A DNA stretch of 64,000 nucleotides, from assembly GCA_027490195.1 (NCBI GenBank), contig JAIXYN010000032.1:1-64000 (forward strand), read 5' to 3'. The notes under the pieces are model-generated. The model saw only the letters and a list, made by a program, of their open reading frames with translations. It did not search any database and was not told where the DNA came from. This DNA comes from Verrucomicrobiaceae bacterium. GTDB taxonomy: Bacteria > Verrucomicrobiota > Verrucomicrobiia > Verrucomicrobiales > Verrucomicrobiaceae. This document shows positions 1 to 64,000 of the stretch, one piece after another. The translations under genes were made by a program, and so were the position numbers. Numbering within the stretch: position 1 is the first letter of the stretch; every line of letters begins with the position of its first letter.

Positions 1-62
1 AAGTGCCTCGCGGCCTTCAACCGGCGCACTTCCATTTCCTGGTGATCTCTTCTCTTGCTCAT
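1..62 (-). CDS. partial 5' end of a small HTH/transposase-like ORF running off the window (MSKRRDHQEMEVRRLKAARHL...)
   Basis: Minus-strand ATG at 62-60; 20 open codons to the window edge; N-terminus resembles HTH/IS630-type transposase starts. Confidence 0.35.
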   Translation of the reverse strand, partial: MSKRRDHQEMEVRRLKAARH

Positions 63-533
63 CCAGCCATTCTACAACAGTTCTCGACCTTTGTCAGCCT
101 ATTATGCAAGTCTCAATAATGATATTAGAATTTACAGGTGGGGTCATACCTTTGTTTGCAAGTTCTTCTATCAATTTAATGTCCTGTTTGTTGATCCTCG
201 GCATGCACTTAACTAGAAACACTTTAAAATAATTGGCGAACAATTTTGCTGTGTCATAAGTTAATATATTTGTGGTAACCCATAACATTAAACAATCTAA
301 CTAGGTGGTGGTGTCAATGGGTCTTGATAGACCAGTCCTGGAATGAAGGAAATGAGTCCTTCATTTGCCGTGATCTGGTCGTTCGACAAATCCCAGCGCA
401 GATTTGGCTAGTTTAGCCGCAAAGAAAGATGCTAGGCTTAACGCGCTAGGGCGAGATTAGCGAAGCAATAAATACGCCTTATGCAGATAATATGCCAGCC
501 AGAAAGCAGAAAGGGGGGTATTTGCAGCAGGCC

Positions 534-605
534 CAAATCGTTTTCGACCGCTTTCATGTCATGCAACTGGCAGGCGAAGCGGTGGATGCAGTGCGCAAGC
601 AGTGA
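534..605 (+). pseudogene. ISL3-family transposase remnant
   Basis: Peptide QIVFDRFHVMQLAGEAVDAVRKQ* matches the conserved DDE-ISL3 core (vFDrFHvmkLanEAvdeVR); no intact ORF around it. Confidence 0.65.
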
Positions 606-749
606 CGTGATGCAGGAGCCGACGTGAAAGGTGCACTGTGGGCCTTGCGTGGCAATGTAGGCGGCGAGGGCCTGGGTGAGGGAACCGCCGAAGAAGGTGC
701 CGATGACGCGACTGAGGGGGGGACTGGCCGACCTCTGCCCGAGAATGGA

Positions 750-931
750 TGGGCTGGTAGATGAACTAGCGGCCTTCCTGGCGGTGAGTCCATGCCTTCG
801 AGGATTTGTGAGAGCGTGGCCTCGCCTTGGGCAAAGACGAGATCCATCACCTCCCGTTCACGGCGGCTCAGATGGGCGATTTTCTGCGTAGGCTGAAAAT
901 TCAGCCTTTGGCCGAGCGCGTAGCCTTGCAC
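750..931 (-). pseudogene. BlaI/MecI-type penicillinase repressor N-terminal remnant
   Basis: LSRREREVMDLVFAQGEATLSQILEGMDSPPGRP resembles the BlaI winged-helix N-terminus, then degenerates into unrelated sequence. Confidence 0.55.
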
Positions 932-1060
932 CTGGTAACCATGGCAACTTTTTCACGCCTCAAAATGTTGCCGCTTTTTCTGGCTCACCTTCCAAAGATT
1001 GCAATCAGCTGCATAACCACGCTCGCTGTTGCCAATACTAGCCCTTTTGAAAGGCGCAAA

Positions 1061-1112
1061 AGGCGAAATGTTGCATGTTGCACACCCTAGGCTTGCAACA
1101 TGGCAACATTTT
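1061..1112. repeat. Inverted repeat copy 1 (ATGTTGC-rich), pairs with 1938-1991
   Basis: aggcgaaatgttgcatgttgcacaccctaggcttgcaacatggcaacatttt is nearly the reverse complement of 1938-1991. Confidence 0.85.
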
Positions 1113-1937
1113 GGGTGGGATGGGCTGAATGACTGAGGAAGCGGGTGAGAGAGCATCTGCGACTTGGCGCGCAGGTAGGCATTTCCGTGGATTACGCTCT
1201 CCCGCGCCCCTTCAGGGCGCGGCCATGCGCGCTGGGTGGTGTGGACGCCGTCTGTCCCAGGGCAGCACTCGCCAAGGCTCGGCCCGCCCTGGGCTGAATC
1301 CTTAGCACCTTTGGTGCGGCCAGGCAACCGTGCGCGGGGCATCTCATGAGTCGGCAGACAGCCTGTCATGGGGACACTGCTTCAATGGGGGCCATGAATT
1401 CATCCGTATATCTAATTATGCTGGTCTGTGTGTGTATTTGCCTCGGTGAGCTTACATGGATTATAATTACGGCTAGTATGCTCCCCTTAGCCACAAACAT
1501 GTAGTCGAAGCCTTGGAATGCTGCGGGTTCAAACTCACGGCATCGTCCGGGAGGGCTCCGGTCCTCCGGCGCTTTTAGCGCGTCCTCAGGCGCACAGAAA
1601 GCTCCAGAGAGCTGAATCATTGGTTGATTCGCTTCGCTCAGCATCCGAGCAGCCTGCAGCTGTCTATTTGACTTCGGCGGTCTTCGACCCGCTGCACTCC
1701 GGTTCCAAAACGCTGCCGCGCTATAGAGTATTCATATGCATGGCTACGGCTCAGGGTGGCCAGGGGTGCAGGGCCTGCCATGAACCCATTTCGGTTTAAA
1801 TTTTATATCATTCACGGCAACATTTTCACTCCTGAAATGTTGCCGTGATCTAAGCCTATTCCTTCCAAAGTTTTCCTTCAGTTGCTATGAAATGCTACTT
1901 CAGGTCACCAAATGCCTGAATTTTTCGAGGTGAAAGT

Positions 1938-1991
1938 AAAATGTTGCCATGTTGCATGTCTAGGGTGTGCAACATGCAACATTTCCCGCCT
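1938..1991. repeat. Inverted repeat copy 2 (ATGTTGC-rich)
   Basis: Reverse complement aggcgggaaatgttgcatgttgcacaccctagacatgcaacatggcaacatttt. Confidence 0.85.
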
Positions 1992-2033
1992 CAGTGTGGC
2001 GCATGCTGACTGATAACTCGGTTCACGCGCTCA

Positions 2034-3203
2034 TCACCAGCTCGCCACCACCTCATACGCATACCCGCGCAGATACTCAGTCTCTGGAATCGTCGCCAGA
2101 ATCGGATGATCCGGCCGCTGCGTGTACGTTGCCACCCGCCGCAGTGTCTTCTTCGCATCCACCGCCGCATCCGTGATGCTGCTGTGGAATTCTTCGGCGC
2201 TGACGTGGTGGGAGCAGGTGAAGGTGGCGAAGATGCCGCCGGGCTCGAGCATCTTCATGGCGCGGAGGTGGATCTCCTTGTAGCCGCGGAGGGCATCGCG
2301 CACGGAGCTTTTGGTTTTGGTGAAGGAGGGGGGATCGAGGATGATGAGGTCGTAGCGGGCGGCGGCGGCTTCGTTGCGCTTGAGGAAGTCGAAGCAGTTT
2401 TCGGCGATGCAGTTGATCTGCACACCGGCGATGGCGGCGTTTTGTTTGGCGACTTCGGTGGCGGATTCGCTGATGTCCACGGCGGTGACTTCGCTGGCTC
2501 CGGCGAGGGCGCAGGCCTGGGCGAAGCCGCCCTGATTGGAGAAGCAGTCGAGGACGCGGCGGCCTTTGGCTAGGGCGGCGACATGCTGGTAGTTATCTAG
2601 CTGATCCAAGTAGAGGCCCGTCTTCTGGCCTTCGAGGAGGTCGGCGTGGAAGGCGCTGCCCTGGTAGCGAACGACGAAGGGGGCGGGGGACTCGCCACTG
2701 ACGACGCCTTTGATCTGCTCCATGCCTTCAGCTTTGCGGACGGCACCTTCGTTGCGCTCCACGATGCCGCGTGGCTTGAGGGTGTCGTTGAGGGCCTGGA
2801 TGATGAGGTCCTTCCGCAGATCCATGGCAAGGGTGAGGGTCTGGATGACGAGGAAGTCGCCGTAGCGGTCGATGATGAGGCCGGGGAGGCCGTCGGATTC
2901 GCTCCAGACGATGCGGCAGAGATTGAGGTCCACGCCGGCCGCTTCGCGCACGGTGATGGCGCGCTGGATGCGGCGGGTGAAGAAGTCGAGGTCGAGGTCC
3001 TGGCGGCGGTAGGAGAAGAGGCGTGCAGAGATCTGCGACTGGGGATTGTAGATGGCGCTGCCAAGGGGCTTGCCGCGGACGTCTTGGAGATGGACGACAT
3101 CGCCGGGCTTGGGATCGCCGAAGCGCTTCTGGATTTCAGTGGCGTAAACCCATAGGTGACCGTGGAAAAGGCGGGCGCGGGGCTGGACGGTGAGGGTGGG
3201 CAT
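2034..3203 (-). CDS. Class I SAM-dependent rRNA methyltransferase, RlmI-like (PUA + methyltransferase)
   Basis: 389 aa; N-terminal PUA-like region, VLDCFSNQGGFAQACALAGASEVTAVDIS, LDPPSFTK motif. Confidence 0.9.
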   Translation of the reverse strand: MPTLTVQPRARLFHGHLWVYATEIQKRFGDPKPGDVVHLQDVRGKPLGSAIYNPQSQISARLFSYRRQDLDLDFFTRRIQRAITVREAAGVDLNLCRIVWSESDGLPGLIIDRYGDFLVIQTLTLAMDLRKDLIIQALNDTLKPRGIVERNEGAVRKAEGMEQIKGVVSGESPAPFVVRYQGSAFHADLLEGQKTGLYLDQLDNYQHVAALAKGRRVLDCFSNQGGFAQACALAGASEVTAVDISESATEVAKQNAAIAGVQINCIAENCFDFLKRNEAAAARYDLIILDPPSFTKTKSSVRDALRGYKEIHLRAMKMLEPGGIFATFTCSHHVSAEEFHSSITDAAVDAKKTLRRVATYTQRPDHPILATIPETEYLRGYAYEVVASW

Positions 3204-3255
3204 GGTTGGGGAGGTGGTTGATAGACAGGGCTAGGAGGGTAGAGAGGTGGGGCAG

Positions 3256-3306
3256 AATGACGAATGAGTAAATCCGAATGACGAAATAAGCCCGAAGGCC
3301 GAATGG
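3256..3306. repeat. AATGACGAA / CATTCGTCATT repeat, left arm
   Basis: aatgacgaatgagtaaatccgaatgacgaaataagcccgaaggccgaatg; reverse complement recurs at 3911-3943. Confidence 0.8.
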
Positions 3307-3343
3307 GGGACTGGGGCTATTGGTGGCTAGACCTTGGTCATTA

Positions 3344-3910
3344 TACTGCCGCGCATCACCAACTTTCAAAAGAAACGCGTCTCGAACGGAGTGGGTGCTG
3401 TGCGCCCGTCTATCGGCCACGACAAGGACGGCGGACCTTTTTGAGCGACTGCGATGCTACAGACCCGAAATCACGGACCCGCACAGCGGTTCCCTACCAG
3501 CGCTGAGGCACGCGCTGCTCTGGATGGTAGAGATGCGCTGTGCGCGTCCCTGGAATCCTTCGTCCCAGCACGGGCTGCGGCCTCATCGTTCTCCCCCTTT
3601 TCAAACTTCTCTGACTTCTGCTGTCGAAGGCGCCAAGGACGGCGAACCTTTTTCAGCGCCTGCGACGCGACAGACCCGGAATCACGGACCCGCACAGCGG
3701 TTCCCTACCAGCCTTGCGGCACGCCTTGCTCTGGGTGGTAGGGATGCGCTGTGCGCGTCCGTAGAATCCTTCGTCCCAGCACGGGCTGCGGCCTCATAGT
3801 TCTCCCCCTTTTGAAACGCCTCCGACTCCGGCTGTCGTGGGTATGTCGGTGCATCGCCCATCTGCCGAGCAGTCATTCGCAGAATGAAAGTGGGTGATGC
3901 GTGGCAAGTC
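3344..3910. mobile_element. MITE-like element, copy A, with ~25-bp TIRs and an internal ~211-bp tandem duplication
   Basis: Left TIR tactgccgcgcatcaccaactttca; right end tgaaagtgggtgatgcgtggcaagtc is its imperfect reverse complement; interior homologous to 48835-49195. Confidence 0.8.
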
Positions 3911-3943
3911 TATTTCGACATTCGGGTTTACTCATTCGTCATT
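3911..3943. repeat. CATTCGTCATT repeat, right arm
   Basis: tatttcgacattcgggtttactcattcgtcatt, near reverse complement of 3256-3290. Confidence 0.8.
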
Positions 3944-3944
3944 G

Positions 3945-4931
3945 CTAAAGGCTCACGACTGCCTTGATCACCCGGGACTCCGGCAGCAGCCAGGTGTCCA
4001 TTTGATCCGGGAGTTCGCTGAATTTGCAGCGGTGGCTGATCCAGGGACGTGTGTCTATCTGGCCGGACTGGATCATGGCTAGGATGCGGGGGAAGTCGGA
4101 AGCGAGGGCGTTGCGGCTGGCGAGGAGGGTGAGCTCGCGGCGGTGGAAGAGGGGATCGTCCAGGGGGACGGGCTCTTTGGTGATGCCGACGTAAACGATG
4201 CGGCCGGTGAAGCGGGCGTAGCTCAGGGTGGCGGCCATGGATGCGGGATTGCCGGTGGCATCGAAGACGATCTGGAAGGCGGGGGTGTCTGGCAGGGTAT
4301 CGATGACGGTGACGCCGGGGTAGTGCTGCTGGACGAAGGCGCGGCGTGCGGGGTTGAGTTCAAGAATGGTGATGGGGGCACCGGTGGCGCGGGCGAATTC
4401 GAGGACGGTGAGGCCAATGGGGCCGGAGCCGATGATGAGGACATCGTCTGCGGCGGTGACCTGGGCGCGGTTCACGGCATGGCAGCCGATGGCGAGGGTC
4501 TCGACGAGGGCGAGTTGCTCGAAGCTGAGGGCGTTGCAGGGATGGAGCTTGTGCGCAGGCAGGACGATGCGCTCGCGCATGCCGCCATCGCAATGGACGC
4601 CGAGGACCTGGAGGGTTTCGCAGCAGTTGGTGCTGCCGCGCTGGCAGGCGTGGCAGGTGCCGCAGTTGAGGTAGGGCTCGACGGAGCAGCGGTCGCCGAC
4701 GCGCAGATGGGTGACGTTTTCACCGATGGCGAGGACTTCGACGCCGAGCTCATGGCCGAGGATGCGGGGGAACTCGATGAAGGGCATTTTGCCAAGGTAG
4801 CCGCTGAAGTCGGTTCCGCAGATGCCGATGGCGCGGATGGCGACGAGGGTCTCGTTTGGGCCGGGGGCGGAGGCTTCGGGGAGCGTGGTCCAGGCGAAGG
4901 TTTTGGCGGCGGTGAGGGTGAGGGAGAGCAT
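3945..4931 (-). CDS. Zinc-dependent alcohol dehydrogenase (MDR family)
   Basis: GHELGVEV, CGTCHACQRGSTNCC structural-zinc cysteines, IIGSGPIG Rossmann motif. Confidence 0.9.
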   Translation of the reverse strand: MLSLTLTAAKTFAWTTLPEASAPGPNETLVAIRAIGICGTDFSGYLGKMPFIEFPRILGHELGVEVLAIGENVTHLRVGDRCSVEPYLNCGTCHACQRGSTNCCETLQVLGVHCDGGMRERIVLPAHKLHPCNALSFEQLALVETLAIGCHAVNRAQVTAADDVLIIGSGPIGLTVLEFARATGAPITILELNPARRAFVQQHYPGVTVIDTLPDTPAFQIVFDATGNPASMAATLSYARFTGRIVYVGITKEPVPLDDPLFHRRELTLLASRNALASDFPRILAMIQSGQIDTRPWISHRCKFSELPDQMDTWLLPESRVIKAVVSL

Positions 4932-4991
4932 GAAATGACGAATGACGAAAACAGAATGACGACTTCGGAGTGGTGGCTGCCTAGGCGCTGG

Positions 4992-5774
4992 TCAGGGGGC
5001 GAGGCGGTGGGTTGTTTCGAAGCGGGTGTAGGCGGGGAGGAGGGTTTGCCAGAAGGTGAGGTGGGTGGGGTCTGCCTGGCTCAGGCGTTCCGGAGTCATG
5101 CGGAAAGGGAAGCTGTGGACGGGGACGCTGGGGGCATGCGTGAGTGCGGCGGCGACGATGAGGTAGATTTCTTCGATGAGCGGGTCGGTCATGGCGAAGC
5201 AACCGATGCTGCACATGTCTCCATGGATCATGATGAGGCTGCCGGTGCGCTTCTGGGTGAGGTCGTAGGCGTTGGGGTAGCCGATGTTGAAGGCGAGGTG
5301 GTAGCTGCTGGCGGGATTGAGCTGCCTGGCGGTGACGCTGTAAAAGCCTTCGGGGGCCTGCATGTCGCCTTCACGGGTTTTGGGGCCGAGGGTGCCAGAG
5401 AAGCAGGCGATGGGGTAGGTGCGGAAGAGGGTCCATTCCGACGTGTTGCCTTGCAGCCAGAGTTCGAGTTCGTGGCTTTCTTTGAAGATGCGGATGAAGG
5501 CGGGCTGGCCGAGACTGCACTGCTTGGCGGCAAGTTCGTCGTGCAATTTGGGCAGAAGGCGTGCGCGCACATTGGCGAGCCTCTGCGTGGCGTTCATGCG
5601 GCGCCATTCCTCCGGGGCGGGGGGCGCAGGGTAGGGCAGAGGGAGATATTCGCGCGAGAGCATTTGCTGGGCGTAATTGAGCCAGGAATGTAAGGCCGAC
5701 AAGGAGTCGGCACGAGCGGCCAGAAGGCAGGCGGCGATGAGCGCGGCCGCGAGAAGCAGAATGCGCGGTTTCAT
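4992..5774 (-). CDS. L,D-transpeptidase family protein (YkuD domain, YafK-like)
   Basis: Catalytic motif IHGDMCSIGCFAM; signal-peptide-like N-terminus. Confidence 0.88.
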   Translation of the reverse strand: MKPRILLLAAALIAACLLAARADSLSALHSWLNYAQQMLSREYLPLPYPAPPAPEEWRRMNATQRLANVRARLLPKLHDELAAKQCSLGQPAFIRIFKESHELELWLQGNTSEWTLFRTYPIACFSGTLGPKTREGDMQAPEGFYSVTARQLNPASSYHLAFNIGYPNAYDLTQKRTGSLIMIHGDMCSIGCFAMTDPLIEEIYLIVAAALTHAPSVPVHSFPFRMTPERLSQADPTHLTFWQTLLPAYTRFETTHRLAP

Positions 5775-5786
5775 GGCGCGGCTGGA

Positions 5787-6899
5787 TCAGTTGGCCTGCG
5801 GAAGGGCCATCTGCTGCTTGCCACGCACGATGTTCATCGCGCCGTTGAGCTCGCCACCGGGCTCGATGGAAACGGAGCGTGCGGTGACGTCGCCATTGAT
5901 GGAGCCGTTGCCACCGATGAGCACGGGGCCGGTGCTGTAGATGTTGCCGGTGAAGCGTGCCTGGATGTCCACATCGGTGGCATGCACGGAATTGAGGAAG
6001 ACGACATCGGCACCTTTTTCGACCACGAAGCGCTGGCAGTGGATTTCGCCGATGATGGTGCCGTTGGTGCGGAAGGAGGCATCGCCTGAGCAGGTGACAT
6101 TCGCCTCAATGATGCCATGGCATTCGAGATCGCGGCACTGGACGCTGCTGGCGGAGAGGCGGCCGCGTTTGCGGATGAGGACATTGCCGCGCGTCTTGAT
6201 GGGCTGCGTGGAGGTCATGTTGATCTCGACGTCCTCCAGGGAAATGTAGGCACCGCAGGCAGGGCAGTTGGCGGACTTGGCGGAGCGCCCTGTCTTGAAC
6301 TTGTGGCCGCAGTCAAAGCACTCGGCGTCTTTGAAATAGCCGTTCCGGTACATGCCCTGCTCCTTCATCTTTTGCAGAGAGGTCGCCGTATGCGGTGCAG
6401 GGGCAGGCGTGGGGGGCGGAGAATTGGACTGCGGACGGCGCGTGGCAGCCGGAGTGGGCCCAGCATCGGCAGCCACTGGTGCTGCGGCTTCTTCCACCGG
6501 AGGTGAGGCGTCAGCGGAAGGCTCGGGGTCCGTGAGGGCTGACAGATTCTGGCTTTGCAGGAAAGCGCCGAAACCATCGGCAGCGGTGGGTGCGGGCTCT
6601 GGCGGTGGGGCAGCAGCGGGCTTGGCTACCGGTTCTTTGGCCGGGTCAGGGGTGGGGCTGGGCGTTTCCTCCGCTATCGCCCAAGAATCATCCATGCCCG
6701 CGCCGGAGCGTGTGACCGCAGAGGCGACAACGCGGCGTTTTTCCACGGTGAGGTGGACCCCGCATTTTTTACAAAAAGTGGAAACAACGAGGCGCGGCTC
6801 ATACTGAGCCGCGCCACAAGAAGGGCACACCACTTCGATTTGATTCTTAGGTGGCGTGGGAAGGATGCTGGTCTTCGTGCCGAAGAACCGTCCGAACAC
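5787..6899 (-). CDS. Bactofilin-like polymer-forming protein with zinc-ribbon motifs
   Basis: Two CxxC pairs (CPSCGA...CKKCG; CFDCG...CPACG) and C-terminal bactofilin-like beta repeats. Confidence 0.8.
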   Translation of the reverse strand: MFGRFFGTKTSILPTPPKNQIEVVCPSCGAAQYEPRLVVSTFCKKCGVHLTVEKRRVVASAVTRSGAGMDDSWAIAEETPSPTPDPAKEPVAKPAAAPPPEPAPTAADGFGAFLQSQNLSALTDPEPSADASPPVEEAAAPVAADAGPTPAATRRPQSNSPPPTPAPAPHTATSLQKMKEQGMYRNGYFKDAECFDCGHKFKTGRSAKSANCPACGAYISLEDVEINMTSTQPIKTRGNVLIRKRGRLSASSVQCRDLECHGIIEANVTCSGDASFRTNGTIIGEIHCQRFVVEKGADVVFLNSVHATDVDIQARFTGNIYSTGPVLIGGNGSINGDVTARSVSIEPGGELNGAMNIVRGKQQMALPQAN

Positions 6900-6910
6900 T
6901 CAGGTGGAAG

Positions 6911-7429
6911 TTAAGGTTGTTTTGGAGCGCCGCCGAAGGCAGGCTTGGTTTCAGCCTTTTTTCCGACCTGGGACTGACCCATGAAGGTGGCACCTTCTTC
7001 GATGGCAAGGGTGCCTGCGGCGATGTCGCCGACGAGGATGGCGTTGCTCTTCAGTTCGCAACGTTCAGCGACAGTGATGTTGCCTTCGACCTTGCCGAAA
7101 ATGATGACGGAACGGGTTTTGACTTCGCCTTTGATGAGGGCGTTTTCACCCACGGTGAGGCTGCCGTCGGAGATCACTTCCCCTTCGATTTTGCCGTCAA
7201 TGATGAGGTCGTGGGAAAACTTGATGGAACCTTTGATTTCGACGTCGTTAGCTAGAACGTTTTTGCTGGTGGTCATGACTGGAGCTTGATGTGAGCGTTG
7301 GGGTTGTGCAGCGGGAGAGGATGCGGTGGAGAGAATGGGTGCGCGTTCGGCTGCGGGAGCCGGTGCGGATGCCTCAGAACGCCTGTCTTCCTTTTGCCCT
7401 TCGGGTTGTCCTATGATTTGCCTTAACAT
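6911..7429 (-). CDS. Bactofilin (polymer-forming cytoskeletal protein)
   Basis: VEIKGSIKFSHDLIIDGKIEGEVISDGSLTVGENALIKGEVKTRSVIIFGKVEGNI. Confidence 0.9.
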   Translation of the reverse strand: MLRQIIGQPEGQKEDRRSEASAPAPAAERAPILSTASSPAAQPQRSHQAPVMTTSKNVLANDVEIKGSIKFSHDLIIDGKIEGEVISDGSLTVGENALIKGEVKTRSVIIFGKVEGNITVAERCELKSNAILVGDIAAGTLAIEEGATFMGQSQVGKKAETKPAFGGAPKQP

Positions 7430-7555
7430 GAGGATTAAAATATAGCTGGTTATTAAGTTGAGTGTCAATCTTCGGCTTGCTTATTTTTTTCAGTTTAGGG
7501 TAAAGGGTTTGGTGAGAGGGGTTGCGCTGGGGTGGTTTTGGGGCTGTATCGAGTC

Positions 7556-8722
7556 ATGATGGAAAATGTGTTCATCACAGCCGTGGAGACGGCCTGTGTT
7601 CTTGGTTTGCGGACGGAGGAGTGCCTGGACGCGCTGCGCGAGCGGCGCGGGGGGCTGGCCCTGTCCGGGAGCATGCCAGGAGCGGGTTTTGAGGCGCTTC
7701 CCATGGGGGTGCTGCCTTCACGCGAACTGGTGAAAGGCCGCCGCTATGGCGCTGCCAGCAATGCAGCGGTTCAAGCAGCGACTGCAGCCGTGCGGCGAGC
7801 AGGCTGGAGCGTGGAGGAAATCCGCGCTTCCTGGCTGTACGGGGCCAGCAGCCGAGGCAACGCAGGAGAAATACTGGGGGTGAATCCATGGAGAAGACCG
7901 CTACGCAAGTTCAGTGCCAGCAACACCATGCACTGTGAAATACCTGCGGCCGTGAGCATTGAGCTGGGGATTCGGGGTCCGTGGCAGATGATTTCCAACG
8001 GGTGTTCCTCTGGACTCGATGCGCTGGGCATGGCCTGGATGGCAGTGGGTAGCGGCCTAGCACCGCGCGCAGTGGTGGTGGCGGTGGATCTGCCTCTGAT
8101 CGCAGCCCTGCTGCAGGATTTTCGGGATACGGGGCTGCTTTCGAGCAATGGGGTCAATGATCCCTTTGCGGTGGACAAGGGACAAGCTACCAGCGGATTT
8201 CTGCCAGGAGAAGCCGCCGTGGCGCTGACGCTGGAGCGTGACAGTGCTGGAAGGCCGAAGCTGTGCCGGGTGGAGCATTACAGCGCGAACAGCGACGCCT
8301 ACGATGCACTGATGATTCCGGAGGACGGAGGAGGGATCGAAGACTGCGTGCGTGCGGCTGTGACGGCAGGTGATGTGGGCAGAGTGGTGGCGGTTTGCCC
8401 GCACGCGACGGGGACGCTGAACCACGCCCGAGTCGAGCCGCCAGCCCTGCTGCGCGCGCTGGATGGCCGCAAGGTGCCGCTGCTGCCGCTGAAACCGCAG
8501 ATGGGGCACACGCTGGGTGCGAGTGGACTGCTGGACGTAGCGCTGCTGTCTGCGTGCATGGCGGAAGGCTGGTTGCCTGCGGTGCTGCCAGGGCTGACGC
8601 CGCCGGGCTGCGGAATCCCTTTGAATGAAGCGCCGCTGAAGGTCACGGCGGGAGACCGAGTGGTGAAACTGGCCTCCGGCATGGGCGGGCACAATGCGGC
8701 GGTGTCTCTGTTGGTGGTTTGA
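7556..8722 (+). CDS. Beta-ketoacyl-ACP synthase-like protein
   Basis: Active-site Cys context ISNGCSSGLDALGMA, later His-containing motifs HATGT and GHTLGASG. Confidence 0.87.
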   Translation: MMENVFITAVETACVLGLRTEECLDALRERRGGLALSGSMPGAGFEALPMGVLPSRELVKGRRYGAASNAAVQAATAAVRRAGWSVEEIRASWLYGASSRGNAGEILGVNPWRRPLRKFSASNTMHCEIPAAVSIELGIRGPWQMISNGCSSGLDALGMAWMAVGSGLAPRAVVVAVDLPLIAALLQDFRDTGLLSSNGVNDPFAVDKGQATSGFLPGEAAVALTLERDSAGRPKLCRVEHYSANSDAYDALMIPEDGGGIEDCVRAAVTAGDVGRVVAVCPHATGTLNHARVEPPALLRALDGRKVPLLPLKPQMGHTLGASGLLDVALLSACMAEGWLPAVLPGLTPPGCGIPLNEAPLKVTAGDRVVKLASGMGGHNAAVSLLVV

Positions 8723-8767
8723 TTCGTGCTTGGCACCGGCGATGGATTCGCGAAAGTCACCTACCGC

Positions 8768-9550
8768 ATGACCCGACTGCCGCTTTCGATTTCCATCATC
8801 TCACTCAACGAGGAGGATAACCTGCGTCGTTGTCTCGCCAGCGTGGGAGATCTGGCGCAGGAGATCGTCATTTTAGACTCCGGGTCGAAGGACCGCACGG
8901 CGGAAATCGCGGCGGAGTTTGGCGCGACATTTGTGCATCAGGACTGGCTGGGCTACACGGCGCAGAAGAACCACTGTTTGACGCTGTGCTCGCAGCCCTG
9001 GGTTCTGGCGCTGGACTGCGATGAGGAACTGACGCCGGAATTGCGGAATTCGATACAAGGATTTTTTGCCAATCGCGACGATCAGCGTTTTGACGGTGCT
9101 TGGATGTCGCGGCTGGTCTGGTTCATGGGACGGTGGATTCATCACGGGGACTGGTATCCTGACCGCAAAGTGCGGCTGTTTCGACGCGAGAAAAGCCAGT
9201 GGGCCGCAGATGGCGGTGGGCAGGTGCATGAACGGCTGGATGTGGCAGGACCCTGCACCACGCTGCGTGGTGACCTGCTGCATTACTCGTTCAAGAATAT
9301 CCAGCATTACCTGGTGAAGCATGTGCAGTACTCGAATGTCTTTTTGCAGACGCAGCAGGGCAAGGGGAAGCGCTGGTCGCTGCTGCACACGTTGTTTCGT
9401 CCTTGGTGGCGGTTTACGCGGGCCTACGTGCTGAAGCGCGGATTCATGGACGGCTTTCCCGGTCTGTGGATCGCACTGGCCACGGCGTTTTTCACGTTTG
9501 ATCGCTACAGCCGGATGTTTGAAAACGAGGCGGAGGCGGCGAAAAAGTAA
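8768..9550 (+). CDS. Glycosyltransferase family 2 (WaaE/KdtX-like)
   Basis: ISIISLNEEDNLRRCLASVGDLAQEIVILDSGSKDRT, LDCDEELTPEL. Confidence 0.9.
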   Translation: MTRLPLSISIISLNEEDNLRRCLASVGDLAQEIVILDSGSKDRTAEIAAEFGATFVHQDWLGYTAQKNHCLTLCSQPWVLALDCDEELTPELRNSIQGFFANRDDQRFDGAWMSRLVWFMGRWIHHGDWYPDRKVRLFRREKSQWAADGGGQVHERLDVAGPCTTLRGDLLHYSFKNIQHYLVKHVQYSNVFLQTQQGKGKRWSLLHTLFRPWWRFTRAYVLKRGFMDGFPGLWIALATAFFTFDRYSRMFENEAEAAKK

Positions 9551-9554
9551 CGGG

Positions 9555-10658
9555 ATGAAGCTGGCTCTGATCCATCCGCAAATCATTCGTGGCTCCGGCG
9601 TGGAGAACTTCCTGATCGAATTCGCCAAACGACTGGCGGCGGCCGGACATGAGCTGACATACATCACCTCGCTGACGACGCCGGAGATCGGTGCCGCGCT
9701 GCCTGGGCGCTGGGAGTTACTGCCGCGCCTGCGTGGCTCGGCGACAATGCGCATGTGGCATTTCAACCGGCTGGCTCCACGTGCTGCGCTGACGGCTGGT
9801 GTGGATCTGAGCATCGGCTTCGGCCGCACCTGCGTGCAGGACATTCACCGCAATGGCACGGGATGCCACCGGCTCTATGGCAATCTGTTGCCGCTCTGGC
9901 AGCGCTTCAGTGTGAAGCATCTTTATGAACTGCATCTGGAGCGTCGGCTGTATGCGGGCAAGGGGACGCCGAAGTTCGTCAGCAGTTCCGCACGAGTGGC
10001 GGCGCAGTTGCAGGGCGTCTATGGCACCGATGGTGAACGCTTCCGCATCCTACCGCCTCCCGTCGAGACCCAACTCTTCAGGCCAGCGGAGAACCGCGCG
10101 AACACGCGCGAACTCCTTTGCCGCAAGCTGCAAACCGATGCAACGAAGCCCGTGCTGATGTTTGTGTCTCTCAGTCATCGCCGCCGCGGCTTGGAGCCTT
10201 TGCTGGAGGCGATGACGCAGAATGACGCCACGCTCTGGATCGTGGGCAAGAGCCTCAGCCCTGAGCTGAATGAGAGGATCAAGCGCCTTGGTATTGCACC
10301 GCGCATCCGCACCGTGCCGGTGACAAGCAACCTGGTGGAATTGTACCAGTCGGCGGACTGGTTCGTGCATCCCACGCAGTATGACGCCTTTTCCAACACG
10401 GTGCTGCAAAGCATGGCCTGCGGACTGCCCGGCATCGTCTCTGTCATGGACGGTGCTGTCGATCAAGTGCGCAATGGAGAGAACGGCCTGATGCTTTACC
10501 ACCCGCAGCAGCCGAGGGAACTTGCCGTTCGCATTCAAGAGGCGCTAGCCTTTGATGCGCCGACCTGGCAGAGACTTTCCACCACAGCGCGCGAGACGAT
10601 GCTGTCGCTGACGTGGGAACGTCACATGGAAGAGTGGGCTGGTGTGATGGGGGAGTGA
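9555..10658 (+). CDS. Glycosyltransferase family 4/1
   Basis: GSGVENFLIEFAKRLAAAGHELTYIT; YDAFSNTVLQSMACGLPGIVS. Confidence 0.9.
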   Translation: MKLALIHPQIIRGSGVENFLIEFAKRLAAAGHELTYITSLTTPEIGAALPGRWELLPRLRGSATMRMWHFNRLAPRAALTAGVDLSIGFGRTCVQDIHRNGTGCHRLYGNLLPLWQRFSVKHLYELHLERRLYAGKGTPKFVSSSARVAAQLQGVYGTDGERFRILPPPVETQLFRPAENRANTRELLCRKLQTDATKPVLMFVSLSHRRRGLEPLLEAMTQNDATLWIVGKSLSPELNERIKRLGIAPRIRTVPVTSNLVELYQSADWFVHPTQYDAFSNTVLQSMACGLPGIVSVMDGAVDQVRNGENGLMLYHPQQPRELAVRIQEALAFDAPTWQRLSTTARETMLSLTWERHMEEWAGVMGE

Positions 10659-10766
10659 GGCACCCAAACACTCATGATCTGCAGCTCGGACCGGTTTCTG
10701 GGTGCTGGCGAAGCTTTCCCAGAACGAACTGAAGCTCATAAGCACTTTGGCTACCGCCACGCAGGG

Positions 10767-11993
10767 CTACTTCTTCTTCAAGATGACATCGCCGAGGCTG
10801 AACATGGGGCCGTAGATGGCGTAGATGAGGAAGCCGACCATGACGCCGAGAATCAGCATCGTGAGAGGTTCGATCATCTTGTCGAGCGTAGCGGCGAGGT
10901 TGTCGAGGTCCTCCTCATAGTCGTCGGCAATTTCGGAAAGCATTTCGGTGCCGGAGCCGGTTTCGGAGGCGAGTTCGATGAGGCCGCAAAGGTTACGGGC
11001 ATCTGGCCCCAGCCAGTGAGATTCCATGAGGAAGGCTTCATGCAGCGTGCGGCCGACGGCGATGTGCTCGCGCAGGCGAACAAACAGCTCCTTGTAGTGG
11101 TAGTGCCAACTGGCCTGTGCGGTGATGTCGAGTGCGCTGCTGAGGCGGACGTTCGATTCGGTGAGCATGGCCAGTGTGCGGAAGCCGGTCGCGGCGGCGG
11201 ATTTACGCACGATGACGCCGACGGCGGGGATCTTGAGGAAGAGATCCTGCATGGGGCGACGGGAACTGATCCAGCCCCAGTTGGAGAAAAAGACGTACAG
11301 GGCGGCAAAGGGAAGGATGGCAAAGTAAGGCCGGTGAATGAATAGATCCGAGAGCGCGATGAGCACCTTGGTGCCCATGGGAAGGTCGGTCTTGAATGAG
11401 GAGAAAAGGCCGGCCATGGCAGGCACAAGCGTGAAGCTCATGACGATGACAACACCCACGCCGAGTACAATAACCACGGCGGGGTAGATGAGTCCGCCCT
11501 TGAGTTTTTTGATGACTTTGGAGGATTTTTTCTGAGAGACCGCGATTCGTTTGCAGACTTTGGAAAGCTGGCCGGCCTCTTCCCCCGCGAGGATGAGGGA
11601 GAGCATGTCATCAGGGAAGAGCTTGGGAAACTTCGAGATGGCGTCACTGAATTTGTCGCCGACGGAGATGGCGTGGACGACCTCGGCGATCATGCCTTTG
11701 TAAGTGGCAGATTTGACGCGGTTGGTTTGGAGGAGCAACGATTTGGTGAGCGAGATGTTGCGCTCAAGACAGCGGCCGAGACCTGAGAAAAAGGCGGCGC
11801 TGTCATCGGTGTTGGCCTTTGGACTGGTCAGGCGGTGGAGCTTTTCATCAATGCCGGTGATCGTTTGAACCGAGGTGGTTTCGTTTTGCGCGACTCCAGC
11901 GCCGATGAGAGCTTTGTCATCGGTATCCGTGTCCACGAGGGCTTCGGAGGATTTGCCGGAGTGAACGTTGGTTATTTTTACTTTTTTAAGCAT
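10767..11993 (-). CDS. Type II secretion/type IV pilus inner-membrane platform protein (GspF/PilC)
   Basis: Two GspF-like repeats, TM segments, LAGEEAGQLSKV motif. Confidence 0.9.
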   Translation of the reverse strand: MLKKVKITNVHSGKSSEALVDTDTDDKALIGAGVAQNETTSVQTITGIDEKLHRLTSPKANTDDSAAFFSGLGRCLERNISLTKSLLLQTNRVKSATYKGMIAEVVHAISVGDKFSDAISKFPKLFPDDMLSLILAGEEAGQLSKVCKRIAVSQKKSSKVIKKLKGGLIYPAVVIVLGVGVVIVMSFTLVPAMAGLFSSFKTDLPMGTKVLIALSDLFIHRPYFAILPFAALYVFFSNWGWISSRRPMQDLFLKIPAVGVIVRKSAAATGFRTLAMLTESNVRLSSALDITAQASWHYHYKELFVRLREHIAVGRTLHEAFLMESHWLGPDARNLCGLIELASETGSGTEMLSEIADDYEEDLDNLAATLDKMIEPLTMLILGVMVGFLIYAIYGPMFSLGDVILKKK

Positions 11994-12035
11994 GACGCGG
12001 GAGGCTGAGAGATTTCAACTTTGCAACTTCAGGGC

Positions 12036-12584
12036 TCATGGCGGAGCGGTGCGGAGAGCTGTGACAAGGTGCGGCCGGTAGGCCGTGAGGGTCAAGGAGG
12101 CCCCGGCAGCTTTCGTGGAAGGATTTTGCGAGATGTTGATGATGGCGGTACAAAGGGCGGTCTCCATGACGACGCCGTTGACGGTGGTCAGGCCGTTTTC
12201 AACCAGCACCGGATTGCTGAACATGGCCTGCTGTAGAATGGTATTTTGTGACAGAGACGGCATGAGCGCGGTGATCTGCACGGAGGACAGGCCGAGCTGC
12301 CAGAGCCGCACCGTGTTTTCCTGATAGTTGCGTGTGATGGCGACACGGTTGGCGAGCTCCTCCTGCAGCATGAGCGTGGAAGAGAGGCTGACCATGGCGG
12401 AGGTGCCGATGGAAAGGATGGAGGCGGCGGCGAGGACTTCGATGAGAGTGTAGGCTGAGGCCCTGCGGGCGGTTGGCGGTTGTTTGCGGTTGTTTGCAAT
12501 GGTTGGCGATGGTTTGCCAAACCACTGCAAACAATGGCCAACCATTGCAAACCATCGCAAACTCTGGATCCTCGTGTGCTTCAT
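12036..12584 (-). CDS. Prepilin-like (GspI-type) protein
   Basis: ASAYTLIEVLAAASILSIGTSAMVSLSS prepilin-type hydrophobic segment; leader encoded by the 10-bp repeat array. Confidence 0.75.
   Translation of the reverse strand: MKHTRIQSLRWFAMVGHCLQWFGKPSPTIANNRKQPPTARRASAYTLIEVLAAASILSIGTSAMVSLSSTLMLQEELANRVAITRNYQENTVRLWQLGLSSVQITALMPSLSQNTILQQAMFSNPVLVENGLTTVNGVVMETALCTAIINISQNPSTKAAGASLTLTAYRPHLVTALRTAPP
12471..12572. repeat. Inverted decamer array (ten units, exact 10-bp period)
   Basis: ggttggcggt tgtttgcggt tgtttgcaat ggttggcgat ggtttgccaa accactgcaa acaatggcca accattgcaa accatcgcaa ac. Confidence 0.9.
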
Positions 12585-14203
12585 GGTGGTGGGACAGGGA
12601 GGAAGTAGGACTCAAGCCAGGCATCACGTGGCAGAAAGGTGGCGAAGGCAGGGCCGCTATTGGTGGCGGCGGGGACGGCGGGATCACTGTCGCTGGTGAA
12701 CAGCAGCCGGCTTGGATTGGTGCCTCCTGCTGCACGGCGTTTGACGGTCCAGTTGGTCATGACTCCGCCGATCAGGCGCACGTTTTGCGTCAGATTGGAG
12801 GGCATATTAAAAAAGAGTGCCGTGTATTCGTTCACCAGCACGCTGCGCCAGCGAAATTCGGTGCCGCTGATGGGATTGTTGACCCATGAGAGTTCGATTG
12901 GGCGGCCGTTGTCATCCTGAAATGCGAGGACATGCCGGCGGTTGTTTTCGCGTTCGAAGCGAATGTCACGCACCCAGCGGCCTTTGGCACCGTTGGGCAT
13001 GATGGTGATGATGACGGGTTTCAGTGCAGCGGCATTGGCAAAGGCGGCGGCGTTGCTCTGTCCAACGAAGATGATTTGATCAACGACGCCAAAGATGCGC
13101 ATGTTTTTAAGATGCTGGCTGTCGAGTTTGATGAAGAGCACCTTGAGCTTGGTGTCATAACCCGAAGGCCAGCCGGGAGGGGTGTAGGTCGGCGTTGTCT
13201 GCTCGGCGATCCAGTAGGCCTCTGTGGCGGAGTTGAAGACTCTTGCAACATCGATGGTGACGGTGGCCGTGCGGCCGGCGGCGGCTTCTCGATCCTGAAA
13301 GTGCCAGAGCGAGTTGTCAGGATTGTCATTATTACGCACGACATCAAGGTAACCGAGAAAGTTGCTGGTGCCGCTGTTGTCGATGGGGCCGGTGGTGCTG
13401 GGGACGACGGCCATGTTGGATGGCAGTAAGGCCTGGCCATTCAAATCAGTGCCATAAACGGGGTAGGGAATGGAAGGGGGCTCCACCGTCGAGTGCGACT
13501 GGATGTAGAGAGATTTGGTGAGAAAGGGCAGCTGCAATGGGCTGGGAGTGGTGCGGACGAACAACGAAGGCGGGTGGTGAAGGATGGTGCGTCCCTGCAC
13601 GGTCCAGTTGGCATTGTGGCCCGCGCTGCCGGAGCCGGCGTTGGCGTACACATCGAGCTCGGTGGTGACGAAGTCGGGCTTGCGATAGATGCAGAAGACA
13701 TCGCCATTGAGAACTGGCGGCATGGTTTTGAGAAACTCCCAGGCATTGTAGTCATCAATGTTGCCCGCGAGTGCGACGGAGGGGCGGGTGAATTGTTCAA
13801 CATTGATGTAAGTGGCTCCGGGTCGGAGTCCCGTGTGATTGAAGGGGAACACGGTGCTCATGCCTCCAGCCGTGCTGCTGGAGGTGAAGACATTGAGATT
13901 GTTCCAGCCGTTCTTTGTGTTGAATCCACCAATGTCGCTGCCGAGCATGGTGTTCTGACTGGCAGCCATCGTGCTGTTGCGATCAAAAGCCTTGCTGGTG
14001 ATGCACTGCCAAGTCAGGAGACGAGAACTTTCGACGCCGATGTGGCGTCTGCAAACATCCTCCAGATAACTGACCTGCGAAGCGCGTGTGCTCATGAGGG
14101 TGATCCAGGAGGTGACAAAAATGCCGCCGACAATCATGAGCATGAGCGCTGCCGCCATGAGGGCTCCGCGCGTGCTGCGATGATGATGTCGGGTGATGCG
14201 CAT
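12581..14203 (-). CDS. Pilus-associated hypothetical protein with N-terminal TM segment
   Basis: 540 aa; STRGALMAAALMLMIVGGIFVTSWITLMS; located among pilin genes. Confidence 0.7.
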   Translation of the reverse strand: MRITRHHHRSTRGALMAAALMLMIVGGIFVTSWITLMSTRASQVSYLEDVCRRHIGVESSRLLTWQCITSKAFDRNSTMAASQNTMLGSDIGGFNTKNGWNNLNVFTSSSTAGGMSTVFPFNHTGLRPGATYINVEQFTRPSVALAGNIDDYNAWEFLKTMPPVLNGDVFCIYRKPDFVTTELDVYANAGSGSAGHNANWTVQGRTILHHPPSLFVRTTPSPLQLPFLTKSLYIQSHSTVEPPSIPYPVYGTDLNGQALLPSNMAVVPSTTGPIDNSGTSNFLGYLDVVRNNDNPDNSLWHFQDREAAAGRTATVTIDVARVFNSATEAYWIAEQTTPTYTPPGWPSGYDTKLKVLFIKLDSQHLKNMRIFGVVDQIIFVGQSNAAAFANAAALKPVIITIMPNGAKGRWVRDIRFERENNRRHVLAFQDDNGRPIELSWVNNPISGTEFRWRSVLVNEYTALFFNMPSNLTQNVRLIGGVMTNWTVKRRAAGGTNPSRLLFTSDSDPAVPAATNSGPAFATFLPRDAWLESYFLPVPPP

Positions 14204-14214
14204 GACTCAGAGAT

Positions 14215-15198
14215 TCAAAGCGCCGGAAACATCGGCACGGTAAACATGAAGGATGAGCGTCCGGCCATTTGATTGTAGGCCTGACGTGGATCGGTGGAGG
14301 CCAGGGTGTTGGCGATTTGGCCGAGGTGACGGGCGGCTGGATCCGGCCACCAGATGAAGTAGAACGGACGTTCATACGCACGTTTAAAACGGTTGATGGT
14401 GGCGGGCGACTCGCGCAATGCCAGACGCGATGCGCGTTCAAAGGTGATGAAGAGCGGAGTGAAGCCATCCGTGGACCATTGGGAGGCGTTTGTTGGGCTG
14501 GGAATGGAGGGGGGAAAAAACACATCGTAACCACCCATGTAGGTCAGTGTGGCCGGGGTTGTGCTTGAGGTGGCGTCAGCGTAGCGTTTGACGGAGGCAT
14601 GAATGCCATTGGGTTCCGTGGCACCGGTGTAACGGATAAGGTCAATGTCGTAAATGGCGTTGACCTTGAGATAGCCGGAGTACTTGCTGTAGCCGAGCAC
14701 AAAGATGCTGGCGTTCTGGGGGACTGACGTGCCGTCATTGAGCGGATTGCGATAGTCGCGATAGAGAGAACTGGAAACGCCGGCACGTGCGATGATGTGG
14801 GCGCGAAATTTTTGCGGAGTGTCGAGTTCACTATCCGTGCTTGAATTGTAAGCTATCAGGGAGGGCTTCCAGGTGTTGATGCCGTCACGAGGCAGGCAGT
14901 AAACGGCAGTGGCGCTGAGTGTGTCCGTCAGAAACTGTTCACGCAGTTCTTCGGCCAGCGAGAGGGCGCCGTACTGCGGAGCCATGCCGACATCGACGGT
15001 GTTTTTAATGGTGCCGTAAAAGTTCAGCGAACGGGTGCTTCCCAGAGGCACGGCAACCATGGAGGAGACACTTGGCTGGCTCCGAACAAGCGTGCCATAG
15101 GAGACGACAGCGCCGCCTAGGATCACGGCAGAAAGCGCGAGCACCAGCAGGAGTTCCACGGAGGTGAAGCCTCCTGGCTGATGGATACGGCTTTTCAT
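14215..15198 (-). CDS. Prepilin-like protein
   Basis: GGFTSVELLLVLALSAVILGGAVVSYG prepilin cleavage/methylation motif. Confidence 0.8.
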   Translation of the reverse strand: MKSRIHQPGGFTSVELLLVLALSAVILGGAVVSYGTLVRSQPSVSSMVAVPLGSTRSLNFYGTIKNTVDVGMAPQYGALSLAEELREQFLTDTLSATAVYCLPRDGINTWKPSLIAYNSSTDSELDTPQKFRAHIIARAGVSSSLYRDYRNPLNDGTSVPQNASIFVLGYSKYSGYLKVNAIYDIDLIRYTGATEPNGIHASVKRYADATSSTTPATLTYMGGYDVFFPPSIPSPTNASQWSTDGFTPLFITFERASRLALRESPATINRFKRAYERPFYFIWWPDPAARHLGQIANTLASTDPRQAYNQMAGRSSFMFTVPMFPAL

Positions 15199-16064
15199 TT
15201 GGGGGCAGGCGTTGGATTGCCGAACAGCATGCGCACCACGGACTCAACAGCGGGAGAAGCCGGAGGTGGGGCCGAAGGCGTAGGCTCCAGCGGCTTTGCG
15301 GGGGTTGCAGTCATTTGCTGCGCAGGTGCGGGCGAGGAAGGAGCGGTGGCTGGGGGAGGCGCAATCAGGCGGGGCGGAGAAAAGGGCAGCGGATCATCCG
15401 CAACGACTAGCGCACGGGGAGGTGCTGCAGGTGTAGGACCGGCGGAAACCATGGGCGGCTGAGCACTTTGCGGTGCGACTGCTGTATTGGCCGCAGGATC
15501 GCGCAGCGGCATGTCCATCTTGGCGTTGGGGCCCTTGCTGTTTTTTGATTCAGCTTCGGTCTGCCCAAACATCTGATAGCGCACCTGAGGCGAGATGTTG
15601 ATAGGGATGGTCATGATCTTCGGTGGCAGGCCGGTGAGGCGCTTTTCCTGCCAGGCGAGCTCGATGTATAGCGGAGTGATGTTTTTCACTTTCAACTCAA
15701 CCATCTGGTCCGGCAGCACCGGGGGGACAGCATGGCCGGTCTCCAAAATGATATCGCCCAGCAGCACCCGCATGCGTCCGTCCGCCATGCGTTTGGTTCC
15801 TACCACGGGAAGTTTGAGAAGCTTGTCGCGAACGCGGTTCTCCTCGGTGTCACCAGGGGCCTGCCGACTGAGCGCCTCGTTTTCGGATTCAAAGGGGTTG
15901 TGCTCCTCAGGCTTCACATTTTCGGGAGTCTTCTCCTCCGGCAGCACGAGCTGGTATTGCACGCGCTTTTCCTCCTCCTCAGCGGCGGCTTCCTGGGCAT
16001 GGCTGGAGGTAGCCATGAGAGTGAAGATCAGGCCCGGCAGCAGCAATCTGTATGCAAAGTTCAT
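15195..16064 (-). CDS. Hypothetical secreted/periplasmic protein, PilP/GspC-like by position
   Basis: Signal peptide, acidic linker, beta-rich middle; overlaps the prepilin gene by 4 bp. Confidence 0.55.
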   Translation of the reverse strand: MNFAYRLLLPGLIFTLMATSSHAQEAAAEEEEKRVQYQLVLPEEKTPENVKPEEHNPFESENEALSRQAPGDTEENRVRDKLLKLPVVGTKRMADGRMRVLLGDIILETGHAVPPVLPDQMVELKVKNITPLYIELAWQEKRLTGLPPKIMTIPINISPQVRYQMFGQTEAESKNSKGPNAKMDMPLRDPAANTAVAPQSAQPPMVSAGPTPAAPPRALVVADDPLPFSPPRLIAPPPATAPSSPAPAQQMTATPAKPLEPTPSAPPPASPAVESVVRMLFGNPTPAPK

Positions 16065-16067
16065 GGG

Positions 16068-16670
16068 CTAGGATTTTGTGACTTTGGGCTTGGTCTTGGC
16101 CGTGTCTTTTTTCTTGTCTGCATCTGCGGCGGCAAGATCAAAAATCGGTGTTTCAAAAGAGACATCCATCTTCAGCTGACTGCCCGTGCTGCCGCCGGTG
16201 ATCTGCACCACTTTCATGCGAGCAGTGGGCAAACGGCGTTCAATGTCTCCCAGCCAATTGAGCACCTTGGCAAACTCCTCCTCAATGGTAAGCGTGGTGA
16301 TGACGGATTTGGGAATGAGCTTGTTACCCACCGATTGCTTCGATTCGGTCTTGATGGTGCGCACCAGACTGATGCCGCGCTCACGCAGGCTGAGCTGGAT
16401 GGTCTGCTCGGCCTCCTGCTGGGTTTGCACGTGCTCGATGGATGGCAGCCAGGAGCGGAGAAAGCGGCGCACCTCCTCGGTGTTGGCCTTGAACACTGCT
16501 GTTTCAATTTCAGCCGTGGAGCGCTCGTTCTCGGCTGTGACGGCGGCGGTTTCGGCATCCTCGGCTTCGGCCCGTGTTGCGGCCACTTTTTTGTGGATGG
16601 TCAGTGCCGAATACATCATCACACCGATCATCATGAGCAGGATGATGCAGGCAAGTTGCTTGGGATTCAT
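16068..16670 (-). CDS. PilO/GspM-like assembly protein
   Basis: Single N-terminal TM, coiled coil, ferredoxin-like C-terminal region; synteny. Confidence 0.6.
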   Translation of the reverse strand: MNPKQLACIILLMMIGVMMYSALTIHKKVAATRAEAEDAETAAVTAENERSTAEIETAVFKANTEEVRRFLRSWLPSIEHVQTQQEAEQTIQLSLRERGISLVRTIKTESKQSVGNKLIPKSVITTLTIEEEFAKVLNWLGDIERRLPTARMKVVQITGGSTGSQLKMDVSFETPIFDLAAADADKKKDTAKTKPKVTKS

Positions 16671-16691
16671 GCTGGAATGGGGTGGAAGGGG

Positions 16692-17246
16692 TTAATCCGC
16701 CTGGCGGACAAGGGTGGAATGGTATTCGACGACGTCGCCGTTCTTGGTCTGCTGCGGTGAAGCGGAGCGGTAGAGCAACTGACCAAGCGCGGCTTCAATG
16801 GCGGCAAGCTCCATGGAGACCTTGGAGCCGTTCAAATGGATGGTGAGAGCGATGTTGGCGGGCACCTGCTCATTGCGTTCGAGCGCCACCTGGGTGATGC
16901 GGGTGTCGGTCTGCACGGCACGGGCGATCTTGACGGCGATGGGCTGGATGTTGCGGGCACCTTCCATCCATTGGGCGACCTGTTCGGCCTTGGTGGCCTC
17001 GGACTCGAGATCGGATTTTTCATTCTTGAACGCGTCGCGCTCGGTTTCACTGATCGTCTGGCGCTCCTGGGCGTCTACTTTCTGCTTCAGCGCTTTTTTG
17101 TAATTGAAGTAATCCATCGTCATCACGTAGGCACTGCCGACCAGGGCCACATAAAAGATGATGGGAATGGCGCGGAACGTTGAAGGCAGACGGCGCGAGG
17201 TGTCAATGCGCGGCGTTTTGAAATCATGGCAGAGATATTCGTTCAT
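16692..17246 (-). CDS. PilN-like assembly protein
   Basis: Cytoplasmic N-terminus, one TM, coiled coil; lies between PilM-like and PilO-like genes. Confidence 0.6.
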   Translation of the reverse strand: MNEYLCHDFKTPRIDTSRRLPSTFRAIPIIFYVALVGSAYVMTMDYFNYKKALKQKVDAQERQTISETERDAFKNEKSDLESEATKAEQVAQWMEGARNIQPIAVKIARAVQTDTRITQVALERNEQVPANIALTIHLNGSKVSMELAAIEAALGQLLYRSASPQQTKNGDVVEYHSTLVRQAD

Positions 17247-17259
17247 AGGCGTGGGTGGC

Positions 17260-18129
17260 TTAATGTTCCCCGATGATGGTCCAGAGCAGATCATCCTGCG
17301 TGAGATCGGCGGCACCAACCTTCTCAAGATGCAGCATCAGTTCAGTGCGGAATTTGTTGTCATGGCCGTCGCCGACAAAGTACACGGGGCTGCCCTGAGG
17401 GACTTTGGCAAGCAGCGGGCTGATGATTTGCAGGGCGGTTTCCACGGCCTCCGGGCCAAGGCCGCTGCGGCAGCGAATATCACGCCACTGGCCTTCCTGC
17501 TGCACCAGCACCGCGAGTGAACCTTCACATGCGGCGATCAAAACGAAATCCGAAGGGGTTCCCCCCGAACTTGCGCGAAAGATGCTGAGGATCGCATGCT
17601 CCAGCATGGCAAACAGCCCACAGCATACCCGCCCCGGCTTCAGCTGGACTGTTTTGAGCACGTCTTCGGTCACCTTGACCAGTGATTCCTCTACGGCGAG
17701 CAGCAGGCTGGCGGTGGTTTCGGGATGATGGCAGATGGCATAGCGCTTGCCGCGGTCATATTTTGGACCCAGCACGGCACGCGGGTTGGTGCGCAGCAGA
17801 TTCACGGAGTTGTCACCGCGCATGAGGTTGTTTTCGAGGCTGATGATGAAGCGGTGGTTCACAGAAACGGAGCACCAGCCTCCATCCGCCATGCCACGCC
17901 ATTCTTCGCCTTTCAGCGGGGCGGTGTCGGGGAGTTCGCCATCCTGGGAACCACTGTCCTCAAAGCGTCCGCGTTTGTTGACAGAACGCCAGCTCACCGA
18001 GCCGCGGCTGACATTGATAAGAAGAGATTTGCGAGCTTCATAGCGTTTTGACCACGGGACTGCGGAGTCGTCGGGGTCGGCTTTGAAAGCGGCGAAGCTC
18101 AGGACAGATTTGATTTCATCCAACAGCAT
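17260..18129 (-). CDS. PilM-like protein
   Basis: Position directly upstream of the PilN-like gene; weak actin-fold-like character. Confidence 0.5.
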   Translation of the reverse strand: MLLDEIKSVLSFAAFKADPDDSAVPWSKRYEARKSLLINVSRGSVSWRSVNKRGRFEDSGSQDGELPDTAPLKGEEWRGMADGGWCSVSVNHRFIISLENNLMRGDNSVNLLRTNPRAVLGPKYDRGKRYAICHHPETTASLLLAVEESLVKVTEDVLKTVQLKPGRVCCGLFAMLEHAILSIFRASSGGTPSDFVLIAACEGSLAVLVQQEGQWRDIRCRSGLGPEAVETALQIISPLLAKVPQGSPVYFVGDGHDNKFRTELMLHLEKVGAADLTQDDLLWTIIGEH

Positions 18130-19180
18130 AAATTGAGGTCAGTTGTTCTTTGGAAAGGAAGTCGTACACCTCATGTTCGGTGTAGCCGGTTTTGCGTGCG
18201 GTGGAAGGCTTCCAGCCGTCGGCCATACGCATGTTTAAACAGCGTTCGAAGCTCACCATGCCGCGGGTGAAACCTGCCTCCAGCTCCTGGTCCAGGTTCT
18301 TGAACTCACCACGGCGGATCATGCCGCAAACCGAATCATAAGGAAGCAGCAGCTCGTGAATGGGAAAACGTTTGCCCTTGGCTTCGTCAAAGAGCAGGCG
18401 CTGACAGAGAATGCCGCGAATGGAGTCCGCGAAGGAGAGCATGGCGTTTTCCATGCGGTCGCTTGGGATGAGCTTGAGATAGCGCTGAACTGTCTGAGCG
18501 GCGGATGACGTGTGCAGGGTGGCCACGACGACGTGGCCGGTTTCGGCAGCTTGCAGGGCGATTTCCGCCGTTTCGCCGTCACGAATTTCTCCCACGAGGA
18601 TCACGTCGGGTGCTTGGCGGAGGGCGGCACGCAGGGATTTGTTGAAGTCCAGTTCATCCGTGCCGATTTCACGTTGAGAGACCAACGAGGGGATGCCGGA
18701 GGGATAGACGAATTCGATGGGATCCTCAAAGGTGAGCACGTGTTCCTGGCGGCGTTTGGCGCGCTCAAGAATCATGGAGGCAATGGTCGTTGATTTACCA
18801 GAGCCCGTGGCACCGCAGACGAGAAAGAGGCCGTTTTTCGCCTCCAGGAACGCCTTGATGGCGGGTGGCGGCACCATCAGCTTGCTGATGTCAGGAATGC
18901 TTTCTGGGAGCAGACGCAGGACCCAGCGTGGACGTCCCCGTGTGACCATGCGGTTGACACGATAACGGCGCGGTCCGAGCTGAAGCGCGTAGTCGATGCA
19001 GCCTGCGGTGAACTCCAGCGGGCGTTCCGGCTGATAGATGAAGGAGTCATAAAAGAGCTTGCCGTTGCGCTTATAAGTCAGCGCTTCCCAGGGTGTGACA
19101 TAGAAGTCGCTGACCCCCGAATCCTTCGACAGGTGAAGCATCCGGTAACCAAGCTGACTGCGTTCGTGAATGTCTTCCAT
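18116..19180 (-). CDS. PilT-like secretion/retraction ATPase
   Basis: GATGSGKSTTIASM Walker A, TFEDPIEFV, VGEIRDGETAEIALQAAETGHVVVATLHTSSA, ILCQRLL. Confidence 0.93.
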   Translation of the reverse strand: MEDIHERSQLGYRMLHLSKDSGVSDFYVTPWEALTYKRNGKLFYDSFIYQPERPLEFTAGCIDYALQLGPRRYRVNRMVTRGRPRWVLRLLPESIPDISKLMVPPPAIKAFLEAKNGLFLVCGATGSGKSTTIASMILERAKRRQEHVLTFEDPIEFVYPSGIPSLVSQREIGTDELDFNKSLRAALRQAPDVILVGEIRDGETAEIALQAAETGHVVVATLHTSSAAQTVQRYLKLIPSDRMENAMLSFADSIRGILCQRLLFDEAKGKRFPIHELLLPYDSVCGMIRRGEFKNLDQELEAGFTRGMVSFERCLNMRMADGWKPSTARKTGYTEHEVYDFLSKEQLTSIYAVG

Positions 19181-19186
19181 GGTGTT

Positions 19187-20770
19187 TTAGTAGTTGCTGG
19201 TGAAGCGTGCGCGCAGTTCCACTGCCGCGTTGGCGCCTTCATAGACGTGGAGGTTGTTGCCCTGGACGACACTTGAGGTGGAGTCCTTTGACACCCATGA
19301 AAGCTCCAGACGATACTGGACCCCGTCGATGGTGATCGTGAAATCCGTGGTTGGGTTGATCAATTGGACGATGTCAGCACTTGCGAGACGATCACTGGTG
19401 TTGGTGGTGCTGACGAGACCCAGATTGATGTAGGTGGTGACACTGATCGAGGGCTGCGTCAGTCTCAGATTGACGGTGAGTGTGACACCCGTGGCCTCGC
19501 TGTTGTAGAAGGTGGTGCCGTTCAAAATCTGCATGGCTCCAAAATCAAACCAGGTGTTGGGAGTGATGGTGTCAAAGCTCTCAGGAGTGAAGCTCAAGGA
19601 ATTTTCAACTCCTGCATCGAGGTAGGTGCCATTGCCGAGATCGAGTTTGGTGTTGCCGGATTTAAAACTGGAAGTGGTGCCGCTGTTCTGAATACTGGTG
19701 ACTAGATTTGAACCGCCAAGGGCGTTGCCCCAGCTGCCTTCTCCCGTTCCGCTGAAACCGCTGGTGAGGCGGTAGTATGTCTGGGTGTTGATCAAACTGG
19801 TGGCGTATTCGGCAGGACGCGTCGTTTGATTGCGTGCCTGCAGACTCATCGCAGGAATCACGGGGATGCTGCTGCCGGTATATTCCTGCCAGGCTCCGCC
19901 ATTGATGCTGTACATCAGCTTGGAGACCTCGGCAGGGGCACTTGAGCTGATGGAGACTGTCGTTGGGAAACTGCTGAATGCAAAGGTGCCACCAACAGGG
20001 GTGATGAGAGGAATCGGCAAAAGTGCCATAGTGGGCTGGTCCGGATCGCCGCCACCACTACCGCCGCCCCCGCCACTGCCCCCACCAGAGTCTGTTGGAG
20101 GATTCGACGAACCATCCGCTGTTTCATCCGGATCGAATCCAGCGGTGGGAGCTGGCGACATGAAAGGCTGTGGATCTAAATAATTGGCAGTGGGGTTTGA
20201 CACTGAGGAGCCCCAGACCCAGCCGGTTTTAGCTGAATTAAAAGAGACAACGGATTTGGTGCGGTTTTCGGTGCCGAAGTCGGCACTCACAAGGCTTTCA
20301 TCCAGATAAAAATCAGACACCGCACTGCCGGAGGCTTGGCGAATGACAAAGCGTTGTTTTACGCGGTCCCAGAAGGCTCGCGGATTGTTGGAATTGTCAG
20401 GCTTGGTGGTTATTTGTGCCCGCAACCGTACATCCAGCAGTTTTCCTGAAGCAATGCCCACATGCTGTTGCCACTCTGACTGAGGGCGAGAGCGTTTCAT
20501 TTTGTCGAGCACCGTCTGGGGATTGGTCAGACCTGCCAAACTGCCGCCATCTGCCACGTAGAGGGCCACCATTTGATTCAGTGTGGCGGTGTCCGACAGA
20601 AGCTTGGCCACGCGTGCGGAATCAGAGTCATCCGTGAGGAGGGCTGCTCCCGTTCCGACAATCACTCCAATTATGGAGATCATGATGATCAGTTCGAGCA
20701 ACGAAAATCCGCCACGCCAGTGTGAACTGCGTACATCTGAACGGAAAGCTGAGACTCTAGCGGCCATCAT
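19187..20770 (-). CDS. Large prepilin-like protein with C-terminal beta-rich extension
   Basis: GGFSLLELIIMISIIGVIVGTGAALL; Gly/Ser linker; chitobiase-C-like segment SINGGAWQEYTGSSIPV. Confidence 0.8.
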   Translation of the reverse strand: MMAARVSAFRSDVRSSHWRGGFSLLELIIMISIIGVIVGTGAALLTDDSDSARVAKLLSDTATLNQMVALYVADGGSLAGLTNPQTVLDKMKRSRPQSEWQQHVGIASGKLLDVRLRAQITTKPDNSNNPRAFWDRVKQRFVIRQASGSAVSDFYLDESLVSADFGTENRTKSVVSFNSAKTGWVWGSSVSNPTANYLDPQPFMSPAPTAGFDPDETADGSSNPPTDSGGGSGGGGGSGGGDPDQPTMALLPIPLITPVGGTFAFSSFPTTVSISSSAPAEVSKLMYSINGGAWQEYTGSSIPVIPAMSLQARNQTTRPAEYATSLINTQTYYRLTSGFSGTGEGSWGNALGGSNLVTSIQNSGTTSSFKSGNTKLDLGNGTYLDAGVENSLSFTPESFDTITPNTWFDFGAMQILNGTTFYNSEATGVTLTVNLRLTQPSISVTTYINLGLVSTTNTSDRLASADIVQLINPTTDFTITIDGVQYRLELSWVSKDSTSSVVQGNNLHVYEGANAAVELRARFTSNY

Positions 20771-20910
20771 TGATGTTGTACTAAATATTTAAAAGTCCCT
20801 AAATTCAAGGAGAAGATATGGAAAATATAAATAGTATGAATAAAAATGTTCAAACGGCTAAATATTCGGCATGAAACATAAAATCAATACACTTCACTGA
20901 TAAATGATGT

Positions 20911-20939
20911 TTGATTTGTAATACTATTGCGGGTATAAT
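20911..20939 (+). promoter_or_regulatory. Putative sigma70 promoter of the secretin gene
   Basis: TTGATT - 17 bp - TATAAT; ATG at 20949. Confidence 0.5.
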
Positions 20940-20948
20940 TTCCATAAT

Positions 20949-22982
20949 ATGCGTCATTTCATTGCACGAATCCAGCTCAATCTCCTGATTGGCCTCGTTT
21001 TGACGAGCCTATCGGGCACGACGGTGTGCGCTCAGTTCAACCAGAGCACTCTGCACATGATGTCGCCCGAGAATGAAATGGAGGCGAGCAGACTTCGATC
21101 AGCAGCGCCCCAACAGTATGACTTTTCAAAGGCCATGCTGAGTGATGTGCTGCGCTTTCTTGCGACCGACGCTGGAATTTCGTTCTTTTCGCTGCCTGAT
21201 GACAGTACCGATGGCACTCGTCTGATCACGTTTTCCATTAAATCCAGTCCGTTCCAAGTGCTTGAAACTTTGTGCAAAGCCAACGGACTTGCCATCATTC
21301 CCGACAACGGCATCTGGTACATTCGACCTGCGGATGATCGTGAGCTCATCGGCAAATCCTATGAGATCAAGAACAATGCAGTGGAGCTTGTTGAACGTGT
21401 CAATACCGGTACGGCTTCTTCATCCTCAGGATCCGGTGGTGGTGGTGGCGGTGGCGGAATCAGCGGAGCGGGTGTTGGGATGGATCTCCAGGGAACCAGC
21501 CAGACCTTTTCAGTCAAACGCAGCGAAGTGATCAATGACATCCGCACTTTGCTGGGCCTGCCACCAGAAGAAATGGATGGTGGACAGGCTGCCGCTGGCA
21601 TGGCTGGGCAGGGCGTCTCCGGTACGGATGAGAATGCCGCGCGGGCCATGAACTCAAATGAGATGAGCTCGGTGCGGAAACCCAAGGTGATCTGGAAATC
21701 TGATTCCAACACGCTCTACATCGTTGCAACGCGTCTCCAGCACCTGTGGGTGGAGGGCTACATCGCTGCGGCTGACAAACCGCAAACGATGATCGCCGTC
21801 GAGGTGAAATTCATTGAAACTTCGCGTGATCCTTCGCGTGAATTTGGCATCGACTGGACCGGCACGCTCGAGACTGGAAACTTTCGGCAGGTCAAAGATA
21901 CAAGCACTGAGACCGATGCCGTCACAGGGCTGCCGGTGACAACGATCAACTACAACAACGTACCGACTACTGGTGGTTACCGCACCGACCTCGCCAATTT
22001 GCTGACTGGCGCGAACCTCAACAATGTGGGCGCTACACTTGGATTTCCAGCCACCAGCATCCTGAGTGCGCAGGATGTGAATGTGAAACTGCGGGCAATG
22101 ATGCGCGATCAGGAAACTAACACCACGTCCTATCCCAGAATGGTCACTCTGAGCAACCGCGAGGTGGCCATCCGCGCAGTGGTGAACCAGCCAGTGCTGG
22201 ACGCCAGCTCCACGGCGAGTTCAGGCACCATCGGTGCCACCACCACGACCAAGGTCGCCTATCTGCCGATCGGCACGGTGTTGAACATCCTGCCCAAGCG
22301 CATGCAGGGGGAAAAGGTGCTGCTCAACATGGCGGTCACCGTCTCCAGCATCATTGGCACGCAGGTCATTTCTGGCAATCCGTATCCCGTTGCTTCGTCA
22401 CGTGTTTACAGCGCACCGGTGGAGATTGATTCGGGCTACACCGTCGCTGTGGGCGGACTGGATGAGGCCACTGAAAAAGAGGCCGAAGCAGGGGTGCCCT
22501 TCCTGAGCAAGATCCCAGGTCTGAAGTGGCTCTTCGATTACAAGAGCCGGAGCAAAAATCACAAGAGCCTCATGCTCTTCATCACTCCGACGATCATTGA
22601 TGGCCGCAACGGCGGCCTGCCTGCGGAGCCGCAGTCAGTCGTGCCACTGAAGCCTCACCTTGCCGGCAAGCCGAAGGTCGATACCTACAGCGGCGCGCTG
22701 GTCGGTGGCAGCAGTGCGCTACCCAAGACGGTGGAATACCTCTCGCGTGAAGCTGAGATCCTCGGCAACACCATCAAGGAGAGCCGGATCACGCCTGAAG
22801 TCAGACAGAAGCTCAAGGAACTCAAAATCGCCGTCTCACGTGTTGAAGAACAATGTGAGAACATGAAGCTCTCTGAACCGGCGCAGTTTGCCATGATTGA
22901 GCAGCATCAGCAGATGCTTGGAGCCATCCTCAAACGCCTTGAGTCGTTCGCGAGCATCCTGTTCAAGAAGGAGCACTTCTGA
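20949..22982 (+). CDS. Secretin (GspD/PilQ family)
   Basis: N0-like domain, VAVEVKFIETSRDPSREFGIDW, VPFLSKIPGLKWLFDYKSRSKNHKSLMLFITPTII. Confidence 0.93.
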   Translation: MRHFIARIQLNLLIGLVLTSLSGTTVCAQFNQSTLHMMSPENEMEASRLRSAAPQQYDFSKAMLSDVLRFLATDAGISFFSLPDDSTDGTRLITFSIKSSPFQVLETLCKANGLAIIPDNGIWYIRPADDRELIGKSYEIKNNAVELVERVNTGTASSSSGSGGGGGGGGISGAGVGMDLQGTSQTFSVKRSEVINDIRTLLGLPPEEMDGGQAAAGMAGQGVSGTDENAARAMNSNEMSSVRKPKVIWKSDSNTLYIVATRLQHLWVEGYIAAADKPQTMIAVEVKFIETSRDPSREFGIDWTGTLETGNFRQVKDTSTETDAVTGLPVTTINYNNVPTTGGYRTDLANLLTGANLNNVGATLGFPATSILSAQDVNVKLRAMMRDQETNTTSYPRMVTLSNREVAIRAVVNQPVLDASSTASSGTIGATTTTKVAYLPIGTVLNILPKRMQGEKVLLNMAVTVSSIIGTQVISGNPYPVASSRVYSAPVEIDSGYTVAVGGLDEATEKEAEAGVPFLSKIPGLKWLFDYKSRSKNHKSLMLFITPTIIDGRNGGLPAEPQSVVPLKPHLAGKPKVDTYSGALVGGSSALPKTVEYLSREAEILGNTIKESRITPEVRQKLKELKIAVSRVEEQCENMKLSEPAQFAMIEQHQQMLGAILKRLESFASILFKKEHF

Positions 22983-23957
22983 TCAGCGTGCCGCCATGCG
23001 CTGAAACACGCGGGGTGTTTCGCTGCTGGCATTCTTGGGTTTGGGAGCAGGTTTCGGATCCAGATTCTGCGTCAGCGCTTCAGGGGACACGACCGATTCG
23101 ACTCCGTTTTCAGGAACCTTGACCTTCGCCACCCACAGCAGTGCGTTGAGCACTGTCTTGCGCACGTTGTCATTGCCCCAGTTGGCGTGAAAATGACCGC
23201 CGGTGAAGCCGAAGCCACGGCCACCGTCGGCGCGCTCGATCGTCCACATGGTCGTTTCAGGGTTGCCTTTTTCTGCCTGGATGTGGGCATAGGGACCCTT
23301 TGGCGCTACGTAGGGGCCGTCACGCGTGGCGTCACTTGGCACGGCGACCAGGATGGGCGCAAACTTCACCGCACCATCAGCAATCGGCGCGACTCCATGA
23401 CCGAAGGCCGGGCGGAAGCGCATGTGAATGTACCATTCATCTTTGGTGGCGAAGGGCTGCACTCCGTTTGAGATGGGGTGTTTTGGCAGGGCTGTGTAGC
23501 TAGCGTCCCAGATGGGGTTGCAGGAATAGGCGTTCTCATAATAACCTCCGAGCCATTCTTGAAACTCCTTGCCTGCCTGACCTGCCACCACTTCGACGCC
23601 GTAGTGCATGCAGCCAAAGCCGACGCCTCTGGTGATCAGCTTGCGCAAAGTTTCGGTGTGCCCGTCCACCACGGCGGGGTGCCTGCCGCCACCGTCAGCG
23701 TATATGACCACTGCATCCGCGTCTTCGAAGTTTTTTTCGTCGCTCACCCAGCCCATTTCGTGGCGGTCCACAACCAGATTTGGCACGTTCTTCAGGCATT
23801 GCTCCAGCAGCATCGTGCCGGCACGGAACTCATGCATGCCTGGCGGATGCGATGGCTTGCCGGCGATGAAAACGAGCTTCTGTTTTCCATCCGGCGTGAC
23901 GGCCTGGAGTGAAACAGCGGTGGCGAAGAGGACGGTGAGCAGTTGTGCTGGCTTCAT
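22983..23957 (-). CDS. ThuA domain-containing protein
   Basis: LVFIAGKPSHPPGMHEFRAG, DAVVIYADGGGRHPAV, GVGFGCMHYGVE. Confidence 0.9.
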   Translation of the reverse strand: MKPAQLLTVLFATAVSLQAVTPDGKQKLVFIAGKPSHPPGMHEFRAGTMLLEQCLKNVPNLVVDRHEMGWVSDEKNFEDADAVVIYADGGGRHPAVVDGHTETLRKLITRGVGFGCMHYGVEVVAGQAGKEFQEWLGGYYENAYSCNPIWDASYTALPKHPISNGVQPFATKDEWYIHMRFRPAFGHGVAPIADGAVKFAPILVAVPSDATRDGPYVAPKGPYAHIQAEKGNPETTMWTIERADGGRGFGFTGGHFHANWGNDNVRKTVLNALLWVAKVKVPENGVESVVSPEALTQNLDPKPAPKPKNASSETPRVFQRMAAR

Positions 23958-24032
23958 AAGTTGAGTGGAATCTCTCTCATCATTCCCAGCCTCCGCTTCA
24001 AATCAAGAGCCGAAGCCATGGATGATGGAGCG

Positions 24033-26453
24033 CTAGCGCACGGTCTGAAACTCAGGAAGCATGCAAACCACCCAGAGCAGGTCTTCGAGCGACTGCTGTG
24101 TGGGCTTTTCGCCGACCAAGCTTTGGGCCGTGGCGAGTTCGCTGGCTGAGGGTTCGCGACAGAGGGCCTGGAGGTACAGGCTGGTGATCAAAGCCGCCTG
24201 GGAAGGCTGTTTGGTGGTCAGCATTCGTTGCGCTCCCTTGGCGATGGCGTCGGAGAGGATGCTGCCATTCGCGAGGTCGATGGCCTCCAATGTGGTGAGG
24301 TCGTTAGGACGGGCTGTGACAATCTGATCGCGGTTCGGGCGGCCCAGCGTGCGCATGAGGAAGTTCGATTTCATCAGCGAGGCACGAACCATGTGGTCCG
24401 AGGCGGCTGCTCCTTGCGCCAGCAGTGCAGGGGCCTGCGCATTGATGGTCTGCTGCCATGGGCCAAGGGCTTTCACGATGGTGACTGGCTGCCAGTCCTT
24501 GGCTTCAAAGGCAGGGATGCGGCCTTCTTTGGTGGACGGAGCCTGCGGCGTCCATTCCCAGGTGGCGTCGCTGCTGATGGCTGTCTCTTTGCCGGAAGCA
24601 TCGCGAATGCGGGCGTCGAAGAAAAACCCGGCGGCGTTAGGGCCTTTGCCTGCGTTGGTGGCGATCACTAGGATGGTGTTTGCCCCTTTGCTCAGCGCGG
24701 TTTGCAGCGGCACGGCGGCGGGTTTGGTCCAGTCATCTCCGGCGCTGATCTTGCGGTTGTTCACGTATAACGTGTAGCCATTATCGCAAGTGACCACGGC
24801 GCTGGCGCTGGCGGGATCGGTGTCGAGCTTGATCGTCTTGCGAAGGGTGATCGTTTCACCGGAGGGCGGCGTGCTGCCGGGCTTGGCGCTATGGCCCCAG
24901 ATCCACTGGCCTTGAATCTTGACCTGCTTTGCGAGTTCGGGATCGACCTTTCCACGCAGCACGCCCGCATCCATTTTCGTGGGTGCTGCACCGGTGATCT
25001 GCCAGATGGCATCGACAAACTGCTCTGCGGTGAGCCTTTTTGCGCGTGGGCCGGCATAGACGTAGCCGTGATCGTCGATGCCTTTGGTCACGACCTGAGC
25101 GTGCGCTTGATAGGCCTGCGAGGTGGCGATGAGGGCGAGCGTATGTTTGAGGTCATACTGATTCTCCGCGAGGTGCGCGGCCAGGTAGTCGAGAAGGTCG
25201 GCATTCCAAGGCTCCGTCTGCATGGCATCCACCGGGTGCACGATGCCGCGTCCCATCAGGCGCTGCCAAAGGCGGTTCACGATGGTTCGTGTAGTGCGGC
25301 CATTTTGCGGATGAGTCATCAAGGCGGCCAGTTGCTTCAGGCGCTCGGGTTGGGCAGCCTTCGCATCCACTTGGCCGATCTCTGGAAACAACCACGATGC
25401 CACGGCCTGCTGGCCGATGGGTTTGTCACAACGGTTGATCTCCAGCGGGCGGCTCGAATAAATCGCAGCGAGTCCATAGGCCTCGCTGAGTTTCCAGCGG
25501 TCGATGAAGCTGTCATGGCATGAAGCGCACTTCATGTTGATGCCGAGGAAGCTTTGCGAGACGCTCTGGGCGAACTGAATTTCCACCGTCTGCCCGGCGC
25601 TGACCTCGCCGCGCCATTTGATGCCGTCGATGAAGCCGCGGCTCTCGTCATTTGGTGGCGCGATGAGCTCACGCACGAACTGGTCGAAGGGCTTGTTGGT
25701 GATCAAGGCGCGATACAACCAGTTGCTGATCTGCTTGCGCCCGCCGGTGATGAAGCCCGTGCCGCCGTAATCGTTTCGCAGGAGGTCATTCCAAAACGTG
25801 AGCCAATGCTCAGTGTAGTCCATGTCACGCTTGAGCAGGGAGTCGATCAAGCGGGCGCGTTTGTCTGCGGAAGTGTCTTTGGCAAACGTCTCCAGATCTT
25901 TTGGAGACGGCAGCAGACCGATCAGATCCAGATAGGCACGGCGCACAAACGTGGCATCGTCGATGGCCGCAGGGCGGGGGAGTTTTTTTTGCGCCAGGTA
26001 TGGGTCAAGGATGCGGTCGATTGGGTTGCTCCGTCCGTCCACCACAGCAGGCAGCACAGGCATGCGGGGTTTGAGCGGCGGCTCATAGGCGGGTTTTTTG
26101 AAAGCGAAACCTTCTTCCCATGCCAGACCTTCATCGATCCACTGCTTCAACAGCGCGATCTGCTCCGCTGGCACCCGTTTGCCTTTGGGCGGCATCTGGT
26201 CATCGGGATCGGCGGAGAGGATGGCCTGGATCATGGCGCTCTCCGCACTTTTGCCACTCACCACCACCGCGCCGTCTTCGCCACCCTCCAGCAGGGATTT
26301 ACGATCATTGAAAGAGAAGCCGCCTTTTTTCTTGTCCCCCGCATGGCATTCCGCGCAGTGCTCACGCAGGATCGGGACGATCTGGTGGGAGAAATCCACC
26401 GCTGAACGAGCGGGGAGCATGGAGGTAAGAAGAAAGAGAAAAGAGAGACGCAT
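24033..26453 (-). CDS. Planctomycete-type cytochrome C / DUF1549 / DUF1553 protein
   Basis: CAECHAGDKKKGG haem motif, FNDLLRNDYGG, IVNRLWQRLMGRGIV. Confidence 0.92.
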   Translation of the reverse strand: MRLSFLFLLTSMLPARSAVDFSHQIVPILREHCAECHAGDKKKGGFSFNDRKSLLEGGEDGAVVVSGKSAESAMIQAILSADPDDQMPPKGKRVPAEQIALLKQWIDEGLAWEEGFAFKKPAYEPPLKPRMPVLPAVVDGRSNPIDRILDPYLAQKKLPRPAAIDDATFVRRAYLDLIGLLPSPKDLETFAKDTSADKRARLIDSLLKRDMDYTEHWLTFWNDLLRNDYGGTGFITGGRKQISNWLYRALITNKPFDQFVRELIAPPNDESRGFIDGIKWRGEVSAGQTVEIQFAQSVSQSFLGINMKCASCHDSFIDRWKLSEAYGLAAIYSSRPLEINRCDKPIGQQAVASWLFPEIGQVDAKAAQPERLKQLAALMTHPQNGRTTRTIVNRLWQRLMGRGIVHPVDAMQTEPWNADLLDYLAAHLAENQYDLKHTLALIATSQAYQAHAQVVTKGIDDHGYVYAGPRAKRLTAEQFVDAIWQITGAAPTKMDAGVLRGKVDPELAKQVKIQGQWIWGHSAKPGSTPPSGETITLRKTIKLDTDPASASAVVTCDNGYTLYVNNRKISAGDDWTKPAAVPLQTALSKGANTILVIATNAGKGPNAAGFFFDARIRDASGKETAISSDATWEWTPQAPSTKEGRIPAFEAKDWQPVTIVKALGPWQQTINAQAPALLAQGAAASDHMVRASLMKSNFLMRTLGRPNRDQIVTARPNDLTTLEAIDLANGSILSDAIAKGAQRMLTTKQPSQAALITSLYLQALCREPSASELATAQSLVGEKPTQQSLEDLLWVVCMLPEFQTVR

Positions 26454-26499
26454 TCAATGATCATTAACGTGACGGGGAGGTGAAATCTCGCGCCTCGTG

Positions 26500-26799
26500 C
26501 TAGTCCTTCAGTCGCCCATGCCAGTAGCCGGGTTCTCTCTTGTGATGCGCCACGGCGTAGATGGTGATCGCCTGGCTCGCTTCGTCGTAGTGATAAAAGA
26601 GGTAGTAGGGCAGTTTCTTCATCCTGAAGATGCGGATGCCCTGGCCCACGGATTGATATCGGACGGGAGTTTTCTCAATGGCAGTGATCGCTGCCTGCAT
26701 GGAGGTCACGAACTGGCGGCCCATGCCAAAGCGTTGCTCCGAATACTTGGCGGCTTCGTGATATTCGTCCAAGGCCTCCGGATCAAACGAGGTTGTCAT
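26500..26799 (-). CDS. Type II TA system RelE/ParE-family toxin
   Basis: ALDEYHEAAKYSEQRFGMGRQFVTSMQAAI...FRMKKLPYYLFYHYDEASQAITIYAVAHHKREPGYW. Confidence 0.85.
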   Translation of the reverse strand: MTTSFDPEALDEYHEAAKYSEQRFGMGRQFVTSMQAAITAIEKTPVRYQSVGQGIRIFRMKKLPYYLFYHYDEASQAITIYAVAHHKREPGYWHGRLKD

Positions 26800-27038
26800 T
26801 CACGGGTCTGGATTCCGGCAAGTACAGCGTCATGAGCCTCGGCGGCAGGCACCAGTTGGGTAATGCCTTGGCGGACTCGCTCCATCCGGCGGCTCACCAC
26901 CTCCATCTGACCTGCGATGAAGTCCTCGGTCGGCGTGGATCGCTCCAGAATCGCCTCCACCAGCTCTGTCCGAGAATCGGCAGGCAGTCTCATGGCGGCA
27001 GTCAGAAGATCAGCTACGGCAGTGCTCATGGTATGCAT
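26796..27038 (-). CDS. Putative antitoxin (addiction-module component family)
   Basis: Overlaps toxin start by 4 bp; [21 protein letters not shown] typical of the family. Confidence 0.75.
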
Positions 27039-27151
27039 ACTATCCTTCCGCTTCCCTTGGTGCAAGCATGGCGATGCACGTTGTTGCAAAGCTGGTTCTC
27101 CACTTCAGTGTCTGCAAGATGTCCAACCCTATTCCCGTTCGGATTCGTCCC

Positions 27152-28021
27152 ATGAAGTTTCTACCTCTTGCCGTTGCCTCGTTGCTCTTCGCCACTTCCG
27201 TGCACTCCGCTCCTCAGGATGACCAGTATGTACTCGGGCCCGATTCGCAGGTCAAGGAAGGCGTGCCGCAGGGGAAGGTGACGCAGATGCCGGCCTGGAC
27301 GAACTCCAAGATCTATCCGGGCACGACGCGTGACTGGTGGATCTACGTCCCGGCGCAATACAAGGCCGAACAACCCGCGAATGTGATGGTGTTCTGCGAC
27401 GGCGGCGGCTTCGTGAAGAACGACGGCCAGTTCCGGGTGCCTGTGGTGTTCGACAACCTCATTGCCAAGGGCGAGATGCCGGTGACGATCGCGATCTTTA
27501 TCAATCCAGGCGTGTTTCCGACGACCAACCCGAAGGAGAAGCCGCGCAGCAATCGCAGCTTTGAATACGATTCCCTCGGCGATGTGCATGCGCGCTTCCT
27601 GATTGAAGAAATCCTGCCGGAAGTGTCCAAGACCTACAAACTGACCGACGATCCCGAAGGCCGTGGCATCTGCGGCAACAGCAGCGGCGGCATCTGCGCC
27701 TTCACTGTGGCCTGGGAACGTCCTGACGCCTTCCGCAAGGTGATCAGCCACATCGGTTCCTTCACCAACATTCGTGGCGGCTATGTCTATCCTGCGCTGA
27801 TCCGCAAGTCGGAGAAGAAGCCGCTCAAGGTCTTCCTGCAGGATGGCAAGAACGACCTCGACAACCAGTTCGGCAACTGGCCGCTGGCGAATCAGGACAT
27901 GGCCGCATCGCTGAAGTTTGCGGGATATGATTTCCAGTTCGTCCTCGGCGAAGGCACGCACAACGGCAAGCACGGCGGTTCCTTGCTGCCAGACACACTG
28001 CGCTGGCTGTGGAAGAAATGA
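27152..28021 (+). CDS. Secreted esterase (enterochelin esterase-like alpha/beta hydrolase)
   Basis: [22 protein letters not shown] nucleophile elbow; signal peptide. Confidence 0.85.
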
Positions 28022-28068
28022 GTGTGAATTTTGAACACTCACTATCGAACATTGAATTCAGAGCCATC

Positions 28069-28947
28069 ATGAAACTCACCCTCCTTTCCCTCTGTCTCCT
28101 CTCCACCTCGCTGTTCTCCCAGGACACCTCACTGCATGACTACCTCATCGAGGGGGAGCCGTGGAAGGAGGTCGCCGGTGGGTATGTCTTTACTGATGGC
28201 CTGTGCTGTGACGCGGCGGGCAATCTGTTCTTCACCGATGTGAAGGGCGGCAAGGGCATCTATAAGCTGGACGCCGCCACGGGGAAGGTCGATTTGTTTT
28301 TGGACAACCTACCCGGCATCAGCGGACTGCAGATCGGCCCGGATGGCCGCTTCTATGCCTGCCACAACAAGGAAGGCCGCATCATTGCCATCACGATGAA
28401 GGGCGAGGTGGAGGTGCTGCTCACCGACGTGAAGTGCAATGACCTCGTCGTCAGCAAAACGGGGAACCTGTATTTCACGGAGACACCCGCGCAGCGCATC
28501 CATCTGATCACCAAGGACAAGAAGCACATCATCGCGGATGAGGGGCATGTGGTGAAGCCCAACGGCATCACCATCTCCACGGATGAACGCACACTGTTTG
28601 CCTCTGAGTACGGCGGCAAGCACGTGTGGGCCTGGCGCATCGAAGACGACGGCACCCTGACCGGTGGCGCGCCCTACATGACTATGTGGCTGCCCGTCGG
28701 CAAAGAATCCGCCGCAGGCGATGGCTCGACCACGGAGGCTAACGGCCGCACCTTTGTCACCACGGAACTCGGTGTGCAGATTTTTGATACGGCAGGGCGT
28801 CTGGCAGGGATCATTGCCAAACCGGAACCGCTGGGCAAGGTTGTCAGCGTTGAGTTTGCTGGCAAAGATCACGACATCCTCTACGTGGCCGGCGGCGAGA
28901 AGATCTATGGCCGCAAGGTCAAGGTGAAGGGGTATTTCGGGAAGTAG
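28069..28947 (+). CDS. SMP-30/gluconolactonase/LRE family protein
   Basis: YVFTDGLCCDAAGNLFFTDVKGGKGIYK, KPNGITISTDERTLFASE. Confidence 0.88.
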   Translation: MKLTLLSLCLLSTSLFSQDTSLHDYLIEGEPWKEVAGGYVFTDGLCCDAAGNLFFTDVKGGKGIYKLDAATGKVDLFLDNLPGISGLQIGPDGRFYACHNKEGRIIAITMKGEVEVLLTDVKCNDLVVSKTGNLYFTETPAQRIHLITKDKKHIIADEGHVVKPNGITISTDERTLFASEYGGKHVWAWRIEDDGTLTGGAPYMTMWLPVGKESAAGDGSTTEANGRTFVTTELGVQIFDTAGRLAGIIAKPEPLGKVVSVEFAGKDHDILYVAGGEKIYGRKVKVKGYFGK

Positions 28948-28972
28948 GGTCTGCCGCTGGGAGGAACTCCTT

Positions 28973-29105
28973 GCTGGGAGCGCCGATGTTTCATCGGCTC
29001 TGGACAAGCGTTCGTGGCGTATCGGCTCGCCTAAAGATGGCTGGAGTAGCGGCGCATGTTCGTGTGGCGGAACTTCCCAGAGCCGGTTAAAAACCAGCGC
29101 TCCCA
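28973..29105. repeat. Paired ~30-bp inverted repeat, copy 1
   Basis: gctgggagcgccgatgtttcatcggctctgg ... cccagagccggttaaaaaccagcgctccca. Confidence 0.8.
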
Positions 29106-29201
29106 TTACGAACCGCCGCGCCACATGATTCATGAAAGCGCCTGATACTTTCCAAGCGTACGCTTCTTGCCCCATCGCGCTCACGCGCTAGCTTTCCCCG
29201 C

Positions 29202-30566
29202 ATGTCCCTCGACACCATCAACTCCCTTATTCATTCCGAATCCGCACGGCCTGGCATCATTGCTCGCGGCTGGGTTCGCACGAAGCGCGACTCGAAAGCC
29301 TGCTCCTTTTTGGAAATTTCCGACGGCTCCTGCTTCAAGGGCTTGCAGGTGGTGGTGGATGCGGCGCTGCCTTCGGCGGATCTGCTGCCACGTATTTTGA
29401 CCGGGGCCTCGGTGGAAGTGACGGGGGATCTGATTGCTTCTCCTGCTGCGGGGCAGAAGTGGGAGATGCAGGCCAAGGAACTGCGACTGCTGGGCGAGGC
29501 GGATGCCACGTATCCGCTGCAGAAGAAGGGGCACACGCCGGAGTTTCTGCGCACCATCGCGCATCTGCGGCCGCGCACGAATCTGTTTGGCAGTGTCTTC
29601 CGCGTGCGCAGCAAGATGGCCTACGCTGTGCATCGCTTCTTCCAGGAGCGTGGATTCTTCTACGTGCACACACCCATCATCACCAGCAGCGACTGCGAAG
29701 GGGCAGGGGAGATGTTTCAGGTGACGACGCTGAAGCCAAACACGCCGACGAAGCCCGAGCAGGATTTCTTTGGCCGCCCGACCTACCTCACCGTCAGCGG
29801 GCAGCTTCAGGGCGAGGCTTTTGCGTGTGCGCTGGGCAATATCTACACCTTTGGGCCCACCTTCCGCGCGGAGAACAGCAACACCACGCGCCACGCGGCG
29901 GAGTTCTGGATGATCGAGCCGGAGATGGCGTTCTATGATCTCGCCGCCGACATGACGCTTGCGGAGGAGCAGGTGCGCTACCTCGTGCAGGCCATGTTTG
30001 ATGAATGCCCGGACGAACTGGAGTTCTTCAATAAGTTCATCGACAAAGGCCTCATCGAGCGGCTCAAGCAGACGCTCGCGAAACCCTTTGAGCGCATCAG
30101 CTACACGGATGCCGTGGAGATCCTGCTCAAGAGCGGACGAAGCTTTGAAAATCCCGTCGTCTGGGGTGAAGGCCTGCAGACCGAGCACGAGCGCTACCTG
30201 GCTGAAGAACACGTCAAAGGCCCCGTCACGATCTTCAACTACCCGAAGGAGATCAAACCCTTCTACATGCGCCAGAATGACGACGGCAAAACGGCGGCTG
30301 CCATGGACCTGCTCGTGCCGGGCATTGGTGAAATCGTCGGTGGCAGCCAGCGCGAGGAGCGCCTAGACGTGCTCGAAGCCCTCATGGCCAAGCAGGGGCT
30401 GGAGCCGGAAAACTACTCCTGGTACGCAGACCTCCGCCGCTACGGCAGCGTGCCTCACGCCGGTTACGGCCTCGGCTTCGAGCGCCTGCTCATGTTTGTC
30501 ACAGGAGTTCCCAACATCCGCGATGTCATTCCTTTTGCGCGGACGCCGGGGCATGCTGCTTATTGA
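29202..30566 (+). CDS. asnS: Asparagine--tRNA ligase
   Basis: Full-length class II aa[84 protein letters not shown]. Confidence 0.97.
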
Positions 30567-30730
30567 GGGGCGCGGACCTCCGAGTCCGCAGCAGTCCGCC
30601 ACCACACTCGCACCGTTTATCGTAGAATGACGAAACCAGAGCCGAACGAAGTGAGACAGACGACCATAGGGAGCCCGAAGGGTGAGTGAAACGAATCAAT
30701 GAGGAATGCCGAATGAATGACCAAACCAGA

Positions 30731-31603
30731 ATGCTGAATGTTCCGAGCCGCCGCTGGTTGCTGCTCATGGTTCTGCTTTCGTCATTCGCCATTCGTCATT
30801 CGTCATTGGCTCAGCAGGGTCTCAAAATCCAACTCGTCTCTGAAGTCACCGCCATCGTTCCTGGCCAGCCCTTCACCGTCGGTCTCTGGCTGGAGCATGA
30901 TCGTGGCTCGCATACCTACTGGCGGTTTCCCGGCATCGTCGGGGTGCCGACGCAGATGAAGTGGAATTTGCCGCGTGGCTGGAAGGCGGGAGAGCTCATC
31001 TATCCTGAGCCTGAACGCACGCTCATGTTCAAGATCAAAGCGCAGGGGTTTGACCGCGATGTGATGCTGCGCACGGAGATCACGCCGCCGGCGAATTTGA
31101 AGGTGGGCGAATCCGTCACCCTCACCGGTCTCGCCTTATGGATGTGCTGCGGCAATTCCTGCCACCCCGGCTCCATGGGTCTCAGCCTGACTTTGCCAGT
31201 GGCTGAAACCACCGAACTGAATGCGAAATGGCACAAGCTGCTTGATGCTGAGCGAGCGCGTGCCGAACAGACCAGCGATGCCTGGACTGCCACCGCCAGC
31301 GAGAAAGGCGATACGATCACCCTGGTGCTCAAGCCTGCGACTGCGGAGGCCCGGCTCAGCAAAAACCAGCGGGAAGCTGATCAGATCATCGCCTTCACCG
31401 AGGATGGCTGGTTCGACAGCGACAAGCCGCAGACGGTTTTGCGCGATGCTGATGGCGCTCTGACGATCACCCTCATCAAGGCGGATGCTTACATGGGCAA
31501 CAAACCACCGAAGACGCTGCGTGTGATTTTGAGGAATGATGAGGGGTGGTTGCAGGGCGGAGGGCTGCGCTGCTTGCAGATGGCACCGGGGATTGATCGC
31601 TAG
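30731..31603 (+). CDS. DsbD N-terminal-domain-like secreted protein
   Basis: GLALWMCCGNSCHPGSMGLSLTLP; signal peptide partly encoded by CATTCGTCATT repeats. Confidence 0.7.
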   Translation: MLNVPSRRWLLLMVLLSSFAIRHSSLAQQGLKIQLVSEVTAIVPGQPFTVGLWLEHDRGSHTYWRFPGIVGVPTQMKWNLPRGWKAGELIYPEPERTLMFKIKAQGFDRDVMLRTEITPPANLKVGESVTLTGLALWMCCGNSCHPGSMGLSLTLPVAETTELNAKWHKLLDAERARAEQTSDAWTATASEKGDTITLVLKPATAEARLSKNQREADQIIAFTEDGWFDSDKPQTVLRDADGALTITLIKADAYMGNKPPKTLRVILRNDEGWLQGGGLRCLQMAPGIDR

Positions 31604-31765
31604 TCGCGCAATCGCGGCCGGGGACACGCAGTTGCCTTTTTTTGGCATGAAAGGCTATAATTTCAGGGAGACCGCGCGCCGTCAAATTTCGTACAGCTCC
31701 AATCCTTCAGTCGAGCAAAGAAATAATCAGATTATAATTATTAATCAGAAACTGATTAAAAAAGG

Positions 31766-31793
31766 TTGGCATTGATGTGGAAAGGTGTAATCT
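31766..31793 (+). promoter_or_regulatory. Putative promoter with upstream palindromic operator (31741-31759)
   Basis: TTGGCA - 16 bp - TAATCT; upstream TTAATCAG AAA CTGATTAA perfect inverted repeat. Confidence 0.5.
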
Positions 31794-31802
31794 AATCGGA
31801 TT

Positions 31803-32255
31803 ATGTCTAAGTTATCAATTGAAGCACTTGAACGTGACCGGGCGGCGCTGCTTGAGCGTCGACAAGCTATTGTGCATCAGCGGCAAAAGTTAGAAATGGA
31901 AGAGGCTCAAATACTTAAGAAAATAAATGCTTTTGATGTGGTTTTGACCTGCTATTCCGCAGATAGTCTTTCTGTCCAAGCGGAGCCTAATACCAATGAA
32001 AGTTCTATTAGCCGCGGAGAATCCAAGACTTTGTCTGATTCCGTAGTCAAGCTTTTGGATGACAGGGCTCCGATCAAAATGTCTGCCCGTTCTATCGCAA
32101 AGGCTCTAATTGAGGCCGGATACAAAACCGAAACAAACAACTTCAACATCATTGTCAGCACCACCTGCCGCCGGTTGGCCGAAAAGAGTAAAATCATCCT
32201 TGATAACTCTGGGGTAATTACAACCTACACCTCGGTTGTGAGTGAGCTGCTATGA
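31803..32255 (+). CDS. Hypothetical small protein, N-terminal coiled coil plus possible winged-helix C-terminus
   Basis: 150 aa ORF behind a promoter-like sequence; AT-richer than surroundings; no antisense competitor of quality. Confidence 0.65.
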   Translation: MSKLSIEALERDRAALLERRQAIVHQRQKLEMEEAQILKKINAFDVVLTCYSADSLSVQAEPNTNESSISRGESKTLSDSVVKLLDDRAPIKMSARSIAKALIEAGYKTETNNFNIIVSTTCRRLAEKSKIILDNSGVITTYTSVVSELL

Positions 32256-32295
32256 GAAAATTTCCACCAACTATCAACGAAAGGAGGTTAAAATT

Positions 32296-32379
32296 ATGAA
32301 AAAGAAGAGGCGTCGTCACTCTAGGCGGGCTCAGTGTTCTAGCTTCATCAGCAGTGAGCCCGTAAACAACCGCTCCTGA
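32296..32379 (+). CDS. 27-aa basic micro-ORF MKKKRRRHSRRAQCSSFISSEPVNNRS
   Basis: Shine-Dalgarno AAGGAGG at 32281-32287, 8 nt before ATG; strongly basic N-terminus. Confidence 0.45.
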   Translation: MKKKRRRHSRRAQCSSFISSEPVNNRS

Positions 32380-32415
32380 AAGTCATTACCTTGGTCGGAA
32401 GTCTTTCAGGAGCGG
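32370..32415 (+). terminator. Perfect 13-bp stem hairpin
   Basis: ccgctcctgaaag ... ctttcaggagcgg. Confidence 0.6.
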
Positions 32416-32431
32416 GATGGAGTATCTTCAG

Positions 32432-32461
32432 GTCCCAAGCTATCTTGCGATAGCTTGGGAC
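32432..32461 (+). terminator. Perfect 13-bp stem, 4-nt loop hairpin
   Basis: gtcccaagctatc ttgc gatagcttgggac. Confidence 0.7.
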
Positions 32462-32581
32462 TCATTATTTCTGAAATGTGCTCTAAAAAAGCATTCTGTC
32501 AAGAATATGGGATTCCTATGAGTTCTCTTTATCCTCTCCTATCGCCGTCTTCCTCAAGCTGGGATATGCTCTCCAGACAGG

Positions 32582-33796
32582 CTAACTTTGCGGCTTACCC
32601 AGCCCCTTATACACCCCGAAGTCATTGAAGAAGAACTTCTTCGCGAGCCAGTACATCCAGTGCTTCTCGGGGATCTCCTCGCCTTCGCGCCACTGGCTGG
32701 TGCGTGGGGTCATGCTTTCGATTTCGGCCATGGCGGTCTGGCGGATGGTGGAGTCTTTAGCGGTGTGTTTGGTGACGACGGCTTTCACCAAGTCGGGGCG
32801 CTCTAGGACGATGCAGCCGCGGGTATTGGCGGAGGCGATGTTGCGGAAGTCGCGGAGGAATTCGCTTTTGGTGAAGACGTCGAAGAGGTCGTCGTTGGTG
32901 CGCACGCTTTCCTTGGCGAACTGGATGATGGGGCAGGGCTCGATGGCGCCGGTGGGGCTGATGTGATGGCTGATGCCGTTGGCCATGGGGCAGAGGGCCT
33001 GGCCGTTGTGGTCGTAGTAGGCATCCACGATGGCGATGGGCATCTTGGCGCGCATGTTGACGACGAACTTGCGCACCTGGGTGATCTGCTCGGGCGTGAG
33101 GGCGAGGTCGGCGCTGATCTTGGGGCCGACGGGGCGGTAGGTGTGATACCAGGCGTAGTGTACGCCCATGTCGATGAGGCGGCGGAGCCATTTCTCGGTG
33201 AGGAGGTCGTCGATGTTGGTTTTGCAGAGGCTGGTAGCCACGCCAGTGAGAACGCGGGCATCCAGGCAGTTTTGCAGGCCGCGCAGGGTGCGGGTGAGCA
33301 CGTCCTTGTTGCCACGGCGCTCATTGCTGACGATCTCGGTGCCTTCGATGCTGACCAGCGGGGTGATGTTGCCGAGCTTGCGCATGGTTTCGGCGGCCTT
33401 GGCGGTGATCATCTGCCCGTTGGTGAAGACCTGGAAGAAGGCGTCCGGGTGCATCGAAAGGAAGTCGAAGAGCTCCGGGTGCATGAAGGGCTCGCCGCCG
33501 AGGATGCCGAAGAAGGAATTGCCGCGCCGTTTGGCGTCGTTCACGATCTTGTTGAGCTCATCGAGATTGAGCGATTCGCGCGGTTTGTCCACGTCCACCC
33601 AGCAGCCCTGGCAGCGGAGGTTGCAGGAGTTCAGGATGGAGATGTAGAAGAACGGCGGGAAGTACTGGCCCTGCTTCATGCGCTGCTTGTGCAGCATGAC
33701 TGAGCGCGCCCCCTTGTAACCGAAATTCCAGCCGATTTTGGCCAGGCAGAGCGGATCAACGGTTTGCAGGATGCGGGAGGTGAGGGAAAGGAGCAT
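32582..33796 (-). CDS. Radical SAM protein (HpnH-like architecture)
   Basis: SILNSCNLRCQGCWVD CxxxCxxC motif; GILGGEPFMHPEL; additional Cys near C-terminal half. Confidence 0.9.
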   Translation of the reverse strand: MLLSLTSRILQTVDPLCLAKIGWNFGYKGARSVMLHKQRMKQGQYFPPFFYISILNSCNLRCQGCWVDVDKPRESLNLDELNKIVNDAKRRGNSFFGILGGEPFMHPELFDFLSMHPDAFFQVFTNGQMITAKAAETMRKLGNITPLVSIEGTEIVSNERRGNKDVLTRTLRGLQNCLDARVLTGVATSLCKTNIDDLLTEKWLRRLIDMGVHYAWYHTYRPVGPKISADLALTPEQITQVRKFVVNMRAKMPIAIVDAYYDHNGQALCPMANGISHHISPTGAIEPCPIIQFAKESVRTNDDLFDVFTKSEFLRDFRNIASANTRGCIVLERPDLVKAVVTKHTAKDSTIRQTAMAEIESMTPRTSQWREGEEIPEKHWMYWLAKKFFFNDFGVYKGLGKPQS

Positions 33797-33916
33797 GGGA
33801 GTCGTCAGGGGGCAGGGATGTCGTCAAGAGGTCACTACGGGAGAAAAGGTCAAGACTTGAGGTGCAAAGTTCAAAGTTCCGGTGGCTTCCAGAATACGCT
33901 TCGATAGTCTGAACGG

Positions 33917-35857
33917 GTGAGTTACCAAGTTTTTGCCCGCAAATATCGCCCCAAGACCTTCGCAGACGTTCTCGGCCAGGATCATGTCGTACGGACGCTG
34001 CGCAATGCCATCGCCCAGCAGCGGCTGGCGCATGCCTATTTGTTTGTGGGGCCGCGTGGAACGGGGAAGACCTCCACGGCGCGTATTTTTGCCAAGGCGC
34101 TGTGCGCCAAGAACGGGCCGAGCATTGACTTTGACCCTGAAGACGAGCTGAGCATCGAGATCGCCGAAGGTCGCTGCATGGACGTGCTGGAGATCGACGG
34201 CGCGAGTAACAACGGTGTGGAGCAGGTGCGCGAGCTGCGGGACAACGTGAAGTACGCCCCGTCACGCTGCCGTTACAAGATCTACTACATCGATGAGGTC
34301 CACATGCTGACGACTGGGGCCTTCAATGCGCTGCTCAAGACGCTGGAAGAGCCACCGGAGCATGTGAAGTTCATTTTTGCCACGACCGAACCGAACAAGA
34401 TCCTGCCCACGATCATCAGTCGCTGCCAGCGCTTTGACCTGCGCCGCATCCCGAATGCGGTGATCGCCAAGCACCTGCTGCACATCGCCGAGCTGGAGAA
34501 TGTGAAGCTGGATGAGAAGGCGGCCTATGCCATCGGCAAAGGAGCCGAAGGCGGCATGCGCGACGCGCAGTCCATGCTGGATCAGCTCGTGGCCTTCTGC
34601 GGCGGCAACATCACTGAGCAGGACGTGCTGGATGTCTTCGGTTTCACCTCCGGCGAGTCCGTGGCAGCACTGGCGCGGCACATTCTCGAAAGCGACACCG
34701 TGGGCGCTCTGCGCGCCGTGTATGAGCAAAACGAAGCCGGCAAGGAGCTGGGGCGTTTCCTCGGAGATTTGATTCAGCATTTCCGCACCCTGCTGGTGCA
34801 GCAGGCGGACCCTGAAGCGGCGGCGGAAGATTTGAGCCCGGAAGTGGCTGAGGAAGTCGTGGTCCAGGCACAGATGGCCAGCACGGAGCAACTGCTGCGC
34901 GTGGTGGATGGCTTGGCCGATGTGGATGCGCGCATGCGCTGGGCCAGCAACAAGCGCCTGCACTTTGAACTGGGCGTCATCGCCTCTGTGCAGAGCTTGA
35001 ATGAAGTTTCGATCAGCGATGTCATTGATGCGCTGGATTCCGGCAGCGGAGAAGGTTTGCCCCGGCAGGCCCCGCGTGTGCAGGCGGCTCCAGCCCCCCT
35101 GCGCCGCGCGGCGGAGCCGGTGAAGGCAGCGCCAGTCGTCGTAGCTGAAAAGCCGCAGCCGGTGGTGCGTGAGGAGACTCCCGCGCCCGCCCTGGTGAGG
35201 GCACCGGAGCCTGTGGCGAAGGCCGCGCCCTTCGTTGAGAGAGCCCCGGCACCCGTGGTGGAGAAAGCGCCTGAGCCAGCACCCGCACCCGCACCCGCAC
35301 CCGCACCCGCACCCGTGGTGGTGGCGAAGGTCAAAGAGGCTTCAGCTGTGGATGACCCTGAAGAGCTGTTTAGCCAGGATGTTTTCTGGTCGAAGTTCGT
35401 CAGTCAGGTGCAGGTGCGTCGCCCCCTGGCTGTTTCCTGGCTGCAATCGACCACGCTGCTCGGCATCACGCGTAACACGATCAAGGTGGGTTTCCCACCG
35501 AGCGAGAGCTTTGCGCGAGACAGCCTGATGCGCCCGGCGCAGATCAGCTTTCTGGAAGGTCTGGCGCAGGAGCTGACGGGGAAGGCGATGAAGTTCGAAT
35601 TCGTTATCGATCCGAACCTCAAGGCACCCGTGTTTGCTGAGATTGATCTGGGCCTGCTGAATGAGCCAACCTCTGCTGGCAAACCCGCAGAAGCCCCCAA
35701 AGTGGAGCCCAAAGCTGCCGCCAAGGCCGACGCACCGCAGACCGCTGAACTTGACATCCCTGCGGCCGCTCCCAAACCGCCTGAGGATTTTTACAACGAT
35801 GCGCTGATCCAGCAGGCGATGGTGAAGTTTAAGGCAAAGTTGGTGGCTGCTGAGTAA
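33917..35857 (+). CDS. dnaX: DNA polymerase III subunit gamma/tau
   Basis: MSYQVFARKYRPKTFADVLGQDHVVRTLRNAIAQQRLAHAYLFVGPRGTGKTSTARIFAKALC. Confidence 0.97.
   Translation: MSYQVFARKYRPKTFADVLGQDHVVRTLRNAIAQQRLAHAYLFVGPRGTGKTSTARIFAKALCAKNGPSIDFDPEDELSIEIAEGRCMDVLEIDGASNNGVEQVRELRDNVKYAPSRCRYKIYYIDEVHMLTTGAFNALLKTLEEPPEHVKFIFATTEPNKILPTIISRCQRFDLRRIPNAVIAKHLLHIAELENVKLDEKAAYAIGKGAEGGMRDAQSMLDQLVAFCGGNITEQDVLDVFGFTSGESVAALARHILESDTVGALRAVYEQNEAGKELGRFLGDLIQHFRTLLVQQADPEAAAEDLSPEVAEEVVVQAQMASTEQLLRVVDGLADVDARMRWASNKRLHFELGVIASVQSLNEVSISDVIDALDSGSGEGLPRQAPRVQAAPAPLRRAAEPVKAAPVVVAEKPQPVVREETPAPALVRAPEPVAKAAPFVERAPAPVVEKAPEPAPAPAPAPAPAPVVVAKVKEASAVDDPEELFSQDVFWSKFVSQVQVRRPLAVSWLQSTTLLGITRNTIKVGFPPSESFARDSLMRPAQISFLEGLAQELTGKAMKFEFVIDPNLKAPVFAEIDLGLLNEPTSAGKPAEAPKVEPKAAAKADAPQTAELDIPAAAPKPPEDFYNDALIQQAMVKFKAKLVAAE
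35279..35315 (+). repeat. Hexamer (GCACCC)n tandem repeat coding Ala-Pro linker
   Basis: gcacccgcacccgcacccgcacccgcacccgcacccg within dnaX. Confidence 0.9.
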
Positions 35858-35911
35858 GGAAAAGCTCGCATTGAGGAGCTTGCTGTCTTTGGATGGCGGC
35901 TTCCTCACTCA

Positions 35912-37372
35912 ATGACTTCCGAATCTACCGGCCAGCCCCGCGGTCTTCGCACTCTGTTCTTCACCGAAATGTGGGAACGCTTCAGCTACTACGGCATGCG
36001 GGCGCTGCTGGTGCTTTACATGGTGGCCGAGGTGAATCGAGGCGGCATGGGGCTGACGGATGAAATGGCAGCCGCCATCTACGGACTTTACACGGCGCTC
36101 GTTTACATGACGGCATTGCCCGGCGGCTGGGTGGGGGACCGGCTGCTCGGGGCCAAGGGAGCGGTCTGGTGGGGAGGCATTGTGATTGCCATCGGCCATG
36201 TGGTACTGGGTCTGCACAGCACGCAGGCGTTTTTCATCGGACTGATTCTGGTGGCCTTCGGTTCCGGGCTGTTGAAGTCGAACATGAGCGCGCTGGTGGG
36301 GCAGCTTTATCCTGAGGGCGGCGCACGGCGTGATGCGGGTTTTACCTTGTTTTATATGGGCATCAATGTCGGCGCTTTGTTTGGCCAGTTGTTATGTGGC
36401 TGGCTGGGTGAGGAAGTGGGCTGGCGCTGGGGCTTTTCGGCGGCAGCGGCGGGTATGTTTCTGGGCTTGGTGCAGTTCAAGTTCACGCACCAACATGTGG
36501 CACAGATCGGCGAACGCGTGGTGCATGAAGGTCAGAATATACGGCGTGAATGGACACTGCTGCTGCTTGCGTTGGCCGGTGTGGGCGTCTTGGTCGCGTT
36601 GGGGGTGGCGGGAATCATTCAAATCGATGCCATCAAGTTTGCCCACCACACTGCGTGGTTCATCGCCGGAGTGGCGCTGCTGTATTTCCTCTGGGCGTTT
36701 TTTCTGGCCAAACTGGATGTCGTTGAAAAGAAGCGAATGGTGGTCATCCTCGTTCTGTTTCTGGCATCGGCCATGTTCTGGGCGGGCTTCGAGCAGGTGG
36801 GCTCGTCCTTCAGTATTTTTGCAGAACGATTCACCCTTCGGAAATTCGCTGGGTGGGAGGTTCCGGCGAGCTGGATTCAGGCGCTGAATCCGCTCTGTGT
36901 CATCGCGCTAGCTCCACTTGTAGCGTTGCTCTGGTCTCGGCTGGCTCGCAGTGAAAGATCACCTTCGTTGACGACCAAGATGTCCTGGGCGCTGCTCATG
37001 CTGGCGCTGGGTTTTGTGGTTGCCGGTTGGGCGGCACAGCGTGCCTTGAGCACGGGGCCCGTGTGGCCGACATGGCTGATGTCCGTGGTCGTGCTGCACA
37101 CTTTAGGCGAACTCTTTCTTAGCCCGGTCGGTTTGAGTGCCGTCACCAAACTTTCGCCGCCGCGCCTCACAGGTCAGATGATGGGCATCTGGTTTCTCGG
37201 CAGTTCGCTGGGAGATATTCTGGCGGGAATCCTAGCTGGAGGTGTTACTGGCGATGCCACCGCCCAGATGCCCGAGCGCTTTATCCATGTGGCGATCACT
37301 GCCGGGGTTTCAGGGGTAGTCCTGTTGCTCCTTGCGCGCTGGATCACGAAGTTGATGCCGGGGATTAAGTGA
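35912..37372 (+). CDS. POT-family (peptide:H+ symporter) MFS transporter
   Basis: TEMWERFSYYGMRALLVLYM; GGWVGDRLLGAKGAVWWGGIVIAIGH. Confidence 0.93.
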   Translation: MTSESTGQPRGLRTLFFTEMWERFSYYGMRALLVLYMVAEVNRGGMGLTDEMAAAIYGLYTALVYMTALPGGWVGDRLLGAKGAVWWGGIVIAIGHVVLGLHSTQAFFIGLILVAFGSGLLKSNMSALVGQLYPEGGARRDAGFTLFYMGINVGALFGQLLCGWLGEEVGWRWGFSAAAAGMFLGLVQFKFTHQHVAQIGERVVHEGQNIRREWTLLLLALAGVGVLVALGVAGIIQIDAIKFAHHTAWFIAGVALLYFLWAFFLAKLDVVEKKRMVVILVLFLASAMFWAGFEQVGSSFSIFAERFTLRKFAGWEVPASWIQALNPLCVIALAPLVALLWSRLARSERSPSLTTKMSWALLMLALGFVVAGWAAQRALSTGPVWPTWLMSVVVLHTLGELFLSPVGLSAVTKLSPPRLTGQMMGIWFLGSSLGDILAGILAGGVTGDATAQMPERFIHVAITAGVSGVVLLLLARWITKLMPGIK

Positions 37373-37582
37373 GCTCTTTAGCGTTTCGCAAAATTCATTG
37401 CCGTTCAGCGGGCTGTCTCTTGATGGAAGATCATGGGCTCCGAAGGCGGCAGGCTGAGGACGGCCAGCCCCACCCTTGTTTGGGCTGGCACGTGACAGGC
37501 GCGAGGTAGGCAGGCTTGTCGACAAGCCTCGACCGAATGTCGTTACGGCTGCTTTACGAACATACCCATTTTCTTCACTGCA

Positions 37583-37619
37583 CAAAAAACGGGCGGTCAG
37601 GCTATCGCCCAACCGCCCG
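37583..37619 (-). terminator. Rho-independent-like terminator for the 37646-40483 gene
   Basis: cgggcggt...accgcccg stem followed on the minus strand by a T-run. Confidence 0.7.
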
Positions 37620-37645
37620 CTTCGAAACTCGGATCTGTCAGCCGA

Positions 37646-40483
37646 TCAATGGTTGAAGTAGAACTCCTTGGAGTTCAGCAGGGCCCAGAACAAATCTTCG
37701 AGGACGTTTTGACGGGAAGCGGGGTCTTCGGTGATGGCCTGTTGCACGTTGTTCCATTCCTTTTCAAGAGGCATGCGGCCAAAGACGCGGAGGAAGAGGT
37801 CTTCCACGATTTCGCGGTCGTTCTTCTTCTCCTGAATCATCTTGGCGACCACGCGGCCCTGCTTGATGCGGTCATTCACGGCGTCGCCGTTCATGAGGTG
37901 AAGCGCCTGGGAAAGGGTGGGTTCCATCTTCACTTCGCAGGAGCAAACGGATTCACGCTTGGCACGGCCGAAAGTGGTGAGGAAGTAGTTCGAGACGGCA
38001 CCGTCGGCGATCTGCACGGCACGGGCACCCAGAGGCAGGCCCTGGAACTTGTTCGGCGTGTCGGTGATCTGTGAGATGGCATCGAGCAGCACTTCGGCGC
38101 GAACACGGCGGACCTGGGCGTGTGAGAAATTGCGTTTGTCGCCTGCGTTGGTTTCGTTGACCTTGGTGCTGCGCTGGTAGGTCTGGGAGTTGCAGACATC
38201 ACGGACGAACTTGCGCATGTCGTATTTGTACTCGGTCAGGTGCTCGGCCATGGCGGCAATGAGAGCGGGATTGGAGGGCGGATTGGAGACGCGCACGTCA
38301 TCCACGGGCTCCACCACGCCAACACCGTTGAAATGGGCCCAGACGATGTTGGCAACATTGCGGGCGAAGAAGGGGTTCTGCGGGGAGGCCATCCAGTCGG
38401 CAAGCACCTTGCGGCGGTCTTCGCCGGGTTTCATTTCTGGAGTATCGCCACCCAGGAACTTGGGCTTCATCACAGCCTGTGTGAGGAAGTGTTTCGATTC
38501 ACCACCCTTGCTGTTGTAGATGATGACTTCCGCCGGATCGTCAGTCTGCTTGCGACCAATCTGGGAGAAGAAGGCTTTGAAGCCATAATAGTCATCCATG
38601 GTCCAGCGGTCGAAGGGATGATTGTGGCACTGGGCGCACTGAATGCGCATGCCCATGAACACCTGCGCAACGTTTTCGGTCAGCTTGAGCTGGTCGAGTT
38701 CGGTCTGGTAGAAGTTGACCGCAGGGTTGGAGACGGTGCCACCGGTGGAAGCGAGGAGTTCCACCACGATTTCATTGATGGGGATGTTCTTGCCGATGCG
38801 CTCGGAGAGCCAGTTGTAATACAGGAGCGCGTTCTTGTAGAAGGGCGGCGTGTTGTTGTTGATCGCGGAACGGATCTGCAGCAGTTCGGCCCACTTCATC
38901 ACCCACAATTCGGTGAACTCCTTGCGTTCCAGCAGGCTGTCCACCAGTGCAGCGCGCTTGTTGGGGCTGGAGTCGGCCAGGAAGGCGCGCATGTCCTTCG
39001 CTTCTGGATAGACACCGGCGATGTCGATGAAGGCACGACGCACGAACTCCTCGTCGGTGCAGATGCCGGAGGGCAGGATGCGCAGCTTGTGAAGGTTCTC
39101 ATCGACCAGAGTGTCGATGTAATTGGTCTCTGCGAGCTTGGGCCGCTCATACTGGAGCTGAGCAGGAATCACCAGCACCTGAGCGGTGACGGAGTACACA
39201 TTGAAACGGGCGAGCATGAACGCGGCACCTCGGTCGCCGGAGGTCACGAGGCCCTGCTTGCTGATGGTCGCGGTCGGGTCGTTGTTGGACATGAACAGCG
39301 CGAGGTTTGTCACATCGCGGTCGGTGCCATCGGAGTAGGTGGCGCGAACGGTGATTTGCTGCGTGGCGTTCTTGCCTTCCATGACGATCTGGCTGGGGAA
39401 GACTTCGATGCCGGTGACCTTGGCCACATCGGCGGCGTCATCTGGAGCCCCTGCGTTGATCCATTCGATCAGCGCCTTGTTGTATGTGGAATCTGGCTCG
39501 AAGCACTGGTTGCCCGAGTGAGGCACGGCACCGACGGCTTTTTCAATGAGCGAGCTTTCTTCCGGAATGGCCAGATTGATGCGGCGGCCTGGCATTTCGC
39601 GGGTGATGCGAGTGTAGTCACCAGCGGGGTCCATGCCGAAAAGGGAAGTGCGGAAGCCGTCTTTGCCGCGTGCGGCACCATGGCAGCCGCCCTGATTGCA
39701 GCCGCCGCGCATGAACACGGGCATGCAGTCGAGGCGGAAGGAGATGGCGCGATCCTTGGTGCCATCTTTCACCTGGATCGCGGCTTTGACCGTCTGACCT
39801 CCGATGGAGGCGATCAGTTCGGTGCTGCCTGCGTCTGCGACTGGCTTCAGCGTCAGACCGTCGAGTGCGGCAATCTTGCTGTCGGCAACTTTGAGATCGC
39901 ATACGTCGGTGACATCCTTGGTGGTGGCATCCTGAAAGGTGGCCAGCACGACAACGCGGTGGAAATCACGCTTGGTTTCCAAGGAGTATTTCTCGGGGAG
40001 AATTTGGATGCTCTTCAGGGTTGGGAGCTTCTTCTGCAACTCGGCCAGAGCCGCGCGCTGCTCGGGTGTTTTATAGACGAGTGTCAGGTTCTGCGGCCAC
40101 TGGGCACCTGCGGCGATCCAGCGCTTGAGCACGTCGATCTCATTCGCGGCGAGCGGCCCGCCTTTGGGCGGCATGATGTCATCGTGATCTTTGGGAAGCA
40201 CGACGCGCTTGATCATTTCGCTTTCATCAGGCTTGCCGGCGACGAGGGCGGGGCCTTCAGCGCCGCCTTTGAGCAGAGCGGCCGCGGAATCCATCAGCAG
40301 CTTGCCTTTGATCTTGTTGGGATTGTGGCACTCCAAGCACTTGGTTTCCAAGATGGGCTGCACATCACGCACAAAATCGACTCCGGCTGTAGCGGCTGGC
40401 GCTGCTGGAGTTGTAGGGTCAACAGCGAGAGCACTGGAGGTGAGGGCGAGGATAAAGAGAGAAGCTCGCACGGGGCTTTTCAT
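37646..40483 (-). CDS. Planctomycete-type cytochrome C / DUF1549 / DUF1553 protein with Ig-like domain
   Basis: ILETKCLECHNPNKIKG, MRIQCAQCHNHPFDRWTMDDYY, IVWAHFNGVGVVEPVDDVR. Confidence 0.93.
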   Translation of the reverse strand: MKSPVRASLFILALTSSALAVDPTTPAAPAATAGVDFVRDVQPILETKCLECHNPNKIKGKLLMDSAAALLKGGAEGPALVAGKPDESEMIKRVVLPKDHDDIMPPKGGPLAANEIDVLKRWIAAGAQWPQNLTLVYKTPEQRAALAELQKKLPTLKSIQILPEKYSLETKRDFHRVVVLATFQDATTKDVTDVCDLKVADSKIAALDGLTLKPVADAGSTELIASIGGQTVKAAIQVKDGTKDRAISFRLDCMPVFMRGGCNQGGCHGAARGKDGFRTSLFGMDPAGDYTRITREMPGRRINLAIPEESSLIEKAVGAVPHSGNQCFEPDSTYNKALIEWINAGAPDDAADVAKVTGIEVFPSQIVMEGKNATQQITVRATYSDGTDRDVTNLALFMSNNDPTATISKQGLVTSGDRGAAFMLARFNVYSVTAQVLVIPAQLQYERPKLAETNYIDTLVDENLHKLRILPSGICTDEEFVRRAFIDIAGVYPEAKDMRAFLADSSPNKRAALVDSLLERKEFTELWVMKWAELLQIRSAINNNTPPFYKNALLYYNWLSERIGKNIPINEIVVELLASTGGTVSNPAVNFYQTELDQLKLTENVAQVFMGMRIQCAQCHNHPFDRWTMDDYYGFKAFFSQIGRKQTDDPAEVIIYNSKGGESKHFLTQAVMKPKFLGGDTPEMKPGEDRRKVLADWMASPQNPFFARNVANIVWAHFNGVGVVEPVDDVRVSNPPSNPALIAAMAEHLTEYKYDMRKFVRDVCNSQTYQRSTKVNETNAGDKRNFSHAQVRRVRAEVLLDAISQITDTPNKFQGLPLGARAVQIADGAVSNYFLTTFGRAKRESVCSCEVKMEPTLSQALHLMNGDAVNDRIKQGRVVAKMIQEKKNDREIVEDLFLRVFGRMPLEKEWNNVQQAITEDPASRQNVLEDLFWALLNSKEFYFNH

Positions 40484-40571
40484 AAAGGGTAAGATCAAGG
40501 GGTTACTCAAGCTACGGGCTGGAGGTGGGGTATTTATCACGGATGCGAAAAAACTCTGTGAATAATGTTCA

Positions 40572-41804
40572 TCAGGCCTCCAAGGCCGCCAGCCGTTGGC
40601 CAATGGGCGGGTGGGAGTAATGCAGCCAGACCGTTAGCGCATGGGGATTGGGGTGCGTGAGGTGGTCGAGCGAGAGCTTTTGCAAGCCTGCGATGAGGGG
40701 CGTGCTGCCGCAGGCGGCCCGGGCGAAGGCGTCGGCTTGGAATTCGTGTCTGCGGCTCAGGGCGCTGCTCACCAAACCCAGAAGTAGGCTGGCAGGCTGG
40801 TAAAGGATGCTAAAGAGCACGAGCCCAAGACCCAGCGGCTGTCCCGTGACTCCAAAGGCCTGGAAAAATGCGGGCGACTGCAAGGCGGCATGCAGCAGGT
40901 AAAACATCAGGCCGCTTTCCAGCAGGCCAAGGATGAGCTGCTGTGGAACGTGACGGCATTTGTGGTGCCCGATCTCATGGGCCAGGATCGCCTCCAACTC
41001 CTCCTGCGAGTGTTTTTCAATCAAGGTGTCGAACAGGGCGATGCGCTTGTTTTTGCCGAAGCCACTGAGGAAGGCATTGGCCTTGCTGGAGCGGCGCGAG
41101 CCATCCACCACCGAAACATCGACGACGGGGAATTTGAGACGTGCTGCCAGCGCCAGCAGCGCCTCACGCAGGGGGCCATCGGCCAGAGGTTGGAATTTGA
41201 GGAACAAAGGCATCAGCAGACGCGGAGAGAGCCAGGCCATGACAATGCTGAAGCCTGCGACCGTGAGCCAGGTGTAGAGCACCGCCTGCGTCTGGGTCTG
41301 GAAGAACCACAGGATCAGCGCCAGCAGCGGTCCGCCGAGCAGGGCGGTGAGCAGCAGGCCCTTGAGGCGGTCTTTGATGAAGGTGCCCGGTGTGGTGCGG
41401 TTGAAGCCGTATTCGGCTTCGATCTTGAAGGTGTCGTAGGCATCAAAGGGCAGGGACAGTACATTTTGCACCAGCATCAGCAGGCCGATGACGCCCACGC
41501 CTGTCTGCACGGCATTCCAGCCCCAGGTGGCACTCCAACGCTGCAGCCAGTCAAAGCCGCCGCTCCACCAAAACAAAACCAATGTGCCCACTGAGAAGGT
41601 GCTGCGCAGCAGATCAAGGTGTGCGGATTTGCCAGCGTATTCACCGGCCTTCTGCACGGTTTCGTCCGTGAAAATCGCTTTCAACCGCTGGGGCAAAGCG
41701 TGGCGAAACTGCCCGAGGTTCAAAAACGTGGCGACGATTTCGAGGTGAAAGACGCCGAGCACGCCGATGACAGCGGCGATGAACCAGGTATTGGAGAGAG
41801 ACAT
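40572..41804 (-). CDS. M48 family metallopeptidase (Ste24/CAAX protease-like)
   Basis: ILAHEIGHHKCRH zinc motif; RHEFQADAFA. Confidence 0.94.
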   Translation of the reverse strand: MSLSNTWFIAAVIGVLGVFHLEIVATFLNLGQFRHALPQRLKAIFTDETVQKAGEYAGKSAHLDLLRSTFSVGTLVLFWWSGGFDWLQRWSATWGWNAVQTGVGVIGLLMLVQNVLSLPFDAYDTFKIEAEYGFNRTTPGTFIKDRLKGLLLTALLGGPLLALILWFFQTQTQAVLYTWLTVAGFSIVMAWLSPRLLMPLFLKFQPLADGPLREALLALAARLKFPVVDVSVVDGSRRSSKANAFLSGFGKNKRIALFDTLIEKHSQEELEAILAHEIGHHKCRHVPQQLILGLLESGLMFYLLHAALQSPAFFQAFGVTGQPLGLGLVLFSILYQPASLLLGLVSSALSRRHEFQADAFARAACGSTPLIAGLQKLSLDHLTHPNPHALTVWLHYSHPPIGQRLAALEA

Positions 41805-41940
41805 GCGAAGGGAAGGGGGCGCAAGGGCCCATGAATGGGTTGGGTTCAGGAAGATGGCGCAGGGCTACCAGATTCCCAAAAAATGGTGTAACCACTCGCG
41901 CCGTGCGGCATTTCAGTCAATGACCACCTCCAAGCCGACC

Positions 41941-42831
41941 ATGTTCAAAACCCTCATTCTACTCTTCTCTTTTCTCAGCATCCTTCCAGCGCGTGCCCAA
42001 ATCGGCGGATCGTTGCGCGAGCGGATCGCCCAGCGGATGCAAAAAGCCTCTGAACCTGGGGGCGAGGAAATGAGCTATGGCTCGGACCCGCTGCAAAAGC
42101 TGGATTACTGGAAGCCGACCACTCCAGGGGTGCCGATTGTGGTTTATGTGCACGGCGGTGGCTGGAAGCGTGGTGACAAGCGGATGGCCGCAGGAGAGAA
42201 GGGGCCTCACTTCGTGCAGCAGGGTTACGCCTTTGCGTCGCTCAATTACCAGCTCGTGCCATCCTGCACGGTGGAAGAGCAGGCGCAGGATGTGGCAAAT
42301 GCCATCGCGTATCTGATCAGAAATGCGGCGAAACTGGGCTTTGACGGCAAGCGTGTGGCGCTCATTGGCCACAGCGCCGGGGCGCATCTGGTCGCCCTGG
42401 TGGGCACGGATCTGAGCTACCTGAAAATAGCAGAGGTAGAACCGAAGGCCGTGCGTGGGATCATCCCGCTGGATGGTGCGGCCTATGATGTGCCGCGTCA
42501 GATTGCCGAGGGCGGCGACTTCATGCAAGACACCTACTTGCAAGCCTTTGGCACTGATCCAGAGCGCCAGAAAAAGCTTTCTCCGACAGCGCAGGCTGCT
42601 GCACCGAACGCCCCGGCTTTCCTCATTCTTCACGTCCAGCGTGTGGACGGCACCGCCCAGTCCATCGCTCTTGGAGAAGCCTTGCGCAAGGCGGGCACTG
42701 CTGCGGAGGTCAAAGGCTTTGAGGGGCGCGGACTGCAGGGGCACATGGAGATCAATCGCGATCTCGGCAAGCCTGATTATCCCGCGACGCCGGTGGTGGA
42801 TGCGTGGCTGAAGAAGGTCTTTGCGAATTGA
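41941..42831 (+). CDS. Alpha/beta hydrolase (esterase/lipase)
   Basis: VVYVHGGGWKRGDK oxyanion motif, VALIGHSAGAHLVAL. Confidence 0.9.
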   Translation: MFKTLILLFSFLSILPARAQIGGSLRERIAQRMQKASEPGGEEMSYGSDPLQKLDYWKPTTPGVPIVVYVHGGGWKRGDKRMAAGEKGPHFVQQGYAFASLNYQLVPSCTVEEQAQDVANAIAYLIRNAAKLGFDGKRVALIGHSAGAHLVALVGTDLSYLKIAEVEPKAVRGIIPLDGAAYDVPRQIAEGGDFMQDTYLQAFGTDPERQKKLSPTAQAAAPNAPAFLILHVQRVDGTAQSIALGEALRKAGTAAEVKGFEGRGLQGHMEINRDLGKPDYPATPVVDAWLKKVFAN

Positions 42832-42923
42832 AGGCATGATCAAGCAGTGCATTAAACCAATATTTCTGAGTTCATGGGATCGATAAGAATTTCATGCCAT
42901 GTCGGGGTGGCAAGGACACCCGC

Positions 42924-43020
42924 CCAGAGCCGATGAAACATCAGCGCTCCCAGCAAAGAGCTTCGCCCCAGCGCGGTGCGAGATTCTGTACTGGGAGCGC
43001 TGGTTTTTAACCGGCTCTGG
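42924..43020. repeat. Paired ~30-bp inverted repeat, copy 2
   Basis: ccagagccgatgaaacatcagcgctcccagc ... ctgggagcgctggtttttaaccggctctgg. Confidence 0.8.
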
Positions 43021-43113
43021 CGTCAGCCCCCTGACGAGCAAACACCTCACCACCTTCCCTGCAGCCTCATCCGCCATCGAAAACGCAGCCGCTGCGCGCC
43101 AGATCGTCCACGT

Positions 43114-44148
43114 TCATGCCCCCACGCTCTCGTGGCCCGTCTCCAGACTCACCTCATGCTCATGCCCCTGCGTGGCCTGATGCACGAGATACGCCGCAAA
43201 GATGTCCTCCAGCTCCATCACGCTGCCGATTTGCGAGAAGCGCTGCCGTAGCCACTTGCCGCCGGGGATGGACTTCGTGTAGTTCATGAGGCGATTGCGC
43301 ATGGAGCGAATCGTCGGCAGTTCGCCCATGTGGGCATTGCGGGCGATGGCCATCTGGCAGTGGCGTCGCATGAAGTTGAATCGCTCCTCCACAGTCGCAT
43401 GCGGGGCATGGGTGCCGGTGGATAGGTAATGCTTGGCCTCTTTGAAGATCCAGGGATTCACCATGGCGGCACGGCCAATCATGACGCCCTTCACGTTCGT
43501 TTGCGCGCGGCGGATTTCCACATCGACGCCGCTGGAGATGTCGCCATTGCCAATGACGGGAATCTTCACGGCATCTGCCACCTGACCGATGACATCCCAG
43601 TCCGCGAGACCCGTGTAACCCTGCGCCCGCGTGCGGCCATGCACGGCGATGGCCTGCATGCCGCAGTCTTCCAGGATGCGGGCAACTTCGACGGCATTGA
43701 CCAGATTCGCGTCCCAGCCGATGCGCATTTTGGCCGTCACCGGAATCGACACCGCCTTGGCGACTTCACGGGCCACACTGGTCAGCAGGGGGCAGTCTTT
43801 GAGCAGGGAGGAGCCGCCGTTCTTTGAGACCACTTTGTTCACTGGGCAGCCGAAATTGATGTCGATGAAGTCAGGCTGCTTCCAGTCGATGATTTTGCGT
43901 GCGGCCTCGCCCATGCGCACGCCATCGGAGCCGAAGAGCTGTACCCCGAGCGGGCGCTGGGCATCATCGAAGTCCGTGTAGTGGCGGGTGCGGTCATCGC
44001 GCTGCAGGATGCCTTCGGCGCTGACGAACTCCGTGACCATCACATCCGCGCCCTGTTCCTTGCACAAATGGCGGAAGATCACGTCCGTGACCCCGGCCAT
44101 GGGGGCCAGATAGAGGGGAAAGTGGTCTTTTTCGAACCAAGGAAGCAT
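43114..44148 (-). CDS. tRNA-dihydrouridine synthase, DusB-like
   Basis: LAPMAGVTDVIFRHLC, DINFGCPVNKV, VHGRTRAQGYTG, VIGNGDI. Confidence 0.93.
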   Translation of the reverse strand: MLPWFEKDHFPLYLAPMAGVTDVIFRHLCKEQGADVMVTEFVSAEGILQRDDRTRHYTDFDDAQRPLGVQLFGSDGVRMGEAARKIIDWKQPDFIDINFGCPVNKVVSKNGGSSLLKDCPLLTSVAREVAKAVSIPVTAKMRIGWDANLVNAVEVARILEDCGMQAIAVHGRTRAQGYTGLADWDVIGQVADAVKIPVIGNGDISSGVDVEIRRAQTNVKGVMIGRAAMVNPWIFKEAKHYLSTGTHAPHATVEERFNFMRRHCQMAIARNAHMGELPTIRSMRNRLMNYTKSIPGGKWLRQRFSQIGSVMELEDIFAAYLVHQATQGHEHEVSLETGHESVGA

Positions 44149-44201
44149 CTTTAGATCATAGCCGCACTGGCACAGTGCGGCAAGTCGTGTCACATTCCCG
44201 C

Positions 44202-44381
44202 ATGGCAAGACGCCGCCGCTACCGCAAACCGCTCCTTCCTGGCCTTTGGACCGTGCTGGCAGCGTTTGCCCTGATCGGCAGCATCGGCGGGCTGTTCTGG
44301 GTGCTTGGCACGAAGACGAAATTCAGCCGGGTAGCGCCTACGACACCGACGACGGTGGGTGCTGTGGCGAAGGGGAAGTGA
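44202..44381 (+). CDS. Small hypothetical membrane protein
   Basis: MARRRRYRKPLLPGLWTVLAAFALIGSIGGLFWVLG; one TM segment. Confidence 0.4.
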   Translation: MARRRRYRKPLLPGLWTVLAAFALIGSIGGLFWVLGTKTKFSRVAPTTPTTVGAVAKGK

Positions 44382-44393
44382 TGGGACGGTCAA

Positions 44394-44540
44394 AAATGAC
44401 GAAGTCCGAAATACGAATGACGAAATAACTCCGAAGCGCGAATGCCGAAGGCTACCCCATACGTCTGGCATGGCTCGCTCTGAGATCGGCACTAGGACTT
44501 CGACATTATTTCGTCATTCGGATTTACTCATTCGTCATTG
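44394..44540. repeat. AATGACGAA/CATTCGTCATT repeat pair (inverted arms, intact spacer)
   Basis: aatgacgaagtccgaaatacgaatgacgaaata... and ...tatttcgtcattcggatttactcattcgtcattg. Confidence 0.8.
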
Positions 44541-44575
44541 TTCAACCCGGTGTCTTGCCACCTGCCAGTCGCTCC

Positions 44576-45304
44576 TCAGACCGCAGGTCGTACCACCACA
44601 ATATCTCCCAGCAGCTGCTCCTGCTCCACCTGCAGGTGGTTGAGTTTGATCAGTTCCAGCATGGCCAGGAAGGTCACGATCACCTCACCACGGCTGGCGG
44701 CGCTGGTGAAGAGGTCTTCAAACCTCACCTTGCTGCCCACGGCGACGATCTGGAGCAGGTGCTCGATCTTGTCTGCCACGGTGTAGCGGTCATTGACGAT
44801 CTCGCGGAAGTCGCTGGCGTTTTCGAAGCGCTTGAGGATGCGCTGGAAGGCGCGGATCAGGTCAAAGATGCCCACCTGGCCGATGGTCTCCACTGGAGCA
44901 TCCAGATCAGGTAGCTCGGGGGTGGTGACGAAGAGTTCATCGCCCTTCACCTCTTGCGCGCCGAGGAAGTGCGCGGCTTCCTTGAACTTCTTGTACTCCA
45001 TGAGCTGACGGATCAGCTCCCAGCGCGGGTCACTCTCATCGGCATCCTCTTCCGGTGGCTGCACCGCCTGCGGCAGCAGTTCGCGGCTTTTGATGTACAT
45101 CAAATTGGCCGCCATCACGATGAACTCACTGGCCAGCTCGATGTTCAGCGCCTTGAACGTGTCGATGTAATCCAGGTACTGCCGCGTGATGCGCTCAAGC
45201 GACACGTTGTAAATGTCGATCTCCTCCTTCTTGATGAGGTAAAGCAACAGGTCCAGCGGGCCTTCAAAAATCTCGAGTTTAACTTTGTAATCGGTGTCTT
45301 CCAC
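44576..45304 (-). CDS. scpA: Segregation and condensation protein A
   Basis: YKVKLEIFEGPLDLLLYLIKKEEIDIYNVSLERITRQYLDYI. Confidence 0.92.
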   Translation of the reverse strand: MEDTDYKVKLEIFEGPLDLLLYLIKKEEIDIYNVSLERITRQYLDYIDTFKALNIELASEFIVMAANLMYIKSRELLPQAVQPPEEDADESDPRWELIRQLMEYKKFKEAAHFLGAQEVKGDELFVTTPELPDLDAPVETIGQVGIFDLIRAFQRILKRFENASDFREIVNDRYTVADKIEHLLQIVAVGSKVRFEDLFTSAASRGEVIVTFLAMLELIKLNHLQVEQEQLLGDIVVVRPAV

Positions 45305-45375
45305 GCGTCGAGATAGAGCGGGGAATGGATGCTAGCAACCGGGAGCGCGAGTATTCTACTCGCCTGCCGCTCACC

Positions 45376-45520
45376 GTACGTTGTTCACGCTTCAGCGTGT
45401 TCCCCCCGCCGCGCACCGTACGTTGTTCACGCTTTAGCGTGTTTCCCACCGCCTGAACACGCTAAAGCGTGAACAACGTACTCAAACCCACCTGAACACG
45501 CTAAAGCGTGAACAACGTAC
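45376..45520. repeat. Four-unit palindromic repeat array (two forward, two inverted)
   Basis: gtacgttgttcacgctttagcgtgtt at 45376 and 45418; reverse complement at 45456 and 45495. Confidence 0.95.
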
Positions 45521-48500
45521 TCAAACCCGCGCCTTCAGCGCCTTCTCCGCATCCTCCAGCTCGGGTATCCGCCGCCCATAGCCGCATGCCACGATCAGCT
45601 TCCGCGCCTCCGCCAGATCCTTCTCCGGCGACTCCCACGGATACTTCACCTCTGGACCGTTGACTCCTTGACCCGTCTTGACGGCGATTCCGAACAAGCG
45701 ACAGCGCGTGAGCAAAATGTCCGCCATGAACAGCCGCATCGGCCCGCGCTCGGCGATTTCCCAGGCTTCGTCCAGGTCGCCCTGCGCGCTGTCGGGGCCG
45801 GCTTGCTCGGAAGTCAGTGCCCCGGTGAGACTCCGCTGCCAGGCGCGGGTGAGGAGGCCGAGGACGAGTGGGTCTTGCTCGCCAGCGCGGCGGAGGCCGG
45901 AGACGGCGGCGTCAATGTCGAATGACGAATGACGAATGTCGAAGTTCCCGAGGATCGCCTCGTAGAGCGCGGCGCGGCCCAGGGTGAGGTGGTCGAGGGC
46001 GATGCTGAGGAGCCAGTTGTTTTGCTCGGCAATCTTGAGCGCCTTCGCCGCGCGCTCGGAGACGGCGCGGAGCTTGGTAGCCAGATCGCTATCGGTGGGC
46101 GCGACAGCGTCCTGGAGTGCGGTGGCAGAGCCCTGAAGGGGCGGCGACACCGCTTTCGCCGGAGCCGTTGACTCGGTGCCATGACCTGCCGCCGAGACAC
46201 CTCCGGCATCGGGATGGGGTTCCTCAATTTCACTCGGCCTAGCGAAAGCGGTGTCGCCGATGCCTGGGTGGCCCCTGGCATCTCTGCCACCGCATTCGCT
46301 TCGCGGCTGCGCAGCCAAGACGCTTCGCGACATTCGCAGCATGACTTGCCACGCGGCACGCTCCGCCTCCGCCAGGAGCAGGTCGCAATAATTGAAGCCT
46401 TGAAGCGAATACAGCAGCGGGTAGTCGGGCTGGCGCTCGGCCTGCATCTGCTCGGCCTCGCGGAAGCGCGCCTCCGCCTCGGCCCGGCGGCCCGCCTGGT
46501 GCAGGGCGTCGGCATGGGTCGTGCGCTTGCTATACCGCTGAAACGAATCGCCGCTGCGGTCGGCATAGGTCACGGACTCCTCGGCGTCCCCCATCGCCCC
46601 GGCCACCTCGCCCAGCGTCAGATCCAGCTCGCTCAGGTTGCTGGCATGGATGGCGGCCTGTTTCCAATTCTCCTGCTTGACGCACATATCCAGTCCAGCC
46701 CGCATCGGTTCGGTGGCTTCTTTCAATCGCCCAGCAGCTCGGAGGCAGAAGGCAGCACCTTGAAACAACCATGCAATATCCGCCGCAGTCACAGTCTCGA
46801 CAGGTTTGCTCCATGGCTTCTGAAAGAAGCACGCGAAAGCTCCGAGGTGTGCCCCGGACATCCCTAGCTTGTTAATGCTGTAAGCTTGGCGTCTGTCGAT
46901 GCGAGCAAACAATACCTGGTCCAATGCCTCCTGCTGCAAGCCCGCCTGGCAGCCGTGGGCCACGGCTTGATAGAGCGGTTGGAGGGCTTCGAGCGTGGGC
47001 TCGTCGCCTTCCTGCGTGCTCTCGCAGAGGTGTTCGTAGAGCCGACGGTGGGCTTCGCGCCAGGCAGAGTAGCTATCTCGCTCCGCGAGATGATCTGGCG
47101 GCTCCGCTGCGGCATGGCGCTTGGAATCATCGAGTGTCTTCTCATTGGCGGTAGCAGCAGGCTCCTCTCGCGGAGCGAGAGGGCTACTTTTCAGCCTTTC
47201 CGCGAAGTATTCGCGGATGAGCGGATGCGCGTCGAGGGAGGCCGGAAGTGGGAACGCGGCAGCCGGAACGGAAACGGTCTCCGGGCTGACGGAGAGCAGT
47301 TTTGCGGCGACCAGCGATTCGAGACTGCAATTCCAATCTTCCTCGGGCAGGCCGGTGAGCGGCTCGGTGAGGCCGGTGATGGCGGGGGCGGCGAGCAAGG
47401 CCGCGAGGCAATCGGCGGTGGCGGGCCGGTCAAAAAGGCCCATGAGGCGGAGGATGGCCAGTTCGCGGCGCGCCTCGTCGCTGCCGTCCTCCATCCACCG
47501 GGCGTAGGCGGCCATCGCGCGAAAGGCGTGGCCGTTGTCGGTCTTCTGGCTGGCCTTGGCGAAGGTCACGCGGTCGCGCTTGCGGATGTCGCCACCGAAC
47601 GCCTTCTTCAAAAACGAGCCCATGATGTGGAGCGTGAGCGCGTGGCCGTCCACGTCCTCGACGAGCTTTTCAAACTCGTTAACCCGCTCGCTATTCGCGT
47701 CGCCGTCGTGGAGCGGGAGGTTCCGGCGGTCGCTGCCGGTGACGCCGTGGGCTTTCAGCAACTGCACGCCCGCAGCCCGCGCCAGACGTGTGAGCTTTTC
47801 CTCCCGCACGGTGCGGCCAAGGAAGGAGCGCAGGTCAGGCAGCGCATAGCGGGTGGTGACGACGCACAGGCCGTGGCTGGTGGCGGCCAGTCCTTTGAGC
47901 AGCGCGCTCAGTCCCTGGTCCTTGAGTTCGCCGGGCGTGGGCGAGGTGGGCGCGTATTGCAGCGGCTCGAGGCCGTCGAGGATGAGCAGCGCGCGCCGTT
48001 CGCCGACGAGCTGGGCCATTCGCCGGCCCTTCTCGAACGCGCCCTGCGCGCTGCCCGCCATGGCATCATCGCCAAAGAAGGCGAGGGCCTCGGCGATAAA
48101 CAAGTCGGACGAAACGGCGGTCTGCTCGCGCGTGCCCTGGCTGTAGAAGGACCACGCAAAGACGGCGTCGCAGCCGGGCCAGCTGTCATGGGCCAAGCTC
48201 GCAGCCCACTTGGCTACCAGGGACGTTTTTCCTTCGCCACCCAAGGCCACGAAGGTGAGCACGTACGGGCGGTTCGATTCTGCGCGCACGGCCTGACCCC
48301 AGGCATCGGTGAGAATCTTCGTCTCCGCTTCGCGCCCGATGAGTTCAGCCGGAGCGTATTTGCCGATGCGGGAGATGTCGATCCTGCGTGCCTGGCGAGT
48401 GCGGGGACGAAAGTCGATGACATCGCGGTCTGCAAAGATCGGAGGAACGGGGCAGTCCTCGATCCAGACGGGGATGATCTTCTTCGAAAGGCTGCGTGCG

Positions 48501-48733
48501 TATTCGACTTCGCGCTTCACCCAATCCGATGTGTTGGAGGAGGCAGTGATGACAACGAACAGTGTATCGGCTTTCGTTATGCCCTTCTCGATCTCCGGCC
48601 AGAGCTGCTCGTCTGGCTTGATGGCACTGGAGTCATTGAAAACATCATCGAAGCCAGCGGCACGTAGGAACGATTCCATTTCTGTGACGTAAGAGTCATC
48701 GACAGTGCTGTGGGAAACGAAAGCGCTACGCAT
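45521..48733 (-). CDS. TIR-STAND (NTPase)-TPR-like protein
   Basis: MRSAFVSHSTVDDSYVTEMESFLRAAGFDDVF...SLSKKIIPVWIEDC (TIR); FVALGGEGKTSLVAKWAA Walker A; RRALLILDGLEPLQ Walker B; TPR-like C-terminal half. Confidence 0.88.
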   Translation of the reverse strand: MRSAFVSHSTVDDSYVTEMESFLRAAGFDDVFNDSSAIKPDEQLWPEIEKGITKADTLFVVITASSNTSDWVKREVEYARSLSKKIIPVWIEDCPVPPIFADRDVIDFRPRTRQARRIDISRIGKYAPAELIGREAETKILTDAWGQAVRAESNRPYVLTFVALGGEGKTSLVAKWAASLAHDSWPGCDAVFAWSFYSQGTREQTAVSSDLFIAEALAFFGDDAMAGSAQGAFEKGRRMAQLVGERRALLILDGLEPLQYAPTSPTPGELKDQGLSALLKGLAATSHGLCVVTTRYALPDLRSFLGRTVREEKLTRLARAAGVQLLKAHGVTGSDRRNLPLHDGDANSERVNEFEKLVEDVDGHALTLHIMGSFLKKAFGGDIRKRDRVTFAKASQKTDNGHAFRAMAAYARWMEDGSDEARRELAILRLMGLFDRPATADCLAALLAAPAITGLTEPLTGLPEEDWNCSLESLVAAKLLSVSPETVSVPAAAFPLPASLDAHPLIREYFAERLKSSPLAPREEPAATANEKTLDDSKRHAAAEPPDHLAERDSYSAWREAHRRLYEHLCESTQEGDEPTLEALQPLYQAVAHGCQAGLQQEALDQVLFARIDRRQAYSINKLGMSGAHLGAFACFFQKPWSKPVETVTAADIAWLFQGAAFCLRAAGRLKEATEPMRAGLDMCVKQENWKQAAIHASNLSELDLTLGEVAGAMGDAEESVTYADRSGDSFQRYSKRTTHADALHQAGRRAEAEARFREAEQMQAERQPDYPLLYSLQGFNYCDLLLAEAERAAWQVMLRMSRSVLAAQPRSECGGRDARGHPGIGDTAFARPSEIEEPHPDAGGVSAAGHGTESTAPAKAVSPPLQGSATALQDAVAPTDSDLATKLRAVSERAAKALKIAEQNNWLLSIALDHLTLGRAALYEAILGNFDIRHSSFDIDAAVSGLRRAGEQDPLVLGLLTRAWQRSLTGALTSEQAGPDSAQGDLDEAWEIAERGPMRLFMADILLTRCRLFGIAVKTGQGVNGPEVKYPWESPEKDLAEARKLIVACGYGRRIPELEDAEKALKARV
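46115..46297. repeat. Inverted-repeat element inside the TIR-STAND coding region
   Basis: Arms gagtgcggtggcagag / ctctgccaccgcattc plus inner perfect ggcgacaccgctttcgc / gcgaaagcggtgtcgcc. Confidence 0.8.
47069..47187. repeat. Second inverted-repeat element inside the TIR-STAND coding region
   Basis: gtagctatctcgctccgcgaga / ctctcgcggagcgagagggctac; each arm itself palindromic. Confidence 0.75.
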
Positions 48734-48834
48734 GCGAATTTTGCCGTAAGGGTAGGTGCATGAAAGCAGCAGCACCTCAGAAGGCAAGGCATTATGAAAT
48801 GTTGCCGACCTCGCTTTTCAATGCCTTCTCGTTG

Positions 48835-49195
48835 AACTGCCGCGCATCACCAACTTTCAAAAGTCCCCCAATCTATAGAAATGGACTCTGGGTTTCCGTT
48901 GATCGAGCGCGACAAGGACGGCGAACCTTTTTGGGTGCCTGCGTCGTGATAGACCCGAAAACTCGGACCCGACGCAGCGGTTCCCTACCAGCGCTTGAGG
49001 TGCCGCGCCACACAGAGCTGGTAGGGATGCGCTGTGCGCGTCCCTGGAATCCTTCGCCCCAGCGCGTGCTGCAGACTCACCCGTTCCGCACCTTTTCAAT
49101 CGCTCCGCCTCCGGTTCGTGCGCTATGGACGCACATCAACCATCTACCCAAGAAGACCCGCGCAAAAAATGAAAGTTTGTGATGCGCGATAGTAT
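48835..49195. mobile_element. MITE-like element, copy B
   Basis: Left aactgccgcgcatcaccaactttca, right tgaaagtttgtgatgcgcgatagtat; interior homologous to copy A. Confidence 0.8.
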
Positions 49196-49210
49196 CACTG
49201 ACCTTGTTCC

Positions 49211-49480
49211 ATGCCCGCGAAAAAGAAACCCAACGCCAAACCGCTCAGCGGTGCCGCCTTGATCAAGGAGGTGTGCCGACGCATCCGCGTGGCACGAGCC
49301 TACTGGGACGCGCACAACAACCGCGCCTGCCGGGGCGAGCGCGAGAAGGCGATGGCACTCTACGAAACCCTGAGCGAGGCGGAGCGGGAGAAGGTGCCGC
49401 AGGTGCTGCGCGTGTGGCTGCGCTACCGCAGCGAGAAGTACTTCGGCGATGACCGCACGCCGCCGGGAGGTGGACGGTGA
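49211..49480 (+). CDS. Small hypothetical protein
   Basis: 89 aa, overlaps rlmF start by 4 bp (translational coupling). Confidence 0.6.
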   Translation: MPAKKKPNAKPLSGAALIKEVCRRIRVARAYWDAHNNRACRGEREKAMALYETLSEAEREKVPQVLRVWLRYRSEKYFGDDRTPPGGGR

Positions 49481-50385
49481 AGATAAACAGCGCTCTCAAA
49501 GCAGGACTGCACCTGCGCAATCGCTTCAACACACGCTACGACTTCCCGCAGCTCATCGCCTGCAGTCCGGCGCTGGCGGTGTTTGTGAAGTCGAATGCGT
49601 ATGGGGATGACAGCATTGACTATGCGAACCCGCTCGCGGTGAAGGCGCTGAATCAGGCGCTGCTGAGGCAGGCCTATGGCTTGGAGCATTGGGACATCCC
49701 GCCGGGTTATCTCTGTCCGCCGATTCCAGGGCGCAGTGATTACATTCATCATCTGGCAGATCTGATCGCGCAGCGGCGCGGTCCATCCGTGCGGGTGCTG
49801 GACATCGGCACGGGGGCGAACTGCATTTATCCGCTCATCGGCGCGAGTGAGTATGGCTGGAGTTTCGTCGGCGCGGAGGTCGATCCTGCCGCATGGCGAT
49901 GGGCGCAAAAGATGGTGGCGGCGAATCCGAGTGTGGCGGGCTTGATTGATTGCCGGCTGCAAAAGTCAGCGACAGCCTGCTTTCACGGCATCATCCAACC
50001 GGGTGAGCACTTCGTTCTGACCTTGTGCAATCCGCCGTTTCATTCCTCCGCTGAAGAAGCGACGGCAGGTACTCAAAGAAAGCTGAAAAATCTAGGCGGG
50101 AAAAAGACGGGACTGAACTTCGGCGGCAAGGCAAATGAGCTGTGGTGCGAAGGCGGTGAGCTGGGATTCATTCGACGCATGATCGAAGAGAGTGCTCAGT
50201 TCGCGGGGCAGTGTGAATGGTTCACCACGCTGGTGTCCAAGAGCGAGCATCTGCCGCGACTTGAGCAGGCGCTGCGGCGTGTGAAGGCCACCCAGGTGAA
50301 GATCATCGAAATGGCGCAGGGGCAGAAGAAGAGCCGCATCCTCGCGTGGAGATTTGGCAGCGCGGAGGTCAGGCATCCTGCCTGA
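49477..50385 (+). CDS. rlmF: 23S rRNA (adenine(1618)-N(6))-methyltransferase
   Basis: LHLRNRFNTRYDFPQLIACSPALAVFV, VLDIGTGANCIYPLIG, LCNPPFHSSAEEA. Confidence 0.95.
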   Translation: MKINSALKAGLHLRNRFNTRYDFPQLIACSPALAVFVKSNAYGDDSIDYANPLAVKALNQALLRQAYGLEHWDIPPGYLCPPIPGRSDYIHHLADLIAQRRGPSVRVLDIGTGANCIYPLIGASEYGWSFVGAEVDPAAWRWAQKMVAANPSVAGLIDCRLQKSATACFHGIIQPGEHFVLTLCNPPFHSSAEEATAGTQRKLKNLGGKKTGLNFGGKANELWCEGGELGFIRRMIEESAQFAGQCEWFTTLVSKSEHLPRLEQALRRVKATQVKIIEMAQGQKKSRILAWRFGSAEVRHPA

Positions 50386-50589
50386 CTGCGGACTGGGGCG
50401 TCTCGCCTTAATTTGTCTGGGCTGATCCACGCATTGATTGGGCCAGCGTCATCGTTTCAAGTAAAGATGTACCAAATCCCGTCGCCGTGCGCTATGCCTG
50501 GAGCAATGCCTTCCAGTGGGCGAAATGGTTCAATCTAGGTGACCTGCCCGCGCAGCCGTTCAGGACGGATGCGTGGTAGTCCGTTGAGG

Positions 50590-50886
50590 TTACTCGGAGA
50601 AAACGATCTGGTCGAGGTCGCGTGCGGAATGGAGGATCCGCAGCACCTCGATGCCTGATTCTGTGGGGCGAAAGTAGAAGCAGTATTTTTCGAACGGATA
50701 GCTGCGGCAGTTTGCGCAGAGTTCGGATCTTGGCCGCCCAAACGCGTTCCATTTGGCGAGGTATTCCAGCCGAGCTTTAAAACGTTCCCAAAGCCTGTCA
50801 GCCTGAAGTACGCTGTCTTGAGCGATGTGGTCCCAGATGTCGTCGAGATCACGATCTGCCTGCTCGGAGTAGATGACCGTGGGCAT
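50590..50886 (-). CDS. Type II TA RelE/ParE-family toxin
   Basis: VIYSEQADRDLDDIWDHIAQDSVLQADRLWERFKARLEYLA...GIEVLRILHSARDLDQI. Confidence 0.88.
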   Translation of the reverse strand: MPTVIYSEQADRDLDDIWDHIAQDSVLQADRLWERFKARLEYLAKWNAFGRPRSELCANCRSYPFEKYCFYFRPTESGIEVLRILHSARDLDQIVFSE

Positions 50887-50892
50887 GGCGGA

Positions 50893-51180
50893 TCAGGCGG
50901 TCTGCTGCCGAAGCGCAAAAGCCGCATGCCTGCGTGCCAGCTTTGCATCCCAGTCGATCTCAATGCCTTCTCCGCGATCAAGTCCGTCAGCCGCAAGCTG
51001 AATGTCCTGGCGCAAGGCTGCGATCTTGGCTTGATCTGCCGCGTTGAGTTCCTCGACTTTGATCTCAGTGTGGACGACTCGGATGGCGTAGTCGCATTCA
51101 AGCCCGGCGAAAAGCTCCTGCACCTCTTCGGGCGCAAGGCGATCAATCTGCTGACGGATGTTTTCCACGACGGCTGTCAT
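50893..51180 (-). CDS. Putative cognate antitoxin (ParD-like C-terminal motif)
   Basis: RQDIQLAADGLDRGEGIEIDWDAKLARR; 6 bp upstream of toxin. Confidence 0.7.
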   Translation of the reverse strand: MTAVVENIRQQIDRLAPEEVQELFAGLECDYAIRVVHTEIKVEELNAADQAKIAALRQDIQLAADGLDRGEGIEIDWDAKLARRHAAFALRQQTA

Positions 51181-51253
51181 AGCGCCTTCAGAATATCAAA
51201 GAGTTGCTGCTTTGTCGAGTCCCAGGTGCCCATCCGTCTCTTGGGAACATGGA

Positions 51254-52318
51254 TCACTTCAAACCACTTGGCACCCCCTCCGGCACAGTCTTGTTATACG
51301 CATCGCTATTCAGCGTTTCGAGGAAGGCTTTGATGGGTGCGTGGTCTTCCGGCAGCATGTTCATCTGGCGGAGCAGGGGATCCAGCGGGGGCAGGGTGGT
51401 GTCGCCGCCTTCGAATGTTTCGGCGGCTTGATCCATGAGGCGGTCGTAGAAGAGCAGCACTTCATCGAGCGTGGTGCTGCCGCCGTGGTGCATGTAGGGC
51501 GCGGTGTGTTTCAGATTGCGCAGCGAAGGTGTGCGGAACTCATGGCGATTCGTGGCGGAGTCGGTGAGGCCGATGGCGTGGAGCTTGAAGTCGGAGAGCA
51601 TGGGGCCGTTGTGGCAGAGGGCGCAGCCCGCTTTCTGAAAGGCGGCCATGCCTTGCTGCTGCTCGGCGGTCATGGCGGTTTTGTCTCCACGCATGAATCG
51701 GTCAAAGGGCGTGTCGGGTGTGATGAGCGTGCGCTCATACGCGGCGATGGCCTGCGTGACTTTCTCGGCGGTGATTTCAGTCTCGAAGAGTTTGATGTAT
51801 TCCGGGATGCTTTTCAGTCGCTCGACCATGGCGGGAACGGCTTCGGCTTCACGGCATACATCACCACGCATCTCTTCACGCTGGCGTATGGGTGCCAGGG
51901 CCTGCGCTTCGAGGCTGTGCACGCGGTTGTCCCAAAACATGGGCGACTTGGCGGGTTCAAACGGCTTGCCGGATTCGATGCCGTTGAAGGCCGCGTTGAG
52001 GATCGTGGGCGTGTTGCGTGTCAGCGGCAGAAAGGTTGCGCCTTGCACTCGTTTTCGCGCAGGCCCGATGCCTCTGGCATGCACGCCGAGCGGCGTCGGT
52101 CTGCCATCGGCCCAGCCGTGCTGCGGATGGTGGCAGGTGGCGCAGGCGACATCACGCGTGGCAGAGAGAATGGGGTCAAAAAACAGCAGACGACCGAGGG
52201 CGATCTTCGCAGGCGTGTCGCCGGGCAGCGCAGCCGATTTCGGCAGCGCCTCGATCTGCGTGTTGGGCTGCGGTTCAGCCGTCGCAGCCGCGAGGATCAC
52301 GACAAGGGTGGTGAACAT
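51254..52318 (-). CDS. Di-haem cytochrome-c peroxidase/MauG family protein
   Basis: VACATCHHPQHGWADGRP and AGCALCHNGPMLSD haem motifs. Confidence 0.93.
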   Translation of the reverse strand: MFTTLVVILAAATAEPQPNTQIEALPKSAALPGDTPAKIALGRLLFFDPILSATRDVACATCHHPQHGWADGRPTPLGVHARGIGPARKRVQGATFLPLTRNTPTILNAAFNGIESGKPFEPAKSPMFWDNRVHSLEAQALAPIRQREEMRGDVCREAEAVPAMVERLKSIPEYIKLFETEITAEKVTQAIAAYERTLITPDTPFDRFMRGDKTAMTAEQQQGMAAFQKAGCALCHNGPMLSDFKLHAIGLTDSATNRHEFRTPSLRNLKHTAPYMHHGGSTTLDEVLLFYDRLMDQAAETFEGGDTTLPPLDPLLRQMNMLPEDHAPIKAFLETLNSDAYNKTVPEGVPSGLK

Positions 52319-52324
52319 GCGGAT

Positions 52325-55300
52325 TCAACGTGCGCTGGCAGGCGGTTCATCCAGAGGGCGATCGGCATGGCGTAAAAATTCCTGCAAATCGTGTTCCGCT
52401 TTCGATGTGAGCGCGTGAGCTGCGGCGCGATAAGTTTTAACACGAAACTCCAGGAACTGACGCTGCCAGGGAGGATTGGGTTCAAACTCGGCCATCACTT
52501 CAATCTGCTGCGCTGAGGAGAGCAGGGTGATGATCTGGATCAGCGTGTTCATGCGGCTCGGCTCAGCCAGTCCGCCGGGAAAGGGCTGCTGCAGGGCTGC
52601 CATGAACTGCGGCACGAGATCGCGGTTGTTGGCTGCAAGCGGTGGCACCAATGAGAGGGCGGCTTGCACCGATGAGAGCCGCACCCAGACTTGTGGGCGC
52701 AGCGCCTTGAATCCATCCAGCAACTGAGATGCGGCATCGTCATAGGACTCATGCCTGAAGGAGGACAGCGCGGCGGCGAAGAGGGCATCGGCAGGCCAGT
52801 CTTGGCGCACGGCGGCCAGGTAGGGTGGCAGTTGCTCCGCAGTGCCTGCTTGGGCGGCGGATTCCAGCAGCATCAACTGCTCAAAGGGACTTGTGGGAGT
52901 GCCTGCCCATGTGGTGAGAACTTGCTCAAAGTTTCCTTTGGCAAAGGCCACAGCGGCTTCAGCGCGGCGTTGGTCGTCGCCATCGAGATCAGACGGAATG
53001 GAGGAGGTGGCACTGTCTGCCGCGAGCATGCGCAGGCGCTCATAAGTCAGGCGTGTGCGATCAATCTGAGCTGCAAGGTGTGCTGGCACATCCATTTCCT
53101 GTTCGATGGCCATGGAGAGCACCTGCGTGGTTTCAAAGGTGTTGTCTTTGGAGAGGGCGCGGGCAAAGCCGTACTCCAGCAGGTTGCGGTCGTCGGTGTT
53201 TATGTTGGCGGGCGTGGTTTGCAGCAAACTGCGCGCAAAGGCAGGCGCGGCCAGATGATGGGCCAGCACGCCTTCGACCGAGTTCGTGAGCCAGACACGA
53301 TTGAGGGCTTCGGCCATCAGCGGCTGCGCGATGCGCGTGCGCAGTTGATCCATGGTATATTCTGGTGGCGTGAGATGGCCGATGAAGAGCAGATCATTGG
53401 GCCCTGAGATCCACGTCTCCACATGCGGAAACACCGACGTGAGCGTGGCATAGACCTGGCGGATGGCCTGCGCATCGACTTCATAACCCTGTACCCATTG
53501 GGCAAAGAGACCGTGCTCATTGAGCCGGGCTTTGGCAGCGGCGTAGAACTCCTGCGTGAATAAGGTGGAGACGCCTGCGCGGTAGGGATTGGAAGGTTCG
53601 GAGATGATCAAGTCATAGCGGCTGCCTGCTGCCAGCAGGGCTTCGCGGGCATCGCCGGGAATGAGGTGGACGTTCGCTTTGTTCAGCACATCGCGGTTCA
53701 CGGGCGCGAAGTGTTGGCGCGCGAGGCTGGCCATGGCGGGCTCCAGTTCCACCACATCGACTTGCTTCATCTCGGGCACGTCTGCGACCCAGCCCGCTGT
53801 GGTGCCGGTGCCGAGACCGACGATGAAGGCGGTGTGCGGTGCGGGGTGTAGCAGCGCGGGCACGAGGCCCTGCATCACCTGGGTGTCGGCATCGCCAAAG
53901 GCAGAGCCGTCGGATTTGCCGTTCACATAGAGGCAGTAGCCGTCATCGCTCGATACGGCGGCCACGCTGGCCTCACGTCCTTCAAATTCATGCGCGATCT
54001 TCCAGCGGCTGGCATGCAACCAGCCGTGCAGGCCATTGATGGAATTCGGCAGCGACTCCACACGGCCGTAACCAATGGGCTTGTGCCGCCAGGCTGCGGT
54101 GGGACCGGTGGGAACAAACATCAGCCAACCCGCGCTGAGCCATAAGACTGCGATGACAGGCCACGCCCACTTTGAAGTGGCTCGTGCTCCCAGCACTGCT
54201 GCGCCAAGACTTAGCAGCAAGGTCAGCACAAACACCCAGCGCCAGGCACCGAGAGCCGTCAGCCATGGCAGCAGCACGAAACCTCCAGCCAGCGAACCGG
54301 TGATGGCACCGAGGGTATTGGCTGCATACGCGTAGCCCACATGACGGCCTGCATTGCGACTACCGCTGCCCAGCAAACCCACGAGCAGCGGAAACTGCAC
54401 GCCCGCGAGAATCGATGGCCCCAGCACCAGCAAGCTGGCGATCATCGTCCATCCGGTGATCTGACCGGGCAGGCCGAGGGAACGCAGTTGATTCACATCA
54501 ATGGCGAAGACAGCGATGCGATCTCCCAGCGCGAAAGGTATAGCAAGAAATAGCGCCTGCCATGCTGCGACGCGTGCGAGTGCCGCCAGTGTGACCGCAC
54601 CGGGGCGTGATGCCCACAGCATGCGATAGAGCAATCCACCCAAGCCGATACCAGCAAGTGCCAGCGCCAGGATCAAACCAAAGCCATACACCGAACTGCC
54701 GAGCAAGGGGGCGAGGATGCGAAACCAGACCAGTTCACTGAGGAAAAAGGTGAATCCCGTGATGCCTGCGGCGAGGTAGAGAAAACGCCGTGTGAGTGCT
54801 CTGGAAGAATCTACCTCCTCCTCTTCTTCCGTCTCCTCCTCCCTTTCATGCCTCGTCTCTTCACCACGAGCCACATACCACGCAATGCCACCAATCAGCA
54901 GGTTCACCCCCGCTGCCACCATGACGGTGGTGCGGATGCCCCAGAACTCCAGCAGCCAGAAGGTGCTCACTAGCACGCCCGCAAGTGCACCGAGGGTGTT
55001 GACGCCATACAGCACTCCGAGACTGCCGCGCTGGGTGTCCTGATCGGTCTCCACCCATTTAAACGCCGCAGGCAGGCTGCCGCCCATGAGCAGGCAGGGC
55101 GGTGCCAGCACCACGGTGGCGAGCAAAAGCTGCAGCAGCGTCGCTGGCACCTGACCCAGCGCGGCGATGCCGCCGGTGCTGAGATAGAGTGAGCGCACTA
55201 GCGAAAGCAGAACAGGCGTCAACAAAGCGGCGATGCCCACGCCGAGCTCAATCAAGGCATACAGTCGCAACGGATTCGCAGAAGCTTCCGCCTTACGGCC

Positions 55301-55567
55301 AAAGAGTGCACTGCCTGCGCCCATCGCGCCCATGAAGATGGCCAGCACCGCCGCCGTGGCAGGCGTAGCACCGCCAAAGACGAGCCGGAATTCCCGCAGC
55401 CAAGCCATTTGATAGACGAGCGCACAGGCACCAGAGAGCGCCAGCAGGCAGGCGAGGAAGGGGAGCCGGAGGGAAAGTTGACGGTGGTTGACCGTGGTTG
55501 ACGATGGTTGACGGTTGATAGCGGTGGGAGTTGAGGTGGCAGGGAAGGATTGGATAACAACGCGCAA
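52325..55567 (-). CDS. Membrane protein fused to spermidine synthase-like domain
   Basis: Many TM segments then VGLGTGTTAGWVADVPEMKQVDVVELEPAM and DLIISEPSNPYRAG. Confidence 0.9.
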   Translation of the reverse strand: MRVVIQSFPATSTPTAINRQPSSTTVNHRQLSLRLPFLACLLALSGACALVYQMAWLREFRLVFGGATPATAAVLAIFMGAMGAGSALFGRKAEASANPLRLYALIELGVGIAALLTPVLLSLVRSLYLSTGGIAALGQVPATLLQLLLATVVLAPPCLLMGGSLPAAFKWVETDQDTQRGSLGVLYGVNTLGALAGVLVSTFWLLEFWGIRTTVMVAAGVNLLIGGIAWYVARGEETRHEREEETEEEEEVDSSRALTRRFLYLAAGITGFTFFLSELVWFRILAPLLGSSVYGFGLILALALAGIGLGGLLYRMLWASRPGAVTLAALARVAAWQALFLAIPFALGDRIAVFAIDVNQLRSLGLPGQITGWTMIASLLVLGPSILAGVQFPLLVGLLGSGSRNAGRHVGYAYAANTLGAITGSLAGGFVLLPWLTALGAWRWVFVLTLLLSLGAAVLGARATSKWAWPVIAVLWLSAGWLMFVPTGPTAAWRHKPIGYGRVESLPNSINGLHGWLHASRWKIAHEFEGREASVAAVSSDDGYCLYVNGKSDGSAFGDADTQVMQGLVPALLHPAPHTAFIVGLGTGTTAGWVADVPEMKQVDVVELEPAMASLARQHFAPVNRDVLNKANVHLIPGDAREALLAAGSRYDLIISEPSNPYRAGVSTLFTQEFYAAAKARLNEHGLFAQWVQGYEVDAQAIRQVYATLTSVFPHVETWISGPNDLLFIGHLTPPEYTMDQLRTRIAQPLMAEALNRVWLTNSVEGVLAHHLAAPAFARSLLQTTPANINTDDRNLLEYGFARALSKDNTFETTQVLSMAIEQEMDVPAHLAAQIDRTRLTYERLRMLAADSATSSIPSDLDGDDQRRAEAAVAFAKGNFEQVLTTWAGTPTSPFEQLMLLESAAQAGTAEQLPPYLAAVRQDWPADALFAAALSSFRHESYDDAASQLLDGFKALRPQVWVRLSSVQAALSLVPPLAANNRDLVPQFMAALQQPFPGGLAEPSRMNTLIQIITLLSSAQQIEVMAEFEPNPPWQRQFLEFRVKTYRAAAHALTSKAEHDLQEFLRHADRPLDEPPASAR
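55474..55530. repeat. 10-bp-period GTTGACGGTG array
   Basis: aaagttg acggtggttg accgtggttg acgatggttg acggttgata gcggtgggag. Confidence 0.8.
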
Positions 55568-55620
55568 CTGCCGTCAAGCTTTGGACACGAGCGTAAATAG
55601 GCCCCTCTGCCGTGCAGGCA

Positions 55621-56178
55621 TCAGTGTTTGGCAGCAGCGAGGTGACTCTGAAAAAGGTCCACCAATGGCCGAAATGCATCATCACGCTCTTTGTTCGCGG
55701 TCTCCGGCGAGCTTTTACTCGGGGAATAGTGTTCCACGGTTTGTGTCGGATCTTTTTTCAGGGGATAAGCCTCCTCACCGTCGCGTTTATAATGTTTGCT
55801 GCCCAGACGCAGATCAAGGAACCAATCTCCGTGGCATTGATTCAAATTTACTATGCGTGATATATAGTGCGGTTTCCACAGGGGGATTTTACTTTGATCC
55901 ACTGTCTGCCAAAAAGCCCTCCACTGCTCAGGAGTCAGTTTGATTTTAGACACTATGTGCAGCTTCTGACGTCCACGATCCACAAAGTGCCGCTCTTCGA
56001 CGACGAAGTTTCCGTCTGCGAAATATTTAGTGCTCCCCGAGAGGCCTCCTCCTCCCCAGATTGTGAGGCTGCGTGGTGCCGAAGGATCTTCTTTGTAGCT
56101 CTTCAGGCTGCAGGCTGGGAGTGCGGCGATGAGCAGGACGCAGCCGAGTATGCGATGGAGGACTCTAGACAGTGGCAT
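55621..56178 (-). CDS. Hypothetical lipoprotein
   Basis: MPLSRVLHRILGCVLLIAALPACSLKSYK lipobox-like; 185 aa. Confidence 0.65.
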   Translation of the reverse strand: MPLSRVLHRILGCVLLIAALPACSLKSYKEDPSAPRSLTIWGGGGLSGSTKYFADGNFVVEERHFVDRGRQKLHIVSKIKLTPEQWRAFWQTVDQSKIPLWKPHYISRIVNLNQCHGDWFLDLRLGSKHYKRDGEEAYPLKKDPTQTVEHYSPSKSSPETANKERDDAFRPLVDLFQSHLAAAKH

Positions 56179-56193
56179 AAGCAGATGCGAGGA

Positions 56194-56268
56194 GAGTTGA
56201 CGGTTGATGTGAACTAAGACGATCTGGAATACAATCGTCAACCATTGTAAACGACCGTCAACGGTTCC
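56194..56268. repeat. 10-bp-period GTTGACGGTG array in inverted arms
   Basis: gttgacggttgatgtg ... cgtcaaccattgtaaacgaccgtcaacggtt. Confidence 0.75.
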
Positions 56269-56269
56269 C

Positions 56270-57565
56270 TCATCCGATGGGAGCGGCCCAATGCTCGCGA
56301 TATTCGCGTTTGAGCAGCTTGGAGGTGTCGGCGTTGCCGATGAACTGCTCTTTCGCGGGATCAAACACCAGGGCGCTGCGGGTGCGGGCGGCGATGTTGC
56401 CGAGGTGGCAGAGGGAGGTGGATAGGTGGTTGATGGTGATGTCGGCGTTCAGTTTGGCACCGGTGCGGATGGCGTCGAAGAAGTTCGCATGATGCGCGGC
56501 GAGATCGGGGCCGGAAGTGGGTTTGATGTCTTCGATGAGCTTGTTTTTGCGGCCATAGATCTGCCAGCTGCCTTTCTGTTTTCCTCCGATGACCATACCT
56601 TCGGTGCCGTACCATGCGCAGCCGTTTTCGTGGCCCTCCTGCACATAGGGCGACCAGTCACGCTGCTCATAGATGAGCTGCTTGGTTTTGCCCGCGATGT
56701 CGTACTCAAAGGCGCAGTAGAGCGTGTCCGGCCATTCCTGATCGTCGTCAAAGAAGAGCTTGCTGCCCTGGCCGATGATTCGGTTGGGGTGCTGATCGAT
56801 ACCGAGGCCCCAGCGAGCGATGTCGATGTCATGCACGCCGTCATTGCCGAAATCTCCCGCGCCGAAATGATGGAACCAGCGCCAACTGCCGGGATGGTAG
56901 GTGCTCTTGAACGGCACCTTTGGCACCGGGCCCAGCCACTGTTCGTAGTCGAGGTTTGCCGGTGGCTCGGTCACAGGCATGTGGCCTTGATTCCTTCTGA
57001 GCTGGCTGTTCCACGCCTTTGCCACTAGGACTTCGCCGATGATGCCGCTGCGCAGCTTTTCGATGATCTGGCGGATGCTGGCCGTGCTACGGCTCTGGGT
57101 GCCGACCTGCATGGCGACCTTGTTTTTCGCTGCGGCCTCAATCATGAGCCGCCCTTCACGCAGGTTGTGCGAGCAGGGCTTCTCCACATAAACATGCTTG
57201 TCGGCATTCGCCGCGAGGATTGCCCCCGGCGCATGCCAGTGATCCGGTGTGGCCATCAGCACGGCCTGCACGGCTTTGTCATCAAACACCTGCCGCATAT
57301 CGCTGGCGGTCTTGGGCGTCTGCCCGGTAAGCTCCTGAATCTTCTTCGCCGCAGCCTCCGCTCGCTTGGAGTCGGCATCGCAGACCCAGGAGTAGATCAC
57401 GTCATCGCGTTTGCACATCGTGTTGATGTGGTTCGTGCCCATCCCGCCGGGGCCGATGAAGGCTAGGTTGATCTTGTCAGTCCCTGTCGCCTTCAGAATG
57501 GCGGGAGCAGCGAATGAAGCCAAAGCGGTGCGACGGACGAACTGACGGCGGTTGAGCGTGTTCAT
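56270..57565 (-). CDS. Gfo/Idh/MocA family oxidoreductase
   Basis: NRRQFVRRTALASFAAPAI Tat-like leader; NLAFIGPGGMGTNHI; KHVYVEKPCSHNLREGRLMIEAA. Confidence 0.92.
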   Translation of the reverse strand: MNTLNRRQFVRRTALASFAAPAILKATGTDKINLAFIGPGGMGTNHINTMCKRDDVIYSWVCDADSKRAEAAAKKIQELTGQTPKTASDMRQVFDDKAVQAVLMATPDHWHAPGAILAANADKHVYVEKPCSHNLREGRLMIEAAAKNKVAMQVGTQSRSTASIRQIIEKLRSGIIGEVLVAKAWNSQLRRNQGHMPVTEPPANLDYEQWLGPVPKVPFKSTYHPGSWRWFHHFGAGDFGNDGVHDIDIARWGLGIDQHPNRIIGQGSKLFFDDDQEWPDTLYCAFEYDIAGKTKQLIYEQRDWSPYVQEGHENGCAWYGTEGMVIGGKQKGSWQIYGRKNKLIEDIKPTSGPDLAAHHANFFDAIRTGAKLNADITINHLSTSLCHLGNIAARTRSALVFDPAKEQFIGNADTSKLLKREYREHWAAPIG

Positions 57566-58005
57566 GGTGCCGTGACATACGGCGGGAAACCGGCGGACCA
57601 TGCATGCACTGCGCCCTTTTGCCGACTGCCCAGCCGGGGTTTTGGCAGTGACTTTCAAAAGGGGCAGTTTTTTTGGCGAGCGGCGGATCGTGCAAAAGAG
57701 AACAAACGATACCAACGATAAAAAAACTTAGGGATGGTATTGGTTTAGCTGGTGCTTTTAAGAAAGGGTGAGATGTTTTGTGCGGTCAGGGGCTGGCTGA
57801 AACTTCAACACTTAGCCTTGAAGTTTAATCGGCTCAGGTCTTGGGGGATGGAAGGTGGTGTTCCAGTTTGCGGATGTGAGCTGTAGCCGAGTTGGTTGAT
57901 CAACCGATCTGTCATGAGATAATGATAGGCTATGGTTTTCATTGCTTTATAGTAGCACCTCAACCCGCCCGTGCGCTTCCCATCTTCTTGCATGATGCCC
58001 AACCC

Positions 58006-58155
58006 AACGCCCAATGGGCGGCAGAGGAGCTCGGTTCCATCCAACTAGGTGACAGGCGCAGCAACCGGTGCATGGTCAAGGTCTTTAGCCAATTGCTCAA
58101 ATCTCCTGGCAAATTATGGGCATTTCAGGGAGGTTTGATCAATAGCCAGCGGTGA
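58006..58155 (+). pseudogene. Tn5-type (IS4 superfamily) transposase N-terminal remnant
   Basis: NAQWAAEELGSIQLGDRRSNRCMVKVFSQLLKSPGKLWAF resembles the Tn5 transposase DNA-binding domain; terminates shortly after. Confidence 0.6.
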
Positions 58156-58353
58156 CCCACGTTTTGAGGTATGGGGTGGGAAGCTGTCGCCACGGGGTGT
58201 AATCCTACCCGCCCATCATGAAAATGAGGTGAACACCTATCCTGCCATCCGGGTAGCCACGCCATGACCTGCGACTTGAACAGGCATAGGCGGAATGGGG
58301 CCGGCCTTGCGATGATTCTCGCCTTTCGTGAAAATAGTTCCCAAGATGCCGGA

Positions 58354-58926
58354 ATGTCAGCCGTGATGCCCGCCGAACACACTCCCATGAGCGAACCGCA
58401 CGACCTCTTTCTTGAAACCCTGCAGCGCTACGAGCGGCCCCTCATCCGCTATGCGCATGGCTACACTGGGGATCTGGAGGATGCGCGGGACATTGTGCAG
58501 GACGTGTTTTTAAAGCTCAGCCAGCACCTGCCCACCCTGGATCACGAGCGGCTGGCGCCCTGGCTCTTCACCGTCTGCCGCAATCGCGCCCTGGACCATC
58601 ACCGCAAACATCAACGCCTCGTCGTTATGGAAACAGAAACACTCGATCTCGAAACCTCCGCTGATCCCGCACCCAATGACGCCATGGAGCAGCGCGAGAC
58701 CGCCACCGCGCTGCGGGAACTCATCGAAACACTCCCCGTGCGGCAGCGCGAGGCGGTGCGGCTTAAGTTCATCGCGGGGCTCGACTACCAGCAGATCAGC
58801 GCCGCCATGCAGACCAGCATCGGCAATGTGGGCTACCTCATCCACCACGGCGTGGCCGCCCTGAAGACCAAGTGGAAAGACCACGACGCGCCGCCAGCGG
58901 TGAAACAGAAACACGCCATCGCTTAA
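58354..58926 (+). CDS. RNA polymerase sigma factor, ECF subfamily
   Basis: YTGDLEDARDIVQDVFLKLSQHL, LFTVCRNRALDHHRK, LPVRQREAVRLKFIAGLDYQQISAAM. Confidence 0.93.
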   Translation: MSAVMPAEHTPMSEPHDLFLETLQRYERPLIRYAHGYTGDLEDARDIVQDVFLKLSQHLPTLDHERLAPWLFTVCRNRALDHHRKHQRLVVMETETLDLETSADPAPNDAMEQRETATALRELIETLPVRQREAVRLKFIAGLDYQQISAAMQTSIGNVGYLIHHGVAALKTKWKDHDAPPAVKQKHAIA

Positions 58927-58951
58927 ACCTTTTTACCTTTTTATTTTTGAT

Positions 58952-61405
58952 ATGAAACCCGAACAAATCACCGCCTGGGCACTGGATGAAGCCAGCGCCG
59001 AAGAACGCCAGCAGCTTGAGGCGGCACTGCAAGAGAATCCGCAGGACAAAGAGAAGGCAGATGAAACCAAAGCCTTCTGCGACTTCCTGCTGAGCGAGCT
59101 GCGCGACGACTCCCTGGCGCTGACGGACAAGCAGCGCGAACGGCTCGTAGAGCAATCGTCTCGATTGCCCGCTGCAAGCGGGACGCTTGCACAACCGCCG
59201 GGAGAGCGTGCGTCTGGGGCCAGCAGGAAGCCCGGCAAAACCACCCGCTGGAACATCGGCGTCATCGTCCGCCTCTCCCTGGCCGCGTGCGCGGTGCTGG
59301 GCGGATTTTGGACGTGGCAGGCGTACTCGGGAAAACACACTGAAGAGCATGCCCTCGCGGCCGTGGCGGAGAAGCCCGGCTTCAAAGTGCAACTCGCACC
59401 GAAGACACTGGCCGACAAGAAAGCCGGGCAGGGGCCTGACACCCGGATGCTGACCGCCGCGCCAGCGAAGCCTGTGATCGTGGCGGAGCAGCCTGCGGCG
59501 AAACCGCTTTCGCCCATGCCGACATCCGAACCTGTGTCCGCAGTGGCTGCGATGGTCGTGAACAAGAACCAGCGTGCCATGAGCCCCGGCGATGTGGAGC
59601 GGCTGAAACGGGCGCAGGATGAGAGCGCGTATGGCTTACCGCAGGTGGCCGCCGCTGCAACGGGCAATGCAGGCGCAGCGCCTATGGTCCTGAGGGAAGG
59701 CAACCAATCCGCGACCTTCACCACAAGCAGACCGGGGATGCTGCAACTCCAGGCTGGGGCGGCTGAGGGTGGCAAGGCGAGCACGGCAGCCTATGACCCG
59801 CAACGGTCAAAGATGCTGGCTCAAGTAGATCAATGGGAAAACGCGTCGGTTCAGCCGGGTCAGGTCGTCCTGGGCAAGGATGTGAAGAATGATGACTTCT
59901 ATTTCGGAAACACTGCCATGCGTGAAGATCGCAAGCCCGAGCCGCAGACCCAGCTGGGCACCGGCGAATCCTACACCCGCATCATCGAAAACGAACTCAA
60001 GGACGTGGCGCGTGAGCCCCTTTCCACGCTCTCCATCGATGTGGACACCGCCTCCTATGCAAACGTGCGGCGCTTCCTGAACCAGAACATGATCCCGCCG
60101 CCGGATGCGGTGCGCATTGAGGAGCTGGTGAATTATTTCCCCACCGCCGAAGAAGGCCCCGCGCATGAGGCGAAGGAACCCTTCGGCGTGCGCGTGGAGC
60201 TGGCACCCTGCCCCTGGCAGCCGGTTCACCGCCTCGCACGCATCGCCATCAAAGGCCGTGAGATGGACAAGAACCGCAAGGCAAGCAACCTCGTCTTCCT
60301 GGTGGATGTCTCGGGCTCGATGGGCGAGCCAAACAAACTGCCGCTGGTGCAGCAGTCTCTGCGCATGCTCACGGAGCAGCTCGGGGAAGGGGACCGCGTG
60401 ACGATGGTGGTCTATGCCGGCAGCAGCGGCGTGGTGCTGCCACCGACGAGTGGCGAGAAGAAAGAAGAGATCCTGGCGGCCATCGGCCGACTGAGCGCAG
60501 GCGGCAGCACGCATGGCAGCGAGGGCATCAAGCTCGCCTATGAGCAGGCGGTGGCGGGCTTCATCAAAGGCGGCGTGAACCGCGTGATCCTCTGCACGGA
60601 CGGCGACTTCAATGTGGGCGTGAGCTCGCCGGAGGAGCTGGAAAAACTCATCAAGCACAAGGCCAAGAGCGGTGTCTTTCTCAGCGTGCTGGGCTTTGGC
60701 AGCGGAAACTTGAAGGACCGCACCATGGAAACCCTGGCCGACAAAGGCAACGGCAACTACGCCTACATCGACAGCCTCAGCGAAGCGCGCAAAGTGCTGG
60801 TGGAGCAGATGAGCGGCACGCTGGTGACCATCGCCAAAGACGTGAAAATCCAGGTGGAGTTCAATCCCGCCGCCGTGCGCAGCTACCGCCTCATCGGTTA
60901 TGAAAACCGCCTGCTGGCCAAGGAAGATTTTAACGATGACACGAAGGACGCCGGCGAGATCGGCGCAGGCCACAGCGTGGTGGCCCTGTATGAGATCGTC
61001 CCTGCGAATCTGCCCCCCGGTGCCGAGCCCCGCCCGCTGGTGGACAACTTGAAGTATCAAGCCCCCGCCATCGCTTCCGCTCAGCTCGCCGCCGCCGCGA
61101 AAACTGGCGAGATGATGACCGTGAAGCTGCGCTACAAGGAACCCGAGAGCGATCTGAGCAAGCTGATCGAAGTGCCCACCAAAGACGAAGGCAAGACCCT
61201 GACCGCGAGCAGCGAAGAGTACAAATTCAGCGCCGCCGTCGCAGGCTTCGGCCTCCTGCTGCGCGACTCCAGTTACAAAGGCACCCTGAGCTGGGAAACC
61301 GTGCGCCGCCTGGCACTGGATGGCAAAGGCGCCGACAAGCTGGGGTATCGTGGCGAGTTTCTCCAGCTCATCGACAAAGCACGTGGGCTGAAGGAAACGA
61401 AGTAG
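58952..61405 (+). CDS. VWA-domain protein (YfbK-like) with anti-sigma-like N-terminus
   Basis: LVFLVDVSGSMGEPNKLPLVQQSLRML MIDAS; downstream of ECF sigma gene. Confidence 0.92.
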   Translation: MKPEQITAWALDEASAEERQQLEAALQENPQDKEKADETKAFCDFLLSELRDDSLALTDKQRERLVEQSSRLPAASGTLAQPPGERASGASRKPGKTTRWNIGVIVRLSLAACAVLGGFWTWQAYSGKHTEEHALAAVAEKPGFKVQLAPKTLADKKAGQGPDTRMLTAAPAKPVIVAEQPAAKPLSPMPTSEPVSAVAAMVVNKNQRAMSPGDVERLKRAQDESAYGLPQVAAAATGNAGAAPMVLREGNQSATFTTSRPGMLQLQAGAAEGGKASTAAYDPQRSKMLAQVDQWENASVQPGQVVLGKDVKNDDFYFGNTAMREDRKPEPQTQLGTGESYTRIIENELKDVAREPLSTLSIDVDTASYANVRRFLNQNMIPPPDAVRIEELVNYFPTAEEGPAHEAKEPFGVRVELAPCPWQPVHRLARIAIKGREMDKNRKASNLVFLVDVSGSMGEPNKLPLVQQSLRMLTEQLGEGDRVTMVVYAGSSGVVLPPTSGEKKEEILAAIGRLSAGGSTHGSEGIKLAYEQAVAGFIKGGVNRVILCTDGDFNVGVSSPEELEKLIKHKAKSGVFLSVLGFGSGNLKDRTMETLADKGNGNYAYIDSLSEARKVLVEQMSGTLVTIAKDVKIQVEFNPAAVRSYRLIGYENRLLAKEDFNDDTKDAGEIGAGHSVVALYEIVPANLPPGAEPRPLVDNLKYQAPAIASAQLAAAAKTGEMMTVKLRYKEPESDLSKLIEVPTKDEGKTLTASSEEYKFSAAVAGFGLLLRDSSYKGTLSWETVRRLALDGKGADKLGYRGEFLQLIDKARGLKETK

Positions 61406-61608
61406 AAATGACGTTGGACGGCTCCCACGCAATGGCTTGCGGCCCATCCGGGTGGCGCAAGCTATGTCTGCCGAGATGGGAAAATGCAAGGCGCTGGCTC
61501 CGATGTGGTGGTCAAGCTGACGCAATGGCCGCAAAAATAAATGGCACCCCGCTTTCACGGAATGCCATTCGGGGGCGGTTTGTTCAAAGGCGAACTTGGG
61601 ATACGCAA

Positions 61609-61944
61609 CTACCGGATGAAGCCATTGTTCCGCGCCGCGATGGAATTGCCATACGCGGTGTGGTTGCCGCCGTAGAAATGCAGGCCATCGTAAAGGTAGC
61701 GGCCGGGGTAGGCGCGACCTTGGTAATTGTAGCTGCCGTTTTGATACTGGCCGCCGGAGTAGTAGTGGCCATTGTAGAAGTAGGCGTTGCCAGAGTAGTT
61801 GGTTGGCATCGTGGTGTAGGTGTTGAAGCCGCTGCCACTGTTATAGGCTACGGGATACATCGGCTCCACGCAGGAAGTGAGCGAGAGGGTGAGAAGAACG
61901 GTGGGGATGACCAGTGTTTTCTTGAGTAGGGCGGGTTTCTTCAT
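61609..61944 (-). CDS. Tyr/Gly/Asn-rich lipoprotein
   Basis: MKKPALLKKTLVIPTVLLTLSLTSCVEPMYP lipobox; repetitive YNGHYYSGGQYQNGSYNYQG. Confidence 0.6.
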   Translation of the reverse strand: MKKPALLKKTLVIPTVLLTLSLTSCVEPMYPVAYNSGSGFNTYTTMPTNYSGNAYFYNGHYYSGGQYQNGSYNYQGRAYPGRYLYDGLHFYGGNHTAYGNSIAARNNGFIR

Positions 61945-62143
61945 GAGCGAAGCATGGGACGCATTCATGGAAGATGATATGAGGTGTGTACCCCATGTGG
62001 GAGCAGGGTTTCTGGCAGGAAAGAAAATGTGCCTTGTGAGGCCAAAATCCGCGCAGGACGCGATAGGAGATGGGGTAAACAACCCATATCGCGGCGCGAG
62101 CATCTGCGTTTAGCTCGGCACTGATGAACCACCCACGCAGACC

Positions 62144-63061
62144 ATGAACAAGCTCTCTACCATTCTCGTTGCTGTGGATTTTTCCACGGGGTCACGCTCG
62201 GCTTATGAGCAGGCGGTACGCATCGCGGCACTGACCAGCGCGAAAGTACATGTGCTGCATGTGGTGGACTCCGCCGCTGTCGCGACACTGGCAGCCAGCC
62301 GGGAAGAGCCCTTTGAAACCCATGCGAAGGTGGCATCGGAAGGGGCCAGCTCGGCGCTCTCCCAATGGATGGCGCAATCTCCCGCACCGGGCAATTACGA
62401 GGTCACGATCGCGCTGGGCACCCCGCTGCATGAGATCCTGGAGCATGCGCGCACGCTCAATGCGGATCTGCTGGTGGCGGGGATCGCCGGGGCAGGGGAG
62501 ATGCCGGCAGGCGCGGGGTCGATATCCAGCAAGCTGGCACGCAAGGCGTTGATGCCAGTGCTGCTGGTCCGGACGAATCATCCGCAGCCGTTTCGCAAAA
62601 TCGTGGCATGCTTGGATTTCTCGGAGAATTCGCGGGCGGTAGTTCAGCAGGCGCAAAGCGTGGCGAGCATGGAGGGTGGCGAGGTGGACTTCCTGCATGT
62701 GTGGCAGGAGCCTTGGGCAGCCATGGCCTACCCGACTCCCTTTGCGGACACGAGCCTGCCTTCGGTGGTGTACTCGCCCATAGAGCGCGAGGCCTTCATC
62801 GAGGGCCTGCGCAAGGAGTTGCATGAATTTGTGGGAGATGCCGCGAAGGGCATCGCTTCCAACGAGGTGCTGCATGAGGGGGGCAGTCATGGCAATGGCA
62901 TCGCCGCGCATGCTGAGGAGTCGCAGGCGGACCTGATCATCATCGGCGGCAAGGGGCGCACGAATTTACGCTACGTCCTACTGGGTTCCACCGCTGAGCG
63001 CCTGCTCACGCGGTTGGCGTGCTCGCTGCTTGTGGTGAAACTTAACGCGGAAAACATTTAA
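62144..63061 (+). CDS. Universal stress protein (tandem UspA domains)
   Basis: TILVAVDFSTGSRSAYEQAVRIA; GGKGRTNLRYVLLGSTAERLLTRLACSLLVV. Confidence 0.93.
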   Translation: MNKLSTILVAVDFSTGSRSAYEQAVRIAALTSAKVHVLHVVDSAAVATLAASREEPFETHAKVASEGASSALSQWMAQSPAPGNYEVTIALGTPLHEILEHARTLNADLLVAGIAGAGEMPAGAGSISSKLARKALMPVLLVRTNHPQPFRKIVACLDFSENSRAVVQQAQSVASMEGGEVDFLHVWQEPWAAMAYPTPFADTSLPSVVYSPIEREAFIEGLRKELHEFVGDAAKGIASNEVLHEGGSHGNGIAAHAEESQADLIIIGGKGRTNLRYVLLGSTAERLLTRLACSLLVVKLNAENI

Positions 63062-63063
63062 GT

Positions 63064-63522
63064 ATGAAAACCATCGTTGTCCTCCTTGATCTGTCTGATC
63101 TCACCTTCAAAGTCCTCAAGCAGGCGCACACGCTTGCCACCGCCTTTCACAGCGAGGTGATCATCCTGCATGTGCTGGCCAAGGTGCCCGTGGTCGTGGA
63201 TGTGGGGCTGGTCTCACCCGTGATCATGCAGGATCCCTCACCCGAGGTGCTGCATCATCAAACCGAGCAGCTTTTTGAATTGCGCGACTCACTGATCAAA
63301 TTCGGCGTGCGCGCCAGCGTGGAGCAACTGGGCGATGCCAGCGTGGCTGCCGTGCTCGCCGAGACCCGGCGGCGGAATGCGGACCTGATCATTCTCGGCT
63401 CCCACCACCACAGCACGATTTACCATCTACTGGTGGGCAATGTGACAGCGGACGTTTTGCAGGGCGCCCACTGCCCGGTTCTGGTGGTGCCGAGCGATGA
63501 GGATGTGCAGGGCGAGAAGTGA
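63064..63522 (+). CDS. Universal stress protein
   Basis: LIILGSHHHSTIYHLLVGNVTADVLQGAHCPVLVVP. Confidence 0.92.
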   Translation: MKTIVVLLDLSDLTFKVLKQAHTLATAFHSEVIILHVLAKVPVVVDVGLVSPVIMQDPSPEVLHHQTEQLFELRDSLIKFGVRASVEQLGDASVAAVLAETRRRNADLIILGSHHHSTIYHLLVGNVTADVLQGAHCPVLVVPSDEDVQGEK

Positions 63523-63663
63523 CGGAAGGGGGCGGTCAAATTGCTGACACCGCAAGGAAAACTGGATAGAAAAAATGTCAATAATTTGCATCCTGACCCC
63601 ATTTTGAGGGCGGTTCGAAACTTTTTAAATCGCTAACTGGCGCTGCTTTCTAATCTCTTCTGG

Positions 63664-64000
63664 CTAAACCGGCAGATGGAAATAGCCGTGGATGTGGGGA
63701 AAGCCGCGGAAGTACCAGACGAAGTCGGGGCTTTCGATCTGCCAAGTGTCCCAGACTTTGTCGGAGGCGATGTCGTATTTGCCGCCGTAGCAGGAGACGA
63801 AGAGGCGCTCGACGAGTTTTTTATCTTCGATGGTCTTCATGGTGGCGGCGACGTCGTCGGGGCGGAAGCAGGCGAGCATGCGGCGCATGGTTTCGAGGAG
63901 CTTGGCCTGCTGGTCTTTGCTGAGATCGGCGCCGCTGAGACCGGGGAGGTCGGTCTTGCGTTTTTCGATGACTTTGGCGGGGCTTTCGTCGCGCGGTTCG
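63664..64000 (-). CDS. C-terminal part of a DUF3500-like protein, runs off the window
   Basis: Open frame to window edge: EPRDESPAKVIEKRKTDLPGLSGADLSKDQQAKLLETMRRM...FVWYFRGFPHIHGYFHLPV. Confidence 0.75.
   Translation of the reverse strand, partial: EPRDESPAKVIEKRKTDLPGLSGADLSKDQQAKLLETMRRMLACFRPDDVAATMKTIEDKKLVERLFVSCYGGKYDIASDKVWDTWQIESPDFVWYFRGFPHIHGYFHLPV

Follow-up and report, generated by a model that had tools for sequence, protein, structure and literature searches.

REPs and REPINs are believed to rely on a RAYT of their own, an enzyme that the literature calls a domesticated transposase, and the route by which they reach new sites is still debated. Among short mobile repeats of a different kind, RUP of S. 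pneumoniae is an IS630-related MITE, and the Correia/NEMIS elements of Neisseria are TA-ended (PMC2229807). The element at 3344-3910 (copy A) of the window, the whole stretch of 64,000 nucleotides of a Verrucomicrobiaceae genome that was analysed, resembles these MITEs in being short and mostly non-coding, with inverted-repeat ends (TIRs) that have TA at their tips, and it resembles RUP in having a TIR that is common to the MITE and an IS630 element (PMC2229807). Unlike in RUP and Correia/NEMIS, the interior is a RAYT-associated REP array, and the elements measure 350-800 bp. Because a TIR of IS630 type is combined with a REP-built interior, the element is in all probability a non-autonomous chimera, in which an IS630-family MITE frame encloses RAYT-associated REP arrays.

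Both kinds of component, the IS630 MITE and the RAYT/REP array, are known, and their combination in one element is a variant; a limited literature search found no paper describing REP arrays inside an IS630 MITE. GTAG repeats of this phylum are named for one species only in the literature found (PMC3733652). As in REPINs and the tandem REPIN clusters that adjoin RAYTs (PMC3116915) and in REPtrons (PMC3733652), there are two inverted REPs per unit with a GTAG tag, and the units are ordered in tandem, include flanking sequence and stand beside a RAYT gene. In contrast to REPINs and REPtrons, the unit is longer (182-211 bp), most single copies have inward tags, and many copies are enclosed in IS630 TIRs. 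The overall plan of an inverted-repeat leader and tail around a variable number of tandem units recalls the BrickBuilt MITE of Porphyromonas gingivalis, whose units differ in being 23 bp long, in not being REPs and in having no RAYT link (PMC4596501).

Copy A is 567 bp long and contains no gene; its TIRs measure 25 bp, and between them lie two 211 bp cores in tandem (Table 1). An earlier note, made from the letters alone, had proposed a MITE-like element with exactly these boundaries, and TA stands outside both ends. Its inverted-repeat ends were recovered by inverted-repeat search as arms of 22 nt each (3347-3368 and 3885-3906, 91% complementary); its two tandem copies with a period of ~211 bp correspond to a direct repeat of 207 nt that is 89% identical at a spacing of 211 (3420-3626 and 3631-3837), and to 2.0 copies of period 211 in the tandem-repeat analysis. 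A transposase ORF was looked for in copy A and none was found, in agreement with the note; the 211 nt period is not divisible by 3. Similarity search also confirmed the homology that had been claimed for copy B, which has a single core. A second inverted repeat (AATGACGAATGAGTAAATCCGAATGACGAAATA, 94%) at 3256-3288 and 3911-3943 encloses copy A; a further copy of this repeat type is found at 44508, and the L059 element is placed likewise beside one.

Table 1. Positions of the parts of copy A and copy B in the window
Feature	Position	Strand	Basis
TA target-site duplication, left, copy A	3342..3343	.	sequence; TA rule from empty sites and 13/13 IS copies
Outward promoter-like site TTGAAA-18-TATAAT (11/12)	3340..3369	-	faces start of methyltransferase-like gene 2034-3203(-)
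Left TIR TACTGCCGCGCATCACCAACTTTCA	3344..3368	+	sequence, inverted-repeat search
MITE left arm, common to other copies	3369..3422	+	comparison of copies
Core unit 1, 211 bp	3423..3633	+	direct/tandem repeat
GTAG-tagged REP, Z type (GTAGGGAACCGCTGTGCGGGTCC)	3475..3497	-	REP pattern matches
Variable spacer between facing GTAG tags; position of RAYT gene in REPtron copies	3498..3526	.	split cores, column variability
GTAG-tagged REP, Y type (GTAGAGATGCGCTGTGCGCGTCC)	3527..3549	+	REP pattern match
One complete REPIN-orientation unit (GTAG ... CTAC) across core 1/core 2 junction	3527..3708	.	
Core unit 2	3634..3837	+	direct/tandem repeat
GTAG-tagged REP, Z type	3686..3708	-	REP pattern match
GTAG-tagged REP, Y type, exact consensus	3738..3760	+	REP pattern match
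MITE right arm	3838..3884	+	comparison of copies
Right TIR, 2 mismatches and small indel at tip	3885..3910	-	
TA target-site duplication, right, copy A	3911..3912	.	sequence
Copy B: same MITE, one core	48835..49194	+	
REP of copy B, Z type	48965..48988	-	
REP of copy B, Y type, exact consensus	49021..49043	+	REP pattern match

The genome, a 7.0 Mb draft, holds several dozen copies of the element: 58 matching stretches were obtained with copy A as query and 88 with copy B, and the TIR core pattern occurs at 41 sites versus 5 for the reversed control, numbers well above what chance would give. With its TIRs, lack of coding capacity and multiple dispersed copies, the family has the attributes of a MITE. 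Two-ended elements hold one or two cores; in L075 the core is deleted, and L074 and L076 hold an unrelated palindrome instead. A core is present in 9 of the 12 complete elements of this genome, and longer core arrays were seen adjoining single ends. The TIR was found in 12 of 39 genomes of the window's genus, with one relative (G012) especially rich, and the core in 11 of 56 genomes searched (own genome counted), all of the same genus.

Among IS630 transposase loci identified with PF13358 in ten relatives and in the own genome, none had these TIRs, and the own genome yielded no complete IS bearing this TIR; the IS partner came up only by scanning the order (291 genomes) for the TIR itself. Another genus of the same family harbours a complete IS (L272 in G172) with TIRs ~1.07 kb apart end to end, of which the better one (TATACTCCCGCGCATCACAAACTTTCA) has 1 mismatch to the MITE TIR and the other 5 mismatches over the 27 nt pattern. 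Its two overlapping frames match HTH_33 (E 1.7e-7) and DDE_3 (PF13358, E 7.6e-20), the signature of IS630. Because this element shares the TIR and has a DDE_3 transposase, the repeat can be classed as a MITE belonging to an IS630-family IS. In a sister genus, 13 near-identical IS ends were found in one genome (G217), where TA precedes 13/13 and the flanks are otherwise different, and this genome carries what its sequence indicates to be a recently active multicopy IS of IS630 type. The same TIR stands beside a related transposase N-terminus in two genomes of the window's genus (G026 and G028). The G217 ends (L259-L271) are located close to the ends of contigs, as is usual for recent multicopy IS elements in draft assemblies.

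For the insertion site, the flanks of ten insertions were joined, in a query that left out the copy B and L074 sites, and the genus was searched for junction-spanning matches. Among the many matches, three sites in sister species, those of L058, L075 and L061, were clean enough to read, all with TA at the junction: GGCC-TA-ATTGG versus filled GGTTTATG[..]TATGATTGG, CACT-TA-TATC versus filled CACTGATA[..]CATATTTC, and CTCT-TA-ACC versus filled TACTTATA[..]TATCACC. The insertions are thus polymorphic. The empty site is restored when TAC...GTA and one TA are taken out, which defines the TIR as TACTGCCGCGCATCACMAACTTTCA and the target as TA; duplication of TA and insertion into TA by a TIR whose first letters are AT are sequence-equivalent. 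The empty site of copy A itself is not clean and cannot be read, because both flanks belong to a different repeat (AATGACGAATGAG). A direct search for longer target-site duplications, covering 2-10 nt at any offset, gave none above shuffled flanks. The comparisons by which the earlier note had proposed to check its MITE reading all bear it out: sister species have empty sites, the boundaries of other copies match, and a transposase with matching TIRs exists in a relative.

The ends of the element have a further property. Outward from each of them, TTGAAA or ATGAAA is followed by 18 nt and then by the TA of the TIR, the TA of the target and RY, such that TIR ends plus inserted TA (TTGAAA/ATGAAA-18-TATARY) could act as portable promoters; putative divergent promoters have been described for Correia elements (PMC2229807). 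A score of at least 9/12 is reached by 40 of 120 ends, versus 2 of 120 for the shifted control. Host selection could then be keeping the elements mainly as mobile promoters, which we regard as unlikely. The presence of outward promoter-like sites speaks for this reading, as does the more frequent facing of gene starts by ends scoring at least 8 (starts to ends 30:26, versus 10:30 for weak ends; Fisher p = 0.006), a bias that is only a lead because the strong/weak split was chosen after the data had been seen and the gene calls come from a home-made gene caller. Over all element ends, however, there is no preference for gene starts (40 starts, 56 ends), and the -10 sequence partly mirrors the TA target.

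Turning to the interior of the chimera, an alignment of 106 core units shows highly conserved blocks together with a variable spacer. The core, left unidentified in the earlier note, is a RAYT-associated GTAG-REP doublet: each unit contains two GTAG-tagged REPs in inverted orientation, GTAGGGATGCGCTGTGCGCGTCC and inverted GTAGGGAACCGCTGTGCGGGTCC. They fit the definition of a GTAG-tagged REP as an imperfect palindrome of 20-40 bp with GTAG at the 5' foot, present in high copy number and mostly extragenic, with 121 matches at up to 3 mismatches in the own genome versus 0 for the reversed control. The REPs are the least variable part of the core (mean entropy 0.25) and the spacer is the most variable (0.88). 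The canonical REPIN orientation, with tags at the outer ends, was seen in one solitary copy (C72); the GTAG tags of the MITE cores face inward, unlike those of canonical solitary REPINs, which is a point against the chimera.

In the two REP stems, 5 of 16 pairs are changed on both sides, compared with 0.3 for shuffles (0/500), and all five belong to the Z REP; this covariation is support rather than proof, because related sequences weaken the shuffle control. Mutual information on the core alignment was dominated by lineage effects, and RNAalifold on the whole alignment returned fragments only, later recognised as the Y REP. The earlier note had described a structured core with a long hairpin, which in fact arises from base-pairing between the two inverted REPs. 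Hairpins are real, the 83-87 nt hairpin stretches of the window copies having z = -2.8 to -7.1 versus dinucleotide shuffles (the 211 nt units as wholes are of ordinary stability, z = -0.9 and -1.4), but the long hairpin was rejected as a conserved structure, its covariation being no higher than in shuffles; by pair counts, two small REP hairpins are preferred to one long one. It is very improbable that the core is a gene for a structured RNA (a riboswitch, a ribozyme or an sRNA) which rides on the MITE and is selected for its transcript: stable hairpins and strongly conserved blocks would suit such a gene, but an Rfam search of the core matched no family, on which ground a riboswitch or ribozyme was rejected, the long hairpin lacks covariation, the stems that do covary are REPs linked to a RAYT, and neither strand is favoured as RNA, because G-U and A-C types of single change are similar in number (14 and 12).

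Array units are often mutual nearest relatives (L064, L041, L050), which fits local duplication; copy A has units resembling those of further multi-core MITEs, in keeping with transfer of an entire array. Some core units are split exactly at the spacer, and in three species (G000:C58, G012:C76, G011:C99) the gap is occupied by a conserved ORF of ~155 aa with core arrays on both sides; REPs also flank the G015 homologue. A RAYT-like gene is flanked by these REP arrays in the own genome and three relatives. The protein contains the motifs GDFLLMPDHLHFF and YMxxNPVRAGLV, with HxH and Y invariant, and matches the REP-associated tyrosine transposase model NF047646 with E 1.2e-18, its score of 67.4 bits lying under the NCBIfam curated cut-off of 80 bits; it has no Pfam match. 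It also matches E. coli TnpAREP (PDB 4er8, solved with REP hairpin; E 5.9e-16), and 4er8 is the best PDB match of its AlphaFold model (pLDDT 75.7; E 1.6e-7, TM 0.67). Sequence motifs and predicted structure point to a Y1 HUH fold with HxH and Tyr, as in TnpAREP, from which the protein differs in its 25% identity in structural alignment and its score below the cut-off; it represents a divergent RAYT-like group. Close homologues occur in five genomes only (G000, G011, G012, G015, G024), and six core-rich genomes (G001, G020, G022, G027, G029, G030) have none, perhaps due to MAG incompleteness or loss. The low score, the missing Pfam match and this patchy occurrence weigh against the chimera, as do the lack of a complete IS with the TIR in the own genome, the unreadable empty site of copy A and the sequence equivalence of the two readings of TA. 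The gene between split arrays is not always a RAYT: in two species, a PQQ-type beta-propeller fragment lies within split REP cores (G000:C11 and G027:C78; L062:10171-10989 and L042:260-880).

The distribution of the cores bears on a reading without a second mobile system, in which the core is a degenerated remnant of the MITE's own autonomous transposon that underwent internal tandem duplication in the manner of BOX or BrickBuilt. A variable number of units within a constant TIR frame, as in BrickBuilt (PMC4596501), is what it would lead one to see, but it is already contradicted and hardly credible: cores are widespread without TIRs, also around the RAYT gene, and, the TIR apart, do not visibly resemble the IS interior. 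Movement of the whole TIR-bounded element by a RAYT-type enzyme instead of an IS630 transposase, modelled on the described “TIRtrons”, RAYT-like genes with long flanking TIRs that form repeat families (PMC3733652), is very improbable, as the TIRs match an IS630-type IS, TA stands at the junction, and all RAYT loci examined are without these TIRs.

The two parts of the chimera may work as follows. The 25 bp TIR is that of an IS630-type insertion sequence; the MITE inserts at TA and duplicates it, and would be moved in trans by the DDE transposase of such an IS. The interior, which does not stem from the IS, is an array of 1-4 RAYT-associated repeat units, in each of which two GTAG-tagged REP hairpins face each other over the variable ~29 nt spacer, with ~130 nt of conserved flanks; in the REPtron copies the spacer is taken by the RAYT gene, encoding an IS200-like HUH transposase. 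The RAYT would be expected to bind REP hairpins in single-stranded form and to nick them, probably including the present ones, and may thereby drive REP movement. The REP module presumably entered the MITE frame and now travels with it, and arrays may grow by RAYT action or replication slippage. More tentatively, and less likely than not, REP arrays of this lineage might have two routes of spread, RAYT acting on single-stranded hairpins and the IS630 transposase on the double-stranded MITE frame, with the IS630 TIR frame as a general carrier of palindromic repeat cargo, which besides REP cores would include at least two unrelated palindromes (L074/L076 and L101/L102/L109). IS630-MITE-packaged arrays would provide REPs with a second, testable route and offer a natural setting in which to compare what becomes of REPs that have a RAYT and of those that do not; the element links the MITE and REP repeat literatures, and with them two unrelated jumping mechanisms, across a Verrucomicrobia lineage.

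Several other features were seen in the window and its relatives. Beside copy B, 45521-48787 encodes a large protein with, by eye, a TIR-domain-like N-terminus followed by an NTPase-like and a repeat region, which could be a defence-type STAND protein; tandem 39-42 bp repeats with CACGCTTCAGCGTG-type palindromes lie at the 3' end of this gene (45366-45528). Copies of two further families of palindromic repeats (GCCGAGCCTTGGCGAGTGCTC and CCGGTTAAAAACCAGCGCTCCCAG) are found at 1263, 29083 and 42991 of the window and, elsewhere, inside the same IS630 TIRs. A nearly empty element at L118:1867-1935 consists of two TIRs ~20 bp apart, and three IMG/VR viral contigs (L149-L151) contain the 18 nt TIR core exactly.

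What the first reader, a model, noticed from the sequence alone, without database searches (positions are those of the whole stretch)
46115..46297. 183-bp inverted-repeat element in frame inside the TIR-STAND gene
Arms gagtgcggtggcagag and ctctgccaccgcattc, with an inner perfect 17-bp pair (ggcgacaccgctttcgc / gcgaaagcggtgtcgcc), lie inside the TPR region without breaking the frame. The encoded segment (ECGGRDARGHPGIGDTAFARPSEIEEPHPDAGGVSAAGHGTESTAPAKAVSPPLQGSATAL) is low-complexity and unlike the surrounding helical repeats. It looks like a palindromic repeat domesticated as a protein insert, as known for Rickettsia palindromic elements. Span 183 bp = 61 codons.
Basis: partly seen in the sequence, partly recalled or inferred. 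Interest (0 to 1): 0.75.

Follow-up and report, generated by a model that had tools for sequence, protein, structure and literature searches.

The report
In-frame mobile palindrome in defence gene
A ~230-bp copy of a repeat that normally lies between genes has landed inside a bacterial TIR-STAND (immune-type) gene without breaking it, at a floppy joint of the protein where related genes in other bacteria have repeatedly taken up different palindromic repeats.

Summary
The inverted repeat is real. The inner arms are 18 nt and perfect, the outer arms 16 nt with one mismatch, and no shuffle comes close. It consists of two ~60-bp palindromic units facing each other, a REPIN-like pair. Related copies lie across the host genome and in about two thirds of congeners, almost all between genes.

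In the protein it fills a linker between two TPR-region helices, which AlphaFold2 leaves disordered. Three orthologs have only a 15-16 aa linker there. Eight other orthologs carry different inverted-repeat inserts in the same linker; most match dispersed repeats in their own or another genome. The nearest ortholog (about 85% identical) carries a different one. The same gene holds a second in-frame pair (47068-47188), shared with that ortholog, and a third repeat cluster abuts its stop codon.

In-frame REP pairs in genes are known (PMC3733652; Rickettsia RPEs), so this is a new member of a known kind. 'Domesticated' is not shown; tolerated mobile DNA is likelier. Repeated colonisation of one protein linker by unrelated repeat families is the noteworthy part.

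The parts
46101..46330 (-). REPIN-like element: two inverted ~60-bp REP units with a ~82-bp spacer, encoding about residues 820-896
   Evidence: dispersed copies, alignment of units, whole span folds as one arm-paired structure, z -8.4 as DNA
46101..46160 (+). left REP unit (gcgacagcgtcctgGAGTGCGGTGGCAGAG-ccctgaagggg-CGGCGACACCGCTTTCGCc), variant short hairpin
46238..46330 (-). right REP unit (outer stem, ATGCC..GGCAT inner hairpin), with an extra ~18-nt piece near its outer end
46142..46159 (+). inner arm, left (18 nt, perfect)
46242..46259 (+). inner arm, right (18 nt, perfect)
46073..46345 (-). hypervariable linker between two TPR-region helices (residues 815-905); 15-16 aa long in three orthologs without an element
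47068..47188 (-). second in-frame REPIN-like pair, GTAG-tagged type (aGTAGCCCTCTCGCTCCGCGAGAGG...CTCGCGGAGCGAGATAGCTACt), residues ~534-574; also in ortholog L031
45418..45520 (.). third palindromic repeat cluster (26-nt perfect inverted arms, right arm duplicated in tandem) abutting the stop codon of the gene
45521..48787 (-). TIR-STAND host gene: TIR_2, NACHT-like ATPase (sub-threshold), TPR-like helical C-terminus, 1088 aa

Best explanation
The 46101-46330 element is a miniature mobile repeat of the REPIN kind: two palindromic REP units in inverted orientation, belonging to a family endemic to this bacterial genus. Shown: the family is dispersed, palindromic with compensatory changes, mostly paired, and mostly outside long open frames. 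It lies in frame in a linker of a TIR-STAND gene, where the nearest ortholog carries a different repeat and three orthologs carry only a short loop. Inferred: it was copied into the linker after the gene reached this genus, probably by a Y1/RAYT-type transposase acting on single-stranded hairpin DNA. It survived because the linker tolerates length and the element happened to be open in the gene's frame, as about half of all element frames are. It is translated as a ~76-residue disordered loop, most likely neutral or nearly so. The same tolerance explains why this linker and one near residues 530-577 have taken up unrelated REP families repeatedly in other bacteria.
For: Inverted repeat beyond chance. 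Nine further places in the own genome at E<=1e-5 and more weak ones; copies in 22 of 34 congeners and in none of 21 genomes of other families of the order. Mostly inverted (+-) pairs, spacing 41-172 bp. Hairpin stems 96.2% paired against 88.6% in shuffles, 18 cells changed on both sides against 5.7, two pairs with compensatory changes. Extragenic preference: 3 of 34 copies inside a long open frame against 255 of 526 random positions. Linkers of 15-16 aa in L042, L045, L046; the window's linker is 91 aa, of which ~77 are element. Nearest ortholog L031 (87.7-90.5% identical DNA on both sides) has a different palindromic pair there. Inverted repeats in the same linker in L037, L038, L041, L043, L076, L079, L085. 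Supported sister pairs differ in occupancy: L037 vs L046, L041 vs L045, window vs L031. pLDDT<50 at 824-893 and 535-567, matching the two inserts. dN/dS 0.43 outside the inserts, so the gene looks maintained. Y1_Tnp genes exist in the genome.
Against: No cognate transposase was pinned down: the focal family lies near only 2 of 42 Y1_Tnp loci, at ~0.25 and ~1 kb. No target-site duplication could be read, because no closely related empty site was found. The family is of modest copy number. Expression and translation are not shown. For several orthologs the repeat's dispersal in its own genome is not shown (L038, L041, L079), thin (L043) or rests on short matches (L031).
Confidence: 0.85

Rival explanations
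1. Exaptation: the element was kept because the longer, charged, disordered linker or its variability helps the sensor (for example retuning TPR spacing or diversifying a phage-recognition or autoinhibition surface), so the linkers work as evolvable slots filled by REPINs.
For: Two linkers account for 13 of 18 inverted repeats found in the orthologs (L031's focal repeat included), and the two in this gene are the only strong inverted repeats inside a convincing gene in the 64-kb window. Defence sensors are expected to diversify.
Against: Disordered prediction; the shared second insert shows omega 1.76 on only 40 codons, consistent with no constraint; element-free orthologs persist beside element-bearing sisters. 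Tolerance of loops explains the clustering without benefit.
Confidence: 0.12
2. The gene is a decaying or silenced pseudogene in which insertions simply accumulate.
For: Two internal insertions and a third repeat cluster at the stop codon.
Against: 1088-aa frame intact through both insertions; dN/dS 0.43 against the nearest ortholog outside the inserts; inserts confined to linkers.
Confidence: 0.06
3. The element acts at the nucleic-acid level (mRNA hairpin pausing ribosomes, or a gyrase/IHF-type site as for BIMEs) and the peptide is incidental.
For: The transcript strand folds far better than shuffles, RNA z -7.6; REPs are known to affect mRNA stability (general knowledge).
Against: Any REPIN would fold like this; no known Rfam family matches; the position follows protein linkers, not mRNA landmarks.
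Confidence: 0.06
4. One ancient insertion at this linker that diverged beyond recognition in each lineage, rather than repeated insertions.
For: Window, L043 and L041 units share a loose pattern (TTGGAgTGCgGyg...CrcCGCTTT).
Against: L031, sister to the window with ~88-90% identical flanks, holds an unrelated repeat; L037 and L085 repeats match families in their own genomes; short-linker orthologs are sisters to repeat-bearing ones.
Confidence: 0.07

Closest known systems
Intragenic GTAG- and CGTC-tagged REP dimers (PMC3733652, BMC Genomics 2013), notably Opitutus terrae uvrA genes
   Same: Paired palindromic repeats, mostly intergenic, found in frame inside genes, sometimes two per gene, including in O. 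terrae (a verrucomicrobium, own knowledge); the paper also notes different REPs at about the same site of recB in two Xanthomonas species.
   Different: The focal units are longer (~60 bp), without a terminal GTAG; the host gene is a TIR-STAND defence-type gene; one linker holds several unrelated families in nine genes rather than in one gene pair.
REPINs with RAYT transposases (Bertels and Rainey 2011, PMC3116915)
   Same: Two REP hairpins in inverted orientation forming one dispersed miniature unit.
   Different: Described there as extragenic; the cognate RAYT for the focal family is not identified here.
Rickettsia palindromic elements (Ogata 2000, 2002; summarised in PMC10969869)
   Same: ~150-bp palindromes inserted in frame in protein genes, compatible with folding.
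   Different: RPEs carry a conserved coding peptide and are often intragenic; this family is almost always extragenic, with open frames varying between copies.
Bacterial TIR-STAND/NLR-like defence proteins (PADLOC TIR-NLR, Thoeris TIR)
   Same: TIR_2 domain, ATPase region, helical repeats.
   Different: Only TIR matches are strong; the specific system is not assigned, and ATPase hits fall below Pfam's cut-off.

Membership tests
REPIN (inverted REP pair) | two REP units in inverted orientation | tested here: met
   mostly +- pairs; window copy +- with 82-bp spacer
REPIN (inverted REP pair) | each REP is an imperfect palindrome kept by compensatory change | tested here: met
   96.2% paired, 18 double-changed cells against 5.7 in shuffles
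REPIN (inverted REP pair) | dispersed in the genome and predominantly extragenic | tested here: met
   (3/34 against 255/526 random); copy number only moderate
REPIN (inverted REP pair) | REP flanks a dedicated RAYT (Y1) transposase gene | tested here: inconclusive
   Y1_Tnp genes present but only 2 of 42 loci have the focal REP nearby, at ~0.25 and ~1 kb
REPIN (inverted REP pair) | mobility | not testable with these tools
   needs population sequencing or a transposition assay
GTAG-tagged REP | terminal GTAG tetranucleotide | tested here: not met
   focal unit ends gcgacagcgtcttgg; no GTAG. Met instead by the second element near 47188
Rickettsia palindromic element (RPE) | conserved coding frame/peptide and frequent intragenic location | tested here: not met
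   extragenic copies, open frames vary (0-6 of 6)
MITE of a DDE transposase | terminal inverted repeats with target-site duplication | tested here: inconclusive
   terminal inverted repeats present; no target duplication could be read because no close empty site was found
TIR-STAND gene | TIR domain | tested here: met
   PF13676, E 4.5e-19
TIR-STAND gene | STAND/NACHT ATPase and sensor repeats | tested here: inconclusive
   NACHT 22.4 bits against cut-off 26.7, TPR_12 19.9 against 30.1; helical repeats in the model

The most novel reading that the evidence does not exclude
Specific inter-repeat linkers of TIR-STAND proteins are recurrent landing slots for unrelated REPIN families across phyla. 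Because the genes move between bacteria, embedded elements record where a defence gene has lived (its host's resident repeats) and may supply sensor diversity. L038 and L041 carry elements not found elsewhere in their own genomes but present in other genomes, and the second element here is rare in its host.
Probability: 0.35. Interest if true: 0.7.

Novelty: new member of a known kind. Interest (0 to 1): 0.5.

Why it matters
It extends in-frame palindromic insertions to immune-type genes of Verrucomicrobiota and shows one protein linker taken up by several unrelated repeat families. That gives a natural series for testing how mobile repeats become protein sequence, whether disordered linkers of defence sensors are simply tolerant or exploited, and whether embedded repeats can trace the travels of defence genes.

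Tried and rejected
Plasmid collection search gave no match. Rfam gave nothing over the gene. A cognate RAYT next to the focal REP was sought in 42 Y1_Tnp loci and not convincingly found. 'One conserved peptide' was rejected: open frames vary between copies. The '183 bp = 61 codons, clean gap' reading was rejected in favour of ~230 bp in a variable linker. A phylum-wide search for more orthologs added none. L145's apparently intragenic copy was discounted, because it lies upstream of a likely signal-peptide start. Papers on REPINs in Verrucomicrobia: none relevant in the held library.

Full report
What is there. The window's minus-strand ORF 45521-48787 (1088 aa) encodes a protein with a TIR_2 domain (E 4.5e-19), a sub-threshold NACHT/AAA ATPase region and TPR-like helices. 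The score of 18 compares with a mean of 8.0 and a maximum of 11 in 100 shuffles.

It is a dispersed repeat, and larger than reported. A blastn search of the own genome finds nine other places at E<=1e-5 and further weak ones; 22 of 34 congeneric genomes also have copies, and none of the 21 genomes of other families does. Reading the copies shows a common longer end (gcgacagcgtcttggagtgcggtgg), and the window copy carries it on both sides, the right one with ~18 extra nt. The 46101-46330 span folds with its two ends paired, z -8.4 as DNA. Units occur mostly as inverted pairs with spacings of 41-172 bp. In 27 aligned units two helices are 96.2% paired, with compensatory changes at two pairs (18 cells against 5.7 shuffled; slid controls 18-61% paired). 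This is the anatomy of a REPIN.

It normally avoids genes. Of 34 copies examined (15 own genome, 19 congeners), 3 lie within a long open frame against 255 of 526 random positions of the same loci. One of the three (L145) is probably upstream of the real start, and one (L129) is a second true in-frame case, in a Laminin_G/DUF7133 protein. In the 64-kb window the only strong inverted repeats inside a convincing gene are the two in this TIR-STAND gene (the third ORF listed there is a 103-codon frame).

The insertion site. Aligned orthologs show conserved helices ending in ...YCDLLLAEAERAAWQ and resuming at (C/L)RAVSERAAQTLKW, with a hypervariable linker between. In L042, L045 and L046 the linker is 15-16 aa; in the window it is 91 aa, of which the element encodes ~77, leaving ~14. 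AlphaFold2 (14-sequence alignment, mean pLDDT 75) leaves 824-893 below 50, between helices 794-825 and 899-923.

The same linker has been filled repeatedly. Inverted repeats occupy it in the window, L031, L037, L038, L041, L043, L076, L085 and L079. The arms differ: the window GGAGTGCGGTGG...; L031 AGTAGTCCAGGGCTTTAGC...; L037 CAAGGAGCGGCGACATTCC...; L038 ATAGTCGCCTTTCGCT; L041 TTGGACTGCAGCAGG...; L043 TTTGGAGTGCGGTGACTTG...; L076/L085 GTAGCCATCACGCTCCGCG; L079 TGGAGGGCGTCGCT. Window, L041 and L043 share a loose pattern, so the number of unrelated families is nearer six than nine. Dispersal tests: L037's repeat has dozens of relatives in its own genome, many nearly full-length; L043's is rich in L032's genome and present in its own; L085's units recur in its own and other genomes; L038's recur many times in L041's genome; L041's recur in G133 and G292 but were not found elsewhere in its own genome. 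L031's ends match places in its own genome and in G000, on short matches. L079's has no second copy. Across 25 genes (79.7 kb), 17 inverted repeats of score >=13 were found against 2 in 50 codon-shuffled genes. Adding L031's focal repeat, 9 of 18 lie in this linker and 4 near residues 530-577.

Independence of the insertions. On a tree built without the linkers, supported sisters differ: window (one repeat) with L031 (another), 96/100; L037 (repeat) with L046 (short), 100/99; L041 (repeat) with L045 (short), 99/94. The gene is sporadic (5 of 48 genomes of the genus sample) and its tree mixes phyla, which suggests horizontal movement (inference). The focal family was found only in this genus among the relatives searched, so this element probably arrived after the gene did (inference).

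A second and a third repeat. At 47068-47188 the gene holds another in-frame pair, GTAG-tagged, shared with L031 and rare in the own genome. Immediately after the stop codon lies a palindromic cluster, 45418-45520. dN/dS between window and L031 is 0.43 outside the inserts and 1.76 in the shared second insert, the latter on only 40 codons.

Mechanism. Shown: dispersal, palindromy with compensatory change, pairing, extragenic preference, in-frame location in a linker predicted disordered, variable occupancy among orthologs. Inferred: mobilisation by a Y1/RAYT-type enzyme (Y1_Tnp genes are present, but none is convincingly linked to this family), chance retention because about half of element frames are open (62 of 126), and near-neutral translation. 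No function of the insert is shown.

Known versus new. In-frame REP dimers in genes, including two uvrA genes of Opitutus terrae with two inserts each, and different REPs at about the same site of recB in two Xanthomonas species, are described in PMC3733652. Rickettsia palindromic elements are the classic case (PMC10969869). This is therefore a new member of a known kind. The multi-phylum, multi-family reuse of one linker in a defence-type gene goes beyond the examples read here; whether it has been noted elsewhere could not be checked beyond the held library.

Noticed in passing
47068-47188: Second in-frame inverted repeat pair (GTAG-tagged REP type) in the same gene, shared with ortholog L031 and rare in the own genome.
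   Followed up: yes
45418-45520: Perfect 26-nt inverted pair with a further tandem copy of the right arm, abutting the gene's stop codon.
   Followed up: partly
45913-45944: Tandem GAATGAC-type repeat encoding FDIRHSSFDID in another linker of the same protein; similar repeats at 4933, 30777-30808 and 44408 (10 matches against 0.11 expected).
   Followed up: partly
12482-12562: Long 36-nt hairpin (GTTTGCGGTTGTTTGCAATGG...), outside the selected ORFs.
   Followed up: no
59495-59514: Near-perfect palindrome GGCGAAACCGCTTTCGCC, resembling the inner arm of the focal repeat.
   Followed up: no
L129:1554-1620: Another in-frame copy of the focal REP, in a Laminin_G/DUF7133 protein of a congener, in a linker between the two domains.
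   Followed up: partly
L096-L125, 3' flanks of Y1_Tnp genes: Many Y1_Tnp genes of the genus are followed directly by hairpin-like repeats of their own, differing from gene to gene (seen by eye).
   Followed up: no
L038 and L041 focal linkers: Each carries a repeat not found elsewhere in its own genome but present in other genomes, as expected if the gene was transferred with its insert.
   Followed up: partly
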